Assembly: GCA_904419945.1 (NCBI GenBank)
Contig: CAJFTM010000001.1
Location: forward strand, 89,443 to 153,442
Length of the DNA: 64,000 bases
Direction of reading: 5' to 3'
DNA from: an uncultured Clostridia bacterium
GTDB taxonomy: Bacteria > Bacillota > Clostridia > Christensenellales > Borkfalkiaceae
The translations under genes were made by a program, and so were the position numbers. Below, piece after piece: positions 1 to 64,000 of this stretch; within the stretch, counting starts at the first letter, position 1, and the number at the start of each line of letters is the position of its first letter. The notes beneath the pieces were generated by a model. That model did no database searches. It was not told the origin of the DNA and saw only the letters and a program-made list of their open reading frames with translations.

Positions 1-180
1 ACAAAAAAAGAGGAGCAAAGGCATAGGAGAAGAAAGTTAAGCACAGGAAAGGCCCGTTAACGGGCGGCGAGTAACAATTGCAAGACTGCCAGGTCGTCAC
101 AGGCGCGGCTTGCGCGCTGTCGGTAATATGAGGGCTAACAGCCCGAAACTGAAAAACCACCGGCTATGCCGGTGGATATT
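1..180 (+). mobile_element. Possible right end of an IS200/IS605-type (tnpB) element with omegaRNA-like structure
   Basis: The first ~50 bases are A/G-rich and open in a frame that stops at about 58, so they could be the 3' end of a gene cut by the window edge. They are followed by a compact array of stems: the palindrome CCCGTTAACGGG (53-64), GGGCT/AGCCC (132-144), and a terminal hairpin CCACCGGC-TAT-GCCGGTGG (157-175) followed by ATATTT. A terminal subterminal hairpin after a structured non-coding stretch is how the right end of IS200/IS605 elements and the overlapping omegaRNA of tnpB look. The transposase itself is outside the window, so this is a resemblance, not a demonstration. Another structured ncRNA ending in a terminator-like stem is the main alternative. 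Confidence 0.35.
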
Positions 181-201
181 TATTTTACGGATTTCAATTG
201 A

Positions 202-230
202 TTGCAGAGTATTCTGTCTGATATAAATTT
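202..230 (+). repeat. Dispersed intergenic motif, copy A
   Basis: Copy of the recurring motif (TTGC)AGAGTATTCTGTCTGA followed by TATAAA. It matches copies at 10416, 43940 and others in core and flanks. It lies upstream of the small membrane protein gene at 390. Confidence 0.45.
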
Positions 231-287
231 GGCAAAATCAGGGGAAATTTCGTCGTATAGATACAATGAAAAAAGATGTGCGTTCTC

Positions 288-317
288 TTGACAAGGGTAT
301 AACGGATGTGCTATACT
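288..317 (+). promoter_or_regulatory. Sigma-A promoter for the small membrane protein
   Basis: TTGACA at 288-293 and TATACT at 312-317 with an 18-bp spacer. Directly downstream, CTCACAATTGTTGAG (316-330) is an imperfect inverted repeat around CAATTG and could be an operator. Confidence 0.65.
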
Positions 318-389
318 CACAATTGTTGAGGGCGGCGCAAATGAATGTGCCGCGGCTCAGAAATATTGTCAAAAGGGAGGAGAGCCGTT

Positions 390-689
390 ATGGACCGCAG
401 GCGCAAGATCATCGGTATCGTGCTGCTGGTGCTTATTTTTATTGCCTTGGCGCTCTCCCTCGATTATATTCTCGTCAACGAGGAACATGAGTGCACGGGC
501 GTCGGGTGCGAGGTCTGTGCCGTTTTGCAAAGGGCGGAGGATACGCTGAGCGGTTCTTCTGCCCGCGAAGCGGCTGCTGTCGCTGTATTCACCATCGCAT
601 TGGTTTCCGGGGCCGCTCTGCTGATCCGGGTATTTAGGCTGCGCACTGCGTCCTCTCCCGTGTCCCTCTTTGATGTCCTGATCGCATAA
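390..689 (+). CDS. Small Cys-rich membrane protein of the HxCxxxxCxxC type
   Basis: A 99-residue protein with two membrane segments (about residues 6-26 and 65-85) enclosing an extracytoplasmic loop that carries His-x-Cys-x4-Cys-x2-Cys. The ATG at 390 follows AGGGAGGAG at a good distance; an upstream in-frame ATG at 345 lacks a ribosome binding site. From memory, similar clostridial small proteins with a HxCTGxxCxxC loop occur beside zinc transporter and Fur-family genes and are often mislabelled as AraC regulators. Here no metal transporter is adjacent. A role in metal sensing or handling at the membrane is inference from the Cys/His loop and that remembered context. It has its own promoter and appears monocistronic. 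Confidence 0.7.
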   Translation: MDRRRKIIGIVLLVLIFIALALSLDYILVNEEHECTGVGCEVCAVLQRAEDTLSGSSAREAAAVAVFTIALVSGAALLIRVFRLRTASSPVSLFDVLIA

Positions 690-1128
690 AACGGGTACAT
701 GCACGGACTCCAATGGCTTTGTTGTGAGCCGGTTGGGGGGTCCTCTGCCCATCGTGCTGCGTGCTGCATTCTGCGGTTTGTAGGAGCTGTCAGGCGCACA
801 TTGAGAGGGAAGTACTGTTGTATATTCGTTTTTTGTGTTCGGGAGCGGACTTCGTCGGCTGCTTTTTTCCCTGCATAGTACCCGCTGTCGGACATCGGCA
901 GGGTGAACTGTGCCGGATGCAAATTGGCAGGTATATTCTGCTTTTGCAAATCGTATGGCCGGAGTCCACGGATTTTTTGCGCGGCTTGGCCGCGTTTCCG
1001 TATCGCTCACCGAGTTTTGTGTCGGCGCCTTGGCGTCCGGAAAGCGAACGGATCTTTCCGCGCATTTTGTTGCGCGGCGTCGCGCGAACGCGCGCCGATA
1101 CAAAGGAGTTATCTGTCTTTATTATATA
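690..1128. other. Gene-free stretch
   Basis: About 440 bases between the small membrane protein and the terminator of the convergent acyl-CoA synthetase gene. Open frames exist on both strands but have no recognisable ribosome binding site, family or membrane signature. A loose match to the dispersed motif (CATAGTACCCGCTGTCGGAC, about 875-894) is the only thing noticed. Confidence 0.4.
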
Positions 1129-1159
1129 GGACGGGGCGCGGCTATGCCGCGCCCCGTCC
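1129..1159 (-). terminator. Strong hairpin downstream of the acyl-CoA synthetase gene
   Basis: A 14-bp perfect GC-rich stem (1129-1142 with 1146-1159) and a 3-nt loop, 26 bases past the minus-strand stop. Only a weak U-rich tail follows, so termination is probable rather than certain. Confidence 0.6.
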
Positions 1160-1185
1160 CATATTCGGTCAGTTATTTTTTGTTT

Positions 1186-2859
<1,674 letters not shown>

Positions 2860-2906
2860 GGGTAAAATATGCCTCCGCGCATCCGTGCGCATACAATATC
2901 TTATTT

Positions 2907-2935
2907 ATTATACCATATTCCGCTCTAATAAGGAA
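2907..2935 (-). promoter_or_regulatory. Promoter of the acyl-CoA synthetase gene
   Basis: On the minus strand TTCCTT (2935-2930), 17-bp spacer, then a consensus TATAAT (2912-2907). About 50 bases lie between it and the start codon. Confidence 0.55.
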
Positions 2936-3002
2936 GCAAATTTTTTTAATTTATTCGAAAAAAATATACAAAATTTCGTATATTTTCACAAATTGCGGAG
3001 GT

Positions 3003-3049
3003 AAAATCATGCGGCGCGGAGAGAATTTCTCCCCGCGCCGCATGATTTT
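3003..3049 (-). terminator. Terminator of the 3.1-4.1 kb lipoprotein gene
   Basis: A 17-bp perfect stem (3003-3019 with 3033-3049) starting 24 bases after the minus-strand stop, ending in GATTTTA. It looks functional in both directions. Confidence 0.8.
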
Positions 3050-3072
3050 CAAAGGCTTTCTCTTTATTTTGT

Positions 3073-4053
3073 TCAGTCAAAGTCGGGTCGGTCCATACGG
3101 AAATGATTGTCTCCCGTTTCATATACGTAGTACGAATTTCCGTTTGCGTCCGTCTCTACCTGTACACGGTACATGGTGCCGGAATAGCGGTCTCCGACAT
3201 AGATGCGGATCCCGCGGCGGCCGTTCTGCTCAAAATAGAAGACCTGCGTCTGTCCGTCGCGCGTCAGTCGGAATTCGATCTCCGTTTCGCCGCCGTCCTG
3301 TTCATAGCTGAATTCGCTTCTTTCCACTGTGCGCCCGTTTTCGCGGATGACGTAGGCGTATTCTTCTTCCGTTTCATCTCGATCATTTTCCGCTTCCTGC
3401 GTGACGAGCATCGTGCGCGTTTCGCTCATTTGTACGATAAATTGCGTCTCGCTCTCCGATTCGTCCCAATCGTTTTCCGTTTCCGTGCGGCCGGAGATGG
3501 GGTATTCTGCGCCATCTACGATCATGATGCCGTCAATGTCATAGACGCGCTCTTCTTCGTCGCGGTCGTCATGGTCATCATCCCATCGATCATCGCCGCG
3601 GCCGAAGCGCTCCGTTTCATTGTAATAGAGGATGTACGAGAGGGCGTTGCCTTCGATATCGCGGTATGAGACCGTCGCTTTGATTGCGTATTCTGCACGG
3701 TCCGAAGTTTCCGTCGTCATGCCGAATGCCCCGTCGCCGAGCAGTCCTTCCACGAGGAACATATAGTCGTTTAAGGCTGCGACCGTCTCCTCGTCCGTCA
3801 CGGTCGTGCGGGCAAGGCTGAGCCCCTTTGTTGCGGCAAGCTGCTGCGCGATGCCGCCGTTCATGGCGGAGAGGATGGAGCCCGCTGTCGCCGCGCTGAA
3901 TGCGTAGCGTTCCTGTACAGGGTCGGTTGCGCCGTCTACGCTGCCGCCTCCTTGTCCGCCTCCCGTCCCGCCGTTAGGGCTGCAGGCGATCAATCCGATC
4001 GAAAGTCCGAGTGCCATCGTCAATGCCAATAAAATTTTCCAAAGCTTTTTCAT
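3073..4053 (-). CDS. Lipoprotein paralogous to the sigma-linked poly-Asp membrane protein
   Basis: A 326-residue exported lipoprotein: signal peptide with lipobox LIAC (Cys24), a Gly-rich linker, then a charged, Glu/Asp-rich soluble domain. No known enzyme family was recognised. Two blocks match the protein encoded at 7270-8577: YAFSAATAGSILS against YAYGAASVGSILS, and AEYPISGRTETEN...ESETQF against VAYPVTGRREAEN...ESETQF. So the two share an extracytoplasmic domain; here it is lipid-anchored, there it is on a transmembrane anti-sigma-like protein. The start ATG follows AGGGAGA. A 38-bp element upstream (4101-4138) is shared with the sigma factor gene, suggesting common control. Function unknown. 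Confidence 0.85.
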   Translation of the reverse strand: MKKLWKILLALTMALGLSIGLIACSPNGGTGGGQGGGSVDGATDPVQERYAFSAATAGSILSAMNGGIAQQLAATKGLSLARTTVTDEETVAALNDYMFLVEGLLGDGAFGMTTETSDRAEYAIKATVSYRDIEGNALSYILYYNETERFGRGDDRWDDDHDDRDEEERVYDIDGIMIVDGAEYPISGRTETENDWDESESETQFIVQMSETRTMLVTQEAENDRDETEEEYAYVIRENGRTVERSEFSYEQDGGETEIEFRLTRDGQTQVFYFEQNGRRGIRIYVGDRYSGTMYRVQVETDANGNSYYVYETGDNHFRMDRPDFD

Positions 4054-4100
4054 GGTGATTCTCCCTTTTTTGTTGTTTGTAAACGGTTCCGGTTCTCGTT

Positions 4101-4138
4101 ACACCAATACAACAACAAAAGAGGAAGAATTGTTGGTG
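4101..4138 (-). promoter_or_regulatory. 38-bp element shared with the ECF sigma gene leader
   Basis: Reading the minus strand it begins CACCAACAA, then TTC, and ends in GGTGT exactly 38 bases later. The same arrangement and length occurs at 9108-9145 upstream of the sigma factor. It may be an alternative-sigma promoter, an operator, or an RNA stem (CACCAA/TTGGTG). Confidence 0.45.
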
Positions 4139-4222
4139 ACTTTTGAAAAAAGTTCAAAAAATTTTCGGAGCCTGAAACGGGCAAAAATTTTGCCGGACCC
4201 TGCAGGCCGTTTCTGCCGGGGG

Positions 4223-5170
4223 TCATAGCCCGTTCGAAGCGGCGCCGCCGCAATGCGTGGCATTGTTCCGTGTGCCAGACAGGAAAGCTTCGATCTCGCG
4301 GTAAGCGGCGCGGCTCTCGGGCAGGGAGGGGAACAGGTACAAAAAGTCGTGCCACATCCCTGTAAAGGAATGCAGAAAGACGGGTACACCGGCTCGGCGC
4401 GCGTTGCGTGCGAGCATCTCCGCATCGCTTGCCGATGTCTCGTATTCGCCGACCAAAAGGAGCAATTTGGAAATCCCGTGCAGGTCTGCGTAGGCGGGGG
4501 ACAGGTCTGGCATATGAGGATCGGCCGATCCGCAGTAGGGGGTCCGCCGGCGGATATCCTTTTCGTGTTCGGAAAAGGATTGATTTTTGGGCAGGGCATA
4601 CAGCGGGTCGCGGTGGCAGTTGCGTTGATAAGAATCGCCGGATGCGGCGAGGTCGGCAAAGGGGGAGATGCAGATGAGTGCGCTTGGCAGGCGGATCCCG
4701 AGATCACGCGCGCGCAGGCAGCAAGAGAGCAGAAGGTTGGCGCCGAAGCTGTCTCCGACGGCAGCGAGCGGTCGATCCTCCGGCAGTTGCTCTACGAACG
4801 CGCGGTAGGCGCGGAAGCATTCGTCGTGCACGGTGGGATAGATGCGCTCTTTGCCCGCTTGATAGTCGATGCTGTATACGCGTGCGCCCATCTCGGCATA
4901 TCGCTCGGCGGCGCGCCGGTAAAAGTTGTTTAAGGCCGCCGTATGCCCTCCTCCGTGAAAATGGAGAAGGTCGATCGCGCTTTCGGGCGGCTCGCATATT
5001 TCGATCCGAACTCCGTCCGCATTCGTCGCGCGCAGGTGAAAGCCGTGCGGAGGACGGTATTTTCCGTCTGTAAAGCGAACAGAACGAGAAAGAGACTTGT
5101 GCCCCCGGCGCAAGGGGTAGGTATACAGCCGCAGCAGAGTGCGCGCGATCCGCGCCCGCAGCGAGATCAC
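4223..5170 (-). CDS. Alpha/beta hydrolase (HSL/esterase type)
   Basis: A 315-residue serine hydrolase of the hormone-sensitive-lipase-like group. The oxyanion motif HFHGGGH, the nucleophile elbow GDSFGAN (equivalent of GDSAGGN), an acidic position in LLLVGEYE and the catalytic His in GMWHDF are all visible in the expected order. It probably hydrolyses small carboxyl esters in the cytoplasm; the substrate is not deducible. The GTG start at 5170 overlaps the stop of the upstream kinase gene (GTGA) and follows GGAGG, so translation is coupled; longer upstream extensions of the frame would run inside the kinase gene. The association with an APH-type kinase is unusual and has no obvious pathway. 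Confidence 0.85.
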   Translation of the reverse strand: MISLRARIARTLLRLYTYPLRRGHKSLSRSVRFTDGKYRPPHGFHLRATNADGVRIEICEPPESAIDLLHFHGGGHTAALNNFYRRAAERYAEMGARVYSIDYQAGKERIYPTVHDECFRAYRAFVEQLPEDRPLAAVGDSFGANLLLSCCLRARDLGIRLPSALICISPFADLAASGDSYQRNCHRDPLYALPKNQSFSEHEKDIRRRTPYCGSADPHMPDLSPAYADLHGISKLLLLVGEYETSASDAEMLARNARRAGVPVFLHSFTGMWHDFLYLFPSLPESRAAYREIEAFLSGTRNNATHCGGAASNGL

Positions 5171-6120
5171 AGTGCCTCCAGCTGCGCGCGCATATTTTTG
5201 ACGAGCGGTTTCATGATCAGGTTGACCAGTACGCCCGAACGGATATAACAATACACCTCGTTCCAAAGTCCGTAAAAGGCGAGCTTTTGTATGCAGTGTT
5301 CGCTGGCGCCGTAGTTTCGGATATACGTCTCGCACAGATAAAAGCGCTTCCCGGTCAGATTGTTGAATTGGAAGAGGTCGTATTCGCGGTCGGCGTACAG
5401 TGAGTTGAGAGGATCGATGAATCCGGTCAGTTTGCCGCCTTTTCCGACCATGATGTTTGCTATATTTAAGTCCCCGTGGATGAGGGAGGCTGTCGGCACG
5501 CGCTCACAGAAAATCGTGTCGAATCGGCGCATTGCTGCCCGCATCACTTCCGGAATGCCTGCATCCAGTTTGTTTTGTGCGGTCAATCGTTCGGCGCCGC
5601 GCAGTACAGCTTCCGCGAACGGGCCGTAATAGTCCGTCCACTCCGCGCAGTCCGGGTGCATCGTGTCGCCGAACATGTCCTGCGTGCAGCCGTGGATCGC
5701 ATGCAGGGCGGCGGTCACTTCTTCTGCAAACGCGCGCCGCTTTTTTTCGCTCTGTAACAGCAGCCGCAGGGAGAGCAGTCCGCTCTTTCCCTCGATGCGT
5801 TGCATCCCGTAACAGTCGGCCGGGATGCGCTCGTCTGCTTTCCGAACAAAGAAGACGCGCGGAAGGGGCGCAGGGCAGTGTGCCCGCAGTAGGCGCAGGT
5901 CGTGCGCCTCCTTTTCCGCCATATCGGGCGCGCGCAGCAGTTTGACGACCAATGCCGTTCCGTCTGTCAGTGTGATGCCGACAGCTCTGCCGAACGAACC
6001 GCCGCCCAGGTAGTGAGCTTTGGCAGTTTCGCAGCCGCCGTATTCTTCCGCAGCAATGCGCGCATAAGCGACGGCCTGTTTGGGATCCAGTGGGATCGGG
6101 GAAATGCGTTCGACTTTCAT
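5167..6120 (-). CDS. APH/fructosamine-kinase-like phosphotransferase
   Basis: A 317-residue protein kinase-like small-molecule kinase. The Gly-rich loop is LGGGSFGRA (about residue 40), the ATP-binding Lys is in LVVKLL, the catalytic loop is LIHGDLNIANIMV and the metal-binding segment is FIDPLN. The order and length fit the APH family, with closest feel to fructosamine-3-kinase and related sugar or choline kinases. It could phosphorylate a glycated amine or another small metabolite; antibiotic resistance cannot be claimed. It is the first gene of a two-gene unit with the hydrolase at 4223-5170, preceded by a sigma-A promoter (6153-6181) and a GAGAGG ribosome binding site. Confidence 0.8.
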   Translation of the reverse strand: MKVERISPIPLDPKQAVAYARIAAEEYGGCETAKAHYLGGGSFGRAVGITLTDGTALVVKLLRAPDMAEKEAHDLRLLRAHCPAPLPRVFFVRKADERIPADCYGMQRIEGKSGLLSLRLLLQSEKKRRAFAEEVTAALHAIHGCTQDMFGDTMHPDCAEWTDYYGPFAEAVLRGAERLTAQNKLDAGIPEVMRAAMRRFDTIFCERVPTASLIHGDLNIANIMVGKGGKLTGFIDPLNSLYADREYDLFQFNNLTGKRFYLCETYIRNYGASEHCIQKLAFYGLWNEVYCYIRSGVLVNLIMKPLVKNMRAQLEAL

Positions 6121-6152
6121 CTTGGTATAAGACCTCTCGTTGGGATACTTTC

Positions 6153-6181
6153 AGTATATCGGAAGTCTCTCTCTTTCGCAA
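6153..6181 (-). promoter_or_regulatory. Promoter of the kinase-hydrolase pair
   Basis: Minus strand TTGCGA (6181-6176), 17-bp spacer, TATACT (6158-6153). Confidence 0.55.
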
Positions 6182-6233
6182 TGTCCGCAGAGGGCTAAAA
6201 GGTGTCCGGAAAGGATGATTTGCGAAGGTTGTT

Positions 6234-7196
6234 TTATTCGAACGAGCGCCTGTATTCGCCAGGAGTCATGCCAAAAGCGGCGGTAAACTGTTTGTACAGC
6301 CCCGATGGGTCAGCGTATCCGACTTCGGAGGCGATCGCGTCGATCGGCATTTTGGTTTCGGTCAGCAGCCGGGCCGCTGCCTGCAGGCGGGATTCGTTTG
6401 CGGCCTGCGAAAAACTCTTTCCCGTTCGGAGCCGGATGCGCTTGCCTGCATAACCGGCACTGTAGTGCTGTTGGGCGGCAAAGTCTGCGAGGGAGGCGTC
6501 GCGGAGATGCTCGGAGAGGTAATTATCCAGTTCGGCGTCCGTATGGGCCGTGGGCTGCGCTTCGCGCGCGCGGTACAGTTCGGCGAACAGCAGAGTCAAA
6601 AGTGCCGGGATCGTTTTCGTTTGCAGCCCGTCTTTTGCGTTTTGTTCGCGCAGCAGTCCCCACAGGAAGAATTCAAACGTCTCGCGCCGCGGCGTAAAGA
6701 CGCAAACGCATTCGGTTTCCGCCAAATCCGGGGCGCTGACCGCTGCATACAGTGGCGGCGGGATGACCAGTTTGACGATCACATCGTTCTCTCTTGCCCG
6801 GGCCAGTTTGTGAGTGCAGCCGGGTGCGAGCAGGGCTGCCTGCCCCGCTTGCAGCAGGAGAGGGCGGCTGTTTGGGAGGGTTTGGGCGCATCGGCCGCGC
6901 GAAACGTAGATCAGCTCGTAGAAGTCCTGTGTGTGCAGATAGGGGCGTTGGCTGGCGGTGTGTTTGCGGATGCCAAATGTATCCGCCGTGCGCCGCGGCA
7001 GGACGGGAAGGTCCGGGAATTGTTCGGCAGCAAAAAAGTCGGTGAGGCGGACGTTTCGTGCCTTTGCCGCGGCGAGGAGCTCTTCGCCGTTGACAAATTC
7101 ACGGCGTACGGACGCTTCGATCTCGCTGTCCGAACGGGCTGCGGCGCCGTCATCGCGTTCTTGCTTTTTTAGTATGTCATTGATCCGTTCATGCAT
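6234..7196 (-). CDS. AraC-family transcriptional regulator with cupin sensor
   Basis: A 320-residue regulator. The N-terminal half has a cupin/AraC-binding pattern (HTQDFYELIYVSRGRC and LAPGCTHKL), and the C-terminal ~100 residues form the double helix-turn-helix of the AraC/XylS family, with the second one ending IASEVGYADPSGLYKQFTAAFGMTPGEYRR. It probably binds a small ligand, often a sugar, and activates nearby genes. The nearest candidates are the kinase-hydrolase pair on the same strand, or itself. An N-terminal extension of about 60 residues precedes the cupin. The effector is unknown. Confidence 0.9.
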   Translation of the reverse strand: MHERINDILKKQERDDGAAARSDSEIEASVRREFVNGEELLAAAKARNVRLTDFFAAEQFPDLPVLPRRTADTFGIRKHTASQRPYLHTQDFYELIYVSRGRCAQTLPNSRPLLLQAGQAALLAPGCTHKLARARENDVIVKLVIPPPLYAAVSAPDLAETECVCVFTPRRETFEFFLWGLLREQNAKDGLQTKTIPALLTLLFAELYRAREAQPTAHTDAELDNYLSEHLRDASLADFAAQQHYSAGYAGKRIRLRTGKSFSQAANESRLQAAARLLTETKMPIDAIASEVGYADPSGLYKQFTAAFGMTPGEYRRSFE

Positions 7197-7214
7197 GGTT
7201 TTTCCTCATAAAGG

Positions 7215-7247
7215 CGCATAGACTTCGCAACTTGCGAAGTCTATGCG
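7215..7247 (-). terminator. Hairpin after the sigma/anti-sigma operon
   Basis: Arms CGCATAGACTTCGCAA (7215-7230) and its exact complement (7232-7247), on the minus strand 23 bases past the stop at 7270. The tail CCTTTAT is only weakly U-rich, and the hairpin lies immediately before the AraC gene. Confidence 0.6.
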
Positions 7248-7269
7248 GATTTGCTTTGGTGCGTTTCGT

Positions 7270-8577
7270 TTAGCTCGGGCGGCGCCGGCGGTCATCATCG
7301 TCGTCATCATCGTCGTCATCATCATCATCATCGTCATCGTCGTCATCATCGTCATCGTCGTCGAATCGGTCGTGGTCGCCGTATTGTCCGTTTCCGAAAT
7401 CGTAGCGATATCCGGTATTTCCGTTATCGTCAAAAATCGTAATGGTAAAGCGCACGCGCGCCCCTCCGATGGATGCTTCGGCAAGGAGTGTCCCGTCGCG
7501 GCTGTCCTCGTTGGAGAAGACGATCTCATCCCGCTGACCGTCGCTCTTTTCGATGGTCATTTTCAGTTCGAGTTCTCCCTCTTCCTGCTCATATTCGACG
7601 ACAGTGCGCTCTGTCCAGCGCTGGCTCGTGCCGTCATTGTAGAGGTAGACGTATTTTTGCTCGATCTCTGCGTCGCCGTCCTCCTGCTCGCTCTCCTGTT
7701 CCATGCGGATATAGGCAGTGCGCTCTTCATTGAGATAAGCAGTGAACTGCGTTTCGCTCTCCGTTTCATCCTCCTTGTTTTCCGCCTCGCGCCGTCCCGT
7801 TACAGGGTAAGCGACGCCGTTTTCGGGCACGAGGATTCCTTCGATCGCATAATATTCCTCGCTTTCGTCCCCCTCTGTATGCTCGCCGAGCGGCGTCATG
7901 TCATAGTAGAGATCGCTGCGGATGCGGTTGCCGAGCAAGTCGGTGTGGTAGACGGCGGTGTGGTAGGTGTATTCGGCATAGTTTCCGTCGGCGGCGGTCG
8001 TTTCATGTTCGATCGCGCCTTCACTGAGAAGCTCTTCGACGAGCGCCATATATCCGTTCACCGTATCCGCGATCTCTGTTTGCTGATCGGTCAGAGCATG
8101 GTCGGAGAGGGCTGCGGAGAGAGTGGCGCTGCGCGCCGAAAGAATGGACGCGCTGCGCGGTACCGCAGAGTTTTGCGCCGTTGTTTGTGCGCCGATACTC
8201 TGCGTGCGCGCCGTGCTGCTGTCTTCTCGGGAGGAGAGGATGGAGCCGACGGATGCGGCACCGTAGGCATAAAAGTCGCTCGTGTTTTTGATCTGCAAAA
8301 ATTTATCGCCGCCCGGGATAATGGGGTCGGTGGTGCCCGTCTGCAGCAGGACCGGCAGCAGGATGCCGAGTGCGATCGCTGCGGCGAGCAGGCCTGCCGC
8401 CAGTGCGATCCAAAGTTTCTTCTTTCGGTGCCAAGCGGTCGATCCGCCGTGGGCATAGGCAGCTTCCTGCGCGGGTTCTGTCGGGTAGCCAAGCTCGAGC
8501 CGGATATTCTCCTTTACGCGTTCGTCGGGGAGGACGGCGGGTGCCTGTTCCGCTAAACGCTTTTTCAGTTCATTCAT
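7270..8577 (-). CDS. Anti-sigma-like membrane protein with a 24-residue poly-aspartate tail
   Basis: A 435-residue protein coupled to the ECF sigma gene by an ATGA overlap, the usual arrangement of an anti-sigma factor. Residues 1-51 are cytoplasmic, 52-76 form one membrane helix, and the rest is extracytoplasmic and rich in Glu and Asp. The exterior shares sequence blocks (YAYGAASVGSILS; VAYPVTGRREAEN...ESETQF) with the lipoprotein at 3073-4053. The C-terminus is 24 consecutive Asp (about residues 406-429) followed by RRRRPS. No zinc-binding anti-sigma motif was seen in the N-terminus. Anti-sigma function is inferred from position and topology only; the poly-Asp tail could bind Ca2+ or other cations at the cell surface. 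Confidence 0.85.
   Translation of the reverse strand: MNELKKRLAEQAPAVLPDERVKENIRLELGYPTEPAQEAAYAHGGSTAWHRKKKLWIALAAGLLAAAIALGILLPVLLQTGTTDPIIPGGDKFLQIKNTSDFYAYGAASVGSILSSREDSSTARTQSIGAQTTAQNSAVPRSASILSARSATLSAALSDHALTDQQTEIADTVNGYMALVEELLSEGAIEHETTAADGNYAEYTYHTAVYHTDLLGNRIRSDLYYDMTPLGEHTEGDESEEYYAIEGILVPENGVAYPVTGRREAENKEDETESETQFTAYLNEERTAYIRMEQESEQEDGDAEIEQKYVYLYNDGTSQRWTERTVVEYEQEEGELELKMTIEKSDGQRDEIVFSNEDSRDGTLLAEASIGGARVRFTITIFDDNGNTGYRYDFGNGQYGDHDRFDDDDDDDDDDDDDDDDDDDDDDDDRRRRPS
7291..7362 (-). repeat. GAT/GAC trinucleotide tract coding for 24 aspartates
   Basis: 72 bases of uninterrupted GTC/ATC (minus strand GAC/GAT) in mixed order. Mixed synonymous codons argue that the amino-acid run, not the DNA repeat, is selected, although triplet slippage could still alter its length. 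Confidence 0.9.
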
Positions 8578-9101
8578 TGCACATCCTCCTTTTCTAAGTA
8601 GGCCTTTAACTTTTTCAGGGCTTCGTTGTTTTTCCAGGTTACCGTACCGATGGGCAAATCCAGCATCGAGGCGACTTCCCGCCGCTTGTATCCGGCTACC
8701 TGGCAGAGCATCAAGATCTCGTATTCCTCTTCGGTCAGGATCTTTGCAGCGGCGTCAAATAGATAGGGAAGCTGCGTTTCCTGTGTTCCGTATTTCCACG
8801 CATCCGTATCGAAATCGGTCGCGATCTCTTTTTTTGTGCGGCGCAGGTGATTTAAGGCGAGGTTTTTGCCGATGCGCGTCAGCCAGGCTGCAAAATTTGT
8901 GCCCGGCGCATAAGATTGTAAGGATCGCAGCGCCCGCACATAGGTTTCCTGTAACAGATCTTCCGCATACATTTTATCCCGGACGATGTAGAGGATGGCA
9001 AAGTAAACGGGTCGGTTGGTCTGCTCATAGACGGCGTCGAATGCGCGTTGGTCTCCTGCGCGCAGGGCCGCGATCTTTTGTTCCAGTTTGCTGTTTTTCA
9101 T
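8574..9101 (-). CDS. ECF-type RNA polymerase sigma factor
   Basis: A 175-residue sigma-70 factor with only regions 2 and 4. Region 2 is visible as DKMYAEDLLQETYVRALRSL followed by FAAWLTRIGKNLALNHLRR, and region 4 as LTEEEYEILMLCQVAGYKRREVASMLDLPIGTV. The start at 9101 (ATG) follows AGGTGTGAG; a GTG seven codons upstream is a weaker option. The gene is translationally coupled to the membrane protein at 7270-8577, which likely holds it inactive until an envelope signal arrives. A sigma-A promoter is at 9161-9189, and its own target promoter may be the 38-bp element in its leader. Confidence 0.92.
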   Translation of the reverse strand: MKNSKLEQKIAALRAGDQRAFDAVYEQTNRPVYFAILYIVRDKMYAEDLLQETYVRALRSLQSYAPGTNFAAWLTRIGKNLALNHLRRTKKEIATDFDTDAWKYGTQETQLPYLFDAAAKILTEEEYEILMLCQVAGYKRREVASMLDLPIGTVTWKNNEALKKLKAYLEKEDVQ

Positions 9102-9107
9102 GTTCTC

Positions 9108-9145
9108 ACACCTATAAAACACACAGAGAGCCGAATTTGTTGGTG
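9108..9145 (-). promoter_or_regulatory. 38-bp element in the sigma gene leader, shared with the lipoprotein gene
   Basis: Minus strand CACCAACAA...TTC...TATAGGTGT over exactly 38 bases, matching 4101-4138 in end sequences and spacing. Here it ends at the ribosome binding site of the sigma gene. Confidence 0.45.
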
Positions 9146-9160
9146 GAAAAGCTTTTTTTT

Positions 9161-9189
9161 ACTATAACACGAGCGGGGGCAAAAGTCAA
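9161..9189 (-). promoter_or_regulatory. Sigma-A promoter of the ECF sigma operon
   Basis: Minus strand TTGACT (9189-9184), 17-bp spacer, TATAGT (9166-9161). Confidence 0.65.
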
Positions 9190-9255
9190 CCGATGTAAGA
9201 TTTTTCTCTTGTGCGAAGTGGCGGCCGTGGATGTGCATGGGAATATTTGCGAGGC

Positions 9256-9280
9256 GTAAAGTACTATGCCTGACATAAAA
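9256..9280 (+). repeat. Dispersed intergenic motif, copy B
   Basis: GTAAAGTACTATGCCTGACA followed by TAAAA. It shares GTAAAGTACTATG with copy F at 55257. It lies between the divergent sigma operon and spoIVB. A possible inverted copy is at 9340-9367. Confidence 0.5.
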
Positions 9281-9394
9281 CGATGCAAAAATCGCGAAAA
9301 TGCGGCGATATCCGACCATTTTGCTGCGATTTTTCCGCATAAAGCGTTGTGCCGATGCGCATAGTATGGGCATACGATGTTTTGGGGGAGTCAC

Positions 9395-10399
9395 ATGCAT
9401 AAGCTGAAAAGGACGTTATGGTCATTGCTTCTCGCGGTGGGGTTGCTTGCCGCGTTAACGGGTTGGTCGCTCGCGTCTGCGTCGGAGAGGGAGGTCTATG
9501 TCGGCGGAATGCCGGCCGGATTTACATTGGGAATGGACGGCGCGCAGATCGTCGGATTCTGCGAGGTGCTGACCAAGGAAGGCACGCGCAGTCCGGCCAA
9601 AGAGGCCGGGTTGGAGGCGGGAGATATCATCCTTTCGTTGGGCGGGGTCAAAATCGGATCCGCATCGGATATCGACGCGGCGATCAAAGCCTGCGGCGGA
9701 GGGCGCGAGGAGATTATCGTGCGCCGACAGGGAGAGCGCGTGTCTGCTTCCGTTCAGCCTGCCTGCGATGCGGCGAGCGGCCGCGGCAAGCTCGGGGTGC
9801 TTGTTCGGGACAGTATCTCAGGGATCGGCACGGTCACCTATATCGAGACCGGCAGCCTGCGCTTCGGATCTCTCGGCCATGCCGTCGCGGGAGAGGATGG
9901 AAAGATGATGGATATTGGCCGGGGCGAAATGTTTCGGTGCAGCATTGTCGACGTGGTTCGTGGCGAGCGGGGCAGGGCCGGCGAGTTGAAAGGCCTGTTT
10001 TTGAATGACCGAAGGGTCGCCGTTGCCGATAAAAATTGTGCGCAGGGCATCTATGGCTATTTTGATCGGGCGTATGATTTTTCAGACCTTCGCCGCGTTT
10101 CGGTGGGGTCGCAGGTACACCCGGGGGAGGCGACGCTCTATACGACGGTCGACGGTGTTTCGCCGTGCGAGTACACGGTCAGCATCGTCAAGGTCGATGA
10201 GGACAGCCGTTCCAATAAAAATTTTGTTTTAAAAGTGACGGACGATGCGCTCCTTGCGGAAACGGGCGGGATCGTACAGGGGATGAGCGGCAGCCCCATT
10301 TTGCAGGACGGCAAACTGATCGGCGCGGTGACGCACGTATTCCTCAATGATCCGACGCGCGGCTATGGCATCGCGATCGACAATATGCTCGGCAATTAA
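9395..10399 (+). CDS. spoIVB: SpoIVB peptidase
   Basis: A 334-residue S55-family serine protease. It has an N-terminal membrane/signal helix (about residues 5-25), a PDZ domain (EAGLEAGDIILSLGG), and a C-terminal protease domain with the catalytic His in FGSLGHAV (about 162) and Ser in IVQGMSGSP (about 298). In endospore formers SpoIVB is made in the forespore and cleaves SpoIVFA to trigger sigma-K processing. The ATG at 9395 is preceded by GGGGGAG; an ATG 18 bases upstream has none. It is shorter than the ~425-residue Bacillus protein, in the N-terminal linker. It stands alone here, without spo0A downstream within the window, unlike many relatives. Its presence suggests a sporulating lineage. 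Confidence 0.9.
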   Translation: MHKLKRTLWSLLLAVGLLAALTGWSLASASEREVYVGGMPAGFTLGMDGAQIVGFCEVLTKEGTRSPAKEAGLEAGDIILSLGGVKIGSASDIDAAIKACGGGREEIIVRRQGERVSASVQPACDAASGRGKLGVLVRDSISGIGTVTYIETGSLRFGSLGHAVAGEDGKMMDIGRGEMFRCSIVDVVRGERGRAGELKGLFLNDRRVAVADKNCAQGIYGYFDRAYDFSDLRRVSVGSQVHPGEATLYTTVDGVSPCEYTVSIVKVDEDSRSNKNFVLKVTDDALLAETGGIVQGMSGSPILQDGKLIGAVTHVFLNDPTRGYGIAIDNMLGN

Positions 10400-10415
10400 C
10401 GCTCATTTCTTTAAA

Positions 10416-10440
10416 TTTGCAGAGTACTATGCCGCACAAC
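10416..10440 (+). repeat. Dispersed intergenic motif, copy C
   Basis: TTTGCAGAGTACTATGCCGC followed by ACAAC, 16 bases after the spoIVB stop. Confidence 0.5.
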
Positions 10441-10515
10441 AATCTAAAAAATCAAATTTAATTTTGGCACTCAAAAGAATTTTCGGCAATTTCATGCAAA
10501 TAAAACGGCAAACCC

Positions 10516-10544
10516 TTTACTTTTGCGGGGCGGCATGATATAAT
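10516..10544 (+). promoter_or_regulatory. Promoter of the PC4-like gene
   Basis: TTTACT (10516-10521), 17-bp spacer, TATAAT (10539-10544). Confidence 0.65.
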
Positions 10545-10577
10545 GCAAGAAAAAGCAAACAAACGGAGGATGGGCCG

Positions 10578-10799
10578 ATGGCTGAATTAAAATATGAGAT
10601 CGTCGAAAAACTCGGCGTTTTAGGCGAGACCGGAAACGGATGGACGAAGGAGCTGAATATGGTCAGTTGGAACGAGCGCGAGCCCGTGTACGATATCCGC
10701 ACTTGGAATCCCTCGCACGATCGCATGGGCAAGGGGATCACCCTTTCGCAGGATGAGATCATGACTTTGAAAGAGCTGTTGAACGGAATGAATATGTAA
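10578..10799 (+). CDS. YdbC/PC4-family ssDNA-binding protein
   Basis: A 73-residue protein matching the bacterial PC4-like YdbC family: WTKELNMVSWNEREPVYDIR, then a DxMGKGITLSxDE segment and a C-terminal helix LKELLNGM. Members bind single-stranded DNA or RNA as dimers through a four-stranded sheet and resemble the eukaryotic coactivator PC4. The whole fold is present, so the protein is complete. It is monocistronic, with its own promoter, a GGAGG ribosome binding site and an intrinsic terminator. The physiological role in bacteria is not settled. Confidence 0.88.
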   Translation: MAELKYEIVEKLGVLGETGNGWTKELNMVSWNEREPVYDIRTWNPSHDRMGKGITLSQDEIMTLKELLNGMNM

Positions 10800-10806
10800 A
10801 ATCAAG

Positions 10807-10839
10807 GGGAGCTCGTGCAAAAGCGCAGGCTCCCTTTTT
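10807..10839 (+). terminator. Intrinsic terminator of the PC4-like gene
   Basis: GGGAGC (10807-10812) pairs with GCTCCC (10829-10834), followed by five T. Confidence 0.8.
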
Positions 10840-10993
10840 ACGTTTCGGCAAAAAAGTCCATTGCTGCGGAGATAGTAATTTCTCTTTTTGGGCAGTCCGC
10901 GAAAAAAATGCGCATATGGGCACATTTTAGTGGAAAAATTTTTGCGTTTGCATTATAATAGAGAGCGAAAAAATCAACGAAAGGGAGCATGCT

Positions 10994-12430
10994 ATGCAGG
11001 ATACGAGCGTTTATCAGAACCCCTTGCTCAGCCGTTATGCGAGCCGTGAAATGGCCGAAAATTTTTCGGACGATAAAAAGTTCCGCCTTTGGCGCAAATT
11101 GTGGATCGCGTTGGCCGAAGCGGAAAAAGAACTTGGCCTCAACATCACGGACGAACAGATCGGCGAAATGAAAAAGTACGCGGAGGATATCAATTACGAA
11201 GATGCGCGTGCCTTTGAGCGCGATGTCCGCCACGACGTGATGGCGCACGTCAAGGCGTTCGGGAAACAGGCAAAATCGGCGGAACCGATCATTCATTTGG
11301 GGGCGACATCCTGCTATGTGACCGACAACGCAGAAGTGATCGTCATAGACGATGCTTTGAAGATCGTGGAGAACAAGCTTGTCAATGTGATGGACAAGCT
11401 CAAGAGGTTTGCTCTGCGGTATAAAGATCTTCCGACCCTCGGGTTTACTCATCTGCAGCCCGCACAGCTGACGACAGTCGGCAAGCGCGCGACGCTTTGG
11501 CTTTCTGACCTGGTGATGGACTATCAGAATCTCAAGCACTTGCAGAGCTGTGTCAAGCTGCGCGGCGTCAAAGGGACGACGGGCACACAGGCGAGCTTCC
11601 TCGATCTGTTCAATGGCGATGGGGCAAAAGTACTTGAGCTGGAGCGCCGCGTTGTCCGAAAGATGGGGTATTCTTCCGTCTATGGCGTCACCGGCCAGAC
11701 CTATCCGCGCAAGTTCGATTACAATGTGCTCTGCGTCCTCTCGCAGATCGCGCAGAGCGGCTATCGATTCTCGAACGATATTCGCCTCTTGCAGAACATG
11801 AAGGAGATCGAGGAGCCCTTTGAAGCGCATCAGATCGGTTCCTCTGCCATGGCGTACAAGCGCAATCCGATGCGCAGCGAGCGCCTCGGTTCCCTCGCGC
11901 GTTATGTGCTCAGTCTGCCCGTAAATGCGGCGATCACCGCATCGACGCAGTGGTTTGAACGGACTCTCGATGACAGTGCCAATAAGCGTATCGTCATTGC
12001 GCAGGCATTCCTCGCTGTCGATGCGGTTTTGAATCTGTACCTTAATATTTCCGAAAATCTCGTCGTATACGAAAAAGTCATCGCCAAGCATATCGCGGCG
12101 GAACTTCCGTTTATGGCGACGGAAAATATCATGATGGAATGCGTCAAGGCGGGCGGCAGCCGTCAGCAGCTGCACGAGCGTATCCGCGTCCTCTCGATGC
12201 AGGCGGCTAAAAACGTCAAGCAGGAGGGGAAGGATAATAATCTCATCGATCTTATCCGCGAGGACGATATGTTTGCTGCCGTGCGCGACAGACTGGACGG
12301 AATTTTGGATGCAAAGAATTTCATCGGGCGCAGCGGTGCGCAGGTGGAGGAGTTCATTGCGGCCGAGGTCGACCCCATTCTCGCCGAGCATGCAGAAGGG
12401 CTGGGCGTCCACGGCGAAGTGAACGTATAA
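10994..12430 (+). CDS. purB: Adenylosuccinate lyase
   Basis: A 478-residue fumarase/aspartase-superfamily lyase. It removes fumarate from SAICAR and from adenylosuccinate, in IMP and AMP synthesis. The family signature GSSAMAYKRNPMRSE is intact, and HLGATSCYVTDN and the active-site His region TLGFTHLQPAQLTT are present. Length and C-terminal domain are typical of the 470-480 residue vertebrate/Legionella-like PurB group. The start follows AGGGAG, and a TATAAT at 10954-10959 with a poor -35 is the likely promoter. It is separate from other pur genes in this window. A GAGGCC/GGCCTC hairpin follows the stop at 12440-12457 without a clear U tail. Confidence 0.95.
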   Translation: MQDTSVYQNPLLSRYASREMAENFSDDKKFRLWRKLWIALAEAEKELGLNITDEQIGEMKKYAEDINYEDARAFERDVRHDVMAHVKAFGKQAKSAEPIIHLGATSCYVTDNAEVIVIDDALKIVENKLVNVMDKLKRFALRYKDLPTLGFTHLQPAQLTTVGKRATLWLSDLVMDYQNLKHLQSCVKLRGVKGTTGTQASFLDLFNGDGAKVLELERRVVRKMGYSSVYGVTGQTYPRKFDYNVLCVLSQIAQSGYRFSNDIRLLQNMKEIEEPFEAHQIGSSAMAYKRNPMRSERLGSLARYVLSLPVNAAITASTQWFERTLDDSANKRIVIAQAFLAVDAVLNLYLNISENLVVYEKVIAKHIAAELPFMATENIMMECVKAGGSRQQLHERIRVLSMQAAKNVKQEGKDNNLIDLIREDDMFAAVRDRLDGILDAKNFIGRSGAQVEEFIAAEVDPILAEHAEGLGVHGEVNV

Positions 12431-12538
12431 TTCGATTCGGAGGCCTGTCTCGGCCTCGTTGATCCGTAAAAAAGGTCAAAAACCAAAAGCGGAGCGGTTT
12501 TATTCCGTAAAATGGGGCGGCGAGCCGTGTGTAAATGT

Positions 12539-12568
12539 TTGACAGCGGCCCGCCGTCTGCTTTATAAT
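12539..12568 (+). promoter_or_regulatory. Promoter of the sufCB operon
   Basis: Consensus TTGACA (12539-12544), 18-bp spacer, TATAAT (12563-12568). Confidence 0.75.
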
Positions 12569-12622
12569 TTGCGTCGATTCCAAAATGATACGCGAAAGAG
12601 ATATACCGCGGTAGGAGAACGA

Positions 12623-13345
12623 ATGTTAGAGCTGAAAAATATTTCTTATTCGGTGCGCGACGAAGCGACCGGCGCAGTACAGAATATCCTGAAAGATGTC
12701 GATTTGACTTTTGACGACGGTGCGATCAGCGTCATTACCGGCCCGAACGGGAGCGGAAAATCGACGCTCATCCGTATTCTGATGGGGTTTGTCCGCCCGA
12801 CGTCGGGCACGATTCTCTTTAACGGCGAAGACGTGACGGATCTGTCCGTCACCGAACGGGCCCGCAAGGGATTTACGATCGCTTTTCAGCAGCCTGTCCG
12901 CTTTAAGGGGATCACCGTAAAAAAACTCCTTGAATTGGCCAGCGGAAGGACGATGGATACGGACGCCATGTGCGAGTGCCTCTCCTCGGTCGGGCTCTGC
13001 GCGCGCAATTATATCGGACGCGCGGTGGACGGCACCCTTTCCGGCGGAGAACTCAAACGGATCGAGCTTGCAACGGCGATCGCCAAGGGCGGGGAAGTCT
13101 TTCTCCTCGACGAGCCGGAAGCGGGCATCGACCTGTGGAGCTTTGAAGATCTCGTCAAGGTCTTTGAGCGGCTGCACGATAAGACGGTGATCATCGTCAG
13201 CCACCAGCAGCGCATATTGGAGACGGCCGACAAGATCGTTTTGTTTGAAAATGACCGGCCGGTCAGTGTCGGCCGCAAGGAAGAAATGTTTACCAAACTG
13301 ACGCAGCGCCCCAATCTCTGCTGGCGGAATATCAAGGAGGACTAA
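12623..13345 (+). CDS. sufC: SufC/SmsC iron-sulfur assembly ATPase
   Basis: A 240-residue ABC ATPase of the SUF system. Walker A is GPNGSGKST, the signature is LSGGELKRIELATAI and Walker B is VFLLDEPEAGID. SufC powers conformational change of the SufB scaffold while Fe-S clusters are built in the cytoplasm. The start ATG at 12623 follows TAGGAG; earlier in-frame codons have no ribosome binding site. It is the first gene of a two-gene operon; the ribosome binding site of sufB lies in its last codons. The absence of sufD, sufS and sufU nearby fits the minimal SMS (SmsCB) system described for anaerobes. Confidence 0.93.
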   Translation: MLELKNISYSVRDEATGAVQNILKDVDLTFDDGAISVITGPNGSGKSTLIRILMGFVRPTSGTILFNGEDVTDLSVTERARKGFTIAFQQPVRFKGITVKKLLELASGRTMDTDAMCECLSSVGLCARNYIGRAVDGTLSGGELKRIELATAIAKGGEVFLLDEPEAGIDLWSFEDLVKVFERLHDKTVIIVSHQQRILETADKIVLFENDRPVSVGRKEEMFTKLTQRPNLCWRNIKED

Positions 13346-13349
13346 TCAA

Positions 13350-14276
13350 ATGGCTACGATCGATAAAACGGATGCGCAGCTTTTGGAAACCATTGCCGAT
13401 CTGCACGGCATCCCCGAAGGCAGCTTTAATATCCGTAAAAACGGAAAACTTCTCGCCCGCAATTCAGATGCGGATATCGAGATCGTGTCCAAAAAGGACA
13501 AGGACGGCATCGACATCATCGTTCGCCCGAATGTTAAAAATAAATCGGTGCATATTCCCGTGCTTTTAACGGTGGGGGATTTTCACGATACCGTTTACAA
13601 CGATTTTTTTATCGGAGAAAATGCCGACGTCACCATCATTGCGGGCTGCGGCATCCACAATGCGTCATGCTCCGATGCGGAGCATGACGGCATCCATACC
13701 TTTCATCTGCAAAAAAATGCGCGCGTCCGTTACGTCGAGCGCCATTATGCGTCTGGCGGCGGCAGCGGTAAGAAGGTCTTCGATCCGATCACCAATATCG
13801 AACTTGACGAAGGCGCGCAGTTTACGATGGAATCGACGCAGCTGGGCGGCGTGACGTATACGGACCGCAAGACATACGCGAAGATCGGCGACCGCGCGCA
13901 GCTCATCGTCAAAGAAAAGATCCTGACTGATGCGGAAGAGACGGCCGTGACTGACTTTCAGGTGGAACTTGTCGGCCGGGAAAGCCGTGCGGATATCGTC
14001 AGCCGCAGCGTTGCCCGCGGTAAATCGAAACAGGAATTTCGTTCTGACCTGATCGGCAAAAATTCTTGCTTCGGGCACGTCGAGTGCGACGGTATTTTGC
14101 TGGAAGGGGCGCGCATCATTTCTGTCCCGCAGATCGATGCGGTCGACCCGGAAGCAAGTCTCGTGCATGAGGCCGCCGTCGGTAAGATCGCCGGGGAGCA
14201 GTTGATGAAGTTGATGAGCCTCGGGCTGACCGAACAGGAAGCGGAGGATGCGGTCATTCAGGGATTTTTAAATTAA
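13350..14276 (+). CDS. sufB: SufB/SmsB-like Fe-S scaffold protein
   Basis: A 308-residue beta-helix scaffold of the SufBD family, much shorter than the ~465-residue SufB of E. coli. The N-terminal part is reduced, while the C-terminal core (ISVPQIDAVDPEASLVHEAAVGKIAGEQLMKLMSLGLTEQEAEDAVIQGFL) is the typical SufB/SufD ending that contacts SufC. Conserved acid and His residues are present in that core, and two Cys occur in IIAGCGIHNASCSDAEHDG, candidate cluster ligands. It lies 4 bases after sufC and ends in a strong terminator. A single short SufB with SufC and nothing else is the SMS arrangement; a homodimeric scaffold is inferred. Confidence 0.88.
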   Translation: MATIDKTDAQLLETIADLHGIPEGSFNIRKNGKLLARNSDADIEIVSKKDKDGIDIIVRPNVKNKSVHIPVLLTVGDFHDTVYNDFFIGENADVTIIAGCGIHNASCSDAEHDGIHTFHLQKNARVRYVERHYASGGGSGKKVFDPITNIELDEGAQFTMESTQLGGVTYTDRKTYAKIGDRAQLIVKEKILTDAEETAVTDFQVELVGRESRADIVSRSVARGKSKQEFRSDLIGKNSCFGHVECDGILLEGARIISVPQIDAVDPEASLVHEAAVGKIAGEQLMKLMSLGLTEQEAEDAVIQGFLN

Positions 14277-14296
14277 ACCGAACTAAATTTTGATGT

Positions 14297-14335
14297 AAAA
14301 GTCCGGCGATGCGGTGGATGCATCGCCGGACTTTT
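14297..14335 (+). terminator. Terminator of sufCB
   Basis: 16-bp perfect stem (14297-14312 with 14320-14335), 7-nt loop, arm ending in CTTTT. Confidence 0.9.
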
Positions 14336-14340
14336 ATTTA

Positions 14341-14363
14341 CATAGTACTATGCGTAACATATA
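14341..14363 (+). repeat. Dispersed intergenic motif, copy D
   Basis: CATAGTACTATGCGTAACAT. In this copy CATAGTACTATG is a perfect 12-bp palindrome. It abuts the sufCB terminator. Confidence 0.5.
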
Positions 14364-14440
14364 TAGTAACGGAACGGATGATTTGTCCGAAGGGAACAGA
14401 AAAAGCGGTATTTTTCAGGGATGGAGGACGGGCTGTTTTC

Positions 14441-14469
14441 TTGACAAGTTGCTTTTTCCATATTATAAT
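14441..14469 (+). promoter_or_regulatory. Promoter of copA
   Basis: Perfect TTGACA (14441-14446) and TATAAT (14464-14469) with a 17-bp spacer. Confidence 0.8.
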
Positions 14470-14536
14470 AATTACGACTTTAACGGTAGGGATTTGTGCG
14501 CGTCTCAGAGGGCTCAGCACAAAGCGGACGAATATT

Positions 14537-17044
14537 ATGGAACAGAAATTCAAGGTAACGGGAATGACCTGCGCGGCATGTTCGGCGGGGATCCAGAAGA
14601 CAGTCGGAAAATTGGAGGGCGTTCGCCGTGCTGACGTCAGCTTGATGGGCGAGTGTATGGATGTAGACTATGACGAGTCTGCTGTCGATGCGGACAGGAT
14701 CGTTGCAGCGGTCGAGGCGCTCGGATATGGTGCGAGCCTCGATGACAGAAAGTCCGTTGCGGAAGCGCCCGCCTCTGAAAAGAGGGCAAATTCGTTCGGA
14801 GAGGAAGCCAAAAAGTTGCGGACGCGCTTTTTGGTGTCCCTCTGTTTTCTTGTTCCGCTCATGTATTTTACGATGGCGCACATGTTCGGGGCGCCGCTTC
14901 CCTTTTTTTGGGATCCGCATGAGAGCGCGCAAAACTTTGCGCTCATGCAGCTGCTGCTGACGACGCCCATTCTGTTCATCAATTTTGCGTTTTTTAAGAG
15001 CGGTATCCGTGCGCTGTTCAAGAAGGTGCCGAATATGGATACGCTGGTCAGCCTCGGCTCTGCGGTGTCCTACCTCTATAGTGTCGTCGTAATGTTCGTC
15101 ATGCCGTTCGCCGAGGATGCGCATGCCCTCGCCATGCAGGATTTGTTTTTTGAGTCGGCGGCGATGGTGCTCACGCTCGTCACGCTCGGCAAATGGCTGG
15201 AAGCTCGCTCCAAGAGCCGCACGGGCGAGGAGGTAGAAAAGCTCCTCAAGCTTGCGCCCGACTCCGTCACCGTTGAGCGAGACGGCCTGCAGCGTACCGT
15301 CCGCCTTGCCGAAGTGGCGCGCGGTGACGTCGTCGTCGTGAAGCAGGGAGACAGCATTCCCGTAGACGGCGTTATCCTTTCCGGCAGCTCGTTTGTCGAT
15401 AAGTCGGCGATCACCGGCGAGAGCTTGCCTGTCGAGGTGAGCGAAGGCGATTTTGTGACCAGTGCGTCTGTTAATAAAGGAAATGTTCTGCGCGTCCGCG
15501 CAGAAAAGGTGGGTGAGGATACCGTCCTCTCCAAAATCGTGCGCATGGTTCGGGAAGCGGGCGCTTCAAAGGCGCCCATTGAAAAGACCGTGGATAAGAT
15601 TGCAGGCATCTTTGTGCCGGTCGTACTCGTCATCGCCGCCCTGACTTTTGCGGTTTGGATGATTCTATGGGGAACGGGTGCCGTACATGTGACCGTTCCC
15701 GAGATCCTGAGCATGGCGATCAGCGTCCTCGTCATATCCTGTCCCTGTGCCCTCGGGCTGGCGACGCCCGTCGCAGTCATGGCTGCAACGGGGCGAGCGG
15801 CCTCGATGGGGATCCTGTTCAAGGATGCAGAGGCGCTGCAAAAGGCGAAAAATGTGCGCACTGTTTTGTTGGATAAAACGGCGACCATTACGGAAGGAAA
15901 GCCTCGCGTGACAGATATCGCACTCTATAACGGCTATACGGCTGTGAGAGCGCTGGCGGAGGCGGGTGCGGTCGAGCTCAATTCCAATCATCCGCTCGCC
16001 GCCTGCCTCGTCGAGCGGGCGCGCGCAGAGGCCAGCGATCTGACGGCGGCAGAGGAGTTCTCTTATATTCCCGGCAAAGGCGCTTCGGCTGTCTGCGGCG
16101 GTACAGTTTGCCGTATCGGCAACCGGCGCCTTTTAGAAGAAGCGGGCGTGGATGTTTCTGCCGCAGAGGAGGATGCGGCGCGCCTTGCCGGCGAGGGGAA
16201 GACAGTGCTGTACTTTTCTTCGGGGAGCAGGGTCGCAGCTCTGTTTGCCGTTGCGGATACGATAAAAGAGGGCAGTGCGGAGGCGGTCGCAGGATTAAAG
16301 GAGCGCGGCATCACGCCGATCATGCTCACGGGAGACAGCCGCCATGCCGCAGAGGCGATCGCGCGGCAGGCGGGGATCGATACGGTCATCGCCGAGGTGT
16401 TGCCGGAAGATAAGCTGCGCGCCGTAACGGACAGCAGAAAGACATCTGTCACGGCGATGGTCGGCGACGGTATCAACGATTCGCCCGCCTTAAAAGAGGC
16501 TGATGTCGGTGTCGCGATGGGCAACGGTACGGATGTCGCCATCGATTCGGCGGACGTCGTACTGGTCGGCGGCGATCTGCGCGCGCTGGATGCCGCAGTC
16601 GATCTGAGCAAGGCGACGGTGCGCAATATCCATGAAAATTTGTTTTGGGCATTCATTTACAATGTCCTCTGTATTCCCATTGCGGCGGGGGTGCTGTACG
16701 CGGTCGGCGTTGTGCTCAGCCCCATGATCGGCGCCCTCGCGATGAGCGTCAGCTCGGTATTTGTCGTGACGAACGCACTGCGGCTGATGCGCTTTCGCCC
16801 CAAAATCAAGATCGAAGCCCGGGAGGGCAAAGGAGATAAGAACATGAAAAAAATTCTGATGATCGAAGGGATGAGCTGCTCGCATTGCAGCAGCCGCGTG
16901 GAAAACGCTCTCAATGCGATCGAGGGCGTGCACGCGACGGTCGAACTGAAAAAGAAGCGCGCGATCGTCGAGACCGAAGTGCCGGACGATGTGCTCATTC
17001 AGGCGGTGGAAGAGGCAGGTTATAAAGTGACGGCTGTCAAATGA
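14537..17044 (+). CDS. copA: Copper-exporting P1B-type ATPase with N- and C-terminal metal-binding domains
   Basis: An 835-residue heavy-metal pump. An HMA domain with GMTCAAC (Cys12, Cys15) leads, followed by membrane helices, the TGE actuator motif (SAITGESLPVE), the ion-binding CPC (about 402-404), the phosphorylation site DKTAT (Asp about 446), GDGINDSPAL, and two last helices. CPC plus this HMA type indicates Cu+ export. Unusually, a second HMA domain (GMSCSHC, Cys about 781 and 784) is appended to the C-terminus and preceded by its own ribosome binding site. The start codon at 14537 has a poor ribosome binding site but matches the family. It is downstream of a consensus promoter and followed by an ArsR-type regulator. 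Confidence 0.93.
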   Translation: MEQKFKVTGMTCAACSAGIQKTVGKLEGVRRADVSLMGECMDVDYDESAVDADRIVAAVEALGYGASLDDRKSVAEAPASEKRANSFGEEAKKLRTRFLVSLCFLVPLMYFTMAHMFGAPLPFFWDPHESAQNFALMQLLLTTPILFINFAFFKSGIRALFKKVPNMDTLVSLGSAVSYLYSVVVMFVMPFAEDAHALAMQDLFFESAAMVLTLVTLGKWLEARSKSRTGEEVEKLLKLAPDSVTVERDGLQRTVRLAEVARGDVVVVKQGDSIPVDGVILSGSSFVDKSAITGESLPVEVSEGDFVTSASVNKGNVLRVRAEKVGEDTVLSKIVRMVREAGASKAPIEKTVDKIAGIFVPVVLVIAALTFAVWMILWGTGAVHVTVPEILSMAISVLVISCPCALGLATPVAVMAATGRAASMGILFKDAEALQKAKNVRTVLLDKTATITEGKPRVTDIALYNGYTAVRALAEAGAVELNSNHPLAACLVERARAEASDLTAAEEFSYIPGKGASAVCGGTVCRIGNRRLLEEAGVDVSAAEEDAARLAGEGKTVLYFSSGSRVAALFAVADTIKEGSAEAVAGLKERGITPIMLTGDSRHAAEAIARQAGIDTVIAEVLPEDKLRAVTDSRKTSVTAMVGDGINDSPALKEADVGVAMGNGTDVAIDSADVVLVGGDLRALDAAVDLSKATVRNIHENLFWAFIYNVLCIPIAAGVLYAVGVVLSPMIGALAMSVSSVFVVTNALRLMRFRPKIKIEAREGKGDKNMKKILMIEGMSCSHCSSRVENALNAIEGVHATVELKKKRAIVETEVPDDVLIQAVEEAGYKVTAVK
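16844..17044 (+). CDS. Possible internal in-frame start giving a free CopZ-like chaperone
   Basis: Inside copA, AAAGGAG (16829-16835) precedes an in-frame ATG at 16844 by 8 bases. Initiation here would yield a 66-residue protein starting MKKILMIEGMSCSHCSSRVE, which by itself is a complete CopZ/HMA fold with a beta-alpha-beta-beta-alpha-beta length. The preceding copA residues (KIEAREGKGDKN) look like an intergenic linker rather than a structured domain. This suggests a former copA-copZ pair in which the copA stop was lost, or deliberate dual coding. Whether the internal start is used is unknown. Confidence 0.45.
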   Translation: MKKILMIEGMSCSHCSSRVENALNAIEGVHATVELKKKRAIVETEVPDDVLIQAVEEAGYKVTAVK

Positions 17045-17053
17045 TCGCTGGCG

Positions 17054-17100
17054 CGAACAGGCGGCGGGGCGGAATATTTATCCGCCCGGCCGCCTGTTCG
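17054..17100 (+). terminator. Hairpin after copA
   Basis: 12-bp stem (17054-17065 with 17089-17100) with an inner GCGG/CCGC stem; only a weak T tail (GGGTTTAGG). Confidence 0.55.
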
Positions 17101-17191
17101 TGGGTTTAGGGCAAAAGTTGGACGCTGGGGCATTTTCGCTCCCTTTCGACGGGCAAAGTATTTTTCCGCCAAATATGGCATTCGGCTGCGG

Positions 17192-17221
17192 TTGACAATG
17201 AAAGTTTTTATATTCTATAAT
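17192..17221 (+). promoter_or_regulatory. Promoter of the ArsR-family regulator
   Basis: TTGACA (17192-17197), 18-bp spacer, TATAAT (17216-17221). Confidence 0.7.
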
Positions 17222-17253
17222 AAACGGTGCCGGGAAGGTTCGGGGGGATCGTC

Positions 17254-17595
17254 ATGGAAGAGGAGATGCTTTTATTGGACAGGCGCACACAGTCAATGGT
17301 GGAAAGTTACATACCTTCCGGCGATATGCTCGAAGGATTGGTCTGTTTCTTTTCTGTCTTTGCAGACGGAACGCGCCTGCGCATCCTGTCGGCACTCTCG
17401 ATCACGGAAATGTGTGTAACAGACCTCGCGCGGGTGCTGCACATCCACCAGACGACTGTCTCGCATCAGTTACGGCTGCTCAAAAATCTCGGTATGGTGC
17501 GCAGCAGCCGATGCGGCAAAGTGATTTTTTATAGCTTGCGCAGTGATGCAGTCAACGAGGTATTGCTAAAGGGGGTCGAGTTTCTCGGCTATTAA
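17254..17595 (+). CDS. ArsR/SmtB-family transcriptional repressor
   Basis: A 113-residue winged-helix regulator. FADGTRLRILSALS is the first helix pair, MCVTDLARVLHIHQTTVSHQLRLLKNLGMV is the recognition helix-turn-helix, and SSRCGKVIFYSLR is the wing. ELCVCDL-type metal ligands are represented by EMCVTDL (one Cys), so the classical ELCV(C/G)D pair is incomplete; a further Cys is in SSRCGK. Start at 17254 follows CGGGGGG. It lies just after copA with its own promoter. Control of copA or of itself is plausible but not shown; no inverted repeat was found at the copA promoter. Confidence 0.85.
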   Translation: MEEEMLLLDRRTQSMVESYIPSGDMLEGLVCFFSVFADGTRLRILSALSITEMCVTDLARVLHIHQTTVSHQLRLLKNLGMVRSSRCGKVIFYSLRSDAVNEVLLKGVEFLGY

Positions 17596-17604
17596 AATTG
17601 GAAA

Positions 17605-17630
17605 GGGCAACAGTCAGTTGCTCTTTTTTT
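17605..17630 (+). terminator. Terminator of the ArsR gene
   Basis: GGGCAAC (17605-17611) pairs with GTTGCTC (17617-17623), followed by seven T. Confidence 0.85.
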
Positions 17631-17631
17631 A

Positions 17632-17660
17632 TTGCAAAAACGGCGGGCGTGGTGTATAAT
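17632..17660 (+). promoter_or_regulatory. Promoter of the uvrC operon
   Basis: TTGCAA (17632-17637), 17-bp spacer, TATAAT (17655-17660); it abuts the preceding terminator. Confidence 0.65.
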
Positions 17661-17690
17661 GAAGACAGGGCGCTGAGCCTACGATGATTT

Positions 17691-19496
17691 ATGGATGAAC
17701 TTCGCGAAAAGCTGAAACTGTTGCCGGATCAGCCCGGCGTCTATATCATGCTCGACAAGGACAGGAACGTCATCTATGTCGGCAAGGCCCGCGTCTTGAA
17801 AAACAGGGTGCGGCAATACTTTCATTCCTCCTTAAAGACAGAAAAGGTGGAGGCGATGGTCTCCAATATCGACGATTTCTATTATATCATCACCAAGTCG
17901 GAGATCGATGCCCTTTCCTTAGAAAACAATCTCATAAAAAAGTATAAGCCGAAGTACAATATCCTTTTAAAGGATGACAAGACATATCCGTATATCAAGG
18001 TAACTGTTTCTGAACAATATCCTGCCTTTACCGTATCGCGCAAACTGAAAAAGGGGAGCAAATATTTCGGCCCGTATATGGGCGGCGTGCGCGTCGGCGA
18101 TGTCCTTGAGATCGTGAATATGGCGTTCGGCGTGCGCACATGTTCGACGGCGATCACTGCCAAGCCCAAAAAGCCATGCCTCAATTATCATATCCACCGC
18201 TGCGCTGCACCCTGTGCGCATCTGATCACGCCGGAAGAATATGGCGAGCGCGTGAAGGCGGCGATGCGCTTTTTGGAGAGCGGCGAGGGAGACGTCGAAA
18301 AGCTGTTGCGCGAAAAGATGGCGGCGTATGCCGATGCGGAGGAATTTGAACTCGCGCTCGACTGCCGCAATAAACTGGAGATGCTCTCCAAGATCTCCTT
18401 AAAGCGCATCACGGCATTGCGGCGGGACATCAATGCCGATGTCATCGCGTATGTCAGCAATAAGATGTATTCGGCTGTCAATGTTTTGATCACCCGCCGC
18501 GGTATCATGCAGGGCGCGCGGACTTACGCGGTGGAAAATGCCTCCGATGACGGCGAGGCGCTTACGTCCTTCATTTCGCAGTATTATGCCGGGCGCGAGA
18601 TCCCGGATGAACTCATCGTGCAGGATTTCTGCGAGGCGTCGCTGCTGGAAGAATTTTTTCGGTCGACGTACAGCAAGTGCGTTTCCGTCGTTACGCCGAA
18701 GCAGGGCGTGCGCCGCCGGCTGTTGGAGATGGCGGAAAAAAATGCGGCGGATTATCTCGAAAAATCCATCGATAAGATTCGTCATAAGGAGGACATGACT
18801 GTCAATGCCTGCCGGCGCCTACAGGAGATCCTGGGGCTGTCCCGCTATCCGCGCCGCATGGAATGTTACGATATTTCCAATATCAGCGGCGTCGACAAGG
18901 TCGGATCGATGGTCGTCTTCATCGATGGCGAGGCGGATCGCAGCAGCTACCGGCGCTTTAAGATCCGCACGGTCGAGGGGGCAAACGATTTTGCCAGCTT
19001 GCAGGAAGTCCTGTCCCGCCGCCTTTCCAAGCTCGGCACGGCGGAGGAGGACCGTTTTCCCAAACCGGATCTCATCATCATCGACGGCGGCAAGGGGCAG
19101 CTGTCCGCCGTACAGGAGATCTTTGCGCGCGCCGGTATTTCCGGCATTGATCTCATTTCTCTCGCCAAGCGGGAGGAGGAGATCTTCACGCTGCAATCCA
19201 AGGAGAGCATCCTGCTCGACAAGCGCGATTACTGTTTGCAGATGCTGCAGCGCATCCGCGATGAGGCGCACCGCTTTGCGATCACTTTTTTCCGCAATAT
19301 CCACAGCAAGCGCTCTCTCACTTCGGTTTTGACGGAGATCCCCGGTGTCGGCAAGGTCAAGCGCAGGGCATTGATCGAAAAGTTCGGAACCATCGATCGT
19401 ATCATGCGCGCGGATGTGCGCGAACTGGCGGCGGTGGATGGGATCGGCGACAATCTTGCCGCCTCTATAAAAAAATATTTTGAGGAAGAACTGTAA
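17691..19496 (+). CDS. uvrC: Excinuclease ABC subunit C
   Basis: A 601-residue nucleotide-excision-repair nuclease. The N-terminal GIY-YIG domain is seen in GVYIMLDKDRNVIYVGKA, a UVR/UvrB-binding motif around ADAEEFELALDCRNKLEML, then the RNase H-like C-terminal nuclease (ECYDISNISGVDKVGSMVVF; IDGGKGQLSA) and a tandem HhH (IPGVGKVKRRALIEKFGTIDRI). It cuts both sides of the lesion bound by UvrAB. Cys residues of the FeS-binding stretch (CSTAITAKPKKPCLNYHIHRCAAPC) are present, as in E. coli UvrC. It starts an operon with a HAD phosphatase (TAATG overlap) and hprK. Confidence 0.96.
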   Translation: MDELREKLKLLPDQPGVYIMLDKDRNVIYVGKARVLKNRVRQYFHSSLKTEKVEAMVSNIDDFYYIITKSEIDALSLENNLIKKYKPKYNILLKDDKTYPYIKVTVSEQYPAFTVSRKLKKGSKYFGPYMGGVRVGDVLEIVNMAFGVRTCSTAITAKPKKPCLNYHIHRCAAPCAHLITPEEYGERVKAAMRFLESGEGDVEKLLREKMAAYADAEEFELALDCRNKLEMLSKISLKRITALRRDINADVIAYVSNKMYSAVNVLITRRGIMQGARTYAVENASDDGEALTSFISQYYAGREIPDELIVQDFCEASLLEEFFRSTYSKCVSVVTPKQGVRRRLLEMAEKNAADYLEKSIDKIRHKEDMTVNACRRLQEILGLSRYPRRMECYDISNISGVDKVGSMVVFIDGEADRSSYRRFKIRTVEGANDFASLQEVLSRRLSKLGTAEEDRFPKPDLIIIDGGKGQLSAVQEIFARAGISGIDLISLAKREEEIFTLQSKESILLDKRDYCLQMLQRIRDEAHRFAITFFRNIHSKRSLTSVLTEIPGVGKVKRRALIEKFGTIDRIMRADVRELAAVDGIGDNLAASIKKYFEEEL

Positions 19497-20317
19497 TGTT
19501 GCAATATAAACTGATCGTATCCGATTTCGATGGAACGCTGCGCCGCAGCGAGGGCGGTATTTCGGAAGGAAATATTCGCGCTGTCGGGGATTATGTCGCG
19601 GCTGGCGGTATCTTTGCCCTGTGTACGGGGCGCATGATGTCCTCCATCCTTCCGTATGCGCAAAAACTGCATTTGAGCGGCCTCGTCACCGCTTATCAGG
19701 GCGCCATGATCCGCAATATCGAGAGCGGAGAGATCGTCCGCGACTGCCGCATCGCCTGCTCCGATGCTGTGGAGATCTGCGAATTTTTACAGGGGATGGG
19801 GCGTCATATTCACGTCTATGACGGGGATGATTTTTATGTCAATCGAGATGACGATTTCCGTGCATGGTACGAGAAGGCTTGCGCGGTGCGCGGCATTCTC
19901 ACGCCCGAAAACATAGCGGAAACGGTGCGGGAAAAGCAGATCTCTCCGCATAAGATCATTGTCGTCAGTCCGCCGGAAGAGCGCGAAAAGGTGCTTGCCG
20001 CCGTCGAGGAGAAATTCGGCTCCCGCTTCTATGTTACGACAAGTATGGAATATCTCGTCGAGATTGTCTGCAAGGGATGCGACAAGGGCGGCGCGCTCGA
20101 ATATCTGTGCGGGTATTACCGCATCCCGGTCGAGCAGTCCGTTGCGATCGGAGATAATTACAATGACCTGCCCATGGTGCGCATGGCGGGGCTGGGCGTC
20201 GCCGTGGCGAACGGAGAGGAGGCGCTGCGACGCGAGGCCGATTTCATCACCCGTTCCTGCGATGAGGACGGCGTCGGTTACGTGATCCGCAAATTCGGAT
20301 TGGGGGAGAACATATGA
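19496..20317 (+). CDS. Cof-type HAD-superfamily phosphatase
   Basis: A 273-residue HAD hydrolase of the IIB (Cof) class. Motif I is DFDGTL with nucleophile Asp near residue 11, motif II Thr is in CTGR, motif III Lys is in GCDKGGAL, and motif IV is GDNYNDLPMV. A large cap lies between motifs II and III. Such enzymes dephosphorylate sugar phosphates, flavin or pyridoxal phosphates; the substrate here is not deducible. It overlaps uvrC by one base and hprK by four (ATGA), so it is the middle gene of a tightly coupled operon. Confidence 0.9.
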   Translation: MLQYKLIVSDFDGTLRRSEGGISEGNIRAVGDYVAAGGIFALCTGRMMSSILPYAQKLHLSGLVTAYQGAMIRNIESGEIVRDCRIACSDAVEICEFLQGMGRHIHVYDGDDFYVNRDDDFRAWYEKACAVRGILTPENIAETVREKQISPHKIIVVSPPEEREKVLAAVEEKFGSRFYVTTSMEYLVEIVCKGCDKGGALEYLCGYYRIPVEQSVAIGDNYNDLPMVRMAGLGVAVANGEEALRREADFITRSCDEDGVGYVIRKFGLGENI

Positions 20318-21228
20318 GCGAAACGGAAACTGTATTACTCGATAATTTTTGCGGCAGCCTTGGTTTGGAAATTGTATTTGCCGGCCGTGGCAGAGTGACG
20401 CTCTCTTCTTACAGCGTACAGCGCCCCGGGTTGCAATTTGCCGGGTATTTCAAATATTTCGATTCCTCGCGGATCCTTGTTGTCGGCAATTCCGAATATG
20501 AATATCTGCGCGATCTCGCGCCGGATGTGCGCCGCGAGAGGGTCGACCGCCTGCTCTCTTACCACGACATTCCGTGCATCATATTCTCGCGCGATCTGCC
20601 CGTTCCGCAGGAGATCCTCGAAGCGGTCCGCAAGACGGGATGTCCCGTATTGCGGACGGATAAGGTGACCACGGCGGTCATGAACGATTTATTCTTTTAT
20701 CTGAATAAAAAGCTGGCGCCGTCCATCACGATGCACGGCGTTCTGATGGATATTTCCGGCGTCGGGATTCTGATCACGGGGCACAGCGGCGTGGGCAAGA
20801 GCGAGACGGCGATGGAACTGATCAAGCGCGGACACCGATTGGTCGCGGATGACAGCGTCATCATCAAGCGGGTGGCCGATTCTCTGGTCGGGACTTCGCC
20901 GGAAATGATCCGTTATTTTATGGAACTGCGGGGCATCGGCATCCTCAATATCAAAAATATGTACGGCTCCGGCTCGATCCTCAACGAAAAGGAGATCGAC
21001 CTCGTTATGGAACTGGAAGACTGGGTCGAGGGCAAGGAATACGATCGGCTGGGTGACGGGATTATGTATGAGACCATTCTCGGGCAAAAGGTGATGAAGC
21101 ACATCATTCCCGTCAAACCCGGCCGCAACCTGTCCATCATAATCGAGGTCGCCGCGCGCAACTTCCGCTTGAAGAGTATGGGGTACGATGCGGCGCAGGA
21201 ACTGATCGGCCGCACGATCGGGAGATAA
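20314..21228 (+). CDS. hprK: HPr kinase/phosphorylase
   Basis: A 304-residue bifunctional kinase/phosphorylase. The N-terminal domain is followed by a P-loop GHSGVGKS (about 156-163), the DD motif VADDSVIIK, and the C-terminal signature MELRGIGILNIKNMYG. It phosphorylates HPr on Ser46 in response to glycolytic intermediates and so governs carbon catabolite repression in low-GC Firmicutes. All core residues appear intact. Operon with uvrC and the HAD phosphatase; in many Firmicutes hprK neighbours lgt or uvrABC genes, which fits. A terminator follows. Confidence 0.95.
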   Translation: MSETETVLLDNFCGSLGLEIVFAGRGRVTLSSYSVQRPGLQFAGYFKYFDSSRILVVGNSEYEYLRDLAPDVRRERVDRLLSYHDIPCIIFSRDLPVPQEILEAVRKTGCPVLRTDKVTTAVMNDLFFYLNKKLAPSITMHGVLMDISGVGILITGHSGVGKSETAMELIKRGHRLVADDSVIIKRVADSLVGTSPEMIRYFMELRGIGILNIKNMYGSGSILNEKEIDLVMELEDWVEGKEYDRLGDGIMYETILGQKVMKHIIPVKPGRNLSIIIEVAARNFRLKSMGYDAAQELIGRTIGR

Positions 21229-21253
21229 CAGCAGCATAGAGTAAATAATCCTT

Positions 21254-21280
21254 TCCGTCCGCGTTGCGGGCGGATTTTTT
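21254..21280 (+). terminator. Terminator of the uvrC-hprK operon
   Basis: TCCGTCCGC (21254-21262) pairs with GCGGGCGGA (21266-21274) with one G-T pair; six T follow. Confidence 0.85.
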
Positions 21281-21314
21281 ATGCAAATAATTCGGTATTA
21301 TATCATTAAAATAC

Positions 21315-21343
21315 TTTACTAATTTAGCGCAATAAAGTATAAT
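21315..21343 (+). promoter_or_regulatory. Promoter of the amino-acid transporter operon
   Basis: TTTACT (21315-21320), 17-bp spacer, TATAAT (21338-21343). A second TTGACA...TATAAT pair at 21391-21420 ends against the start codon and overlaps the ribosome binding site, so it is less likely to be used. Confidence 0.6.
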
Positions 21344-21421
21344 AGAGCGGTCGGTACGAGAGTACGGACAGAACGAGAGTGGCGCCGCGCTTGACACGGC
21401 GCAAAAAGGAGTGTTATAATT

Positions 21422-22180
21422 ATGAAAAAGTTATTGGCTTTTGTCTGCTCGCTTGCTCTGCTTGTGACGGGCGTCGTGGCGTTTGCGGGCTGCAGCGGAA
21501 ATGCGCTAAAGATCGGCGTCACCAATTATCCGCCTATGGATTACCGGGATGAATCGGGCAAGTGGGTCGGCTTTGATGCAGAGTTGGCAGAAAAGGCGTT
21601 CGGTGAACTGGGCTATGATGTCGAGTTTGTCGAAATTGTTTGGGAAACGAAAGTCATGTCCTTGGAATCGCGTGAGGTCGATGTGATCTGGAACGGTATG
21701 ACGGTGACGGACGACCTGAGGGCGAGCATCCTTCTTTCTGAGCCTTACATGGTCAATCAGCAGGTGCTCGTGATCCGCACAGCGGATGCGGATAAGTACA
21801 CTTCGCAGGAAGATCTCGCGCAGGCGGATACGATTGCCTTTGAAGGAGGTTCTGCGGCAGATACCATCCTCAGCGAAATGGATAGCCTGACGGACGATCA
21901 ATTGTTGTCTATGGAAAAACAGGCGGATACTTTCCTCGAAGTCAAGAGCGGCGCATCCGACGTGGCAGTCGTCGACATCGCACTCGCTAAGGAAATGACA
22001 GGGAAGGGAGACTATACCGACCTGACCTATGTCGATATCGGGTTCGCCAGCGAAGATTTTGCGGTCGGCTTCCGCAAGGAAGATACGCAGCTGTGCGAGC
22101 AGATCAACGAGATCCTCGCAAAGTATAAAGAGGACGGGACCATCGAGGCCTTGGCTGAAAAGTACGGCGTATCGGTGTAA
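21422..22180 (+). CDS. Polar amino-acid ABC transporter, substrate-binding lipoprotein
   Basis: A 252-residue solute-binding protein of family 3. A signal peptide with lipobox AGC (Cys24) anchors it outside the membrane; the mature part begins LKIGVTNYPPMDYRDESGKWVGFDAELAE, characteristic of amino-acid binders, with a typical ligand-contact segment around DVIWNGMTVTDDLRASILLSEPY. It probably delivers a polar or charged amino acid to the permease encoded next. It begins a four-gene operon with permease, ATPase and a YerC-like regulator. The specific ligand is not determinable. Confidence 0.93.
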   Translation: MKKLLAFVCSLALLVTGVVAFAGCSGNALKIGVTNYPPMDYRDESGKWVGFDAELAEKAFGELGYDVEFVEIVWETKVMSLESREVDVIWNGMTVTDDLRASILLSEPYMVNQQVLVIRTADADKYTSQEDLAQADTIAFEGGSAADTILSEMDSLTDDQLLSMEKQADTFLEVKSGASDVAVVDIALAKEMTGKGDYTDLTYVDIGFASEDFAVGFRKEDTQLCEQINEILAKYKEDGTIEALAEKYGVSV

Positions 22181-22189
22181 CGAGCGGTT

Positions 22190-22837
22190 ATGGAACAGTT
22201 TTGGCAGATCTCTCTCGATCTCTTGCGCGGATTCGGAGTCACTTGTCAGATTTTTGCGGCGACGCTCGTCTTTGCTCTTCCGCTCGGGCTGGTGCTCGCC
22301 TTCGGGTCGATGTCGCGTTTTCGCCCGCTGAAATATGTCGTAAAGGTTTTTGTATGGATCATCCGCGGGACGCCGCTCATGCTGCAAATCCTGGTCATTT
22401 ATTATGGCCCGGCACTGCTGTTTGGTTGGGGCTTTTTGGAGCGGATCGTCGCGGTGATCGTGGCATTTGTCATCAATTATGCCTGCTACTTTTCCGAAAT
22501 TTACCGCGGCGGCATCGAGAGTATTTCCAAGGGGCAGTACGAGGCGGGCCAGGTGCTCGGAATGACCCGCACGCAGATTTTTTTCCGCGTCGTCCTGTTG
22601 CAGGTCATCAAGCGCATTGTGCCGCCCATGTCCAACGAAGTGATCACCCTCGTCAAGGATACGTCGCTTGCACGCATCATCGTCGTCGAAGAGATCTTAA
22701 AGATCGCTTATGACTATACGATCACGGGTTTGATCTGGCCGCTCTTTTATACGGCCGTCTATTACCTCATCTTTGTCGGCATCCTGACGCTCCTGTTCGG
22801 CTTTATTGAAAAAAAGCTCAACTATTTTAAGGTGTGA
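22190..22837 (+). CDS. Polar amino-acid ABC transporter permease
   Basis: A 215-residue HisM/GlnP-type permease with about five membrane segments. The EAA loop that meets the ATPase is ISKGQYEAGQVLGMTRTQIFFRVVLLQVIKRIVPPMSNEVI. One permease suggests a homodimeric channel. It begins 9 bases after the binding-protein gene and ends 3 bases before the ATPase gene. Confidence 0.93.
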   Translation: MEQFWQISLDLLRGFGVTCQIFAATLVFALPLGLVLAFGSMSRFRPLKYVVKVFVWIIRGTPLMLQILVIYYGPALLFGWGFLERIVAVIVAFVINYACYFSEIYRGGIESISKGQYEAGQVLGMTRTQIFFRVVLLQVIKRIVPPMSNEVITLVKDTSLARIIVVEEILKIAYDYTITGLIWPLFYTAVYYLIFVGILTLLFGFIEKKLNYFKV

Positions 22838-22840
22838 TTT

Positions 22841-23719
22841 ATGGCTTTTCTCGAAGTGAATAACTATCGCAAGCGCTTTGGCGACAATGAGGTGCTCAAA
22901 GGCATATCCTTTTCTCTGGAAAAAGGGGAAGTCCTCGCCATTATCGGTTCCTCGGGCGGCGGCAAGACGACGCTCTTGCGTTGCCTGAACTTTTTGGAAA
23001 CGCCGGACGAGGGCTCGCTCACGCTGGATGGAGAATTGTTGTTCGATGCAGAGCAGGGACGCCGCTATTCTGACGCGCAGATCCGCGAAAAGCGGCTGCA
23101 CTTCGGTCTGGTGTTCCAGCAGTTCAATCTCTTTCCGCAGTATACCGTATTTAAAAACATCACGCTCGCGCAGACGCTGCTCGCGCGGCAGGAGTGCTCG
23201 CGCCGAAAGAAGGAATTTCGGGCGGCCTTGCGCAAATCGCCGCGTCCGGAGCGCGCAGCAATGAAGGAGGATTTCGCTTCTTCGCTCGCGTCTCTCCGGG
23301 CCGACCGCAAGGCGGGGATCGAGCGGCGCACGGAGGAGCTCTTGGCCCGCGTCGGTCTGACGGAAAAGCGGAACGCTTACCCGTACGAACTTTCCGGCGG
23401 GCAGCAGCAGCGCGTGGCGATCGCGCGCGCTCTCGCGCTGCAGCCGGATATCCTCTGTTTTGACGAGCCGACCAGCGCACTCGATCCGGAGTTGACGGGC
23501 GAGGTGCTCAAGGTCATCAAGGGGCTGAAATCTTCCGACAGCACCATGATCGTCGTCACGCACGAGATGGGGTTTGCGCGCAGCGTCGCCGACCGTGTCC
23601 TGTTCATCGCCGATGGCGTCATAGAAGAGCAGGGCACGCCCGCAGAGGTATTTGATTCGCCGAAGAGTGAAAAGACGCGCGCCTTTTTACAAAAGTCATT
23701 GGAGGATATCTTTGTATGA
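22841..23719 (+). CDS. Polar amino-acid ABC transporter ATPase with an inserted helical segment
   Basis: A 292-residue GlnQ-type ATPase. Walker A GSSGGGKTT, Q-loop VFQQFNLFPQ, signature LSGGQQQRVAIARAL and Walker B ILCFDEPTSALDPE are intact. It is about 50 residues longer than the usual 240: between the Q-loop region and ELLARVGL lies a basic, charged insert (about residues 108-160, rich in Arg, Lys, Glu). The insert is in the helical subdomain that couples to the permease. It overlaps the next gene by four bases (ATGA). Whether the insert is regulatory or clade-typical cannot be told from one sequence. Confidence 0.93.
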   Translation: MAFLEVNNYRKRFGDNEVLKGISFSLEKGEVLAIIGSSGGGKTTLLRCLNFLETPDEGSLTLDGELLFDAEQGRRYSDAQIREKRLHFGLVFQQFNLFPQYTVFKNITLAQTLLARQECSRRKKEFRAALRKSPRPERAAMKEDFASSLASLRADRKAGIERRTEELLARVGLTEKRNAYPYELSGGQQQRVAIARALALQPDILCFDEPTSALDPELTGEVLKVIKGLKSSDSTMIVVTHEMGFARSVADRVLFIADGVIEEQGTPAEVFDSPKSEKTRAFLQKSLEDIFV

Positions 23720-23991
23720 AAGAGAGTGCACAAATGCAGGAGCTCTTATATCGTACCATTTTGAATTGCAAGACGAGCGAGGATATTGCCGCGCTCCTGT
23801 CGGATTTGTGCACCTATCAGGAGATTGAGCAGATGGCGCAGCGCGCCGCCGCGGCTAAGTTGCTGCGGGACGGCAAGACATATGCCGAGATCATCGAGGA
23901 GACGGGCATCTCTTCGGCGACGCTCTCGCGCGTCTCGCGCGAGCTGCACCGCGGCCATGGCGGGTATGCGCGATTTCTGCCGGAAAATTGA
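23716..23991 (+). CDS. YerC/YecD-family TrpR-like DNA-binding protein
   Basis: A 91-residue helical protein of the TrpR-related YerC/YecD family. The helix-turn-helix is DGKTYAEIIEETGISSATLSRVSREL. It is translationally coupled to the amino-acid transporter ATPase gene, which suggests it regulates this operon, possibly in response to the transported amino acid. No operator was identified. The family's ligand is not established. Confidence 0.88.
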   Translation: MKESAQMQELLYRTILNCKTSEDIAALLSDLCTYQEIEQMAQRAAAAKLLRDGKTYAEIIEETGISSATLSRVSRELHRGHGGYARFLPEN

Positions 23992-24005
23992 CATAGATTG
24001 CATCC

Positions 24006-24031
24006 AAAAAGGCGGGGATTCCCGCCTTTTT
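24006..24031 (+). terminator. Terminator of the amino-acid transporter operon
   Basis: GGCGGG (24011-24016) pairs with CCCGCC (24021-24026); flanking A5 and T5 extend the stem. Confidence 0.9.
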
Positions 24032-24282
24032 ATATTTACGGCAGAGATGAAATACAGGGATCATCTTGTTCGTCTGCATGCGTTTGTGATCAGATTATTT
24101 TGCGGCAGGGAAGGTGTAAGCTCGAAATTTCTAAATAATTTTAACGCGGCAGAGTTTGGAGCCGTCCGCAGAAGGAGTTTTTGAAATGGGCGGTTTGTGG
24201 AGAAACGTGGATCGGTAAATTCGGCTGTTTGGGGACGATTGGGCCAAAAATGCAAGAACGTTATAGGTTTTGTGGAAAACCC

Positions 24283-24312
24283 TTGACTTTTCCGGAGGGA
24301 GGGGGATATAAT
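24283..24312 (+). promoter_or_regulatory. Promoter of the collagen-like surface protein
   Basis: TTGACT (24283-24288), 18-bp spacer, TATAAT (24307-24312). The ~250 bases upstream, back to the transporter terminator, hold no recognisable gene. Confidence 0.7.
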
Positions 24313-24326
24313 TAAGATATCTTAAT
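24311..24326 (+). promoter_or_regulatory. Palindromic operator at the surface protein promoter
   Basis: ATTAAGATATCTTAAT, a perfect 16-bp palindrome that overlaps the -10 box and expected transcription start. Its position and size fit a dimeric repressor (for example MarR or similar), but no regulator gene is adjacent. Confidence 0.55.
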
Positions 24327-24342
24327 ATGGAGGAGGAAAAGC

Positions 24343-26931
24343 ATGAAGAAGCTTTTGGCAACACTGGCTGCGGTCGGGCTGTCTGCGGTGCTCATGGTTT
24401 CCCTCGCGGCGTGCGGCAATGGTTTGTCCGCTTATGAGATCGCGGTGGAACACGGGTTTCAGGGCACGGAAGAAGAGTGGCTGGAATCCTTGCGCGGTGA
24501 AGACGGGACCGACGGCACGGATGGCGCAGACGGGCAAAATGGTCAGACGCCGACCATTGAGATCAGCGAAGACGGATATTGGGTGATCAATGGAATCAAG
24601 ACAGAGATCAAGGCGGAAGGCGAGCAAGGCCCGCAGGGTGAGCAAGGCGAGCAGGGCCCGCAGGGTGAGCAAGGCGAGCAGGGCCCGCAGGGCGAGCAAG
24701 GCGAGCAGGGCCCGCAGGGTGAGCAAGGCGAGCAGGGCCCGCAGGGTGAGCAAGGCGAGCAGGGCCCGCAGGGCGAGCAAGGGGGCCCGCAGGGCGAGCA
24801 AGGCGAGCAGGGCCCGCAGGGTGAGCAAGGCGAGCAGGGCCCGCAGGGTGAGCAAGGCGAACAGGGCCCGCAGGGCGAGCAAGGCGAGCAAGGCGAGCAG
24901 GGCCCGCAGGGGCCGGCTGGTCCGGCAGGAAGTGACGGCGAGGATGGTCAGCGCGGATCCAAGTGGTTCTACGGAGCCAATGTGCCCACCGGCAATACCG
25001 ATATCGGCGAGGAAGTGCTGGAAGGCGATATGTATTTCTGCACCGCTAACAATTCGATATGGTATTACGAGAACGGTGCATGGACTGCGATCGCGACTCT
25101 CGGCGGCGGCAGTATAACGGAAGTGGAAGATCCTACGAGCTTTGCCGAAATGGTTGCACAAGCGGGCGAAAACGGCATCGTTACGCTCGGCGCCGGTACA
25201 TACGATTTTACGGGCGTTACGCTTCCGGCAGGCATCAGCATCGTCGGCAACGGTGAGAGTGTCGCGATGATCCCTGCTGGATACGGAATTACGGCTGATA
25301 ATGTAACGCTTGCCAATCTCAACATTTCCGAAACAGGGACAGCGGTAGCCGGCTATATTCTCACAGTATCGGGGCAAAACCTCACCGTTTCTGACTGTGC
25401 GATCGCAGAAGGATTCACCATTGCTGCAAGCGTTGCAACGAAGGTGACGTTCAGCGGCTGCACTTATGCGGGTGCGGACCTTGACGTATACGGTCTCCAG
25501 ACGATGACGGGAGAAACGGCCGATGAAGCGACTCTCGCCAGCGAGTGGGTGATCGACGGCACTTCGTACAATGTCGGTTACACGTATATCGGCACGGCCG
25601 AGCAGTTGGTCGCGTTTGCTACTGCGGTGAATGCCGCCGAAGGCACAGAGTATCGCAATCAGACAATCGTTCTGCTGAATGATATCGACCTCGCAGGCGT
25701 CGCATGGACGCCGATCAGCGGTTGGGGCGGGAGGCTCAACGGCACCGTTATCGACGGCAACGGATATGCCATCCGCAACCTGACGCTGGAAGGCGACGGA
25801 AGTACGCGCTTAGGTTTCATCGGCAGCAATGCCTCCAATATCACGATCAAAGATCTCACGTTTGACGGTGCCAGCTTGACAAACACCGGTTCATTTGCCG
25901 GCGTCGTCATCGGCTATCAGTACGGCGACGTCACGCTCGACAATGTCGACGTCACCAACGCCGTGGTCACGGGCAGGCCCCGCGAAGAGGCACTGGACAT
26001 CCGCATCGGCGGGCTTGTAGGGTTCTCTATCCTCAACGACGGCGCGAGATTGCACCTCGTCGATTGTGATGTGTCGAACAGCGAATTTTATGGATATCAC
26101 AATGTGGGCGGGTTAGTCGGTTCTTTGTATAACTGCTGGAACTACCTGGATCGATGGACGATCAATGATTGTTCCGTGACCGGCTGCACCTTCACGATCG
26201 ACGGCATTGCCGAAAACTATGTAAATGCGTACGCGGTCGACTCGGAGTATTCCAGAACGTTTGACGAGGTGACGGCCGCCTTCGAGGGCAACGATACAAA
26301 CGTATCCGGCAACACCCAAAGCGGCAACACCTTTGTCTACAGCGAAGTTCTGCTCAGAGTGGATACGGATGTCTATGAAGTGCGCGGTCTTGCCGGCCTT
26401 GAAAAGCTGCGCGACAACGTGAACGGCGGCAATGCGCATGAAGGCTGCACCATCCTTCTCGCCGCCGATATTGACATGGCAAATGTCGCGTGGACGCCGA
26501 TCGGCACGCAGGAACATCCCTTCGGCGGCTCATTCGACGGGCAGGGACATACGATCTCCAACCTTGCGGTCGCCGTCGAGGGCAACAATGCCGGCCTGTT
26601 CGGGCGTACGACCGGCACGAATGAGATCAAAAACTTCACGCTGGATACCGTCTCCGTGAGCGGCGTCGAGAGCGTGGGTGCCGTCGTCGGTGAACTTTCC
26701 GTGAACGGTGTCGTCAGCGGCGTGACCGTTCAAAATGCGACGATCACGGCCAGTCACTGGGCGGGCGGCATCGTCGGCTATACGTACGGCAATATCAGCG
26801 GCTGCACGGTCGACGGCCTTACGATCACTTTGACGCCCAATGAAGTCAGCGATGGCGATATGACAACGGCGACAAGGCGGGCGGCATCGTCGGCTATCTT
26901 GCCAACGGTGACGCGACGGATAACACCGTAA
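24343..26931 (+). CDS. Collagen-like, GLUG-repeat surface lipoprotein, N-terminal part (frameshifted)
   Basis: 862 residues as read. Signal peptide with lipobox LAAC (Cys24); a short [22 protein letters not shown] motif that typically precedes collagen-like tracts; Gly-Xaa-Yaa repeats (about residues 59-66 and 93-200, mostly GEQGPQ); a [10 protein letters not shown] segment; then a beta-helix with pectin-lyase-like and GLUG-like units ([27 protein letters not shown]). The last ~20 residues read are out of frame: around 26855-26862 one base appears to be missing, and the true frame continues as [23 protein letters not shown] into the frame used by the next entry. Probably a surface adhesin-like protein. 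RBS is GGAGGAGG. Confidence 0.85.
24619..24909 (+). repeat. Collagen-like 27-bp tandem repeat
   Basis: About ten near-identical copies of a 27-bp unit coding GEQGPQGEQ, with one irregular unit at about 24781 (GGPQ). The near identity of the DNA indicates recent expansion by slippage or recombination. Confidence 0.9.
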
Positions 26932-26972
26932 AGAACGCGACCATCTCCGCTTTCCGCGATCTCGGCGGCATC

Positions 26973-28169
26973 GTGGGCAACGCTTCGATCGATGATCAGG
27001 CTCCGTCAGTAACGGGCAACACGGTCGAGAATGTGACGCTCCGCTTCGCCGAATTTGCGGGAGAGATCGATGCAGAACACGGCAACATGGGTGCCGTGAT
27101 CGGCAGAAAAACCGCCTTGGCAGGGCATGATGTCTCTGAAATAACGGAAGCGGATAACACGGTGACAGACGTGACGAAAATTGCAACGCCCGCTACGCTG
27201 CAGGCGGTGCTCGCAAGCGCACAGGATGGAGATACGATCCAACTTGTGGCCGGCACATATACGTTGTCCGGCGAAACGGTACTGGATAAAGCTGTCACGC
27301 TTGTCGGCGAGGGCGACCGCGAAGCCGTCTTGGAAGATGTTGTATTCAATATTGCGGCAACAGATAAGCAGGAGAGCGGCCATGGAACAAGCGGCGTCGA
27401 TCATGCGATGTCTGTCACCTTTGAAAACCTCTCCTTTACGGGCGGCAGCCGGATCAAAATCGGCTATATCGAGAATCAGAACAGCGTATATGAGGATCTA
27501 CTTCCCACGAAAGTCGTCGTGCGCAACTGCTTTGCCAACGTCGGCGACGTCAAGGAGGGGATCACGATCGAGTCGAACAGGGGGCAGTTCATCGCTCTGG
27601 ATTCGACGTATAATGTCAACCTCGACCTGACCGTCGAAAATTGTGATTTGCAGAGTAGTTCTACCGCGGGCGGCGATACCTGTTCGATCGTGGACGGCAA
27701 CGGCACGCAGATCGTGCGCGCCGTGTTCCGCAACAACACCTTCGGCTCGGAAGCAAATCCCTGCAAGCGCTACGCAGTCAAGTTTGCCCGCCGGCAGAAC
27801 GATGCGGAGATTGTCTTCGAGGGCAACACCGTTTACGGCGCGACCGTCGCAGCGACGGATACGAGCGATGCGAAGGACTTCTTTATCCTCGATTTATGGC
27901 AGAGCGGCGGGAATGTCTATGACGATCTCAGCATTGAAATGACCGGCAATGCGGTAATCTGTACGCCGGATGAGGGTTGCGAGGTTTATCTTGCCTATAT
28001 CGAGGCCTCGGTTAACGGGACGGGACACACCATGACGGTGAGCGGCAACACGATCAACGGCGAAGCGGCCGGAGCGGAGAATGTTTACGATATGGCTACC
28101 TCCGATACCGGTTCCGACTTGACGATTCGCGATGGATCGTCTGTTTCTAGTGCCGAAGCAGATGGCTGA
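26973..28169 (+). CDS. C-terminal part of the GLUG-repeat surface lipoprotein (after the frameshift)
   Basis: 398 residues from the first ATG, but the coding frame is open from about 26860 and continues the GLUG pattern ([21 protein letters not shown]) without a gap, so this is the same protein as 24343-26931. It carries a second right-handed beta-helix of the periplasmic copper-binding/pectin-lyase type (TLQAVLASAQDGDTIQLVAGTYTLSGE; VTFENLSFTGGSRI; LTVENCDLQSS). No LPXTG or other sorting signal is at the end, consistent with lipid anchoring at the N-terminus. No ribosome binding site precedes 26973. A sequencing error, a real mutation or programmed change cannot be told apart here. Confidence 0.75.
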   Translation: MGNASIDDQAPSVTGNTVENVTLRFAEFAGEIDAEHGNMGAVIGRKTALAGHDVSEITEADNTVTDVTKIATPATLQAVLASAQDGDTIQLVAGTYTLSGETVLDKAVTLVGEGDREAVLEDVVFNIAATDKQESGHGTSGVDHAMSVTFENLSFTGGSRIKIGYIENQNSVYEDLLPTKVVVRNCFANVGDVKEGITIESNRGQFIALDSTYNVNLDLTVENCDLQSSSTAGGDTCSIVDGNGTQIVRAVFRNNTFGSEANPCKRYAVKFARRQNDAEIVFEGNTVYGATVAATDTSDAKDFFILDLWQSGGNVYDDLSIEMTGNAVICTPDEGCEVYLAYIEASVNGTGHTMTVSGNTINGEAAGAENVYDMATSDTGSDLTIRDGSSVSSAEADG

Positions 28170-28210
28170 CGGTAAGTTTTTCAAAATTTGAAATTGCCGA
28201 GGGCAAAGAG

Positions 28211-28242
28211 GCGGCCCGCAGACCGATCGGTCTGCGGGCCGC
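28211..28242 (+). terminator. Terminator of the surface protein
   Basis: A 32-bp perfect palindrome starting GCGGCCCGCAGACCGA, followed by TTTACTTTT. Confidence 0.8.
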
Positions 28243-28332
28243 TTTACTTTTACAAATTACCGGCGGAGGGCGGGGGCATATCCGTCTTTTCGGCTGAATA
28301 CAATACCTTGTACATTGTTTGTCGAGGTGCGT

Positions 28333-31068
28333 ATGCGCGCGTTTTACTCTCTTCCGGCGGCGGATGTATTGTCCGCTCTGCAAAGTTCTCCGGTCGGCAT
28401 CGCCGAGGCAGAGGCGCAGTCCCGGTTGCGGCAATGGGGCGAAAATGCCCTCCCTTCCCGCAAAAAGGGCGGGCCGTTCCGGCTGTTTTTGGCACAGTTC
28501 AAGGACTTTATGACGATCCTGCTTCTCTGTGCCGCAGCCATTTCCGCTGTCGTTGCTTTTTTGACAGGGGATGCCGGCGGGCTGACCGATACGGGCATCC
28601 TTTTGCTCATCGTGCTGCTCAATGCCGTTGTCGGGTTTATTCAGCAATACCGCGCGGATACCGCCGTCGAAAAATTGGATCGCCTCTCCGTCTGCCGCGT
28701 CAAAGCGGTGCGCGGCGGAAAAGATGTGCTGCTGGACAGCCGTTCTCTCGTTCCCGGCGATGTCATTTTGCTGGAAGAAGGGGATATGGTCCCGGCAGAC
28801 TGCCGTGTTCTGCGCGCAGAGGAACTGCGCTGCGATGAGTCGGCGCTTACGGGCGAATCGAACGGCGTTTCCAAATCGGAAGCGCCCGTCCCTGATAGGA
28901 CGCCGCTTGCCGAGCGGCGGTGTATGCTGCACTCTTCCTCCTTCGTGGTGCGTGGGCGGGCGGCGGCTGTCGTCGTCGGGACGGGCAAGGATACCGAGAT
29001 CGGGCAGATCGCGGGCATGCTCGCACAGACAGAAACAGTCAAAACTCCGCTCGAAAAGGCACTTGCGACGCTCGGGCGGATCATCACCGCATTTGTCGTA
29101 TCGGTCGCGGTACTGCTCTTTTTCTTTGGCATTTTCTTTAAGGGCGAGCCCCTGCTGAGCGGCTTTTTGTCGGCTGTTGCGGTCGCCGTTGCGGCCATTC
29201 CGGAGGGTATGCCTGCCGTCGTTACCGTTATCATGGCGATGGGAGTACAGAAAATGAGCCGCGAGCGCGCCATTATCCGCCGCCTGCATGCGGTGGAAAC
29301 GCTGGGCGGCTGCAGCTGTATCTGTTCGGATAAGACGGGAACTTTGACCGAAAACCGCATGACCGTCGAGGAAGTCATCACCGATTTTTCCGCATTTTCA
29401 GCGGGCGATGCTTTGCGCTCTGCACAGATCGATGTGAGCGCCGTTTCTGCGCCGGCTGGGGAGTCACGGAGGCTCCTGCTCGCGTGTATGCAGATCTGCA
29501 ACAGTGTCCGCATGCGGGGCGGACGGCTATCCGGCGACCCGACGGAGATCGCCCTCGTCGCATATGCGCGCGGGCAGGGGGCATCTTTCTCTTACAGGCG
29601 ATTGGGCGGCATCCCGTTCTCTTCCGAGAACAAGCGCATGACCGTATCTGCTGAAACGGACGAAGGACGCTTCGATTATGTAAAGGGCGGAGCAGATGTT
29701 CTGCTCCGCCGCTGTGACCGTATTTTAGAGGGGGACCGGGTGCGCCCCATGACGGAAGGGGATCGTTCCGTTGTGCTCGCAGCAACCGCTTTCCTCGCGT
29801 CCCGCGCGCTGCGCACGCTGGGGTTTGCCTACCGCGCCTATACTGGCGCTCCGTGTGACGAAGGGCTCATCTTTATCGGGATCTGCGGCATGATCGATCC
29901 GCCGCGCAAAGGCGTCAGAGAGGCGGTCGCCGCCTGTAAAGGTGCGGGCATCACGCCCGTCATGATCACGGGCGATCATCGTGCCACGGCATTCGCCATC
30001 GCTTCGCGGCTGGGCATCGCTGAGAGCGAGGGGCAGGTCGTCACGGGGGCCGAATTGGACGCCATGACGCCGGCAGCCCTGCGCGAGAGCGTGCCGAAAA
30101 TGCGTGTTTTTGCCCGCGTCAGTCCCAAGCACAAGAGCCTGATCGTCGAGCAGCTGCAGGCGGCGGGCAATGTCGTCGCCATGACGGGCGACGGCATCAA
30201 TGATGCGCCCGGCATCCGCAAAGCGGATATCGGCATCGCCATGGGCATTTCGGGGACGGACGTTACCAAGAGTGCGGCAGATATGGTCATCGCGGATGAC
30301 AATTTTGCGACCATCGTCACCGCTGTGCAGGAGGGGCGGCGCATTTTTTCTAACATCCGCAAGACTGTCCGCTTTTTCCTCGCTACAAATCTGGCCGAAG
30401 TGCTGGCCGTGCTCATTGCCTCGCTCGTTTTTTGGAAGTTCGATTTTCTTACCTCCACGCAGCTCCTGTGGATCAACCTCATCACCGACAGCCTGCCCGT
30501 CCTCTCGTTGGGGGCAGATCGGGCAGAGCGCGACTGCATGCTTCGCCCGCCCGAGAGCGCGTCCTCTCTCTTTTCGGCGTCTTCCCTTGTTTCCGTCGCC
30601 GTCTACGGCGCTGTACAGACGGCGCTGTGTATCGGCGTCTTTGTTTGGAGCCTGCACGTTTACGGGAATGCGGTCGCAGTCACGATGACCTTTTTTGTCC
30701 TTTCCTTTTTGGAACTATTTCATTCCTTCAATATCCGTTCGGAATATGGTTCCGCGTTCGGCAGGGGATTCTTTTCCAACAAGATGCTCTTTGTCACCGT
30801 CGGCATCGGTGTCGGCGTCAATCTTTTACTCTGCATTTTCCCGTTCCTGCGCGCGGCGTTCGGCATCACTTCGCTCACGGCGGGGCAATGGGGGATCGTG
30901 TTCGCGGCTTCGCTTGCGGTCATTCCTGCCGCAGAGCTGTACAAGGCGGCTGCCCGCATCGTTCGCAAAAGGAGGGGGCTCAGTGCGGGAGCTTTCGCCG
31001 CGCCGCACAGTTCCGCAAATAGCGCTCCCACGCCGCATAGGCACCCGAGCGCTGCGCGTTTTCAGTAA
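28333..31068 (+). CDS. Calcium-translocating P-type ATPase (P2 type)
   Basis: A 911-residue cation pump. TGES (ALTGESNGVSK), the phosphorylation site DKTGTLTENRMT (Asp about 333), KGGADVLL and MTGDGINDAPGIRKADIGIAMG are present. The M4 motif AAIPEGMPAVVT and M6 NLITDSLP carry the Glu, Asn and Asp used by SERCA-type calcium sites, so Ca2+ export is likely; Mn2+ is an alternative. Ten membrane segments are expected. ATG at 28333 follows CGAGG; a TTG six codons upstream is possible. The last ~29 residues (AAPHSSANSAPTPHRH) lie in a region that overlaps the 3' end of the opposing GH5 gene and look like a run-on tail. Confidence 0.93.
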   Translation: MRAFYSLPAADVLSALQSSPVGIAEAEAQSRLRQWGENALPSRKKGGPFRLFLAQFKDFMTILLLCAAAISAVVAFLTGDAGGLTDTGILLLIVLLNAVVGFIQQYRADTAVEKLDRLSVCRVKAVRGGKDVLLDSRSLVPGDVILLEEGDMVPADCRVLRAEELRCDESALTGESNGVSKSEAPVPDRTPLAERRCMLHSSSFVVRGRAAAVVVGTGKDTEIGQIAGMLAQTETVKTPLEKALATLGRIITAFVVSVAVLLFFFGIFFKGEPLLSGFLSAVAVAVAAIPEGMPAVVTVIMAMGVQKMSRERAIIRRLHAVETLGGCSCICSDKTGTLTENRMTVEEVITDFSAFSAGDALRSAQIDVSAVSAPAGESRRLLLACMQICNSVRMRGGRLSGDPTEIALVAYARGQGASFSYRRLGGIPFSSENKRMTVSAETDEGRFDYVKGGADVLLRRCDRILEGDRVRPMTEGDRSVVLAATAFLASRALRTLGFAYRAYTGAPCDEGLIFIGICGMIDPPRKGVREAVAACKGAGITPVMITGDHRATAFAIASRLGIAESEGQVVTGAELDAMTPAALRESVPKMRVFARVSPKHKSLIVEQLQAAGNVVAMTGDGINDAPGIRKADIGIAMGISGTDVTKSAADMVIADDNFATIVTAVQEGRRIFSNIRKTVRFFLATNLAEVLAVLIASLVFWKFDFLTSTQLLWINLITDSLPVLSLGADRAERDCMLRPPESASSLFSASSLVSVAVYGAVQTALCIGVFVWSLHVYGNAVAVTMTFFVLSFLELFHSFNIRSEYGSAFGRGFFSNKMLFVTVGIGVGVNLLLCIFPFLRAAFGITSLTAGQWGIVFAASLAVIPAAELYKAAARIVRKRRGLSAGAFAAPHSSANSAPTPHRHPSAARFQ

Positions 31069-32302
31069 CAGAAGCTTCGTACGCTGCGGCGATTTCTTGA
31101 TAGGTCGCCTTCGAGATATCTACCGGGGGTAGATCCAGCTCGAACATTCCCCAGTTTAGTTTGTCCTTTTCGCCGTGGGTGCGGACATAGAGGTTCCGAT
31201 ACCGGCGGTCGCGCCGATAAAAGTATGCGTTGGTCTTGTACGTCCACGAGGCGAATGACCATCCCAGCTTGTCGAAATATGCAAAGTATGTCTGCCAGTC
31301 CTTTTGCCGCCCATAGGCGTTCCATTCGCCGATCAATACGGGCGTGCGGTAGCCCATCCAATTGTGCAGAGCCTTATACAGGCGCAGGCAGGTCTTTTGC
31401 GAAAAGGGCGTCAGATTATAGATGTGGTACTCCATGCAGATATTCTTCCAACCGTAGCGGCGGAGGCGCGCCCCGTTGACAGGGAAAGAAAAACATTCGA
31501 TAAAGAGAAGGTGATCGGGGTCTTCTTCGCGTACGGCGCGGTAGAGGCGGTCATAATAATCGAAATTGACCCTGCCCCCATAGCGGTGAGGGCGGCGGCG
31601 CGGTTCGTTGAGCAGGTCGTATCCGGCTACGGCGCGCTCGCCGCGGTAGTGCCGCGCGATCTGCCGCCACAGCGCCTCGGTGCGCGCCTCGTTTTCGGCG
31701 TTGCCGTACAGGTCAAAGTGCGCATCGTCGCCCGAGTGATGGTCCATATTTTGCGAACCTGGCGCCCCGTGCAGGTCGAGCACGGCGTACAGACCGTACT
31801 TTTTGCACCATGAAATTGCGCGGTCGAGCGCGGCAAAGGCATCCGGGCGCAGCGCGCCGCCCTCTGTGAGATTCATATAGGAAAAGGGGATGCGCACGGC
31901 GTTCATGCCCAACGCGGCGATGGTACGCACGTCCTCCTCGCGGATATAATGGTCGAGATAGATCTGTTCCAATCGGGCGATCTGGTCCTCGTCCAGGTTG
32001 GGATTTTGCCGCATGGCTGTCCGGCCGCGCCGCTGCGTGTAGTGCCCGGTATCGAAATTGCCGACCGAAGCAAGGCTCATCCACGGTTCCTGGATGAACC
32101 AGTTGCCGAGGTTGACGCCTTTGAGTTGTAGCAGGTTTCCGTCGCCGTCGTACAGGTTGGTGCCGTGCGCCTGTACAAAGCCGTTTGCCCCATCGATGTG
32201 CGCGGGGCGGCGCGGGTTCGGATCCCTGCACAAAAATACGATGCAGGCGATGATTGCGATGAGCAGTGCGGCGGCAATACAGCCGGCGATGATCCAAGTC
32301 AT
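30980..32302 (-). CDS. Membrane-anchored GH5 glycoside hydrolase
   Basis: A 440-residue glycosidase of family 5, of the cellulase/exo-1,3-glucanase type. One N-terminal membrane helix (about residues 3-25) anchors it outside. The entry LKGVNLGNWFIQEPW is typical of the glucan 1,3-beta-glucosidase subgroup; the acid/base Glu is in YDLLNEPR (about 233) and the nucleophile Glu in VLIGEWNAY (about 326). It likely trims beta-glucans at the cell surface. ATG at 32302 follows GAAGGAGGA; the frame is open 20 codons further upstream without a ribosome binding site. Its 3' end overlaps the Ca2+ ATPase gene on the other strand by 89 bp. Confidence 0.9.
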   Translation of the reverse strand: MTWIIAGCIAAALLIAIIACIVFLCRDPNPRRPAHIDGANGFVQAHGTNLYDGDGNLLQLKGVNLGNWFIQEPWMSLASVGNFDTGHYTQRRGRTAMRQNPNLDEDQIARLEQIYLDHYIREEDVRTIAALGMNAVRIPFSYMNLTEGGALRPDAFAALDRAISWCKKYGLYAVLDLHGAPGSQNMDHHSGDDAHFDLYGNAENEARTEALWRQIARHYRGERAVAGYDLLNEPRRRPHRYGGRVNFDYYDRLYRAVREEDPDHLLFIECFSFPVNGARLRRYGWKNICMEYHIYNLTPFSQKTCLRLYKALHNWMGYRTPVLIGEWNAYGRQKDWQTYFAYFDKLGWSFASWTYKTNAYFYRRDRRYRNLYVRTHGEKDKLNWGMFELDLPPVDISKATYQEIAAAYEASVTENAQRSGAYAAWERYLRNCAARRKLPH

Positions 32303-32401
32303 TTTCGATCGTCCTCCTTCGGGCAGTACCCTCATGCAACAGCATAGCACGGCGCGGCTCATTTTGCAACATTTTAGCCGAAATTGATAGGAAATCCATA
32401 T

Positions 32402-32420
32402 CCTCCGGCCATGCCGGAGG
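32402..32420. repeat. Short hairpin similar to the one at 157-175
   Basis: CCTCCGGC-CAT-GCCGGAGG followed by GTATTT. Compared with the hairpin at 157-175 (CCACCGGC-TAT-GCCGGTGG, ATATTT), the one stem change is compensated on both arms. Confidence 0.5.
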
Positions 32421-32444
32421 GTATTTCAAAATAAAAAGCAGGTA

Positions 32445-32473
32445 TTGACAGATCCGATTTGCAGTGTTATAAT
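32445..32473 (+). promoter_or_regulatory. Promoter of a small transcript
   Basis: Perfect TTGACA (32445-32450) and TATAAT (32468-32473), 17-bp spacer. It drives a ~160-nt unit that ends at the terminator at 32640. Confidence 0.75.
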
Positions 32474-32479
32474 AAAATT

Positions 32480-32640
32480 GCAATCAGTTCATCAGGAATA
32501 GAGGGATCGAAAAGGCAGCTTTCAGATGTTTATATAAAAAAGAATTTGTAAAATAAATCGAAAGGAGAAAAACTCCTATGAATATCGATTGTAATGTAAG
32601 CACAAATAGAGTCTTATAAGGCTTTGTTTGTGCTTTTTTT
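32480..32640 (+). ncRNA. Small terminated transcript with a 13-codon ORF
   Basis: From the promoter's expected start to a strong terminator, about 160 nt. Near its 3' end is a ribosome binding site AGGAG (32563-32567) that can pair with CTCCT (32573-32577) directly before an ATG. The ORF at 32578-32619 encodes MNIDCNVSTNRVL and its last codons run into the terminator stem. It could be a small peptide gene, a small RNA, or a leader that controls the lipoprotein genes downstream. Confidence 0.45.
32598..32640 (+). terminator. Terminator of the small transcript
   Basis: AAGCACAAA (32598-32606) pairs with TTTGTGCTT (32627-32635) and T continues to 32640. Confidence 0.8.
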
Positions 32641-32814
32641 AGTATAGTTTTGGTGAAGGGCAGACGGTTATGTTCCTCAATAATATTGCGAGGGAAGCAT
32701 ATATATTTGTTAAAAGTATAATGAACAATGGAGACAATGGAATGCATCAAAAAATGAGGCCCTATGCCAAGAGGCATTAAAGTAAAATAAATTGCATGAA
32801 GGGAGTGGAAAAGC

Positions 32815-33567
32815 ATGAAAAAGAAATTATGTAAAGCATGGATCGTGCTCATTTTGGCGGTAATGACGCTTATGCTGAGCGCGTGTTCGGGATTTGTGCG
32901 TAATGAAGAGTGGGGATACTTTACGGTAAAATTTTACGATGACAGGGAAACGGCATATATAACCGGTTTGACGGAAGAGGGACAGCAACAGCGCTTTTTG
33001 GTGATCCCCGAAGAGATAGACGGAGTTAAAGTATATACAATAGGTGAAAGACCTCTTTTGCAAATGTGGAGCAGTATAGGCTATGCTGATATCTGTAGTG
33101 ATAAGCTTGAAAAGATTTATATTCCATTTTCAACTGAAATAATAAGTGGTTCATTTAGAAATAGCTCTAATTTAATGAAAGTAGTTTCAATAAGAGATGA
33201 TTATTATATTAACGGTTTTGAATACTCAATAAAGAGGTGTTATTCAAGGGAGGTATACATTGAAAGGGGATACACTCGTAACTGTTACGTTATGTCCAAT
33301 GTATCATACTTCTACAATTATGAAACAGAAGAAAATTACGGCTATTATTGGATCGATGATTGGGACTATGGCGGTAAAATCGAATTTATCCCGCCTGAAC
33401 CGGAACGGGAAGGCTATACATTCGGAGGATGGTATAAAGAGCCGGAGTGTATAAATAAATGGAATTTTGAGACGGACGTTCTGCCGGAAGAGCGTACGGA
33501 AATAAACGAAGAAGGTGAAGAGGAGGTGGTTTACCAGGAGACAAAATTGTATGCAAAATGGCTATAA
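32815..33567 (+). CDS. Lipoprotein with InlB-type B-repeat, copy 1
   Basis: A 250-residue lipoprotein: signal peptide with lipobox SAC (Cys24), a domain with VIPEEIDGVKVYTIGE resembling a leucine-rich BspA-like start, and a C-terminal Listeria-Bacteroides (InlB B) repeat GYTFGGWYKEPEC...LYAKWL. It is likely exposed at the cell surface. The gene is AT-richer than its surroundings. A nearly identical copy follows 31 bases later; the conserved block starts in the lipobox and ends about residue 100, then the two diverge and converge again in the B-repeat. RBS GGGAGTGG. Function unknown; such modules mediate binding to host or to other proteins. Confidence 0.85.
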   Translation: MKKKLCKAWIVLILAVMTLMLSACSGFVRNEEWGYFTVKFYDDRETAYITGLTEEGQQQRFLVIPEEIDGVKVYTIGERPLLQMWSSIGYADICSDKLEKIYIPFSTEIISGSFRNSSNLMKVVSIRDDYYINGFEYSIKRCYSREVYIERGYTRNCYVMSNVSYFYNYETEENYGYYWIDDWDYGGKIEFIPPEPEREGYTFGGWYKEPECINKWNFETDVLPEERTEINEEGEEEVVYQETKLYAKWL

Positions 33568-33598
33568 GGCAAATTGCTTAAAAGGGGATTATAATTTT

Positions 33599-34357
33599 AT
33601 GATAAAGAAAATATTAAGGATTTTAATGATTACTATTTTAGTATCAACAACGCTTATGCTGAGCGCGTGTTCGGGATTTGTGCGTAATGAAGAGTGGGGA
33701 TACTTTACGGTAAAATTTTATGATGACAGAGAAACGGCATATATAACCGGTTTGACGGAAGAGGGACAGCAACAGCGCTTTTTGGTGATACCCGAAGAGA
33801 TAGACGGAGTTAGGGTGTCTACAATAGGTGAACGGCCTCTTTTGCAAATGTGGAGCAGTATAGGTTATGCTGATATCTGTAGTGAAAAATTAGAAAAAGT
33901 GTACTTCCCTACATCTGTTTATATAGTATCAGGTTCATTTAGAAATAGTCCCAATTTAACGAAGATAATATCTATGGCTGGAGCCTTTATAGTGACTACT
34001 AGTCAATCTGTCAAAACGTATGTTTCTGATAGAGAATATACTAATGTACCTCCAAATAGTTTATATTATTATGCTTTCGATAGGGCAAATGTATCATTTT
34101 TTTATAATTATGAAACAGAGAAAAATTATGGCTATTATTGGATTGATGACTATGATTACGGAAGTAAAATTGAATTTATACCACCCGAGCCGGAACGGGA
34201 AGGTTATACATTCGGAGGGTGGTATAAAGAGCCTGAGTGCATAAACGAATGGGATTTTGAAACGGACGTTCTGCCGGAAGAGCGCACGGAAATAAATGAA
34301 GAGGGTGAAGAGGAGGTGGTTTACCAAGAGACAAAATTGTATGCAAAGTGGCTATAA
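33599..34357 (+). CDS. Lipoprotein with InlB-type B-repeat, copy 2
   Basis: A 252-residue tandem paralogue of the preceding gene. The signal peptide differs (MIKKILRILMITILVSTT), but from TLMLSACSGFVRNEEWGYF onwards the proteins are almost identical for about 85 residues. The centre (about residues 105-170) is divergent, and the B-repeat GYTFGGWYKEPECINEWDFETDV is again conserved. The start at 33599 follows AAAGGGG. Patchy identity indicates duplication followed by divergence or gene conversion of the ends. Confidence 0.85.
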   Translation: MIKKILRILMITILVSTTLMLSACSGFVRNEEWGYFTVKFYDDRETAYITGLTEEGQQQRFLVIPEEIDGVRVSTIGERPLLQMWSSIGYADICSEKLEKVYFPTSVYIVSGSFRNSPNLTKIISMAGAFIVTTSQSVKTYVSDREYTNVPPNSLYYYAFDRANVSFFYNYETEKNYGYYWIDDYDYGSKIEFIPPEPEREGYTFGGWYKEPECINEWDFETDVLPEERTEINEEGEEEVVYQETKLYAKWL

Positions 34358-34484
34358 GGCAACGAATTGAAAAAAGACCTGAGTAACGATAGGAGGGAAA
34401 TGATATGAGTCTCAACAGGTGCTTCGTTTTCCGAACTTTCACAAGCATTCCTTCTTGAGTATTTGGGATCTTCACAGGAAGAAG

Positions 34485-34571
34485 ATGTTTTTTAGTATAA
34501 CGGCAAGGATAAACCATGCAACGTACTGCGTCATTGTCGATGAAAGCGGTAGTATGACAGTCAAACGATAA
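34485..34571 (+). pseudogene. Remnant of a von Willebrand A-domain protein
   Basis: A 28-codon frame ending in ATYCVIVDESGSMTVKR. DESGS is the DxSxS metal-site motif that begins VWA domains, but the frame stops immediately after it, so only a fragment remains. A preceding 17-codon frame with a good ribosome binding site (34405) may be another scrap. Confidence 0.35.
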
Positions 34572-34592
34572 AAAATCAAAAGAGGTCCGATC

Positions 34593-34953
34593 ATGAAAAA
34601 AATCATTCTTTCCCGCGTGCTCGCCTGTATTTTGATCATCGTCGCCAGAACAGGAAGTCGAGGATTATCGTCGCCTGGAGTATGAACCGATCGTGCCGGA
34701 GCCGCTCACCGAGGAGCAGAAAAAGCGCATCGAAGAGGCTGTTGCCGCAGATGCCATGGAGCTGTACGGGATGGCTGTCTACAACTACAAGTTCCAAGAG
34801 TATTACGGCGAGTACAACGGTTTCCACATCGTCGAAGTGTACTATGATCTCGAAGGAGGGAATTGGCTCACGGAGGTCAGGAGAATGATCACCGCAGGTA
34901 TTTACTTGGGACTTAGGGGGTACCCGCCCCTCTATGTCTGGCAGGACGTATAA
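34593..34953 (+). pseudogene. Frameshifted small secreted protein
   Basis: AGAGG and ATG at 34593 start a signal-peptide-like sequence MKKIILSRVLACILIIVA, which runs into a stop after 30 codons. From about 34648 another frame continues as EVEDYRRLEYEPIVPEPLTEEQ and ends at 34953 (WQDV). Joined, they would give a ~115-residue exported protein with a mixed alpha/beta domain of unknown family. One extra base near 34640-34655 would account for the break. It lies at the edge of the AT-rich accessory stretch, next to other gene scraps. Confidence 0.5.
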
Positions 34954-34979
34954 AGCAGTACTTCCTTGGGATAAAGAGA

Positions 34980-35007
34980 GGCGCGCACCGCTTTTGCGGT
35001 GCGCGCC
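34980..35007 (-). terminator. Hairpin between the pseudogene and leuS
   Basis: GGCGCGCACCGC (34980-34991) pairs with 34996-35007 around TTTT. It lies 54 bases past the leuS stop and may serve both strands; U tail weak. Confidence 0.6.
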
Positions 35008-35060
35008 GTTTGCATATCCATTTCTTTGTCTGTGTCGGTATTTCGATCTCCAAGCTGTAA

Positions 35061-37490
35061 TCACACGATGATGTTGACCAGCCGTCCGGGGACGACGATG
35101 AACTTGCGGATGGGTTTGCCTTCCACCAGCGGGCGAATGTTTTCATCGGCGAGCACCGCTTCGCGGATCTGATCCTGCGAGAAGTCCTTCGGGATCATCA
35201 TCTTGGCCTTGATCTTGCTGTTGACCTGCACGGCGTATTCCGTTTCATCGCGCACGAGGGCCGCCTCGTTGCAGACGGGATAGCGCTGGTCGAATACGGA
35301 ATACTTGCCGCCGAAACGCTCCCATAGCTCCTCGGTAAAGTGAGGGGCAAAAGGGGCGAGCAGCAGCAATAGGTCGCGCGTGCACTCGCGCTGGAATGCG
35401 GCGCTTCGTCCTTCCGTGCCGTCGTATTTATTCAGCGCGTTGACGTATTCCATCAAGCGGGCAACGGCGGTATTAAAGGAGAAGTTCTCCAAATCCCGCG
35501 TGATCTGCTTGATCGCATAATTGCGGGCGTAATCCAGCTCTTTTTCGGCAGTACCGTGATCTTTGGCGGGATCTTCCGCTTTGAGTGCGATCGCTTTGTC
35601 GGTCAGCCGTTCGACGCGGTCGAGGAACTTGGCGACCGACTTGATGCCGTCGTCGCTCCACGGGCCGCCCTCTGTATACGAGAAACCGAACATCAGGTAC
35701 AGGCGGAACACGTCCGAGCCGTACAGCTCGATGTAATCGTCGGGGGAAACGACATTGCCCTTCGATTTGGACATCCGGTTTCCGTCCGGCCCGAGGATGA
35801 CGCCCTGGTGTACAAGGCTCTTGAACGGTTCGTCAAAGTTCAGGTAGCCCATGTCGCGCAGAGCTTTGGTAAAGAAGCGCGCATACAGCAGATGCATGCA
35901 GGCGTGCTCTGCGCCGCCGATATACTTGTCGACGGGCAGCATCCTGTTCACGATTTCGGGGTCAAACGGCTGCTTAGAGTTGTGTGCGTCCGCATAGCGC
36001 AGATAATACCAGCTCGAGCAGACAAAGGTGTCCAGCGTATCGGGGTCGCGCAGCGCTTCGCCGCCGCAGTGCGGGCACTTGGTGTGCATAAATTCGTCGC
36101 ATTTTGCGAGAGGGGATTTTCCGTCCGGCTCAAACTGCACGTTGTAGGGCAGACGCACGGGCAGATCCTTATACGGCACGGGCACGACGCCGCACTTGGG
36201 GCAGTGCACCACGGGGATGGGGGCGCCCCAGTACCGCTGGCGGGAGACGAGCCAGTCGCGCAGGCGGTAATTGGTCTTGCGTTCGCCCTTTCCGATCTTT
36301 GTCAGGTAGTTGGAGATCTCCGTGCGTGCCTCTTCACCGAATCGGCCGTCGAATTGCAGGCTGTTTACGCAGATGCCGTCCTCACAGAAGGGAAGCACCG
36401 TCTCGCCGTTTTTGTTTTCAATGACCTTTTTGATGGGCAGGCCGTATTTCTGAGCGAAAGCGAAATCGCGCTCGTCGTGTGCGGGTACACCCATCACGGC
36501 GCCCGTTCCGTACGAATAGAGGACGTAGTCGGCAGCATAAATGGGCACCTTTTCGCCGTTTACGGGGTTGATGGCATAATGGCCGATAAAAACGCCCGTC
36601 TTTTCGCGCGCAGAGGAGAGGCGGTCGATCTCATTGGTTTTGGCAGTCGCTTCGATATACGCCTCGACGGCAGCACGCTGTTCCTCGGAAGTGAGTTTGC
36701 GTACCAGCGGGTGTTCAGGCGCAAGGACGACGTACGAAACACCGAAAATGGTGTCGCAGCGGGTGGTGAACACTTTGAATGTATCGCCGCTTTCGCACTC
36801 GAATTCGATCTCGCAGCCGGTGGACTTTCCGATCCAGTTGCGCTGCATCAGCTTTGTCTTTTCCGGCCAGTCGATCGTATCCAATCCCTGCAGCAGTTCT
36901 TCTGCATATTTGGTGATGCGGAAGAACCATTGTGTGAGGTCCTTTTTGATAACGGGCGTACCGCAGCGCTCGCAACAGCCTTCCTGTACCTGTTCGTTGG
37001 CGAGCACGGTGTTGCAGCTGGGGCACCAGTTGACAGGGGCTTCCTTGCGGTAGGCGAGGCCGTTTTCATATAGTTTCAGGAACATCCACTGCGTCCACTT
37101 ATAATAATCTTCCTCGCACGTCTTTACTTCGGCGGACCAATCGAACATGGCGCCCATTGCGCGCAGCTGTTTTTCCATGGTCGCGATGTTCTTTTCGGTC
37201 GAGTCTTTCGGGTGGATCTTGGTCTTGATGGCGTAGTTCTCCGCGGGCAGGCCGAATGCGTCAAACCCCATCGGCTGGAACACCTCGTAGCCCTGCATCT
37301 TCTTAAAGCGCGCAAAACTGTCCGACGGGCCGTAGTTGTACCAATGCCCGATGTGCAGCTTGGCGCCGGAAGGATAGGAGAACATCTCCAATACATAGTA
37401 TTTTTTGTCGATGTTCTTTTTGTTGAAGTGGTTTTCCTTGGTCTTCTCCCACCGTTGCTGCCACTTGCTTTCGACGGATTTCATGTCCAT
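35061..37490 (-). CDS. leuS: Leucyl-tRNA synthetase
   Basis: An 809-residue class I synthetase that charges tRNA-Leu. The HIGH motif is [17 protein letters not shown] is [15 protein letters not shown], and the editing domain ([19 protein letters not shown]) and zinc-like Cys clusters ([22 protein letters not shown]) are present. ATG at 37490 is preceded by GGAGG; the frame remains open far upstream, but that DNA belongs to other genes. It is cotranscribed behind the small membrane protein at 37520-37714. Confidence 0.97.
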
Positions 37491-37519
37491 AAAGATACCT
37501 CCGAACGTCTGAACAAAAT

Positions 37520-37714
37520 TCATTTTTTCTTCCGAAAGCACCGGAAGATCAGGTAGGCTGCCGGCCCTAACAGCGGGATCAGCAGCACGATCAGATTCCA
37601 CGGGATGACCGCTTTGACCAGCCCCATGTCTTTCAATACGAGATAGACGGTCGCGATCGCCAGAAAATAGTGGATGACGAGTATGATGACGAGCGCGATG
37701 AAGAGCGGCGGCAT
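37520..37714 (-). CDS. Small PLDc_N-like membrane protein
   Basis: A 64-residue protein with two membrane helices (about residues 5-26 and 38-57) and a basic tail FRKKK. The pattern [20 protein letters not shown] is the phospholipase-D N-terminal-like (PLDc_N) hairpin, found as a short membrane protein of unknown role. A perfect GGGAGG precedes the ATG. It lies 29 bases ahead of leuS under a strong promoter. Confidence 0.75.
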
Positions 37715-37745
37715 AGGCCCTCCCGATCAAAGAAAGATTCACTTG

Positions 37746-37774
37746 ATTATATAATTTTTTGCGCAGATAGTCAA
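37746..37774 (-). promoter_or_regulatory. Promoter of the PLDc_N-leuS unit
   Basis: Minus strand TTGACT (37774-37769), 17-bp spacer, TATAAT (37751-37746). No T-box was seen ahead of leuS, in contrast to thrS. Confidence 0.7.
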
Positions 37775-37868
37775 GCCGAGAGGGCTGTACGCCCGAAATT
37801 TTTGCAAAATCGCGCTCTTCCGCACGATATGCGTAAATAAAATGCGTTCGCCTGCATACACTGAAAGC

Positions 37869-38582
37869 ATGGAAAGAAGCATAGAAAGCGAATTTTCTGT
37901 CACGGAAACGGACGGCAACTGCCGGTACATTGCCTATATCGCCGCCGCGCTCGCAAAGGGCGGGGCCGCTGCGCAGATCGGGTTTGAAAGCGGCCGCGTT
38001 CGCCTCTCTGTCGCCGGGGAGGAGCCGGCGCTGCGCCGCCTTGCAGAGGAAAAGGTCGCAGACATCCTCTGTATCGGCTATAAATACGCGGAACTGCGCC
38101 CCCTCATTTGTCCGGCCGGTTTGGGGGAAGAAGACCGCGAGATCCTTGTCGCGGCCGTCATTGCGGCAGATCTCGCCGAAGACCGCCGCTGTGTCCTTAC
38201 GCGCCTGCGCCGGGCGGCGGATGCGGAGTGTACGATCGACGGGTTTTATCGCTTCCGCCTGAGCGATCTGCGCGCCAAGTGGCGTGGCGTCGCCGCATGT
38301 GTGCCGGCCGTCTTTACGCGCGGCAAACTGGCCGATTTTATGGAGTACCTGCTTGGGGCAGGGCGCGGTAAGGTGTTTTTGAAAGGGGATGCCGTATTTG
38401 ACGCCCGCTGCCGTCGTCTGCGCCGCTCTTCCTTGATCGAAGGCGGACACTCGGAAATGAATACGCTGCGCGAGATCGTGCTCAGCGGCGCCGGAAAAGT
38501 CGAGTGCCTCGTTTCGCCCAGTTCCAGGCAGGAAGATTTCCTTCGCCGATATTATGGCGGGAGGGTATGTTTCGCGCCCTGA
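37869..38582 (+). CDS. YtxC-like sporulation protein
   Basis: A 237-residue protein without recognised catalytic motifs; about residues 55-80 ([22 protein letters not shown]) and the long helical middle ([14 protein letters not shown]) resemble YtxC, a sporulation-associated protein. Its position directly upstream of the T-box and thrS reproduces the ytxC-thrS order of Bacillus subtilis. The start is uncertain: ATG at 37869 and ATG at 37842 both lack a good ribosome binding site. A role in sporulation is inferred from family and synteny only. Confidence 0.6.
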
Positions 38583-38666
38583 TTAGGTAAACGAGTCTGC
38601 GGGCCTGCCACCTGCGGAAATGACGTCCGCCGCTCGAAATTTTTTGCAAAAAATGCGCTCTTTTCG

Positions 38667-38695
38667 TTGACAAATGAGTCAAAAGCGTCTATGAT
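38667..38695 (+). promoter_or_regulatory. Promoter of thrS
   Basis: TTGACA (38667-38672), 17-bp spacer, TATGAT (38690-38695). Confidence 0.7.
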
Positions 38696-38725
38696 AGAAA
38701 CACAATACGATTCTATCTGCCTATG

Positions 38726-38956
38726 AACGGAGACAAGTAGCCCGGGTTCGAACGGATCCTTCAGAGAGCGGCGCGCTTGGCTGAAAGCGCCGCGCTTCCG
38801 TCCCGGTTTGAAACCGCTCCGTTCGGCAAAAAGCATGCGCGGCTTTTTCAATCGCGCAAAAAAGAGCGGCCGTGCGTTCCCGGGTGGGCGTCGGCAATTA
38901 AGGTGGAACCGCGCAGGAGATGCGTCCTTAAACGACAGGTTTGAGGGCGCTTTTAT
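38726..38956 (+). ncRNA. T-box leader of thrS (Thr specifier ACC)
   Basis: Stem I is closed by AACGGAG (38726-38732) with CTCCGTT (38817-38823). The specifier loop before the 3' arm reads GAAACCG, giving codon ACC (38813-38815) for threonine. The T-box bulge AGGTGGAACCGCG is at 38901-38913. The terminator is GCGTCCTTAAA (38922-38932) with TTTGAGGGCGC (38940-38950) and TTTT. Uncharged tRNA-Thr should pair with both specifier and TGGAACC, favour the antiterminator and switch thrS on. Confidence 0.92.
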
Positions 38957-38992
38957 ATTGCAAATATTCATTTTATATGCAAGGAGAAAGAC

Positions 38993-40900
38993 ATGATCAT
39001 CACGTTGAAGGGAGGAGACAAAAAAGAATTCGCGTCGCCTGTGACCTGCCTCGAGGTCGCCAAGAGCATCGGCGAGGGACTGGCGCGCTCCGCGGTCGCG
39101 GCAAAGGTGGACGGCAAGGCCGTCGATCTCGCACACGTCATTGACGGCGATTGCGAACTGGAGATCCTGACGCTCAAGGATAAAGAGGGGCTGCAGGTAT
39201 ACCGCCACACGGCGGCGCATGTGCTTGCACAGGCCGTTAAAGCGATCTTCCCGACCTGTAAGCTCGCCATCGGCCCGACCATCGAAAACGGCTTTTATTA
39301 TGACATCGACTTCAAGACGCCCATCACGCAGGAAGATCTTTCCAAGATCGAGGCGGAAATGAAGAAGATCATCAAGAGCAATCTTCCCGTCGAACGCTTT
39401 ACCCTTCCGCGCGAAGAGGCAATCAAGCTGATGACCAAATATTCGGAAAAGTACAAGGTCGAGCTGATCAAAGATCTGCCCGAGGGGGAGGAGATCTCCT
39501 TCTATAAACAGGGCGATTTCACCGATCTTTGCCGCGGTCCGCATCTGCCGTCTACCGGTAAGATCAAGGCGTTCAAACTGACCAGCATTGCGGGAGCTTA
39601 CTGGCGAGGCAACGAAAAGAATAAGATGCTGACCCGCATTTACGGCACGGCCTTCGCCAAAAAGGAAGAGATGGACGCTTACTTCACCATGCTGGAAGAG
39701 GCGAAGAAGCGCGATCATACCAAACTCGGCAAAGAACTCGGCCTGTTCGCCCTGCTCAACGAGGGCAAGGGCTTCCCGTTCTTCCTGCCCAAGGGGATGG
39801 TGCTCAAAAACATTCTCATCGATTATTGGCGGCAGATCCATACGCGCGAGGGCTATGTCGAGGTGCAGACGCCGATTATCCTCACCCGCTCTCTTTGGGA
39901 GACGTCCGGCCACTGGGATCATTATAAAGAAAATATGTACACGACCAAGATCGACGGGGAGGACTGTGCCATCAAGCCGATGAACTGCCCGGGCGGGATG
40001 CTCGTGTATAAGCTCACTCCGCACAGCTACAAAGATCTCCCCATCCGCATGGGCGAGCTGGGCATCGTGCACCGCCACGAAAAGAGCGGCCAGTTGCACG
40101 GACTCTTCCGCGTTCGCTGCTTCACGCAGGACGATGCGCACATCTTTATGCTTCCCGAGCAGATCGCCGATGAGATCAAAGGGGTCGTGCGCATCATCAA
40201 CGAGGTCTATACCCTCTTCGGATTCAAATATCACGTCGAACTCTCGACCCGCCCCGAGGACAGCATGGGCAGCGACGAGGATTGGGAGACGGCGACCGAT
40301 GCACTGCGCGCCGCGCTGGACGAGATGGGGCTCCCGTACGTCGTCAATGAAGGGGACGGTGCCTTTTATGGTCCGAAGATCGACTTCCATCTGACCGATT
40401 CCATCGGCCGAACCTGGCAGTGCGGCACCATCCAGCTCGACTTCCAGCTCCCGCAGCGCTTTGAAGCGGAGTACACCGGTGAGGACGGCCAAAAACACCG
40501 TCCCATTATGATCCACCGCGTCGTTTTCGGCTCTATCGAGCGCTTCATCGGCATTCTCATCGAGCACTATGCCGGCAAGTTCCCCGTGTGGCTCTCGCCC
40601 GTACAGGTGAAAATTCTGCCCGTTTCCGATAAGTCGATGGATTACGCAAAGCAAGTCGAAACACAGCTGAAAGCGGCGGGTTTGCGCGTCGAAACGGATA
40701 TGCGCAACGAAAAGATCGGCTACAAGATCCGCGAGGCACAGTTGGAAAAGCTGCCGTATATGCTCATCATCGGCGATAAGGAGAAGGAGGAGGGCACTGT
40801 TTCCGTGCGCATGCGCGAAAAGGGAGATATCGGCGCGATGGCTCTCGCCGATTTTGCCGCGCGCGTAAAAAAAGAAAATGACGAAAAGACGGTCTTTTAA
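38993..40900 (+). CDS. thrS: Threonyl-tRNA synthetase
   Basis: A 635-residue class II synthetase. A TGS domain is at the N-terminus (residues 1-60), followed by the editing domain with HTAAHVLAQAVK and the class II core: motif 1 (WRQIHTREGYVEVQTPIIL), motif 2 (RMGELGIVHRHEKSGQLHGLFRVRCF) and motif 3 (GSIERFIGILIEHYAG). The zinc ligand Cys is in MNCPGGM. It charges tRNA-Thr. Controlled by the T-box leader. Confidence 0.97.
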   Translation: MIITLKGGDKKEFASPVTCLEVAKSIGEGLARSAVAAKVDGKAVDLAHVIDGDCELEILTLKDKEGLQVYRHTAAHVLAQAVKAIFPTCKLAIGPTIENGFYYDIDFKTPITQEDLSKIEAEMKKIIKSNLPVERFTLPREEAIKLMTKYSEKYKVELIKDLPEGEEISFYKQGDFTDLCRGPHLPSTGKIKAFKLTSIAGAYWRGNEKNKMLTRIYGTAFAKKEEMDAYFTMLEEAKKRDHTKLGKELGLFALLNEGKGFPFFLPKGMVLKNILIDYWRQIHTREGYVEVQTPIILTRSLWETSGHWDHYKENMYTTKIDGEDCAIKPMNCPGGMLVYKLTPHSYKDLPIRMGELGIVHRHEKSGQLHGLFRVRCFTQDDAHIFMLPEQIADEIKGVVRIINEVYTLFGFKYHVELSTRPEDSMGSDEDWETATDALRAALDEMGLPYVVNEGDGAFYGPKIDFHLTDSIGRTWQCGTIQLDFQLPQRFEAEYTGEDGQKHRPIMIHRVVFGSIERFIGILIEHYAGKFPVWLSPVQVKILPVSDKSMDYAKQVETQLKAAGLRVETDMRNEKIGYKIREAQLEKLPYMLIIGDKEKEEGTVSVRMREKGDIGAMALADFAARVKKENDEKTVF

Positions 40901-40921
40901 ATAAAAAGGCCTTCAAAATAA

Positions 40922-40951
40922 TTGACAAACGGCTGCAATTTTTGGTATAGT
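40922..40951 (+). promoter_or_regulatory. Promoter of infC-rpmI-rplT
   Basis: TTGACA (40922-40927), 18-bp spacer, TATAGT (40946-40951). Confidence 0.7.
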
Positions 40952-40957
40952 ATATCG

Positions 40958-41091
40958 GTAAAGTAGAAGGAACGCTTCTCGCCTTGCGGCAATCGCGTCG
41001 GCAAGTGCACGATATATCCGAAAACGGCGCTGCGTTTGCGGCGGCAAATGTGATATGTTCGGCGGGTCCTTTTGCAGGGCCCGCCTTTTTT
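40958..41091 (+). ncRNA. infC operon attenuator leader (L20-type)
   Basis: About 130 nt of structured leader between promoter and infC, ending in a strong intrinsic terminator: GGCGGG-T-CCT (41061-41070) with AGG-G-CCCGCC (41076-41085) and T6. Position before infC-rpmI-rplT matches the Firmicute L20 leader, in which excess ribosomal protein L20 promotes termination. The precise L20-binding fold was not worked out. Confidence 0.7.
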
Positions 41092-41149
41092 GACGGCTTT
41101 GGCGGTCCGTTCAAAAACCGAAAAAATAATAAAAGGAAGGTATAAAAGT

Positions 41150-41662
41150 ATTAAAGCCCAGCATCAGATCAACGGAGAGATCCGCGATCGGGAAGTGAGA
41201 GTCATCGGGGCAGACGGGCAGCAGCTCGGCATCATGAGCGCGCAGGCCGCGCTTCGCCTCGCGGAAGAGAGCGATCTTGACTTGGTGAAGATCTCGCCGA
41301 CGGCCAATCCGCCCGTCTGTAAGATCATGGATTACGGCAAGTTCAAGTTCGAACAGGGGAAAAAGGAAAAAGAATCGCGCCGCAATCAGAAGATGGTCGA
41401 AGTCAAAGAGGTTCGCCTCTCGATGACTATCGACACGAATGACCTCAATGTCAAGTCTCGCCAGGCACAGAAATTTCTGGAAGCGGGGAACAAGGTCATG
41501 GTCTCCATCCGTCTGCGCGGCAGACAGAATGCGCACGCCTCCCTGGGGGTGGGCGTAATGCACACCTTCTTCGATACGCTGGAAGGGAAGGCGGTCATGG
41601 ATAAAAAACCTGCCAGCGAAGGGCGCAACATTACGATGTTGCTTTCGCCCGCAAAATCATAA
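41150..41662 (+). CDS. infC: Translation initiation factor IF-3 (AUU start)
   Basis: A 170-residue IF-3, which binds the 30S subunit and checks start-codon pairing. The N-terminal domain begins KAQHQINGEIRDREVRVIGADGQQLGI, the C-terminal domain includes KEVRLSMTIDTNDLNVKSRQAQKFL. No ATG, GTG or TTG lies at the conserved start; instead ATT at 41150 is 9 bases after AAGGAAGG. AUU is the known, autoregulatory start codon of infC in other bacteria. First gene of the infC-rpmI-rplT operon. Confidence 0.93.
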   Translation: MKAQHQINGEIRDREVRVIGADGQQLGIMSAQAALRLAEESDLDLVKISPTANPPVCKIMDYGKFKFEQGKKEKESRRNQKMVEVKEVRLSMTIDTNDLNVKSRQAQKFLEAGNKVMVSIRLRGRQNAHASLGVGVMHTFFDTLEGKAVMDKKPASEGRNITMLLSPAKS

Positions 41663-41737
41663 AGATTCGGAACCGTGCGTCCGCAAAAGGATGCGGCCGT
41701 ACGTCAGATACGGAAAATTATTTCGGAGGATAACAAC

Positions 41738-41941
41738 ATGCCTAAACAGAAATCGCATAGCGGCTCCAAGAAGCGTTTCGACGTGACCGGCAGCGGCAGA
41801 GTTAAGAGGGCACAGTCGGGTAAAAACCATAAGACGGGTGAAAAGCCCCGCAAGCGCAAGCGCAATCTTCGCCAGACGGCGTTCGTCAGCGAGACGCAGG
41901 AATTGACGGTCAAAAACCGCCTGATTCCGTACAAGAATTAA
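41738..41941 (+). CDS. rpmI: 50S ribosomal protein L35
   Basis: A 67-residue basic protein. MPKQKSHSGSKKRFDVTGSGRVKR is the standard L35 start, and the length is typical. ATG at 41738 follows GGAGG. Second gene of the infC operon. Confidence 0.96.
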   Translation: MPKQKSHSGSKKRFDVTGSGRVKRAQSGKNHKTGEKPRKRKRNLRQTAFVSETQELTVKNRLIPYKN

Positions 41942-41963
41942 GCAATAAGGAGAGAAAACAGTC

Positions 41964-42317
41964 ATGCGTATCAAAAGAGGTGTCAACGCTGTCAAAAAGC
42001 GCAGAAAGATATTCCGCCTTTCCAAGGGCTATTTTGGCTCCAAGAGCCGCTCTTACCGCATCGCCCGCGAAGCGGTGATGAAGTCGCTGATGTATGCGTA
42101 CATCGGCCGCAAAAATCGTAAGAGAGATTTTCGCAAGCTCTGGATCGCCCGTATCAATGCGGCGGCTCGCCTGAACGGACTGTCTTACAGCAAGTTCATG
42201 CACGGCCTCAAGGTCGCGGGCATCGAACTGAACAGAAAGGTTCTTGCGGACATCGCGGTCAACGACGCAGCCGGCTTCGCGGCCCTCGCGGAGAAGGCGA
42301 AAGCCGCTATCGCCTAA
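41964..42317 (+). CDS. rplT: 50S ribosomal protein L20
   Basis: A 117-residue protein of full length, with the L20 core [28 protein letters not shown]. It is required for early 50S assembly and is the presumed ligand of the leader ahead of infC. Starts after AAGGAG, ends in a terminator. Confidence 0.97.
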
Positions 42318-42331
42318 ATAATCGATCCGAA

Positions 42332-42366
42332 AACCTTCTTCCTCATCGCAAGAAGGTTTTTTTGGT
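42332..42366 (+). terminator. Terminator of infC-rpmI-rplT
   Basis: AAACCTTCTT (42332-42341) pairs with AAGAAGGTTT (42351-42360), then T-rich to 42366, only a few bases before the next start codon. Confidence 0.85.
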
Positions 42367-42372
42367 TTTTGT

Positions 42373-43119
42373 ATGGTCATTACATCGAGAAATAATCCGC
42401 TCGTGCGCCGCATCCTCTCCCTGCGCGAAAAAAAGTTTCGCCGTGCGGCAGGGGAATATGTGGTGGAGGGACTTAAATCGGTGCGCGAGGCTGCGGAGAG
42501 CGGGGCGCATATCCGCCTGCTCGTGCGGGCGGAGCACCATCCCCTGCAGAATATCGAGGCAGATAGCGAGGTCGTCGTTGCGTCAGGTGTCTTTGAAAAG
42601 CTGTCCGAAGAGGTGTCGCCGCAGGGCATTCTCGCCGTCGTGGAAATGCCCGCCTGCACGCCGGAGCCTCCGCGCTCGCTCAGTTTGCTTTTAGACGGCG
42701 TATCCGATCCGGGCAACATGGGCACTGTGCTGCGAACGGCGAATGCCGCCGGCTATGAAGATATTTATTTACGCGGTTGCACCGATCCGTTCGCTTCCAA
42801 ATGTGTGCGTGCCTCGATGGGGGGACTCTTCCGTGTTCGGCTGCATATCGGCGGGGATGCAGAGCTCGCTTCCGCGCTTGCTGGCATACCGCTCATCTGC
42901 GCGGATATGGGAGGGAAAAACGCCTTTTGTTTTTCGCCGCCTGAGCGCTTTTGCCTCGTCATCGGCAATGAGGCGAATGGCGTCACGGAGCAGATGCGCG
43001 CGGCGTGTGCGCATACCGTCCGTGTTCCCATGCGCCCGGGCTGTGAAAGCCTCAATGCCGGCGTATCGGCAGGGATCCTCATGTATCTATTGCGCGCGGA
43101 TCATTTCCGCAGTGTGTAA
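42373..43119 (+). CDS. TrmH/SpoU-family RNA 2'-O-methyltransferase
   Basis: A 248-residue SPOUT methyltransferase. An N-terminal substrate-binding domain (MVITSRNNPLVRRILSLREKKFRRAAGEYVVEGLKSV) is followed by the knotted domain with motif 1 DPGNMGTVLRTANAAG, motif 2 FCLVIGNEANGV and motif 3 ESLNAGVSAGILMY. It probably methylates a ribose in 23S rRNA or tRNA. The position after rplT matches ysgA of Bacillus subtilis. The RNA target is not deducible. It may be reached by readthrough of the rplT terminator. Confidence 0.9.
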   Translation: MVITSRNNPLVRRILSLREKKFRRAAGEYVVEGLKSVREAAESGAHIRLLVRAEHHPLQNIEADSEVVVASGVFEKLSEEVSPQGILAVVEMPACTPEPPRSLSLLLDGVSDPGNMGTVLRTANAAGYEDIYLRGCTDPFASKCVRASMGGLFRVRLHIGGDAELASALAGIPLICADMGGKNAFCFSPPERFCLVIGNEANGVTEQMRAACAHTVRVPMRPGCESLNAGVSAGILMYLLRADHFRSV

Positions 43120-43180
43120 TGGTTGGCAAAAGTGAACGAGCATCAGTATACGAATCAGAATCTATAAGGAGAATTTAAAT

Positions 43181-43921
43181 ATGTCAGGGCACAGCAAATG
43201 GCATAATATACAGGCAAAAAAGGGCAAAGCAGACGCTGCGCGCGGCCGCATCTTTACAAAGCTCGGCAGGGAGATCGCAGTCGCCGCGAAATCCAATCCA
43301 AATCCAGAAACAAACAGCAAGCTCGCGGACGTGATCGCCAAGGCAAAAGCGAATAACATGCCCAACGACAACATCCAGCGCTGCATCAAAAAGGCGGCCG
43401 GTGAATTGAGCGGCGTCAACTACGAGACTCTCGTTTATGAAGGCTACGGCGTGGGGGGCAGCGCTCTCATCATCAATACACTTACCGACAATAAGAATCG
43501 TACAGCGGGCGATGTGCGCAGCACTCTCTCCAAATGCGGTGGCGAGCTCGGCAACAGCGGCTGCGTATCGTATATGTTCAGCAATAAGGGCTTGCTCGTC
43601 GTCGAGCGTACACTCGATTTGGACGAGGATACTATTACGGAGTACGCTATCGATGCTGGCGCGGATGATGTGGTCGTATTGGACGATGTTTATGAGATCT
43701 ATACGGATCCGAGTACTTTTTCGGATGTTCGCAAATATCTTGAAGGGAAGGGCATCTCGTTTTTGGAAGCGGATGTGCGCATGATCCCGCAAAACAAGGT
43801 GACGCTCAGCCCCGAACACGAGGAGACATTCAAAAAATTGCTCGATAAGCTCGAAGAGCTCGATGACGTGCAGGATGTTTATCATAATGTCGAGCTGACT
43901 GAGGATGAGGAAGAAGAATAA
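43181..43921 (+). CDS. YebC/PmpR-family protein
   Basis: A 246-residue member of the YebC family, with the hallmark start MSGHSKWHNIQAKKGKADAARG and YEGYGVGG. Family members have been described as transcriptional regulators and, more recently, as translation factors that help ribosomes at difficult sequences such as polyproline. The C-terminus is very acidic (LTEDEEEE). RBS AAGGAG. Confidence 0.95.
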   Translation: MSGHSKWHNIQAKKGKADAARGRIFTKLGREIAVAAKSNPNPETNSKLADVIAKAKANNMPNDNIQRCIKKAAGELSGVNYETLVYEGYGVGGSALIINTLTDNKNRTAGDVRSTLSKCGGELGNSGCVSYMFSNKGLLVVERTLDLDEDTITEYAIDAGADDVVVLDDVYEIYTDPSTFSDVRKYLEGKGISFLEADVRMIPQNKVTLSPEHEETFKKLLDKLEELDDVQDVYHNVELTEDEEEE

Positions 43922-43939
43922 ATCGCACCACTTGCGCAT

Positions 43940-43965
43940 TTGCAGAGTATTATGTGCGGCATAAA
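43940..43965 (+). repeat. Dispersed intergenic motif, copy E
   Basis: TTGCAGAGTATTATGTGCGG followed by CATAAA, between yebC and proA, 22 bases before the proA start. Confidence 0.5.
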
Positions 43966-43987
43966 TCGATCGAAAGCGGAGGGAAAT

Positions 43988-45226
43988 ATGATCGGAGTGG
44001 AAGAAGCTTGCCTGCGGGCAAAAGAACATGCGGGGGCTGTTGCCCATGCAGCAGAGGCAGATCGCAATGCAATGCTGACTGCCGCTGCCCGTGCTCTGCG
44101 TGAACACGCCTCGGAGATCATCGCCGAGAATCGCAAGGACTGTGAGGCCTGCACGCGCGGCGCACAGTTTGTCGACCGCTTGATGCTGGATGAAAAGCGC
44201 ATCGACGGGATTGCTGTCGGGCTGGAAAAACTGGTGCAGCTTCCCTGTCCCGTCGGTGAGATCTTGGAGGAGCGCACGTTGTATAATGGGTTGCGTCTGC
44301 GCCGCGTGCGCGTTCCGATCGGCGTGATCGGCATTATTTACGAGGCGCGCCCCAATGTTACAGCGGATGCGATCGGGCTTGCCATTAAGAGCGGAAATGC
44401 CATTGTTCTGCGCGGCAGTAAGGATGCAATTCGCTCCAACATTGCCGTTACAGCGGTCATCAAAGATGCCGTCCGTTCGGTCGGTATCGATCCAGAGTTT
44501 ATCCAGCTCATTGAAGATACTACCCGTGAAGGGTCGACCCGCTTTATGCGGATGAACGGGGTGGTCGATTGCATCATTCCGCGCGGCGGCGCCGGCCTCA
44601 TTCAAAACGCCGTACAGAATGCAACGGTTCCCGTCATCGAGACGGGAACGGGCAACTGCCATGTGTATTTCGATGCCGCGGCAGATATATCGAAGGCGAT
44701 CCCCATCCTCATCAACGCTAAGACGCAGCGGACTTCCGTCTGCAATGCCTGTGAGAGTTTGCTGATAGAAGAGCGCTTTGCCAAGGCACACCTGACCGAG
44801 ATTGTTGCCGCACTGCGCGAAAAGGGCGTGGAGATCGTGGCTTGCGAAAAATGCCGCGAGATCGTTCCCGATCTTACTCCGGCGACGGAAGAGGATTATT
44901 ATACCGAATATTCGGCGCTGAAGATCTCGGTCAAGATCGTCGGCGGAGTGGACGAGGCGATCGCACATATCAATCAGTACGGTACGCATCACAGCGACAG
45001 CATCATTACCGAGGACGCCTCTGCGGCGGAAAAATTCCTCGAGGAGGTGGACAGCGCTGCCGTATACGTCAATGCAAGTACCCGTTTTACCGACGGCTTC
45101 GAGTTCGGCATGGGCGCAGAGATGGGTATTTCCACGCAGAAGTTGCACGCCCGCGGTCCGATGGGGCTGCGTGAGCTGACCTCTTATAAATATCAGGTCG
45201 TCGGCAATGGGCAGATCCGCGGTTAA
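43988..45226 (+). CDS. proA: Gamma-glutamyl phosphate reductase
   Basis: A 412-residue aldehyde-dehydrogenase-family enzyme that reduces gamma-glutamyl phosphate to glutamate semialdehyde with NADPH in proline synthesis. The catalytic Cys is in TSVCNACESLL, with IPRGGAGLI and the nucleotide segment VIGIIYEARPNVTADA. ATG at 43988 follows GGAGGG. The partner proB is not next to it in this window, which is uncommon. Confidence 0.96.
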   Translation: MIGVEEACLRAKEHAGAVAHAAEADRNAMLTAAARALREHASEIIAENRKDCEACTRGAQFVDRLMLDEKRIDGIAVGLEKLVQLPCPVGEILEERTLYNGLRLRRVRVPIGVIGIIYEARPNVTADAIGLAIKSGNAIVLRGSKDAIRSNIAVTAVIKDAVRSVGIDPEFIQLIEDTTREGSTRFMRMNGVVDCIIPRGGAGLIQNAVQNATVPVIETGTGNCHVYFDAAADISKAIPILINAKTQRTSVCNACESLLIEERFAKAHLTEIVAALREKGVEIVACEKCREIVPDLTPATEEDYYTEYSALKISVKIVGGVDEAIAHINQYGTHHSDSIITEDASAAEKFLEEVDSAAVYVNASTRFTDGFEFGMGAEMGISTQKLHARGPMGLRELTSYKYQVVGNGQIRG

Positions 45227-45276
45227 AGGTTGGCTCATCTGCGAGAGAAAAATCAGTTTTACCAAAGATCTATATG

Positions 45277-45310
45277 GGCCGTCCGCCATCATGCGGGCGG
45301 CTCTCTTTAT
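45277..45310 (+). terminator. Terminator of proA
   Basis: GGCCGTCCGC (45277-45286) pairs with GCGGGCGGCT (45293-45302) around CATCAT, then CTCTTTAT. Confidence 0.7.
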
Positions 45311-46097
45311 AGGGCGCTTTAGCTTGAAAAATCCACCAGTTAGTTATAAAGGGGGCTTCAGCATGATATCAGTGACACCCTTTTGAAGGATTGGCTTGCA
45401 ATTTACCCTGATGGGGAATGGGTAACCCATAAGTTTTGGTTGCTTTGATTGCGTTATTCATTTCATTTTCAGTCGTTTGATTGGGCTTGGGCATAGAGAG
45501 GATATTGAAATGAGAGCCTCGGCAAATAGCGCAATCGTTTAGGGCGCCCAAAATTTTCATTTTCTTTTTTGGGGGGGGATACTCTGTGCGCAGCGGGGTT
45601 ATTCTGTCCATTGCCGCCCGGCTGGGTTGACTGCCTCAATTTTCCTGTAGGTTGGGCGCATAAACGACGGCTGGGTGCAGATACTGATGCTGTCGGCGGC
45701 GGTAAGCGGATCCGCCTGAAGTCATAGAAAAAGTTTCGTAAGAAAAAGATAAATTGAAAGGGTCCGCGCCTTTTTTTCAGAAAGATATCGCCGCTTTCCG
45801 ATACAGTCTCCTTTTCGCGGAGCGGCATATCGCGGAAATAAGGCGCTTAGAATTGATAACATGAAAAACGAGGAGAGACTTTTTCAGGATTTGACCGTTG
45901 CAAAATATGTTTTGTATGAGCAACGACATAAAAAATCAAAGAGTGAAACCTCATAAAATTGTTTAAAATTAAGTGATCCTTAAAAAAGCGAAGGATGATC
46001 GCTCTTAATGGTGAAAATCGGGACAAAAATGAGAGGACGAGCGCAAGAATTTGTGTGACTCCTCTTATTTTTTGTCTTTTGTGCAATTTTACGCCTG
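45311..46097. other. Gene-poor stretch
   Basis: About 790 bases without a convincing gene. A minus-strand frame at 45369-45611 (ending YGLPIPHQGKLQANPSKGCH) has no ribosome binding site and no recognised family, and a plus-strand frame of 31 codons begins MKNEERLFQDLTVAKYVLYE at 45861, also without a clear ribosome binding site. A T6G8 run sits at 45565-45578. The composition is more mixed than in neighbours, so this may be decayed or foreign DNA. Confidence 0.4.
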
Positions 46098-46126
46098 TTT
46101 ACATTTTTGACGGAATATGGTACAAT
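46098..46126 (+). promoter_or_regulatory. Promoter of the Ig-like/MBL pair
   Basis: TTTACA (46098-46103), 17-bp spacer, TACAAT (46121-46126). Confidence 0.6.
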
Positions 46127-46149
46127 ACCTGCAAAGAAGGAGGTATTGT

Positions 46150-46581
46150 ATGACAAGTAAAAGGGGTTCGCGTGCATCAGCGGCGAAAGCGGCAAAAAAA
46201 CTGCATCCGGCAACGCTGGTGCTCGCCGTCATCTTTCTCGCGGTCGGCATCGCTTGCGGTATCTTCGCGTCTGAGGCGCTGACGGCGGAAGACCGCTTTA
46301 CACTCAACGGTGACCGAGAGATCCGGCTCGCTTGCGGGCAGGACTTTGATGACCCGGGTGTAACGGTCGTGTCTTTCGGAAGGGATATCTCTGCGCAGGT
46401 ACAGGTCGGAGGCGATGCCGATCGTCTTGACACAAACGTAGCGGGAACCTATTACCTCGTCTATACCGTGAACGATCTGCGCTGGGGCGATTATCAGCTC
46501 GTGCGCACCGTCATCGTCAGCGGGGCAGAACCGGGAGGCGCCGCAGCCGCAAGTGGCGCTTTCGCAGTTGAGGAGGCGTAA
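46150..46581 (+). CDS. Membrane-anchored Ig-like (DUF5011-type) protein
   Basis: A 143-residue protein. A basic N-terminus and one membrane helix (about residues 22-45) precede a single Ig-like domain of the DUF5011/HYR kind: LACGQDFDDPGVTVVSFGRDIS...VGTYYLVYTVND pattern, here NVAGTYYLVYTVND. It is likely extracytoplasmic. RBS GGAGG. It lies three bases ahead of the MBL-fold gene, so the two products probably act together at the membrane. Function unknown. Confidence 0.75.
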   Translation: MTSKRGSRASAAKAAKKLHPATLVLAVIFLAVGIACGIFASEALTAEDRFTLNGDREIRLACGQDFDDPGVTVVSFGRDISAQVQVGGDADRLDTNVAGTYYLVYTVNDLRWGDYQLVRTVIVSGAEPGGAAAASGAFAVEEA

Positions 46582-46584
46582 GCG

Positions 46585-47676
46585 ATGGCGAAAAAACGAT
46601 TCAGGGTTGCATTCACGGTTTTCTGCTGCATTTTGGCGCTCGTCATCGGATTTGTCGCGGCATTCTTTCTGTATAGCTATTGGAAGCGCCCGCAGGGCGG
46701 CGATGCATATGTCAGCGGCGATCTCTCCTTTCACTTTATGGAATTGGGGAACAGCAGCACCGGCGACAGCATCTACATCAAGGCGGGCGACGCCGATATC
46801 CTGATTGATGCGGGATCCACCCGCAGCAGCTCGGATACGACAGCCGCATATATGGAAGAATATGTGACGGACGGCACGCTTGAATACGTCATCGTTACCC
46901 ATGCAGACAGCGATCACATTGCTGGTTTTGCGGGGGACAGCGATTCGCCGAGCATGTTCGATCGATTCGAGTGCGAAACGATCATAGGTTTCCCTCGCAC
47001 GAACAAGGATACTGTCATATACACCGACTACCGCGCGCAGCTCGAGGAAGCAGTTGCCGAGGGTTCGGCTTATTACACCGCTCTCGAATGTTGGAACGGA
47101 GAGAACGGTGCGCAGCGCACCTATACTTTGTCCGACGGCATTGAAATGAGTATCCTATACAATTATTTTTACGAACATGACAGCGCAGACGAAAATAATT
47201 ATTCCGTCTGTGTCCTGTTCAGTCAGGGTGATCGGCATTTTCTCTTTACGGGCGATTTGGAGGAGGAAGGGGAAGAGTACCTCGTACAGTATAATGATCT
47301 GCCCCAAGTCGAGCTGTTCAAGGCGGGACATCATGGGTCAAAGACTTCTTCCAACGAATGCCTGCTCGAAGTTATCCGTCCGGAAATCGTCTGCGTTTGC
47401 TGCTGCGCTGGTACGGACGAGTACACGGATATAAAGGAGAACCAATTTCCGACACAGGCAATGATCGATCGCATCGCGCCTTATACCGATGCCGTTTATG
47501 TAACGTCACAGTTTGCGGATAATGGGGATGGGTATACATCTATGAACGGCAACATTGTCGTTACTTCGTCGGCGGGGAGCAATGTCACTGTTCGGGGTTC
47601 CGTCAACGACGTAAAGCTCAAGGATACGGCATGGTTTTTGGAAAACCGTACCATGCCGCAGGTGTGGGCGGCGTGA
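46585..47676 (+). CDS. Membrane-anchored metallo-beta-lactamase-fold protein (ComEC C-domain-like)
   Basis: A 363-residue protein with one N-terminal membrane helix (about residues 9-31) and an extracytoplasmic MBL fold. The metal motif is VTHADSDHIAG (106-111), with later ligands in LFTGDL and KAGHHGSKTSS. This pattern is that of the ComEC/Rec2 hydrolase domain and related stand-alone exported MBL proteins, which may act on extracellular nucleic acid. The multi-helix ComEC channel is absent. Operon with the Ig-like protein. Confidence 0.85.
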   Translation: MAKKRFRVAFTVFCCILALVIGFVAAFFLYSYWKRPQGGDAYVSGDLSFHFMELGNSSTGDSIYIKAGDADILIDAGSTRSSSDTTAAYMEEYVTDGTLEYVIVTHADSDHIAGFAGDSDSPSMFDRFECETIIGFPRTNKDTVIYTDYRAQLEEAVAEGSAYYTALECWNGENGAQRTYTLSDGIEMSILYNYFYEHDSADENNYSVCVLFSQGDRHFLFTGDLEEEGEEYLVQYNDLPQVELFKAGHHGSKTSSNECLLEVIRPEIVCVCCCAGTDEYTDIKENQFPTQAMIDRIAPYTDAVYVTSQFADNGDGYTSMNGNIVVTSSAGSNVTVRGSVNDVKLKDTAWFLENRTMPQVWAA

Positions 47677-47719
47677 CCGACGGAAAGGTCTGTGCGGATA
47701 AATAAGCAGAAAAAGCATC

Positions 47720-47754
47720 CGGGCGGCGGCAAAATTCTTGCCGCCGCCCGTTTT
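47720..47754 (+). terminator. Terminator of the Ig-like/MBL pair
   Basis: 13-bp stem (47720-47732 with 47738-47750) and TTTT. Confidence 0.88.
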
Positions 47755-47842
47755 GCCGGATAAATCTGTTGCGAAAATTTGTAAAAAGTATTAAAATGAT
47801 AGCGTTACAGTTTATTATTCTATGAAAGCAGGAGAAAAGAAA

Positions 47843-49669
47843 TTGATCCGAAACGATTTACGCAACGTTGCGATCATTGCGCACGTCGACCACGGCAAGA
47901 CGACGCTTGTGGACCAGATGCTGCGCCAGAGCGGGACCTTCAGAGAAAATCAGGTCGTCGAGGAACGAGTCATGGACTCGAATGCGCTCGAGCGCGAGCG
48001 CGGCATCACCATCCTCGCCAAGAACACGTCCGTGCATTACCATGGAGTCAAGATCAACATCATCGATACCCCGGGCCATGCCGACTTCGGCGGAGAGGTC
48101 GAGCGTGTGCTCAAGATGGTCAACGGCGTGCTGCTGCTTGTCGACGCGGCGGAGGGCCCCATGCCGCAGACCCGCTTTGTCATGCAGAAGGCGCTTGAGC
48201 TGAACCATAAATTGATCATTGTCGTCAACAAGGTGGACCGTCCGGACGCGCGCATCGCCGAAGTGCAGGACGAGATCCTCGAACTGCTCATCGACCTCAA
48301 TGCTTCCGACGAGCAGGTGGATAGTCCCATCGTCTTCTGTTCGGGCAGGGCGGGCACGGCATCGCGCTATGCGGATCAGGAAGGAAAGGATCTCACGCCG
48401 CTGTTTGATACCATCCTCAATCACATCCCTCCCATGGTCGTAGATGAAACCGCCCCCATGCAGCTGCTCGTCTCATCCATCGATTATAACGATTATGTCG
48501 GGCGTATCGGCATCGGCCGCATCGAGCGCGGCGTTGTCCGCGCCAATCAGGAGGTCGCCATCTGCAATCATAATATTCCCGGCATGAACAAGCGGGGTAA
48601 ACTGGTCAACCTCTATCAGATCGAGGGGCTTTCCCGTGTGCCGGTCGAATCTGCCAGGGCGGGCGATATCGTCTGCTTTTCCGGCTTGGAGGGGATCAAT
48701 ATCGGCGATACGGTCTGCGCGACGGATGCAGTGGAGGCGGTTCCCTTCGTCAAGATCAGCGAGCCTACGGTGGAAATGACTTTCTCAGTCAACGACAGTC
48801 CCTTTGCGGGCAAAGAGGGCAAGTTCGTTACTTCCCGACATCTGCGCGAGCGGCTATACCGTGAACTGCTCAAAGACGTTTCGCTGAAAGTGGAGGATAC
48901 CGATTCGGCAGAGGCGTTCAAGGTCAGCGGCCGGGGGGAGATGCATTTATCTATCCTCATTGAGACCATGCGCCGAGAGGGGTATGAATTTCAGGTCAGC
49001 ACTCCGAAGGTGCTGTACAAGACCATCGACGGCCAGCTGTACGAGCCGGTCGAGCGGTTGATTGTGGATGTGCCGGAGGACGGTACCGGCCCCGTCTTTC
49101 AGAGCATGGGCGAACGTAAGGGCGAGCTCGTGCATATGAGTGCGGTCGGTTCGCGCATGCGCCTTGAATTTTTTATCCCGGCGCGCGGTCTGTTCGGTTA
49201 CAAGAGCGAGTTTTTGACCCAGACCAAGGGTGAGGGCGTCATGAACTCTGTCTTCTTTGAGTACCAACCCTATAAGGGAGACCTGAAACGCCGCGATACC
49301 GGTTCTCTCGTCGCCTTCGAGACGGGCGAAGCGGTCACCTATGGCCTTTTTAATGCGCAGGACCGCGGTACTCTCTTTATCGGGCCGGGTACGCAGGTAT
49401 ACGAAGGGATGGTCGTCGGCGTCTCTCCCAAGAGCGACGATATCAATGTCAACGTCTGCAAGAAAAAGCATATGACCAATACCCGTGCGGCCGGCAGCGA
49501 CGATGCGATGCGCCTCAATACACCTAAGAAGATGAGCCTTGAAGAGTGCCTCGAATTTATCAATGACGACGAATTGCTCGAGGTGACGCCCGTTTCGCTG
49601 CGCGTACGCAAGCGTATTCTCGACAGCGAGTTGCGCGCCAAAGCCCGCGCCAAAGAGAAAAAGGCCTGA
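47843..49669 (+). CDS. typA: Ribosome-associated GTPase TypA/BipA
   Basis: A 608-residue translational GTPase. P-loop [13 protein letters not shown], switch [22 protein letters not shown] ([11 protein letters not shown]), EF-G-like domains and the BipA-specific C-terminus ([22 protein letters not shown]) are present. It associates with ribosomes under stress and aids 50S assembly. The chosen start is TTG at 47843, 8 bases after AGGAG; an ATG at 47822 would contain that ribosome binding site within the gene and has none of its own. Confidence 0.95.
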
Positions 49670-49698
49670 GTACAGCCTGGATTGTAACGATCGATCAT

Positions 49699-49727
49699 TC
49701 CGCCGCGGCAGTGTCTGCGGCGGATTT
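49699..49727 (+). terminator. Hairpin after typA
   Basis: TCCGCCGC (49699-49706) pairs with GCGGCGGA (49717-49724), followed by TTTGCTT. Confidence 0.65.
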
Positions 49728-49937
49728 GCTTGTAGAAGAAAACAACTTGCGGGGCGAGGGAACCAAGAGCGGAACGGGATGGGTAAGAACGCGCTGAATA
49801 TATGGCGGCAACAGGCGATCACCATAAGCGGATAGATCCCTATACAGTCATGCCGATGAGCGGGATCGAGCTTCCCTTGACGAGGAAGGCAAAAATTTGC
49901 AAACGATCACAGAAAGGAATAGAAGGAGGACAATCCA

Positions 49938-51029
49938 ATGAATTTTACGTATTATATGCCGGTGCGCGTTGTTGCGGGCGAAGACTGTGTTCAAAAGAAT
50001 GCTGCGCTGTTCGCTCCGTTCGGTACCCGTGCGCTGATCGTTACGGGAAAGAGCTCGGCTAAAAACGGGGCGCTGGAAGATATTTTCCGTGTTTTGCGGC
50101 AGAATGGGCAGGAATTTGCTGTTTTCAATGAGATCGAGGCCAATCCGTCCGTAGCGACGGTGCAAAAAGGGGGATTGTTCGCCCGTTCCTTTGGAGCGGA
50201 TTTTATCGTGGCGGCGGGCGGCGGTTCGCCGATGGATGCGGCCAAGGCGATCGCGCTGTGTGCGCGGCAGGATGTCGCCGATATCTTTTCGCATCCGATC
50301 GGGGAAGACGTACTTCCCATGATCCACATTCCAACGACGGCCGGAACGGGCAGCGAGGTCACACAGTATTCGATCTTGACGGATGACGTGTCGCAGACAA
50401 AGCGCAGCATCGCGGCTCCGCAGCTTTTTCCGAAAATCGCCTTTTTGGACGGGAAATATATGGAGGATTTGCCGCAATCGGTTACGGTGAACACGGCGCT
50501 TGACGCGGTTTCTCATGCGGTCGAAGGGATGTTGTCCGTGCGGGCAAATCTTTTTTCGGATGCGCTCGCGCGGGAAAGTTTGCGGTTGCTTTTCGGTGAG
50601 TATTCCGCCTTGCGGGCTGGGGTATATGCGCGGGCAGATCGTCAAATGTTGTTGTATGGCGCTGCGCTTGCGGGCATGGTCATCGCCAATACGGGGACGA
50701 CACCCGTACACGGCATGGGGTATTCGCTCACCTATTTCCGAGGGGTTCCGCACGGCAGGGCAAACGGGCTGTTGCTGCCCGCTTTTTTGGAGGCCTGTAA
50801 AGGTAAGGTTCCGCGGCGCGTAAGTGCGATCTGTGAGGCGTTGGGGATGGATCTCCCTGCTTTTTCGCAAAAAGTTGACGATTTGATCGGGCCGCGGGAT
50901 GTATACAGTGAGGCGGAGCTGCGCGATTACGCGGCTCGTGCAGCGAAAAATCGCAATGTAAAAAATTACCTTGCAGAATTTTCGGAAGAGGAGCTGTTTG
51001 AGGTGCTGTGCCGATCGGTGGGCGGCTAA
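49938..51029 (+). CDS. Iron-containing alcohol dehydrogenase
   Basis: A 363-residue group III alcohol dehydrogenase. The nucleotide loop is AAGGGSPMDAAKAIAL, followed by HIPTTAGTGSEVT; metal ligands are Asp in NTALDAVSHAVEG (with His) and His in TTPVHGMGYSLTYFRGVPHGRANGLLLP. It interconverts an alcohol or aldehyde using NAD(P)H in fermentation. Substrate unknown. ATG follows AAGGAGG. The ~210 bases upstream show no clear promoter. Confidence 0.92.
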   Translation: MNFTYYMPVRVVAGEDCVQKNAALFAPFGTRALIVTGKSSAKNGALEDIFRVLRQNGQEFAVFNEIEANPSVATVQKGGLFARSFGADFIVAAGGGSPMDAAKAIALCARQDVADIFSHPIGEDVLPMIHIPTTAGTGSEVTQYSILTDDVSQTKRSIAAPQLFPKIAFLDGKYMEDLPQSVTVNTALDAVSHAVEGMLSVRANLFSDALARESLRLLFGEYSALRAGVYARADRQMLLYGAALAGMVIANTGTTPVHGMGYSLTYFRGVPHGRANGLLLPAFLEACKGKVPRRVSAICEALGMDLPAFSQKVDDLIGPRDVYSEAELRDYAARAAKNRNVKNYLAEFSEEELFEVLCRSVGG

Positions 51030-51146
51030 GAAACTCTGTCATCATTAAAAAGGAGTTCTTTTGTCGTTTTGGCAGGTACGGTGTCTTTCGCGCGCGAAGG
51101 GCGGCGTATTGCCGCGAAAGCCCTTTCGTTGGGCGGGCGCATGTTC

Positions 51147-51175
51147 TTGTCATGTGCCTTTCTGCGTGCTATAAT
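51147..51175 (+). promoter_or_regulatory. Promoter of the uL15-like membrane protein
   Basis: TTGTCA (51147-51152), 17-bp spacer, TATAAT (51170-51175). Confidence 0.65.
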
Positions 51176-51210
51176 AGGCGCATGAGTTTGCCTTGGGGAG
51201 GGTCCGTGCG

Positions 51211-52620
51211 TTGGTTTTCATTGATTCCGTTCTTGCCTCTGTTTGGGAAATGCTGCGCGGAGTTCCGTGGCAGTGGTATGTTGCGTTGGCGGCAGGCCTC
51301 GGTGCGGCGGCGCTCGTTGCCGGTTTGCTGATTCGTGCCTGCTCTTTCCGGCTGATCTTGCATCTCGGGGGAGGCAAGACCGTATGCGAGAGGCATCCGG
51401 GCGATCACAAACTCGAGTTGGTCTCGCCTCCGCCGCGCAAGGGGTATCGCTTTATTGGCTGGTTTCGCGATGAAGCGTGTACGGAGCCGGTCACCGGCGT
51501 GTTGCGCGTACCGCGCCGCGGAGCAGAGCTTTATGCTCGCTGGAAGGCGGTGCTTCCGGTCGATACATCGCATGTCAGGGTGTCGCGGCAAACGTTCCCG
51601 GAGACACATCCGGCGGACCAATCGGAGGCTCGGCCGGTTGCGGTATGCACGCCCTTTCAATCCTCCTCGGCTCTGAGCCCCGAAGAGGATGATGGCGATT
51701 TTACGCGCGCTCTGCTCACTTCTGCGTCGGGTGAACTCATTTTTATTCGTCGCCGGCGCAGTTTTTTGGCGCGCATGGCGCTTGCCGATAGTGCGGTACA
51801 GGGATATTTTGGCGAAGTGCGCGCGGCGCTTTTGTCGCGTAAAGGTGTCCGCGAACGCGTCGGATGGGGAGGGGCGAGCTACATGGCAGGGCGCGCGGTC
51901 CTCGCCCGCGTCACGGCCAATACCAAGAGTCTCGTCGTCTTTTTTGCACTGGACCCGCGCGAAGCGCTTCAGTCCGGTGTTCGCTTTACGGATATGTCGG
52001 AACGGAAACGATATGCGGCTGTACCTGTCCGCTGTAAAGTTACCGGGCAGCGCACTTTGCGCTCTGTGTTGGTGCTCATTCAAAGGTTGGCGGATTCTCG
52101 CGGCCTTGCAACGGGGGGGCGGCCGGCAGCATTTGACTTTCCGCCCGCGGACAGTCAGATCCTTGCAGCGCGCGGCTTGATCAAGATCAGCGCGAGAAAA
52201 GAAAACGGCGAAGCGGTTTCCGGGGAAGAGCTGCACGCTTTGCTCTCTGCGGGTGCTACGCTTGAAAAGTTTTCATCCTCCTTTTTGCTTCGCCGCATGG
52301 GCCGAAAAGCGGCGCGCGGTTTATTAGGGGATAGCATTGTTTTGCCTGATTTTCATGAAACGGTCGGCCGATCTTCGGCCGCGCGCGCTCTGATCAATTT
52401 AGATACTATTGCGGCTCATTTTGCGGAGGGGGAACATGTCGATTTGGAGTCCCTGCGCGAGAAGGGGCTTGTCGATCGGCGCGCAACAGAATGTAAAGTG
52501 CTGGCCAGAGGCGGGTTGGACAAGGCTCTCACGGTGGAGGCGGAAGAATTTTCCCTTGCGGCGGAACGGCTCATCGCTTTGACGGGCGGAAAGGTTGTGA
52601 GGGTGCATCGGAACAAATAG
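51211..52620 (+). CDS. Membrane protein with InlB B-repeat and C-terminal ribosomal uL15-like domain
   Basis: A 469-residue multidomain protein. One membrane helix (about 20-44) is followed by an InlB B-type repeat (GYRFIGWFRDEACTEPV...GAELYARWKA, about 72-110), a disordered linker, a conserved domain (SFLARMALADSAVQGYFGEVRAAL...FFALDPREA, about 175-310) that I remember from membrane proteins of uncultured Clostridia, and a last ~76 residues that read like ribosomal protein uL15 (INLDTIAAHFAEGEHVDLESL, then KVLARGGLDKALTVEAEEFS and AAERLIALTGGKV). A uL15 module on a membrane protein is unexpected. TTG at 51211 is chosen: GGGGAGGG lies 8 bases upstream. Function unknown; possible ribosome or RNA contact is inference. 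Confidence 0.75.
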   Translation: MVFIDSVLASVWEMLRGVPWQWYVALAAGLGAAALVAGLLIRACSFRLILHLGGGKTVCERHPGDHKLELVSPPPRKGYRFIGWFRDEACTEPVTGVLRVPRRGAELYARWKAVLPVDTSHVRVSRQTFPETHPADQSEARPVAVCTPFQSSSALSPEEDDGDFTRALLTSASGELIFIRRRRSFLARMALADSAVQGYFGEVRAALLSRKGVRERVGWGGASYMAGRAVLARVTANTKSLVVFFALDPREALQSGVRFTDMSERKRYAAVPVRCKVTGQRTLRSVLVLIQRLADSRGLATGGRPAAFDFPPADSQILAARGLIKISARKENGEAVSGEELHALLSAGATLEKFSSSFLLRRMGRKAARGLLGDSIVLPDFHETVGRSSAARALINLDTIAAHFAEGEHVDLESLREKGLVDRRATECKVLARGGLDKALTVEAEEFSLAAERLIALTGGKVVRVHRNK

Positions 52621-52692
52621 CGTATACAAGGGAAGGCATGGAGTGTTATTGCTGACTATTTATGATCTCCATAAAAATCATTTAGAAACAGA

Positions 52693-52721
52693 GGTCCGCC
52701 TGAAAGGGCGGATCTTTTTTT
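52693..52721 (+). terminator. Terminator of the uL15-like gene
   Basis: GGTCCGCC (52693-52700) pairs with GGCGGATC (52707-52714), followed by seven T. Confidence 0.85.
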
Positions 52722-52741
52722 AGAAAAGTTGCCTTAAATGC

Positions 52742-52780
52742 TTGACATATTGTATATAGTGTATATAATGTATATATACA
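52742..52780 (+). promoter_or_regulatory. Promoter and repeated operator of the GntR/ABC operon
   Basis: TTGACA (52742-52747), 16-bp spacer, TATAAT (52764-52769). TGTATATA occurs three times at 9-base steps (52751, 52760, 52769), the last forming the palindrome TGTATATATACA. This is a likely autoregulatory site for the GntR protein. Confidence 0.7.
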
Positions 52781-52802
52781 GTTATTGCGGCGGGAGGACA
52801 AA

Positions 52803-53177
52803 ATGGATGTAATCGTCAGCAACGCAAGCGATCGGCCGATTTATGAACAGATCTATATGCAACTCAAAGGGGCGATCTTGCGCGGAGAATTGCGGGAAGG
52901 CGATGCTCTTCCTTCCATTCGGGCATTAGCCAAAGATCTCCGCATCAGCGTCATTACGACGAAGCGCGCCTTTGACGATCTTGAGCGCGATGGGTTTATT
53001 TATTCCGTGCAGGGAAAGGGCAGTTTTGTTGCCGCTAAAAACAGCGAGTTGCTTCGGGAGGAGAATCTCAAGCAGATCGAACAAAAACTTTCTGAAGCGC
53101 TCATGCTCGCCCGGCAGGGCGGAATCTCTGACCAAGAATTGATTGAAATGTTGCAAGTAATATTGCAGGGAGAGTAA
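52803..53177 (+). CDS. GntR-family (YtrA subfamily) transcriptional regulator
   Basis: A 124-residue regulator: winged helix-turn-helix (PIYEQIYMQLKGAILRGELREGDALPSIRALAKDLRIS...GFIYSVQGKGSFV) plus a short C-terminal dimerisation helix, the YtrA layout with no effector domain. Such regulators repress an adjacent ABC transporter operon. ATG at 52803 follows GGGAGG. Directly followed by the ATPase gene, with an AT-rich repeated operator at its promoter. Confidence 0.92.
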   Translation: MDVIVSNASDRPIYEQIYMQLKGAILRGELREGDALPSIRALAKDLRISVITTKRAFDDLERDGFIYSVQGKGSFVAAKNSELLREENLKQIEQKLSEALMLARQGGISDQELIEMLQVILQGE

Positions 53178-53178
53178 T

Positions 53179-54024
53179 ATGTCTGACAATATTTGTATCA
53201 AGGGGCTGACAAAACAGTTTAAAGGGTTTGCTTTACAGGACGTCACTTTTTCGGTGCCTCGCGGCGCAGTCGTCGGATTTATCGGCGAAAATGGTGCGGG
53301 CAAGAGTACGACCATCAAGAGTATTTTGGGACTGATCCGCCCGGAGAGCGGGAGTATTGAAGTATTCGGGAAAGATGTCGGCGCGCTAACGAAAGAGGAG
53401 CGCGGCAGGCTCGGTACCGTCCTCGGCGACGGCAGTTTACCCGAAAACCTGACGGCAAAGGATATGGACGCCGTCCTGCGTCACATTTTTGTCCATTGGG
53501 ACAGTTCCGCGTTTTACGGTTATATCGATCGCTTTTCCTTGCCGAACGATAAAAAAATAAAGGAATTTTCCCGCGGGATGCGGCAGAAGTTTGCGCTTGC
53601 CGTCGCTCTATCACACGGGGCGGACGTGCTCGTATTGGATGAGCCGACTGCGGGATTGGATCCCGTTGCCCGTGACGAGATCCTGGATATTCTCTACGAC
53701 TTTATGCAGGACGAGCGTCGTTCTGTGCTGATCTCTTCGCATATCGTTTCCGACCTTGAAAAACTGTGCGATTATATTGCCTTTATTCACCAGGGGAAAC
53801 TCATCCTGTTTGACGAAAAGGACGCTCTATACGAAAAGTATGCCGTTATGCGCGCTTCGCTCGAAAGGCTGCGCGATTATAAGGACGCTGTTGTGGCTTT
53901 ACACCGCGGCGAGTTCGGGGCTGGTGCACTTGTTTTGCGGGCAAAGCTGCCTGCCGATGTCCCCACGGAACGGGCGGGCATTGAGGATATTATGCTCTAC
54001 TTTGTCCGGGGAGAGAAGTTATGA
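53179..54024 (+). CDS. ABC transporter ATPase (YtrB-like)
   Basis: A 281-residue ATPase. Walker A GENGAGKST, signature FSRGMRQKFALAVAL and Walker B VLVLDEPTAGLDP are intact. The C-terminal region (LVLRAKLPADVPTERAGIEDIMLYFVRG) is typical for ABC-2 exporters. It energises the two permeases encoded next. The gene starts one base after the GntR stop and overlaps the next by four bases. The substrate could be an antimicrobial or cell-wall-active compound, judging from YtrA-type operons. Confidence 0.93.
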   Translation: MSDNICIKGLTKQFKGFALQDVTFSVPRGAVVGFIGENGAGKSTTIKSILGLIRPESGSIEVFGKDVGALTKEERGRLGTVLGDGSLPENLTAKDMDAVLRHIFVHWDSSAFYGYIDRFSLPNDKKIKEFSRGMRQKFALAVALSHGADVLVLDEPTAGLDPVARDEILDILYDFMQDERRSVLISSHIVSDLEKLCDYIAFIHQGKLILFDEKDALYEKYAVMRASLERLRDYKDAVVALHRGEFGAGALVLRAKLPADVPTERAGIEDIMLYFVRGEKL

Positions 54025-54638
54025 AGGGACTGCTTTTAAAGAGCTGGAAAAATGTCCTGCCGATGCTCGCCTATTATGTCTTTTTCTTTGTCGTGTTTTT
54101 TATCGTATCGGCTGTCAACCGCGATCCGCTGTATTTCGCGGCGGTCAGCGTCGCGTTTGCCGTTGCGGTCCCGCTCGCTGCGATGTCGCGGGACGAGACG
54201 GACGGCTGGGATGCCTTTGCTGTTGCGGCCGGAGTATCGCGCGGGAAGCTGGCGGTCAGCCGGTACCTGTTCTCACTTTTCTGCATCGTGCCGGCATGGC
54301 TGGCTTCCGTTGTGCTGATTTTCCTTGCCGAAGACCGTTTGGAGGCGGTCGCGACCGTTTTGCTCTTTATGGGGGCTGGGATGATCGCTGCCGCCGTGCT
54401 GATGCCGCTCTGTTTCCGCTTTGGGATCGAAAAGTCGCGCGTGCTGCTCATCGTCGTGCTGCTCCTGATCTTTGCGGCAGCTTTTGCTGTCGGCGTCCTG
54501 CTCTTCGGGGAAGATCTCGGCGTTTCCTGGAACTTGCCGCTCTTTGTTCTGCCGTGTGTGGTTCTTGGGGCCGGTGTGCTTGCCGTAGCGGCGTCCCTGC
54601 TCATCGGCATCCGTATTTTGCAAACCAAAGATCTGTAA
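54021..54638 (+). CDS. ABC-2 type permease, first of two
   Basis: A 205-residue membrane protein with six predicted helices. The first cytoplasmic loop carries MSRDETDGWDAFAVAAGVSRGKLAVSRYL, nearly the same as in the next gene, so the two are paralogues that probably form a heterodimer. Coupled to the ATPase gene by an ATGA overlap. Confidence 0.85.
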   Translation: MKGLLLKSWKNVLPMLAYYVFFFVVFFIVSAVNRDPLYFAAVSVAFAVAVPLAAMSRDETDGWDAFAVAAGVSRGKLAVSRYLFSLFCIVPAWLASVVLIFLAEDRLEAVATVLLFMGAGMIAAAVLMPLCFRFGIEKSRVLLIVVLLLIFAAAFAVGVLLFGEDLGVSWNLPLFVLPCVVLGAGVLAVAASLLIGIRILQTKDL

Positions 54639-54651
54639 GGAGAAAATTACC

Positions 54652-55254
54652 ATGTTTGGGCTGATTTTAAAAGATCTTAAAAACGTCGCCGGTCAGGCGA
54701 TCTATTACCTTGCGATCCTCGCCATTCTGTATGTTGTCGCCTTTTTGACAAAAAACGTCTATTTCTATGCTGGCGCGGTTGTCTTTTTCAGCATATCAGT
54801 GCCTGTTTCTGCGATCGCCTATGATGAAAAGGACGGGTGGGATGCCTTTGCGCTGGCGGCGGGAATGCGCCGCCGCGACCTTGTCCTGAGCCGATATCTC
54901 CTTTGCTTGTTCGTTGCCCTTTTTCTCTTTCTTTTATCCGTCGCTTTTTGTGCGGTGGAGGAGATGCGCACGCAGGAAACGCTCGCCGTATTCCTTGCCT
55001 ACGGCGGGATCACCTTTTTAGTTTCAGATTTCCTGCTGCCGTTTGTGCTAAAAGTCGGCACGGAAAAGGCGCGCGCTGCCTTTACAGTCATGATTGTATG
55101 TGTCTTGGCGTTGGGAGGCGGAGTCGCTGTGTTGACACAATCGCTCCCGGGGGGAGCGTTGCTGGCATCATGCATTTTGCTCGCGCTCGGCGTTTTTGGC
55201 GGAGTCGTTTCTTATTATGTCGCTTTGCGGCTGTATTCCGCTAAGGTTTTTTAA
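54652..55254 (+). CDS. ABC-2 type permease, second of two
   Basis: A 200-residue six-helix paralogue of the preceding permease, sharing AYDEKDGWDAFALAAGMRRRDLVLSRYLLCLF. RBS AAGGAG. Last gene of the operon; the dispersed motif copy F follows its stop directly. Confidence 0.85.
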   Translation: MFGLILKDLKNVAGQAIYYLAILAILYVVAFLTKNVYFYAGAVVFFSISVPVSAIAYDEKDGWDAFALAAGMRRRDLVLSRYLLCLFVALFLFLLSVAFCAVEEMRTQETLAVFLAYGGITFLVSDFLLPFVLKVGTEKARAAFTVMIVCVLALGGGVAVLTQSLPGGALLASCILLALGVFGGVVSYYVALRLYSAKVF

Positions 55255-55256
55255 AT

Positions 55257-55281
55257 GTGTAAAGTACTATGTCAGGCAGAA
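55257..55281 (+). repeat. Dispersed intergenic motif, copy F
   Basis: GTGTAAAGTACTATGTCAGG followed by CAGAA; shares GTAAAGTACTATG with copy B. Lies between the permease stop and the operon terminator. Confidence 0.5.
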
Positions 55282-55307
55282 TGTGCCGGCTCGATGGATT
55301 TTTGGTG

Positions 55308-55335
55308 AAAGCTTCCGCAAGAGCGGGAGCTTTTT
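55308..55335 (+). terminator. Terminator of the GntR/ABC operon
   Basis: GCTTCCGC (55311-55318) pairs with GCGGGAGC (55323-55330); A3 before and T5 after. Confidence 0.85.
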
Positions 55336-55345
55336 CGTTTCTTGC

Positions 55346-55374
55346 TTTACAAATTTGGCTGCGTGTGTTATAAT
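55346..55374 (+). promoter_or_regulatory. Promoter of the alarmone synthetase
   Basis: TTTACA (55346-55351), 17-bp spacer, TATAAT (55369-55374). Confidence 0.65.
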
Positions 55375-55428
55375 ACACTTAACAGTCAGAATGTTGCATT
55401 ACAGTTCGATGGAGGGAAAGAACGTTTG

Positions 55429-56211
55429 ATGAAGGAAGCAGAGCAGACAAAGGAACATTATCTTCCGCCGATCCACGATGAGGAGGTCGATTTAAAACAG
55501 TTATCCGTCGACGGAGAAGAACTTTTGCATGCATTGGTGCAGGAGGGGGACAGTGCGGAAGACGTATACGATCGCTTCAATCATTTTGCCGAATTGTTGA
55601 TGCGTTACATGGCGGCGATTCGCGAAGTGCGCACGAAGTTTGAAGTGCTCAACGAAGAGTTTTCTTTCCGCAACAGCAGAAATCCTATCGAAAGCATCTC
55701 TTCGCGCGTTAAAAGGCCGATGAGTATTGTGGGGAAATTGCGCCGCCGCGGGTTACCGATGACGGTCGAAGCGATCGAAAAGTGCCTGAATGACGTTGCC
55801 GGTGTTCGGGTCATTTGTTCTTTTATCGATGATATCTATGCCGTTGCGGAGATGTTTGCGAGGCAGGATGATATCACCGTGCTCGAGGTCAAGGACTATA
55901 TCCGCAAGCCGAAACAGAACGGGTATCGGAGTTATCATATGATCGTCGAGATCCCGGTCTTTTTTTCTGACGGAAAGCGTCCGATGCGCGTTGAGATCCA
56001 GTTGCGCACCGTTGCCATGGATTTTTGGGCGAGCCTCGAACATCAAATGAAATATAAAAAGGACAGTGCAGATCGGCCGGAAATTTCGGCGGAACTGAAA
56101 AGCTGTGCCGAAACGATTGCTGCGACGGATGCGCGCATGCTGGGCATCCGTAAGCGCATTGAAAAATTGGAAAAGGACCGCGCAGATAGTGGCCTTGGCG
56201 GGCAAAAATAA
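55429..56211 (+). CDS. RelA/SpoT-domain small alarmone synthetase (RelQ-like)
   Basis: A 260-residue single-domain (p)ppGpp synthetase. The synthetase core shows SRVKRPMSIVGKLRRRG, DVAGVRVICSFIDDIYAVAEMF, DYIRKPKQNGYRSYHMIVEIP and VEIQLRTVAMDFWASLEHQMKYK. No HD hydrolase, TGS or ACT domains are present, so it belongs to the small alarmone synthetases (RelQ/YjbM-like). An N-terminal extension of about 50 residues precedes the core. ATG at 55429 is chosen; a TTG three bases upstream sits closer to GGAGGG. It transfers pyrophosphate from ATP to GDP/GTP under stress. Confidence 0.92.
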   Translation: MKEAEQTKEHYLPPIHDEEVDLKQLSVDGEELLHALVQEGDSAEDVYDRFNHFAELLMRYMAAIREVRTKFEVLNEEFSFRNSRNPIESISSRVKRPMSIVGKLRRRGLPMTVEAIEKCLNDVAGVRVICSFIDDIYAVAEMFARQDDITVLEVKDYIRKPKQNGYRSYHMIVEIPVFFSDGKRPMRVEIQLRTVAMDFWASLEHQMKYKKDSADRPEISAELKSCAETIAATDARMLGIRKRIEKLEKDRADSGLGGQK

Positions 56212-56701
56212 TGTAAAGGGAACCTTCGCGTATTACATTGCAAAGGTCGCGGGCGCATTTGGACGAGCAGAAGCGGAAATGGCTGGTAATCGCCCGCTGG
56301 AAGTCAGCATGTGTTTGCTTTCTTACCTTAGCGTGTTCTGCTGTCGGGAAAAGGAATTTTTCTGCGCCCGTGCCCGCATCCGCAGTGCATGGCTGCAGAG
56401 AATCACTTGGCGGGTGTAGAGGCGAGATCGCACAAGAGGCGCGCGATACGGAGAGTGCGGTCTGCGTTTTGGAGGCAGAGAGCGAAAGAGGCTCCGACTC
56501 GACGAATAAGACACTGCATGAGGCATTGTAAGAAGAGATTTTAGCTCAGAAATTTACAGAAAAAAACATTGAACTGCGTATTTTTGTTGCATAAGCAACA
56601 GTAAAGTTGCGCGTTCAATGTTACAATAATAGCGACAAAGAGAGGGCGCCGCGCAGGGCCGCGGCGCACTTCTAAATAAAAAATCGAGAGAGGTTATTAT
56701 C
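56212..56701. other. Intergenic stretch with an inverted repeat upstream of rubrerythrin
   Basis: About 490 bases. A plus-strand frame at 56259-56531 (TTG start; 90 codons with one hydrophobic stretch) has no good ribosome binding site or family and is doubtful. AACATTGAA (56565-56573) is complementary to TTCAATGTT (56614-56622), enclosing GCG/CGC and an inner hairpin GTTGC-ATAA-GCAAC (56586-56599). A second GC-rich stem GCGCCGC/GCGGCGC lies at 56646-56667. Both may be control elements of the rubrerythrin gene. Confidence 0.45.
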
Positions 56702-57235
56702 ATGAAGAGATGTGCGATTTGTGGCGAAATCGTCGCCGATGATGTTGAAGTTTGCCCCGTCTGCAAGGCGACCAAGTTTGTTCCCATCGATGAGAGTGCT
56801 GAGATCAAATTTGCCTGCGTGCATGAAGTCGGCGTTGCCAAGGGCTTGGACGAGGAAGTCGTGAATGGCCTGCGTGCAAACTTCGAGGGTGAATGCACGG
56901 AGGTCGGCATGTATCTGGCGATGGCGCGCGTTGCCGAGCGCGAAGGTTATCCGGAAATCGCCGAGGCTTACAAGCGCTATGCATACGAAGAGGCTGAGCA
57001 TGCATCCAAGTTCGCAGAATTGTTGGGGGAGTGCATCACTGATTCCACCAAGAAAAATCTCGAGCTGCGCGTTGCGGCTGAAACGGGTGCTTGCGAGGGC
57101 AAGCTCGCGATCGCCAAGCGTGCAAAAGAGCTGGGCTACGATGCCATTCATGATACCGTTCACGAAATGGCAAAGGACGAAGCGCGCCACGGCGCCGGCT
57201 TCAACGGCTTGCTGAAGAGATATTTTAAGAACTGA
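56702..57235 (+). CDS. Reverse rubrerythrin
   Basis: A 177-residue peroxidase-type protein. A rubredoxin-like Fe(Cys)4 site is at the N-terminus (CAICG and CPVCK, Cys residues 4, 7, 18 and 21), followed by a four-helix diiron domain with [34 protein letters not shown] and DEARHG ligands. This order is the reverse of classical rubrerythrin, as in clostridial revRbr, which reduces hydrogen peroxide and oxygen with electrons from NADH-linked partners. RBS GAGAGAGG. Monocistronic with a strong terminator. Confidence 0.93.
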
Positions 57236-57258
57236 GTTCGTTCTTTACGAAATGACGC

Positions 57259-57299
57259 AAAAAAGGCGCCGCTTTTTGTAACAAAGCGGCGCCTTTTTT
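57259..57299 (+). terminator. Bidirectional terminator after rubrerythrin
   Basis: GGCGCCGCTTT (57265-57275) pairs with AAAGCGGCGCC (57283-57293), flanked by A6 and T6, so it can serve both convergent genes. Confidence 0.92.
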
Positions 57300-57317
57300 G
57301 CGCTTTTTGGGGAGGTT

Positions 57318-57782
57318 TTACACCTCGCCATCGTCGTCTCGATCGCTGGTCGAAACGTCGTAGCGGATATTTTTGTTGCGTGCGAGTATCTCCTTCGTCA
57401 AATCGCGGTACCACTCCGGCTTGACGACGATCACAGTGTACTTATCATCCTTTAAGTAGAGGACAAGTTTATTTGTCTTTGAAAACAGGCGGATGGATTC
57501 GATATCAGACAATTTATAGGTGGATTTGATGAATCCAAACCACAAGATCAGTTCCTTGTCGGTCAATTTATAGACGGAACGGATGAGAATGGATGCAAAA
57601 AGTGCGACGGCGAGAGCGGAAACGAGCAGCACGACGACATGCTGAATGATCAGCTGAGCCGAGGAAAAGCCGTATTTCCAGATACGATATGCAGTTACGC
57701 CGATCCCTGCGAGCCCGAGCAGGATGCCGGCGATGCAGCCGACCGTCGCGGCGATGGATAGTTTGAAGCGGTATGTCTTCAT
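57318..57782 (-). CDS. Membrane protein with PH-like domain
   Basis: A 154-residue protein with two membrane helices (about residues 8-32 and 45-68) and a cytoplasmic C-terminal domain (YKLTDKELILWFGFIKSTYKLSDIESIRLFSKTNKLVLYL) of the bacterial PH-like type, ending in an acidic tail DRDDDGEV. ATG at 57782 is placed 8 bases after GGAG; an ATG two codons upstream is too close. Function unknown. Confidence 0.75.
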   Translation of the reverse strand: MKTYRFKLSIAATVGCIAGILLGLAGIGVTAYRIWKYGFSSAQLIIQHVVVLLVSALAVALFASILIRSVYKLTDKELILWFGFIKSTYKLSDIESIRLFSKTNKLVLYLKDDKYTVIVVKPEWYRDLTKEILARNKNIRYDVSTSDRDDDGEV

Positions 57783-57804
57783 AGTCATTTCTCCGTGTGC
57801 AAAA

Positions 57805-57833
57805 ATTGTAGCATATTTGCACATAAAAAGCAA
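57805..57833 (-). promoter_or_regulatory. Promoter of the PH-like membrane protein
   Basis: Minus strand TTGCTT (57833-57828), 17-bp spacer, TACAAT (57810-57805). Confidence 0.6.
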
Positions 57834-57974
57834 GAGTCTTACAAAATTTTACCCCTTTTTTTCTACGAGGAAGTACGCGGTTCGCGGCAGATTTGCCGGT
57901 ACTGTGTCGATTTGACGTGAAAAAAACTTGTAGAGGGTATAAAAATATTTTATTCTTTGCCTGTGATCATTTAC

Positions 57975-58003
57975 TTGAAAAATTTTCGGGAAAGTAGTAA
58001 AAT
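57975..58003 (+). promoter_or_regulatory. Promoter of the ATP synthase operon
   Basis: TTGAAA (57975-57980), 17-bp spacer, TAAAAT (57998-58003), ~30 bases before atpB. Confidence 0.55.
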
Positions 58004-58032
58004 GGGTTTAATTTCAAACAGAGGACATGCAG

Positions 58033-58818
58033 ATGCCGGAAGAAGAAAACATTTTTGCTGAATTGAATGATAAGGTCTTTCCGAGGAAGGTCATCGATTT
58101 GGGCTGGCTCACGATCAACGAGAGTGTCATTTCCGGGTTTATCGTTGTGGCGGTCATTCTTTTGGTGGCGCTCATCCTTCGGTTGACGATTATCCGCAAA
58201 TGGAAGACGACGCCGACGGGGGGGCAGATGTTTCTCGAGTGGCTGGTCAGTTTTTTTGACAAGAGTGCGGACGAGATGACGGAGCGGTACAGCGGGCTGA
58301 TGGGGCCGTATACGTTCGGTGCGGCGGCTTATATTTGCTGCGGAGTACTCATCGAATTGTTCGGGCTGCGCCCTGCGATCGCCGATCTCGGTGCCTGCAT
58401 TGCCCTCGCGCTGTGCAGCTTTTTATTTATCCATACGCTCGGTTTCTGTAAAAATAAGGGACGGCGCTTGCTGCATTATGTCAATCCCATCAACATAATT
58501 ACCGATTTGGCAGTTCCCGTTTCCATGACGTTCCGTCTGTTCGGAAGTATTTTGAGCGGCATGGTCATTATGGAAATGGTCTATATTTTGGTCATTACTC
58601 TGTTTGAGATGATGCCGGTGCTCGGAGTGACCGTCATCTTGGCGGCAGTTTTGACGCCGCTGTTTACATTGTTTCATGCATTTATTCAGTCGTATGTTTT
58701 TGCGTCGCTGACATTGACATTTGTGCAGGAAGCGATCGAGACTCCGCCCAGAAAGCCAAAACGCGTGAAAAACAAGAAGAGCGCGCGCGTTGGCGTGGCC
58801 GACGGAAAAGCTGCCTGA
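58033..58818 (+). CDS. atpB: ATP synthase Fo subunit a
   Basis: A 261-residue integral membrane protein that forms the ion half-channels beside the c-ring. The essential Arg is in the helix containing PVSMTFRLFGSILSGMVIMEM, and the final helix IQSYVFASLTLTFVQEAIE is typical. A basic C-terminal tail (KPKRVKNKKSAR) is unusual. ATG at 58033 lies 7 bases after AGAGG; an ATG at 58027 is too close. First gene of the operon; no atpI precedes it. Confidence 0.93.
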   Translation: MPEEENIFAELNDKVFPRKVIDLGWLTINESVISGFIVVAVILLVALILRLTIIRKWKTTPTGGQMFLEWLVSFFDKSADEMTERYSGLMGPYTFGAAAYICCGVLIELFGLRPAIADLGACIALALCSFLFIHTLGFCKNKGRRLLHYVNPINIITDLAVPVSMTFRLFGSILSGMVIMEMVYILVITLFEMMPVLGVTVILAAVLTPLFTLFHAFIQSYVFASLTLTFVQEAIETPPRKPKRVKNKKSARVGVADGKAA

Positions 58819-58895
58819 TCCCGTTTCCCGCCCGTTTGTTGCGGGAGCGATTCGATAGATAGTTACTACTCATATTTGCGGAGGTACGTTTGATT

Positions 58896-59180
58896 ATGGA
58901 ACTTTTAGTTACGATGGTCGCAAATTTACTTGCAGAAGCGGCCGGCACAGTCGATATGGCTTCCCTCGGCGCATTTATCGGCGCCGGCATCGCTGCGCTG
59001 ACCGGTTTGGGCGCCGGCGTCGGCATGGGCATCGCGACGGGCAAGGCGGTCGAAGCGACGGCTCGTCAGCCGGAGGCGGTCGGCCAAATTCGTACGATGT
59101 TGCTGCTCGGCCTTGCATTTGCCGAAACGACGGCAATTTACGGCTTGCTGGTCAGCTTGCTGCTCATCTTTGTTGCCTGA
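58896..59180 (+). CDS. atpE: ATP synthase Fo subunit c
   Basis: A 94-residue two-helix proteolipid. The polar loop is ARQPEA, and the ion-binding Glu is in [13 protein letters not shown]. The position equal to Gln32 of Na+-type rings is Met here (GAGVGMG against GPGVGQG), and Thr replaces the Ser next to Glu; loss of the Gln argues for H+ coupling. ATG at 58896 is 11 bases from GGAGG, while TTG at 58890 is 5; either may start. Confidence 0.93.
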
Positions 59181-59240
59181 GAGTTCTATTTGATTTTTCG
59201 CGAAAAACAAGTCTAAATTTAAATTTGCAAAGGTGCAAAC

Positions 59241-59771
59241 ATGTTGATGACATTGGTAGAGGGCCAGCTGTTGGCGACGCCGCTCAGTGAGATTTTTGAA
59301 CCGTCCAGTATCGTTTTCCATCTGATTGCGCTCGTCATACTGACGGTGGGCCTGTATCTGCTGCTCTTTCGTCCGGTCAAGCGGATGATCAAACAGCGTC
59401 AGGAAAAGATCCGCAAGATCGAGAAAGAGAACGCAGACCTCAACGAAGAGGTCAAGGAGATGAAGTCGAATATCGAGCACGTCCTCTCCGATGCAAAAAA
59501 AGAAGCTGCCGCTATCCAAGAAAATGCGGTCAGGGTTGCTAACCAAAAGGCGGATGATATCGTCACTTCTGCGCGCCGTCAGGCCAAGAATTTGGTCGAG
59601 CGGACCGAACAAGAGATGGAAGAGGAATACCGCAAACTGCAGGAGAATATCGAAGGGCAGATCGCCGACGTTTCTTTGGCGGTGGCACAAAAGGTGCTGG
59701 CTCGGCAGATCACGCCGGAAGACGACAAGCGGCTGATCGAAGAATCCCTTGCGCAATGGAGCAAAGAGTGA
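59241..59771 (+). CDS. atpF: ATP synthase Fo subunit b
   Basis: A 176-residue stator protein: one membrane helix (about residues 25-45) then a long coiled coil (KRMIKQRQEKIRKIEKENADLNEEVKEM to the end). It forms the peripheral stalk with delta. The C-terminus (ISLAVAQKVLARQITPEDDKRLIEESL-like) binds delta. It precedes a very short delta gene. Confidence 0.92.
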   Translation: MLMTLVEGQLLATPLSEIFEPSSIVFHLIALVILTVGLYLLLFRPVKRMIKQRQEKIRKIEKENADLNEEVKEMKSNIEHVLSDAKKEAAAIQENAVRVANQKADDIVTSARRQAKNLVERTEQEMEEEYRKLQENIEGQIADVSLAVAQKVLARQITPEDDKRLIEESLAQWSKE

Positions 59772-59776
59772 TCCCC

Positions 59777-59995
59777 ATGGAAAAACACGGAGTTACGGCG
59801 AGGGTCATCCTTGCCAGGAAGCCGGATTTGGAGCTCGTCGATAAAATCTCTGCATTTGTAGGCAGCCGCGGCTGTTCGGATGTACGCTATACGATCGATC
59901 CCAAGATCATCGGCGGCATCATCATTTATATCGGAGACAGGATATTTGACGGTTCCGTGCGGAGCCGGTTGGAGAACATCAAACAATCCTTGTGA
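59777..59995 (+). CDS. atpH: ATP synthase subunit delta, C-terminal domain only
   Basis: 72 residues (79 if the in-frame ATG at 59756 inside atpF is used). The sequence ARVILARKPDLELVDKI...YTIDPKIIGGIIIYIGDRIFDGSVRSRLENIK is the conserved C-terminal part of delta/OSCP. The N-terminal six-helix domain (~105 residues), which binds the top of the alpha subunits, is absent; atpF ends at its normal place, so it is not fused there. Either a reduced delta suffices or another protein supplies the contact. Confidence 0.82.
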   Translation: MEKHGVTARVILARKPDLELVDKISAFVGSRGCSDVRYTIDPKIIGGIIIYIGDRIFDGSVRSRLENIKQSL

Positions 59996-60016
59996 TGTTC
60001 TGTTCACAGGAGAACT

Positions 60017-61576
60017 ATGATCGACGTAAATGCAATCGGAAGAGAGCTGCTCAAAAAAATGGATTCCGTGCAGGATGTTCGAAATGAGCGCTCTTGCGGC
60101 AGGATCGTATATGCGGGCGATGGGATCGTCCATATTACAGGCCTGCGCGACGTAAAGTATAACGAATTATTGGAAATCCAGGGAGGTTACCATGCGCTGG
60201 CACTCAACCTCGAGAAGTTCAGCGTGGGTGCCGTTCTTCTTTCGGGAGAGGATAAGGTTCGCTATGGCGATCTTGCTTATTCGACGGGGAGAACGATCCA
60301 AATGCGGGTGGGGGAAGAGCTGCTCGGCCGCGTCGTAGACCCGCTCGGCGAAGCGCTCGACGGCCTCGCGGCTTTGACCGGCAGCGAATATCGTCCGGTC
60401 GAGTTCCCGGCCCCTTCCATCATGGATCGTGCCAAGGTCAACAAGCCGCTGCAGACGGGGATCCTCGCCATCGACAGTATGATCCCGATCGGCCGCGGGC
60501 AGCGTGAACTGATCATCGGCGACAGGCAGACGGGCAAGACGGCCATCGCCGTCGATACCATCCTGAACCAAAGGGGACAGGACGTCATCTGTATCTATGT
60601 TGCCATCGGTCAAAAGGCGTCCTCGCTCGCGAAAACGGTCAATATCCTTCGCAATGAAGGCGCGTTAGAATATACGTGTGTTGTCTCATCCACAGCGGAT
60701 GACCCTGTTCCATTGCAATATTTGGCTCCGTACAGCGGCTGCGCCCTTGCCGAATATTTTATGTACCAGGGCAGGGATGTTCTGATCGTCTATGATGATC
60801 TGTCCAAACACGCCGTGGCATATCGAACGATGAGTTTGCTGTTAAAGCGCCCTGCCGGGCGTGAGGCGTATCCGGGCGATGTGTTCTATCTGCATTCCCG
60901 ACTGTTGGAACGTGCGGCAAAGCTCAGCGAGGAAAAGGGGGGCGGTTCCATTACCGCGGTCCCGATCGTCGAGACGTTGGCAGGCGATATCTCCGCCTAT
61001 ATCCCGACGAATGTCATTTCCATCACGGATGGGCAGATTTATCTCGAGAGCGAGCTCTTTAACAGCGGCGTGCGGCCGGCAGTCAATGTCGGTTTGTCCG
61101 TTTCCCGTGTGGGCGGCAGCGCACAGCGCGCTGCGATCCGGCAGATCTCCGGGCAGCTGCGTGTCAACCTTGCGCAGTACCGCGAACTTGCTATCTTTAT
61201 GCAGTTCGGCTCCGATCTCGATGCCGAGACGGCTAAGACGCTCAGCCGCGGCGCTAAAATGACGGATGCACTCAAGCAGCGACAGTATCGGAATTATTCG
61301 GTGAAGGATATGGTCGTTCTCCTCGCCGTTTCGCAGAGCGAACTGGTAGATAAAGTTCCGGAAAAGCGCATGACAGCATTTGTCGAGGGATTGCCCGATT
61401 ATATGCGCGTCAATCATGCGCAGCTTCTCGAAGAGATCGATCCGGATAGCAAACTTACGGACGACATGCGGGATAAGATCCTCACTGCTGCTTCCGAGTA
61501 TATCGACTGTTCAGTCGGCACGGCGGAGAGCTCGGTATTGGCGCCGGGCCGTGCAGAACAGCCGGAGGAAAATTGA
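60017..61576 (+). CDS. atpA: ATP synthase F1 subunit alpha
   Basis: A 519-residue catalytic-core subunit with non-catalytic nucleotide sites. P-loop GDRQTGKTAIAVD, and the signature PAVNVGLSVSRVGGSAQ. It follows delta, after GGAG. The N-terminal delta-binding segment (MIDVNAIGRELLKKMDSVQ) is short but recognisable. Confidence 0.97.
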   Translation: MIDVNAIGRELLKKMDSVQDVRNERSCGRIVYAGDGIVHITGLRDVKYNELLEIQGGYHALALNLEKFSVGAVLLSGEDKVRYGDLAYSTGRTIQMRVGEELLGRVVDPLGEALDGLAALTGSEYRPVEFPAPSIMDRAKVNKPLQTGILAIDSMIPIGRGQRELIIGDRQTGKTAIAVDTILNQRGQDVICIYVAIGQKASSLAKTVNILRNEGALEYTCVVSSTADDPVPLQYLAPYSGCALAEYFMYQGRDVLIVYDDLSKHAVAYRTMSLLLKRPAGREAYPGDVFYLHSRLLERAAKLSEEKGGGSITAVPIVETLAGDISAYIPTNVISITDGQIYLESELFNSGVRPAVNVGLSVSRVGGSAQRAAIRQISGQLRVNLAQYRELAIFMQFGSDLDAETAKTLSRGAKMTDALKQRQYRNYSVKDMVVLLAVSQSELVDKVPEKRMTAFVEGLPDYMRVNHAQLLEEIDPDSKLTDDMRDKILTAASEYIDCSVGTAESSVLAPGRAEQPEEN

Positions 61577-61577
61577 T

Positions 61578-63858
<2,281 letters not shown>

Positions 63859-63886
63859 ACGGCTCGGTTTCGGGCAGGAGGGCGCC

Positions 63887-64000
63887 GTGCGTACATTTTT
63901 TCTTGAAATTATCACTCCGGAAAAGACATTTTTCCGCGGTGAAGTGGAGAGTATCAATATTCCCTCAGTCGGCGGGGCCTGCACGGTCATGGCGGGCCAT
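63887..64000 (+). CDS. atpC: ATP synthase F1 subunit epsilon, partial
   Basis: The first 38 codons, cut by the window end. The product starts (GTG) RTFFLEIITPEKTFFRGEVES, then PSVGG...VMAGH, which is the epsilon beta-sandwich. GTG at 63887 follows GGAGG. Last gene of the ATP synthase operon. Confidence 0.9.
   Translation, partial: MRTFFLEIITPEKTFFRGEVESINIPSVGGACTVMAGH

Follow-up and report, generated by a model that had tools for sequence, protein, structure and literature searches.

The window, a 64,000-nucleotide stretch of DNA from an uncultured Clostridia bacterium, contains an open reading frame at 51211-52620 (+) whose product was suggested to join a membrane helix to the C-terminal half of ribosomal protein uL15. 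This raises the questions of whether the C-terminal part is truly derived from uL15, on which side of the membrane it lies, and what such a domain could do outside the ribosome.

Reading frame and domain organization

The open reading frame is intact, and the frame and coordinates given in the earlier note are correct. TTG 51211 was preferred as the start over TTG 51193 because GGGGAGGG lies 8 nt before it; at the longer in-frame TTG 51193, no equally placed Shine-Dalgarno sequence was found in the start region. The features of the gene and its product are as follows.

51147-51175 (+): promoter-like site TTGTCA-17-TATAAT with extended TG, 11 of 12 consensus letters, where 0.8 sites of such quality are expected by chance in the region
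51195-51202 (+): Shine-Dalgarno GGGGAGGG, 8 nt 5' of TTG 51211, read from the sequence
51211-51276 (+): short N-terminal segment, predicted outside, with few Lys/Arg before the helix and Lys/Arg after it
51277-51333 (+): single membrane helix YVALAAGLGAAALVAGLLI, hydropathy 2.21, one Lys/Arg before and three after
51346-51540 (+): InlB B-repeat (Listeria-Bacteroides repeat), predicted cytoplasmic, PF09479 20.7-22.7 bits
51541-51735 (+): linker, non-acidic in the window protein; almost all relatives have a strongly acidic one
51736-52191 (+): putative YdhG/YjbR-like (frataxin-like, double-wing) domain, 1.8e-48 with the family's own profile, with fold matches and weak Pfam matches
52192-52371 (+): helical hinge, with the motif VSV.EA..LISD..A..LI in the relatives, taken from the alignment
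52372-52617 (+): uL15 C-terminal-domain homologue, Pfam core 52393-52599, PF00828 E=1.5e-12
~52693-52721: hairpin GTCCGCC-TGAAA-GGGCGGATC with a T-run after it, downstream of the open reading frame, read from the sequence

The window member is atypical in its charges. The stretch from the helix to the YdhG-like domain has a net charge of +2 in the window protein versus a mean of -33 in the relatives, whose linkers have a median length of 149 aa with 30% Asp/Glu. The uL15-like domain has a net charge of 0 (mean of the relatives +5.7), and the YdhG-like domain has a net charge of +17 (mean of the relatives +9.7).

The C-terminal domain is homologous to uL15

The last ~76 residues had been described as uL15-like, and the profile searches agreed. 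PF00828 matched the C-terminus of the window protein with 48.1 bits (cut-off 21.5, E=1.5e-12) over profile positions 2-72 of 72, which excludes a chance match. TIGR01071 (rplO) matched at E=1.6e-10 over profile positions 70-143 of 144 only, and its score is under the full-length cut-off because the C-terminal half alone is present. The best PDB sequence matches of the window protein were Gram-positive uL15 chains, and in the PDB a profile built from 47 relatives matched, at E <= 1e-3, only ribosomal chains of the uL15/eL18 type. The host genome also has a complete, separate rplO (G000:C4:33491-33700), for which the earlier note had advised a search.

Structures were modelled for the window protein (mean pLDDT 52.6) and for one relative, L170 (mean pLDDT 61.2), and the confidence of the models is modest because the alignments had only three rows. 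The uL15 part of the window model was poor. For the L170 model, uL15 chains were the top Foldseek matches with a probability of 1.00 but an E-value of 0.02, and with VIA Z of 4.4-4.7, the pLDDT of this region being low. Judged by the sequence profiles, the last ~75 residues are confirmed as a true uL15 C-terminal domain with a similarity beyond chance.

Departure from ribosomal uL15

In an alignment of 58 ribosomal and 72 non-ribosomal uL15 copies, 18 columns were conserved in both sets. The non-ribosomal copies have fixed letters of their own, LARG (LGNG in the ribosomal set) and KMIxL. The ribosomal motif VKAxKFS, in which the two Lys are found in 81% and 66% of the copies, is replaced by VEAxDFS (K57 to Glu in 61%, K60 to Asp in 61%), and the window protein carries VEAEEFS at these positions. 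In a tree of 82 columns, one branch (100/98) divides the non-ribosomal copies from ribosomal uL15, which is consistent with one old origin of the former. The fixed letters and the single split together argue that the domain is under its own constraint and is no decaying copy.

The N-terminal extension of uL15 threads into 23S rRNA. This basic, Gly-rich extension was absent from all 72 non-ribosomal copies, the window protein included. Since the rRNA-threading N-terminus is missing and two conserved basic positions are reversed, docking at the rRNA site of uL15 in the 50S subunit is unlikely. The ribosome contact suggested in the earlier note is therefore unsupported. The possibility that the C-terminal domain serves as a ribosomal uL15 was dropped, as the N-terminus is missing and the basic positions of VKAxKFS are not kept.

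One rplO in the set, L036 (G186:C167), was unlike that of its own family and grouped in the tree with rows from outside the family; it comes from a draft genome with four PF00828 matches and is probably a contamination.

The middle domain

The middle domain had been regarded as a clostridial domain of unknown function. Models together with weak Pfam matches now suggest a YdhG/YjbR-like fold for it. The window protein did not reach the Pfam cut-offs for YjbR (PF04237), DUF1801 (PF08818) or DUF5655 (PF18899); its match to DUF1801 had 12.9 bits (cut-off 27.2, E=0.15). Among the relatives, the best of the weak Pfam matches were to DUF5655 (1.9e-5) and YjbR (0.0045). Since a search of PDB sequences with the profile of the YdhG-like domain gave no match, the fold was recognised through predicted structures and weak Pfam matches only. 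In the window model, with a pLDDT of 68-82 over much of the domain, E. coli YjbR ranked first structurally and uL15 from a 50S precursor ranked second, both at weak E-values. The L170 model had a pLDDT of 79-92 over the domain (residues 11-120), and its VIA Z was 8.5-8.8 to 9t2w, 2oc6, 2a1v and 2fki (YdhG/DUF1801, DUF419 and YjbR; 97-106 residues, 2.8-3.5 Å); a Z of 8-9 is close to what unrelated small folds commonly reach. The phage T4 MotA DNA-binding domain (Z 6.7-7.1) and frataxins (Z 5.6-6.0) were lower matches. Because the weak sequence matches and the fold matches agree, we assign the domain with good but not complete confidence to a predicted YdhG/YjbR-like (double-wing, frataxin-like) fold.

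YjbR proteins have been argued to bind DNA by the double wing, like MotA (PMC7641849). An iron-chaperone role by analogy to YdhG and frataxin is disfavoured, since the middle domain is strongly basic while the iron binding of YdhG has been attributed to acidic residues (PMC10855754).

A second YdhG-like domain of the host genome, L173 (G000:C20:20475-20924, minus strand), stands without a uL15 domain in its own 200-aa frame. The frame starts about 17 nt past the stop of another frame, whose product combines repeats of the surface type with a helix and an Ala/Glu linker; the arrangement points either to a frameshift or to a surface protein that has been separated from its tail.

Membrane topology

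The single membrane helix proposed earlier was found again, as was the InlB B-repeat, which is just under the PF09479 cut-off of 27 in the window protein and above it in the relatives L066 (30.6 bits) and L150 (77.5 bits). Counted over the 15 residues that flank the last helix ahead of the tail, Lys/Arg averaged 0.4 on the N-terminal side and 3.9 on the C-terminal side, and all 35 proteins compared showed a bias in this direction. The giant members have the order N-terminal signal peptide, outside region, helix, RKKK and tail. There are also helix-free members with complete ends, and the tail of one relative (L152) contains a zinc ribbon. These four observations strongly indicate that the tail lies in the cytoplasm. 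An extracellular tail was dropped, as the Lys/Arg counts place the C-terminus inside in all 35 proteins.

The earlier note had remarked that the sides of the InlB and uL15 parts conflict. L150, which is from another family of the host order, has a signal peptide and a helix (599-617) followed immediately by InlB repeats on the inner side, and this order of helix and repeat is that of the window protein. The InlB repeat of the window protein is predicted to lie on the cytoplasmic side as well. With both parts inside, as the Lys/Arg bias and the order in L150 suggest, the conflict disappears.

Distribution, architectures and gene context

A search with the whole protein among 201 genomes of the host's taxonomic family returned two recurrent regions, residues ~175-332 and ~395-473, and 62 of these genomes had at least two PF00828 domains. 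As relatives we collected 70 non-ribosomal proteins with a uL15 domain, of which the host family supplied 50 and other families of the order 20. In 69 of the 70 the protein ends no more than 30 residues after the uL15-like domain, which forms the extreme C-terminus; the upstream YdhG-like domain of about 155 aa is present in 60, and at least one membrane helix precedes the tail in 57, with none in eight that have complete frames. Four architectures were found: single-pass proteins of ~380-610 aa that resemble the window protein; giants of 874 to ~5,400 aa, in which extended repeat regions precede at least one helix and the tail; multi-pass proteins; and a few soluble ones. The giants whose start lies within the retrieved stretch carry a signal peptide. 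Several relatives (L084, L085, L091, L098, L100, L102 and L156) have a hydrophobic hairpin and a second helix (APL..LL...P.GQI) between the first helix and the tail; this region, common to many giants, seems to be a separate, conserved membrane module.

Among 121 genomes of the order, the module was found in 10 of the 33 sampled families (f1, f3, f6, f8, f9, f16, f19, f24, f29 and f32). In the search of 342 genomes of the class, the roughly 320 outside the order had at most one match each, always of ribosomal length among the frames listed; in the search of 249 genomes of the phylum, about 240 of them outside the class, each genome likewise had at most one match, and the frames listed measured 146-213 aa. 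Within this sample the module is confined to the host order. A search for related loci among genome contigs returned one locus, with a match confined to the InlB repeat, and plasmid sequences gave no match. Viral contigs yielded one useful relative, the host-like fragment L170 (IMGVR_UViG_3300032007_003637, filed as viral), a surface protein of more than 1,600 aa with two YdhG-like copies and a uL15-like tail; its contig was probably either misfiled or taken from host DNA that flanks a provirus.

Within the genus, flanks were read for 14 relatives, and in every one the gene immediately upstream, in the same orientation, encodes an iron alcohol dehydrogenase (49923-51026 in the window); the downstream genes for a GntR regulator and an ABC transporter are also kept in several. 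The operon of these downstream genes is preceded by a perfect sigma-70 consensus at 52742-52769 (12 of 12 letters, spacer 16). Since the window gene has a promoter-like site of its own, the conserved neighbourhood yields no functional lead. It does bear on whether the protein could be a chimera of assembly or a one-off, functionless gene fusion. The host genome is a draft of 49 contigs, but the identical architecture and upstream gene in the 14 genus relatives and the spread over 10 families of the order refute this explanation, which we consider extremely improbable.

Possible function of the tail

We propose, with a probability of roughly 0.55, that the window gene encodes a bitopic protein with a repurposed cytoplasmic docking tail, whose uL15 C-terminal domain was taken once and spread, and whose partner is, by a slight preference, nucleic acid. 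The C-terminal ~300 residues would form this tail from the basic YdhG/YjbR-like domain, the helical hinge and the terminal non-ribosomal uL15 domain. The uL15 domain was most likely captured from uL15 once, early in the host order, and domain shuffling would then have distributed it among single-pass and multi-pass membrane proteins, giant surface proteins and a few soluble ones. We infer docking as the function of the tail, which may tie otherwise unrelated membrane proteins to a common cytoplasmic partner. Nucleic acid (DNA or RNA) is our slightly preferred partner, ahead of a protein scaffold and then of a ribosome tether, because the mean net charge of each domain is positive (+9.7 and +5.7) and because double-wing proteins offer a precedent for DNA binding. 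The window member fits the charge argument through its YdhG-like domain (+17) alone.

The same tail could act without RNA binding: by protein-protein docking, the uL15-like domain would connect proteins of the membrane and surface to a scaffold in the cytoplasm, with the acidic Pro/Glu linkers as spacers. The conserved basic residues of uL15 turned acidic, the newly fixed LARG and KMI and the long Glu-rich linkers all fit such a scaffold, and the module is joined to unrelated front halves in the fashion of an adapter domain. However, the average net charge of either tail domain is positive, the analysis turned up no candidate scaffold, and the iron alcohol dehydrogenase conserved in the genus indicates none, so that this explanation is possible but the less probable one. 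A tail that mimics uL15 and retains 50S subunits, or intermediates of their assembly, at the membrane would agree with the putative uL15-type fold, the 18 common columns and the cytoplasmic location. It is unlikely, since the extension that threads into 23S rRNA is missing in all 72 copies, charge is reversed at two conserved basic positions, and the uL15 site is already filled in mature ribosomes.

Returning to the docking tail with a nucleic-acid partner, a further step is doubtful: that through two repurposed domains of nucleic-acid type, a YjbR-like double wing and a uL15 domain, surface and membrane proteins across the order might physically link the outside of the cell with the nucleoid, with mRNA or with particles of ribosome assembly. 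If true, this would be a previously undescribed tether between the membrane and gene expression. More generally, the uL15 C-terminal domain is here a mobile module that most likely left the ribosome and was rebuilt on new conserved residues; throughout this order of bacteria with small genomes, giant surface proteins and other membrane proteins share it as their inner end. The ligand of the tail would reveal what these surface proteins anchor to inside the cell, and would document clearly that a domain of a ribosomal protein was recruited to structural or regulatory work. Annotation software may label such proteins as ribosomal protein uL15, which would be misleading.

Comparison with known systems

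To our knowledge, uL15 is usually regarded as a ribosome-only protein. A literature search, with most subscription journals outside its scope, found no paper that describes a uL15 domain in a membrane protein outside the ribosome. A 2023 update on what bacterial ribosomal proteins do beyond the ribosome names uL15 only once, in the list of the spc operon. The tail resembles ribosomal uL15 (rplO; PF00828/TIGR01071) in the sequence of the C-terminal domain, including the 18 common columns. It differs in having no N-terminal half that threads into rRNA, in its fusion to a membrane helix and a YdhG-like domain, in the change of Lys to Glu or Asp at two conserved positions, in the motifs LARG and KMI and in its separate branch. 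With archaeal and eukaryotic eL18 it shares the Ribosomal_L27A domain, the main body of eL18, and there is a weak match to NF003079 (E=1.9e-4); eL18, however, is a ribosomal subunit protein and scores below bacterial uL15.

The middle domain is probably similar in fold to YdhG/DUF1801, YjbR/MmcQ (DUF419), DUF5655 and the C-terminal domain of T4 MotA, with weak sequence matches, and it is basic, as are DNA-binding double-wing proteins; the window sequence nevertheless stays under every Pfam cut-off for YdhG, YjbR and DUF5655. We know of no YdhG/YjbR-type domain joined to uL15 or forming the tail of a membrane protein. With InlB B-repeat surface proteins the window protein has the PF09479 repeat in common, but its repeat directly follows the helix and is predicted to lie on the cytoplasmic side.
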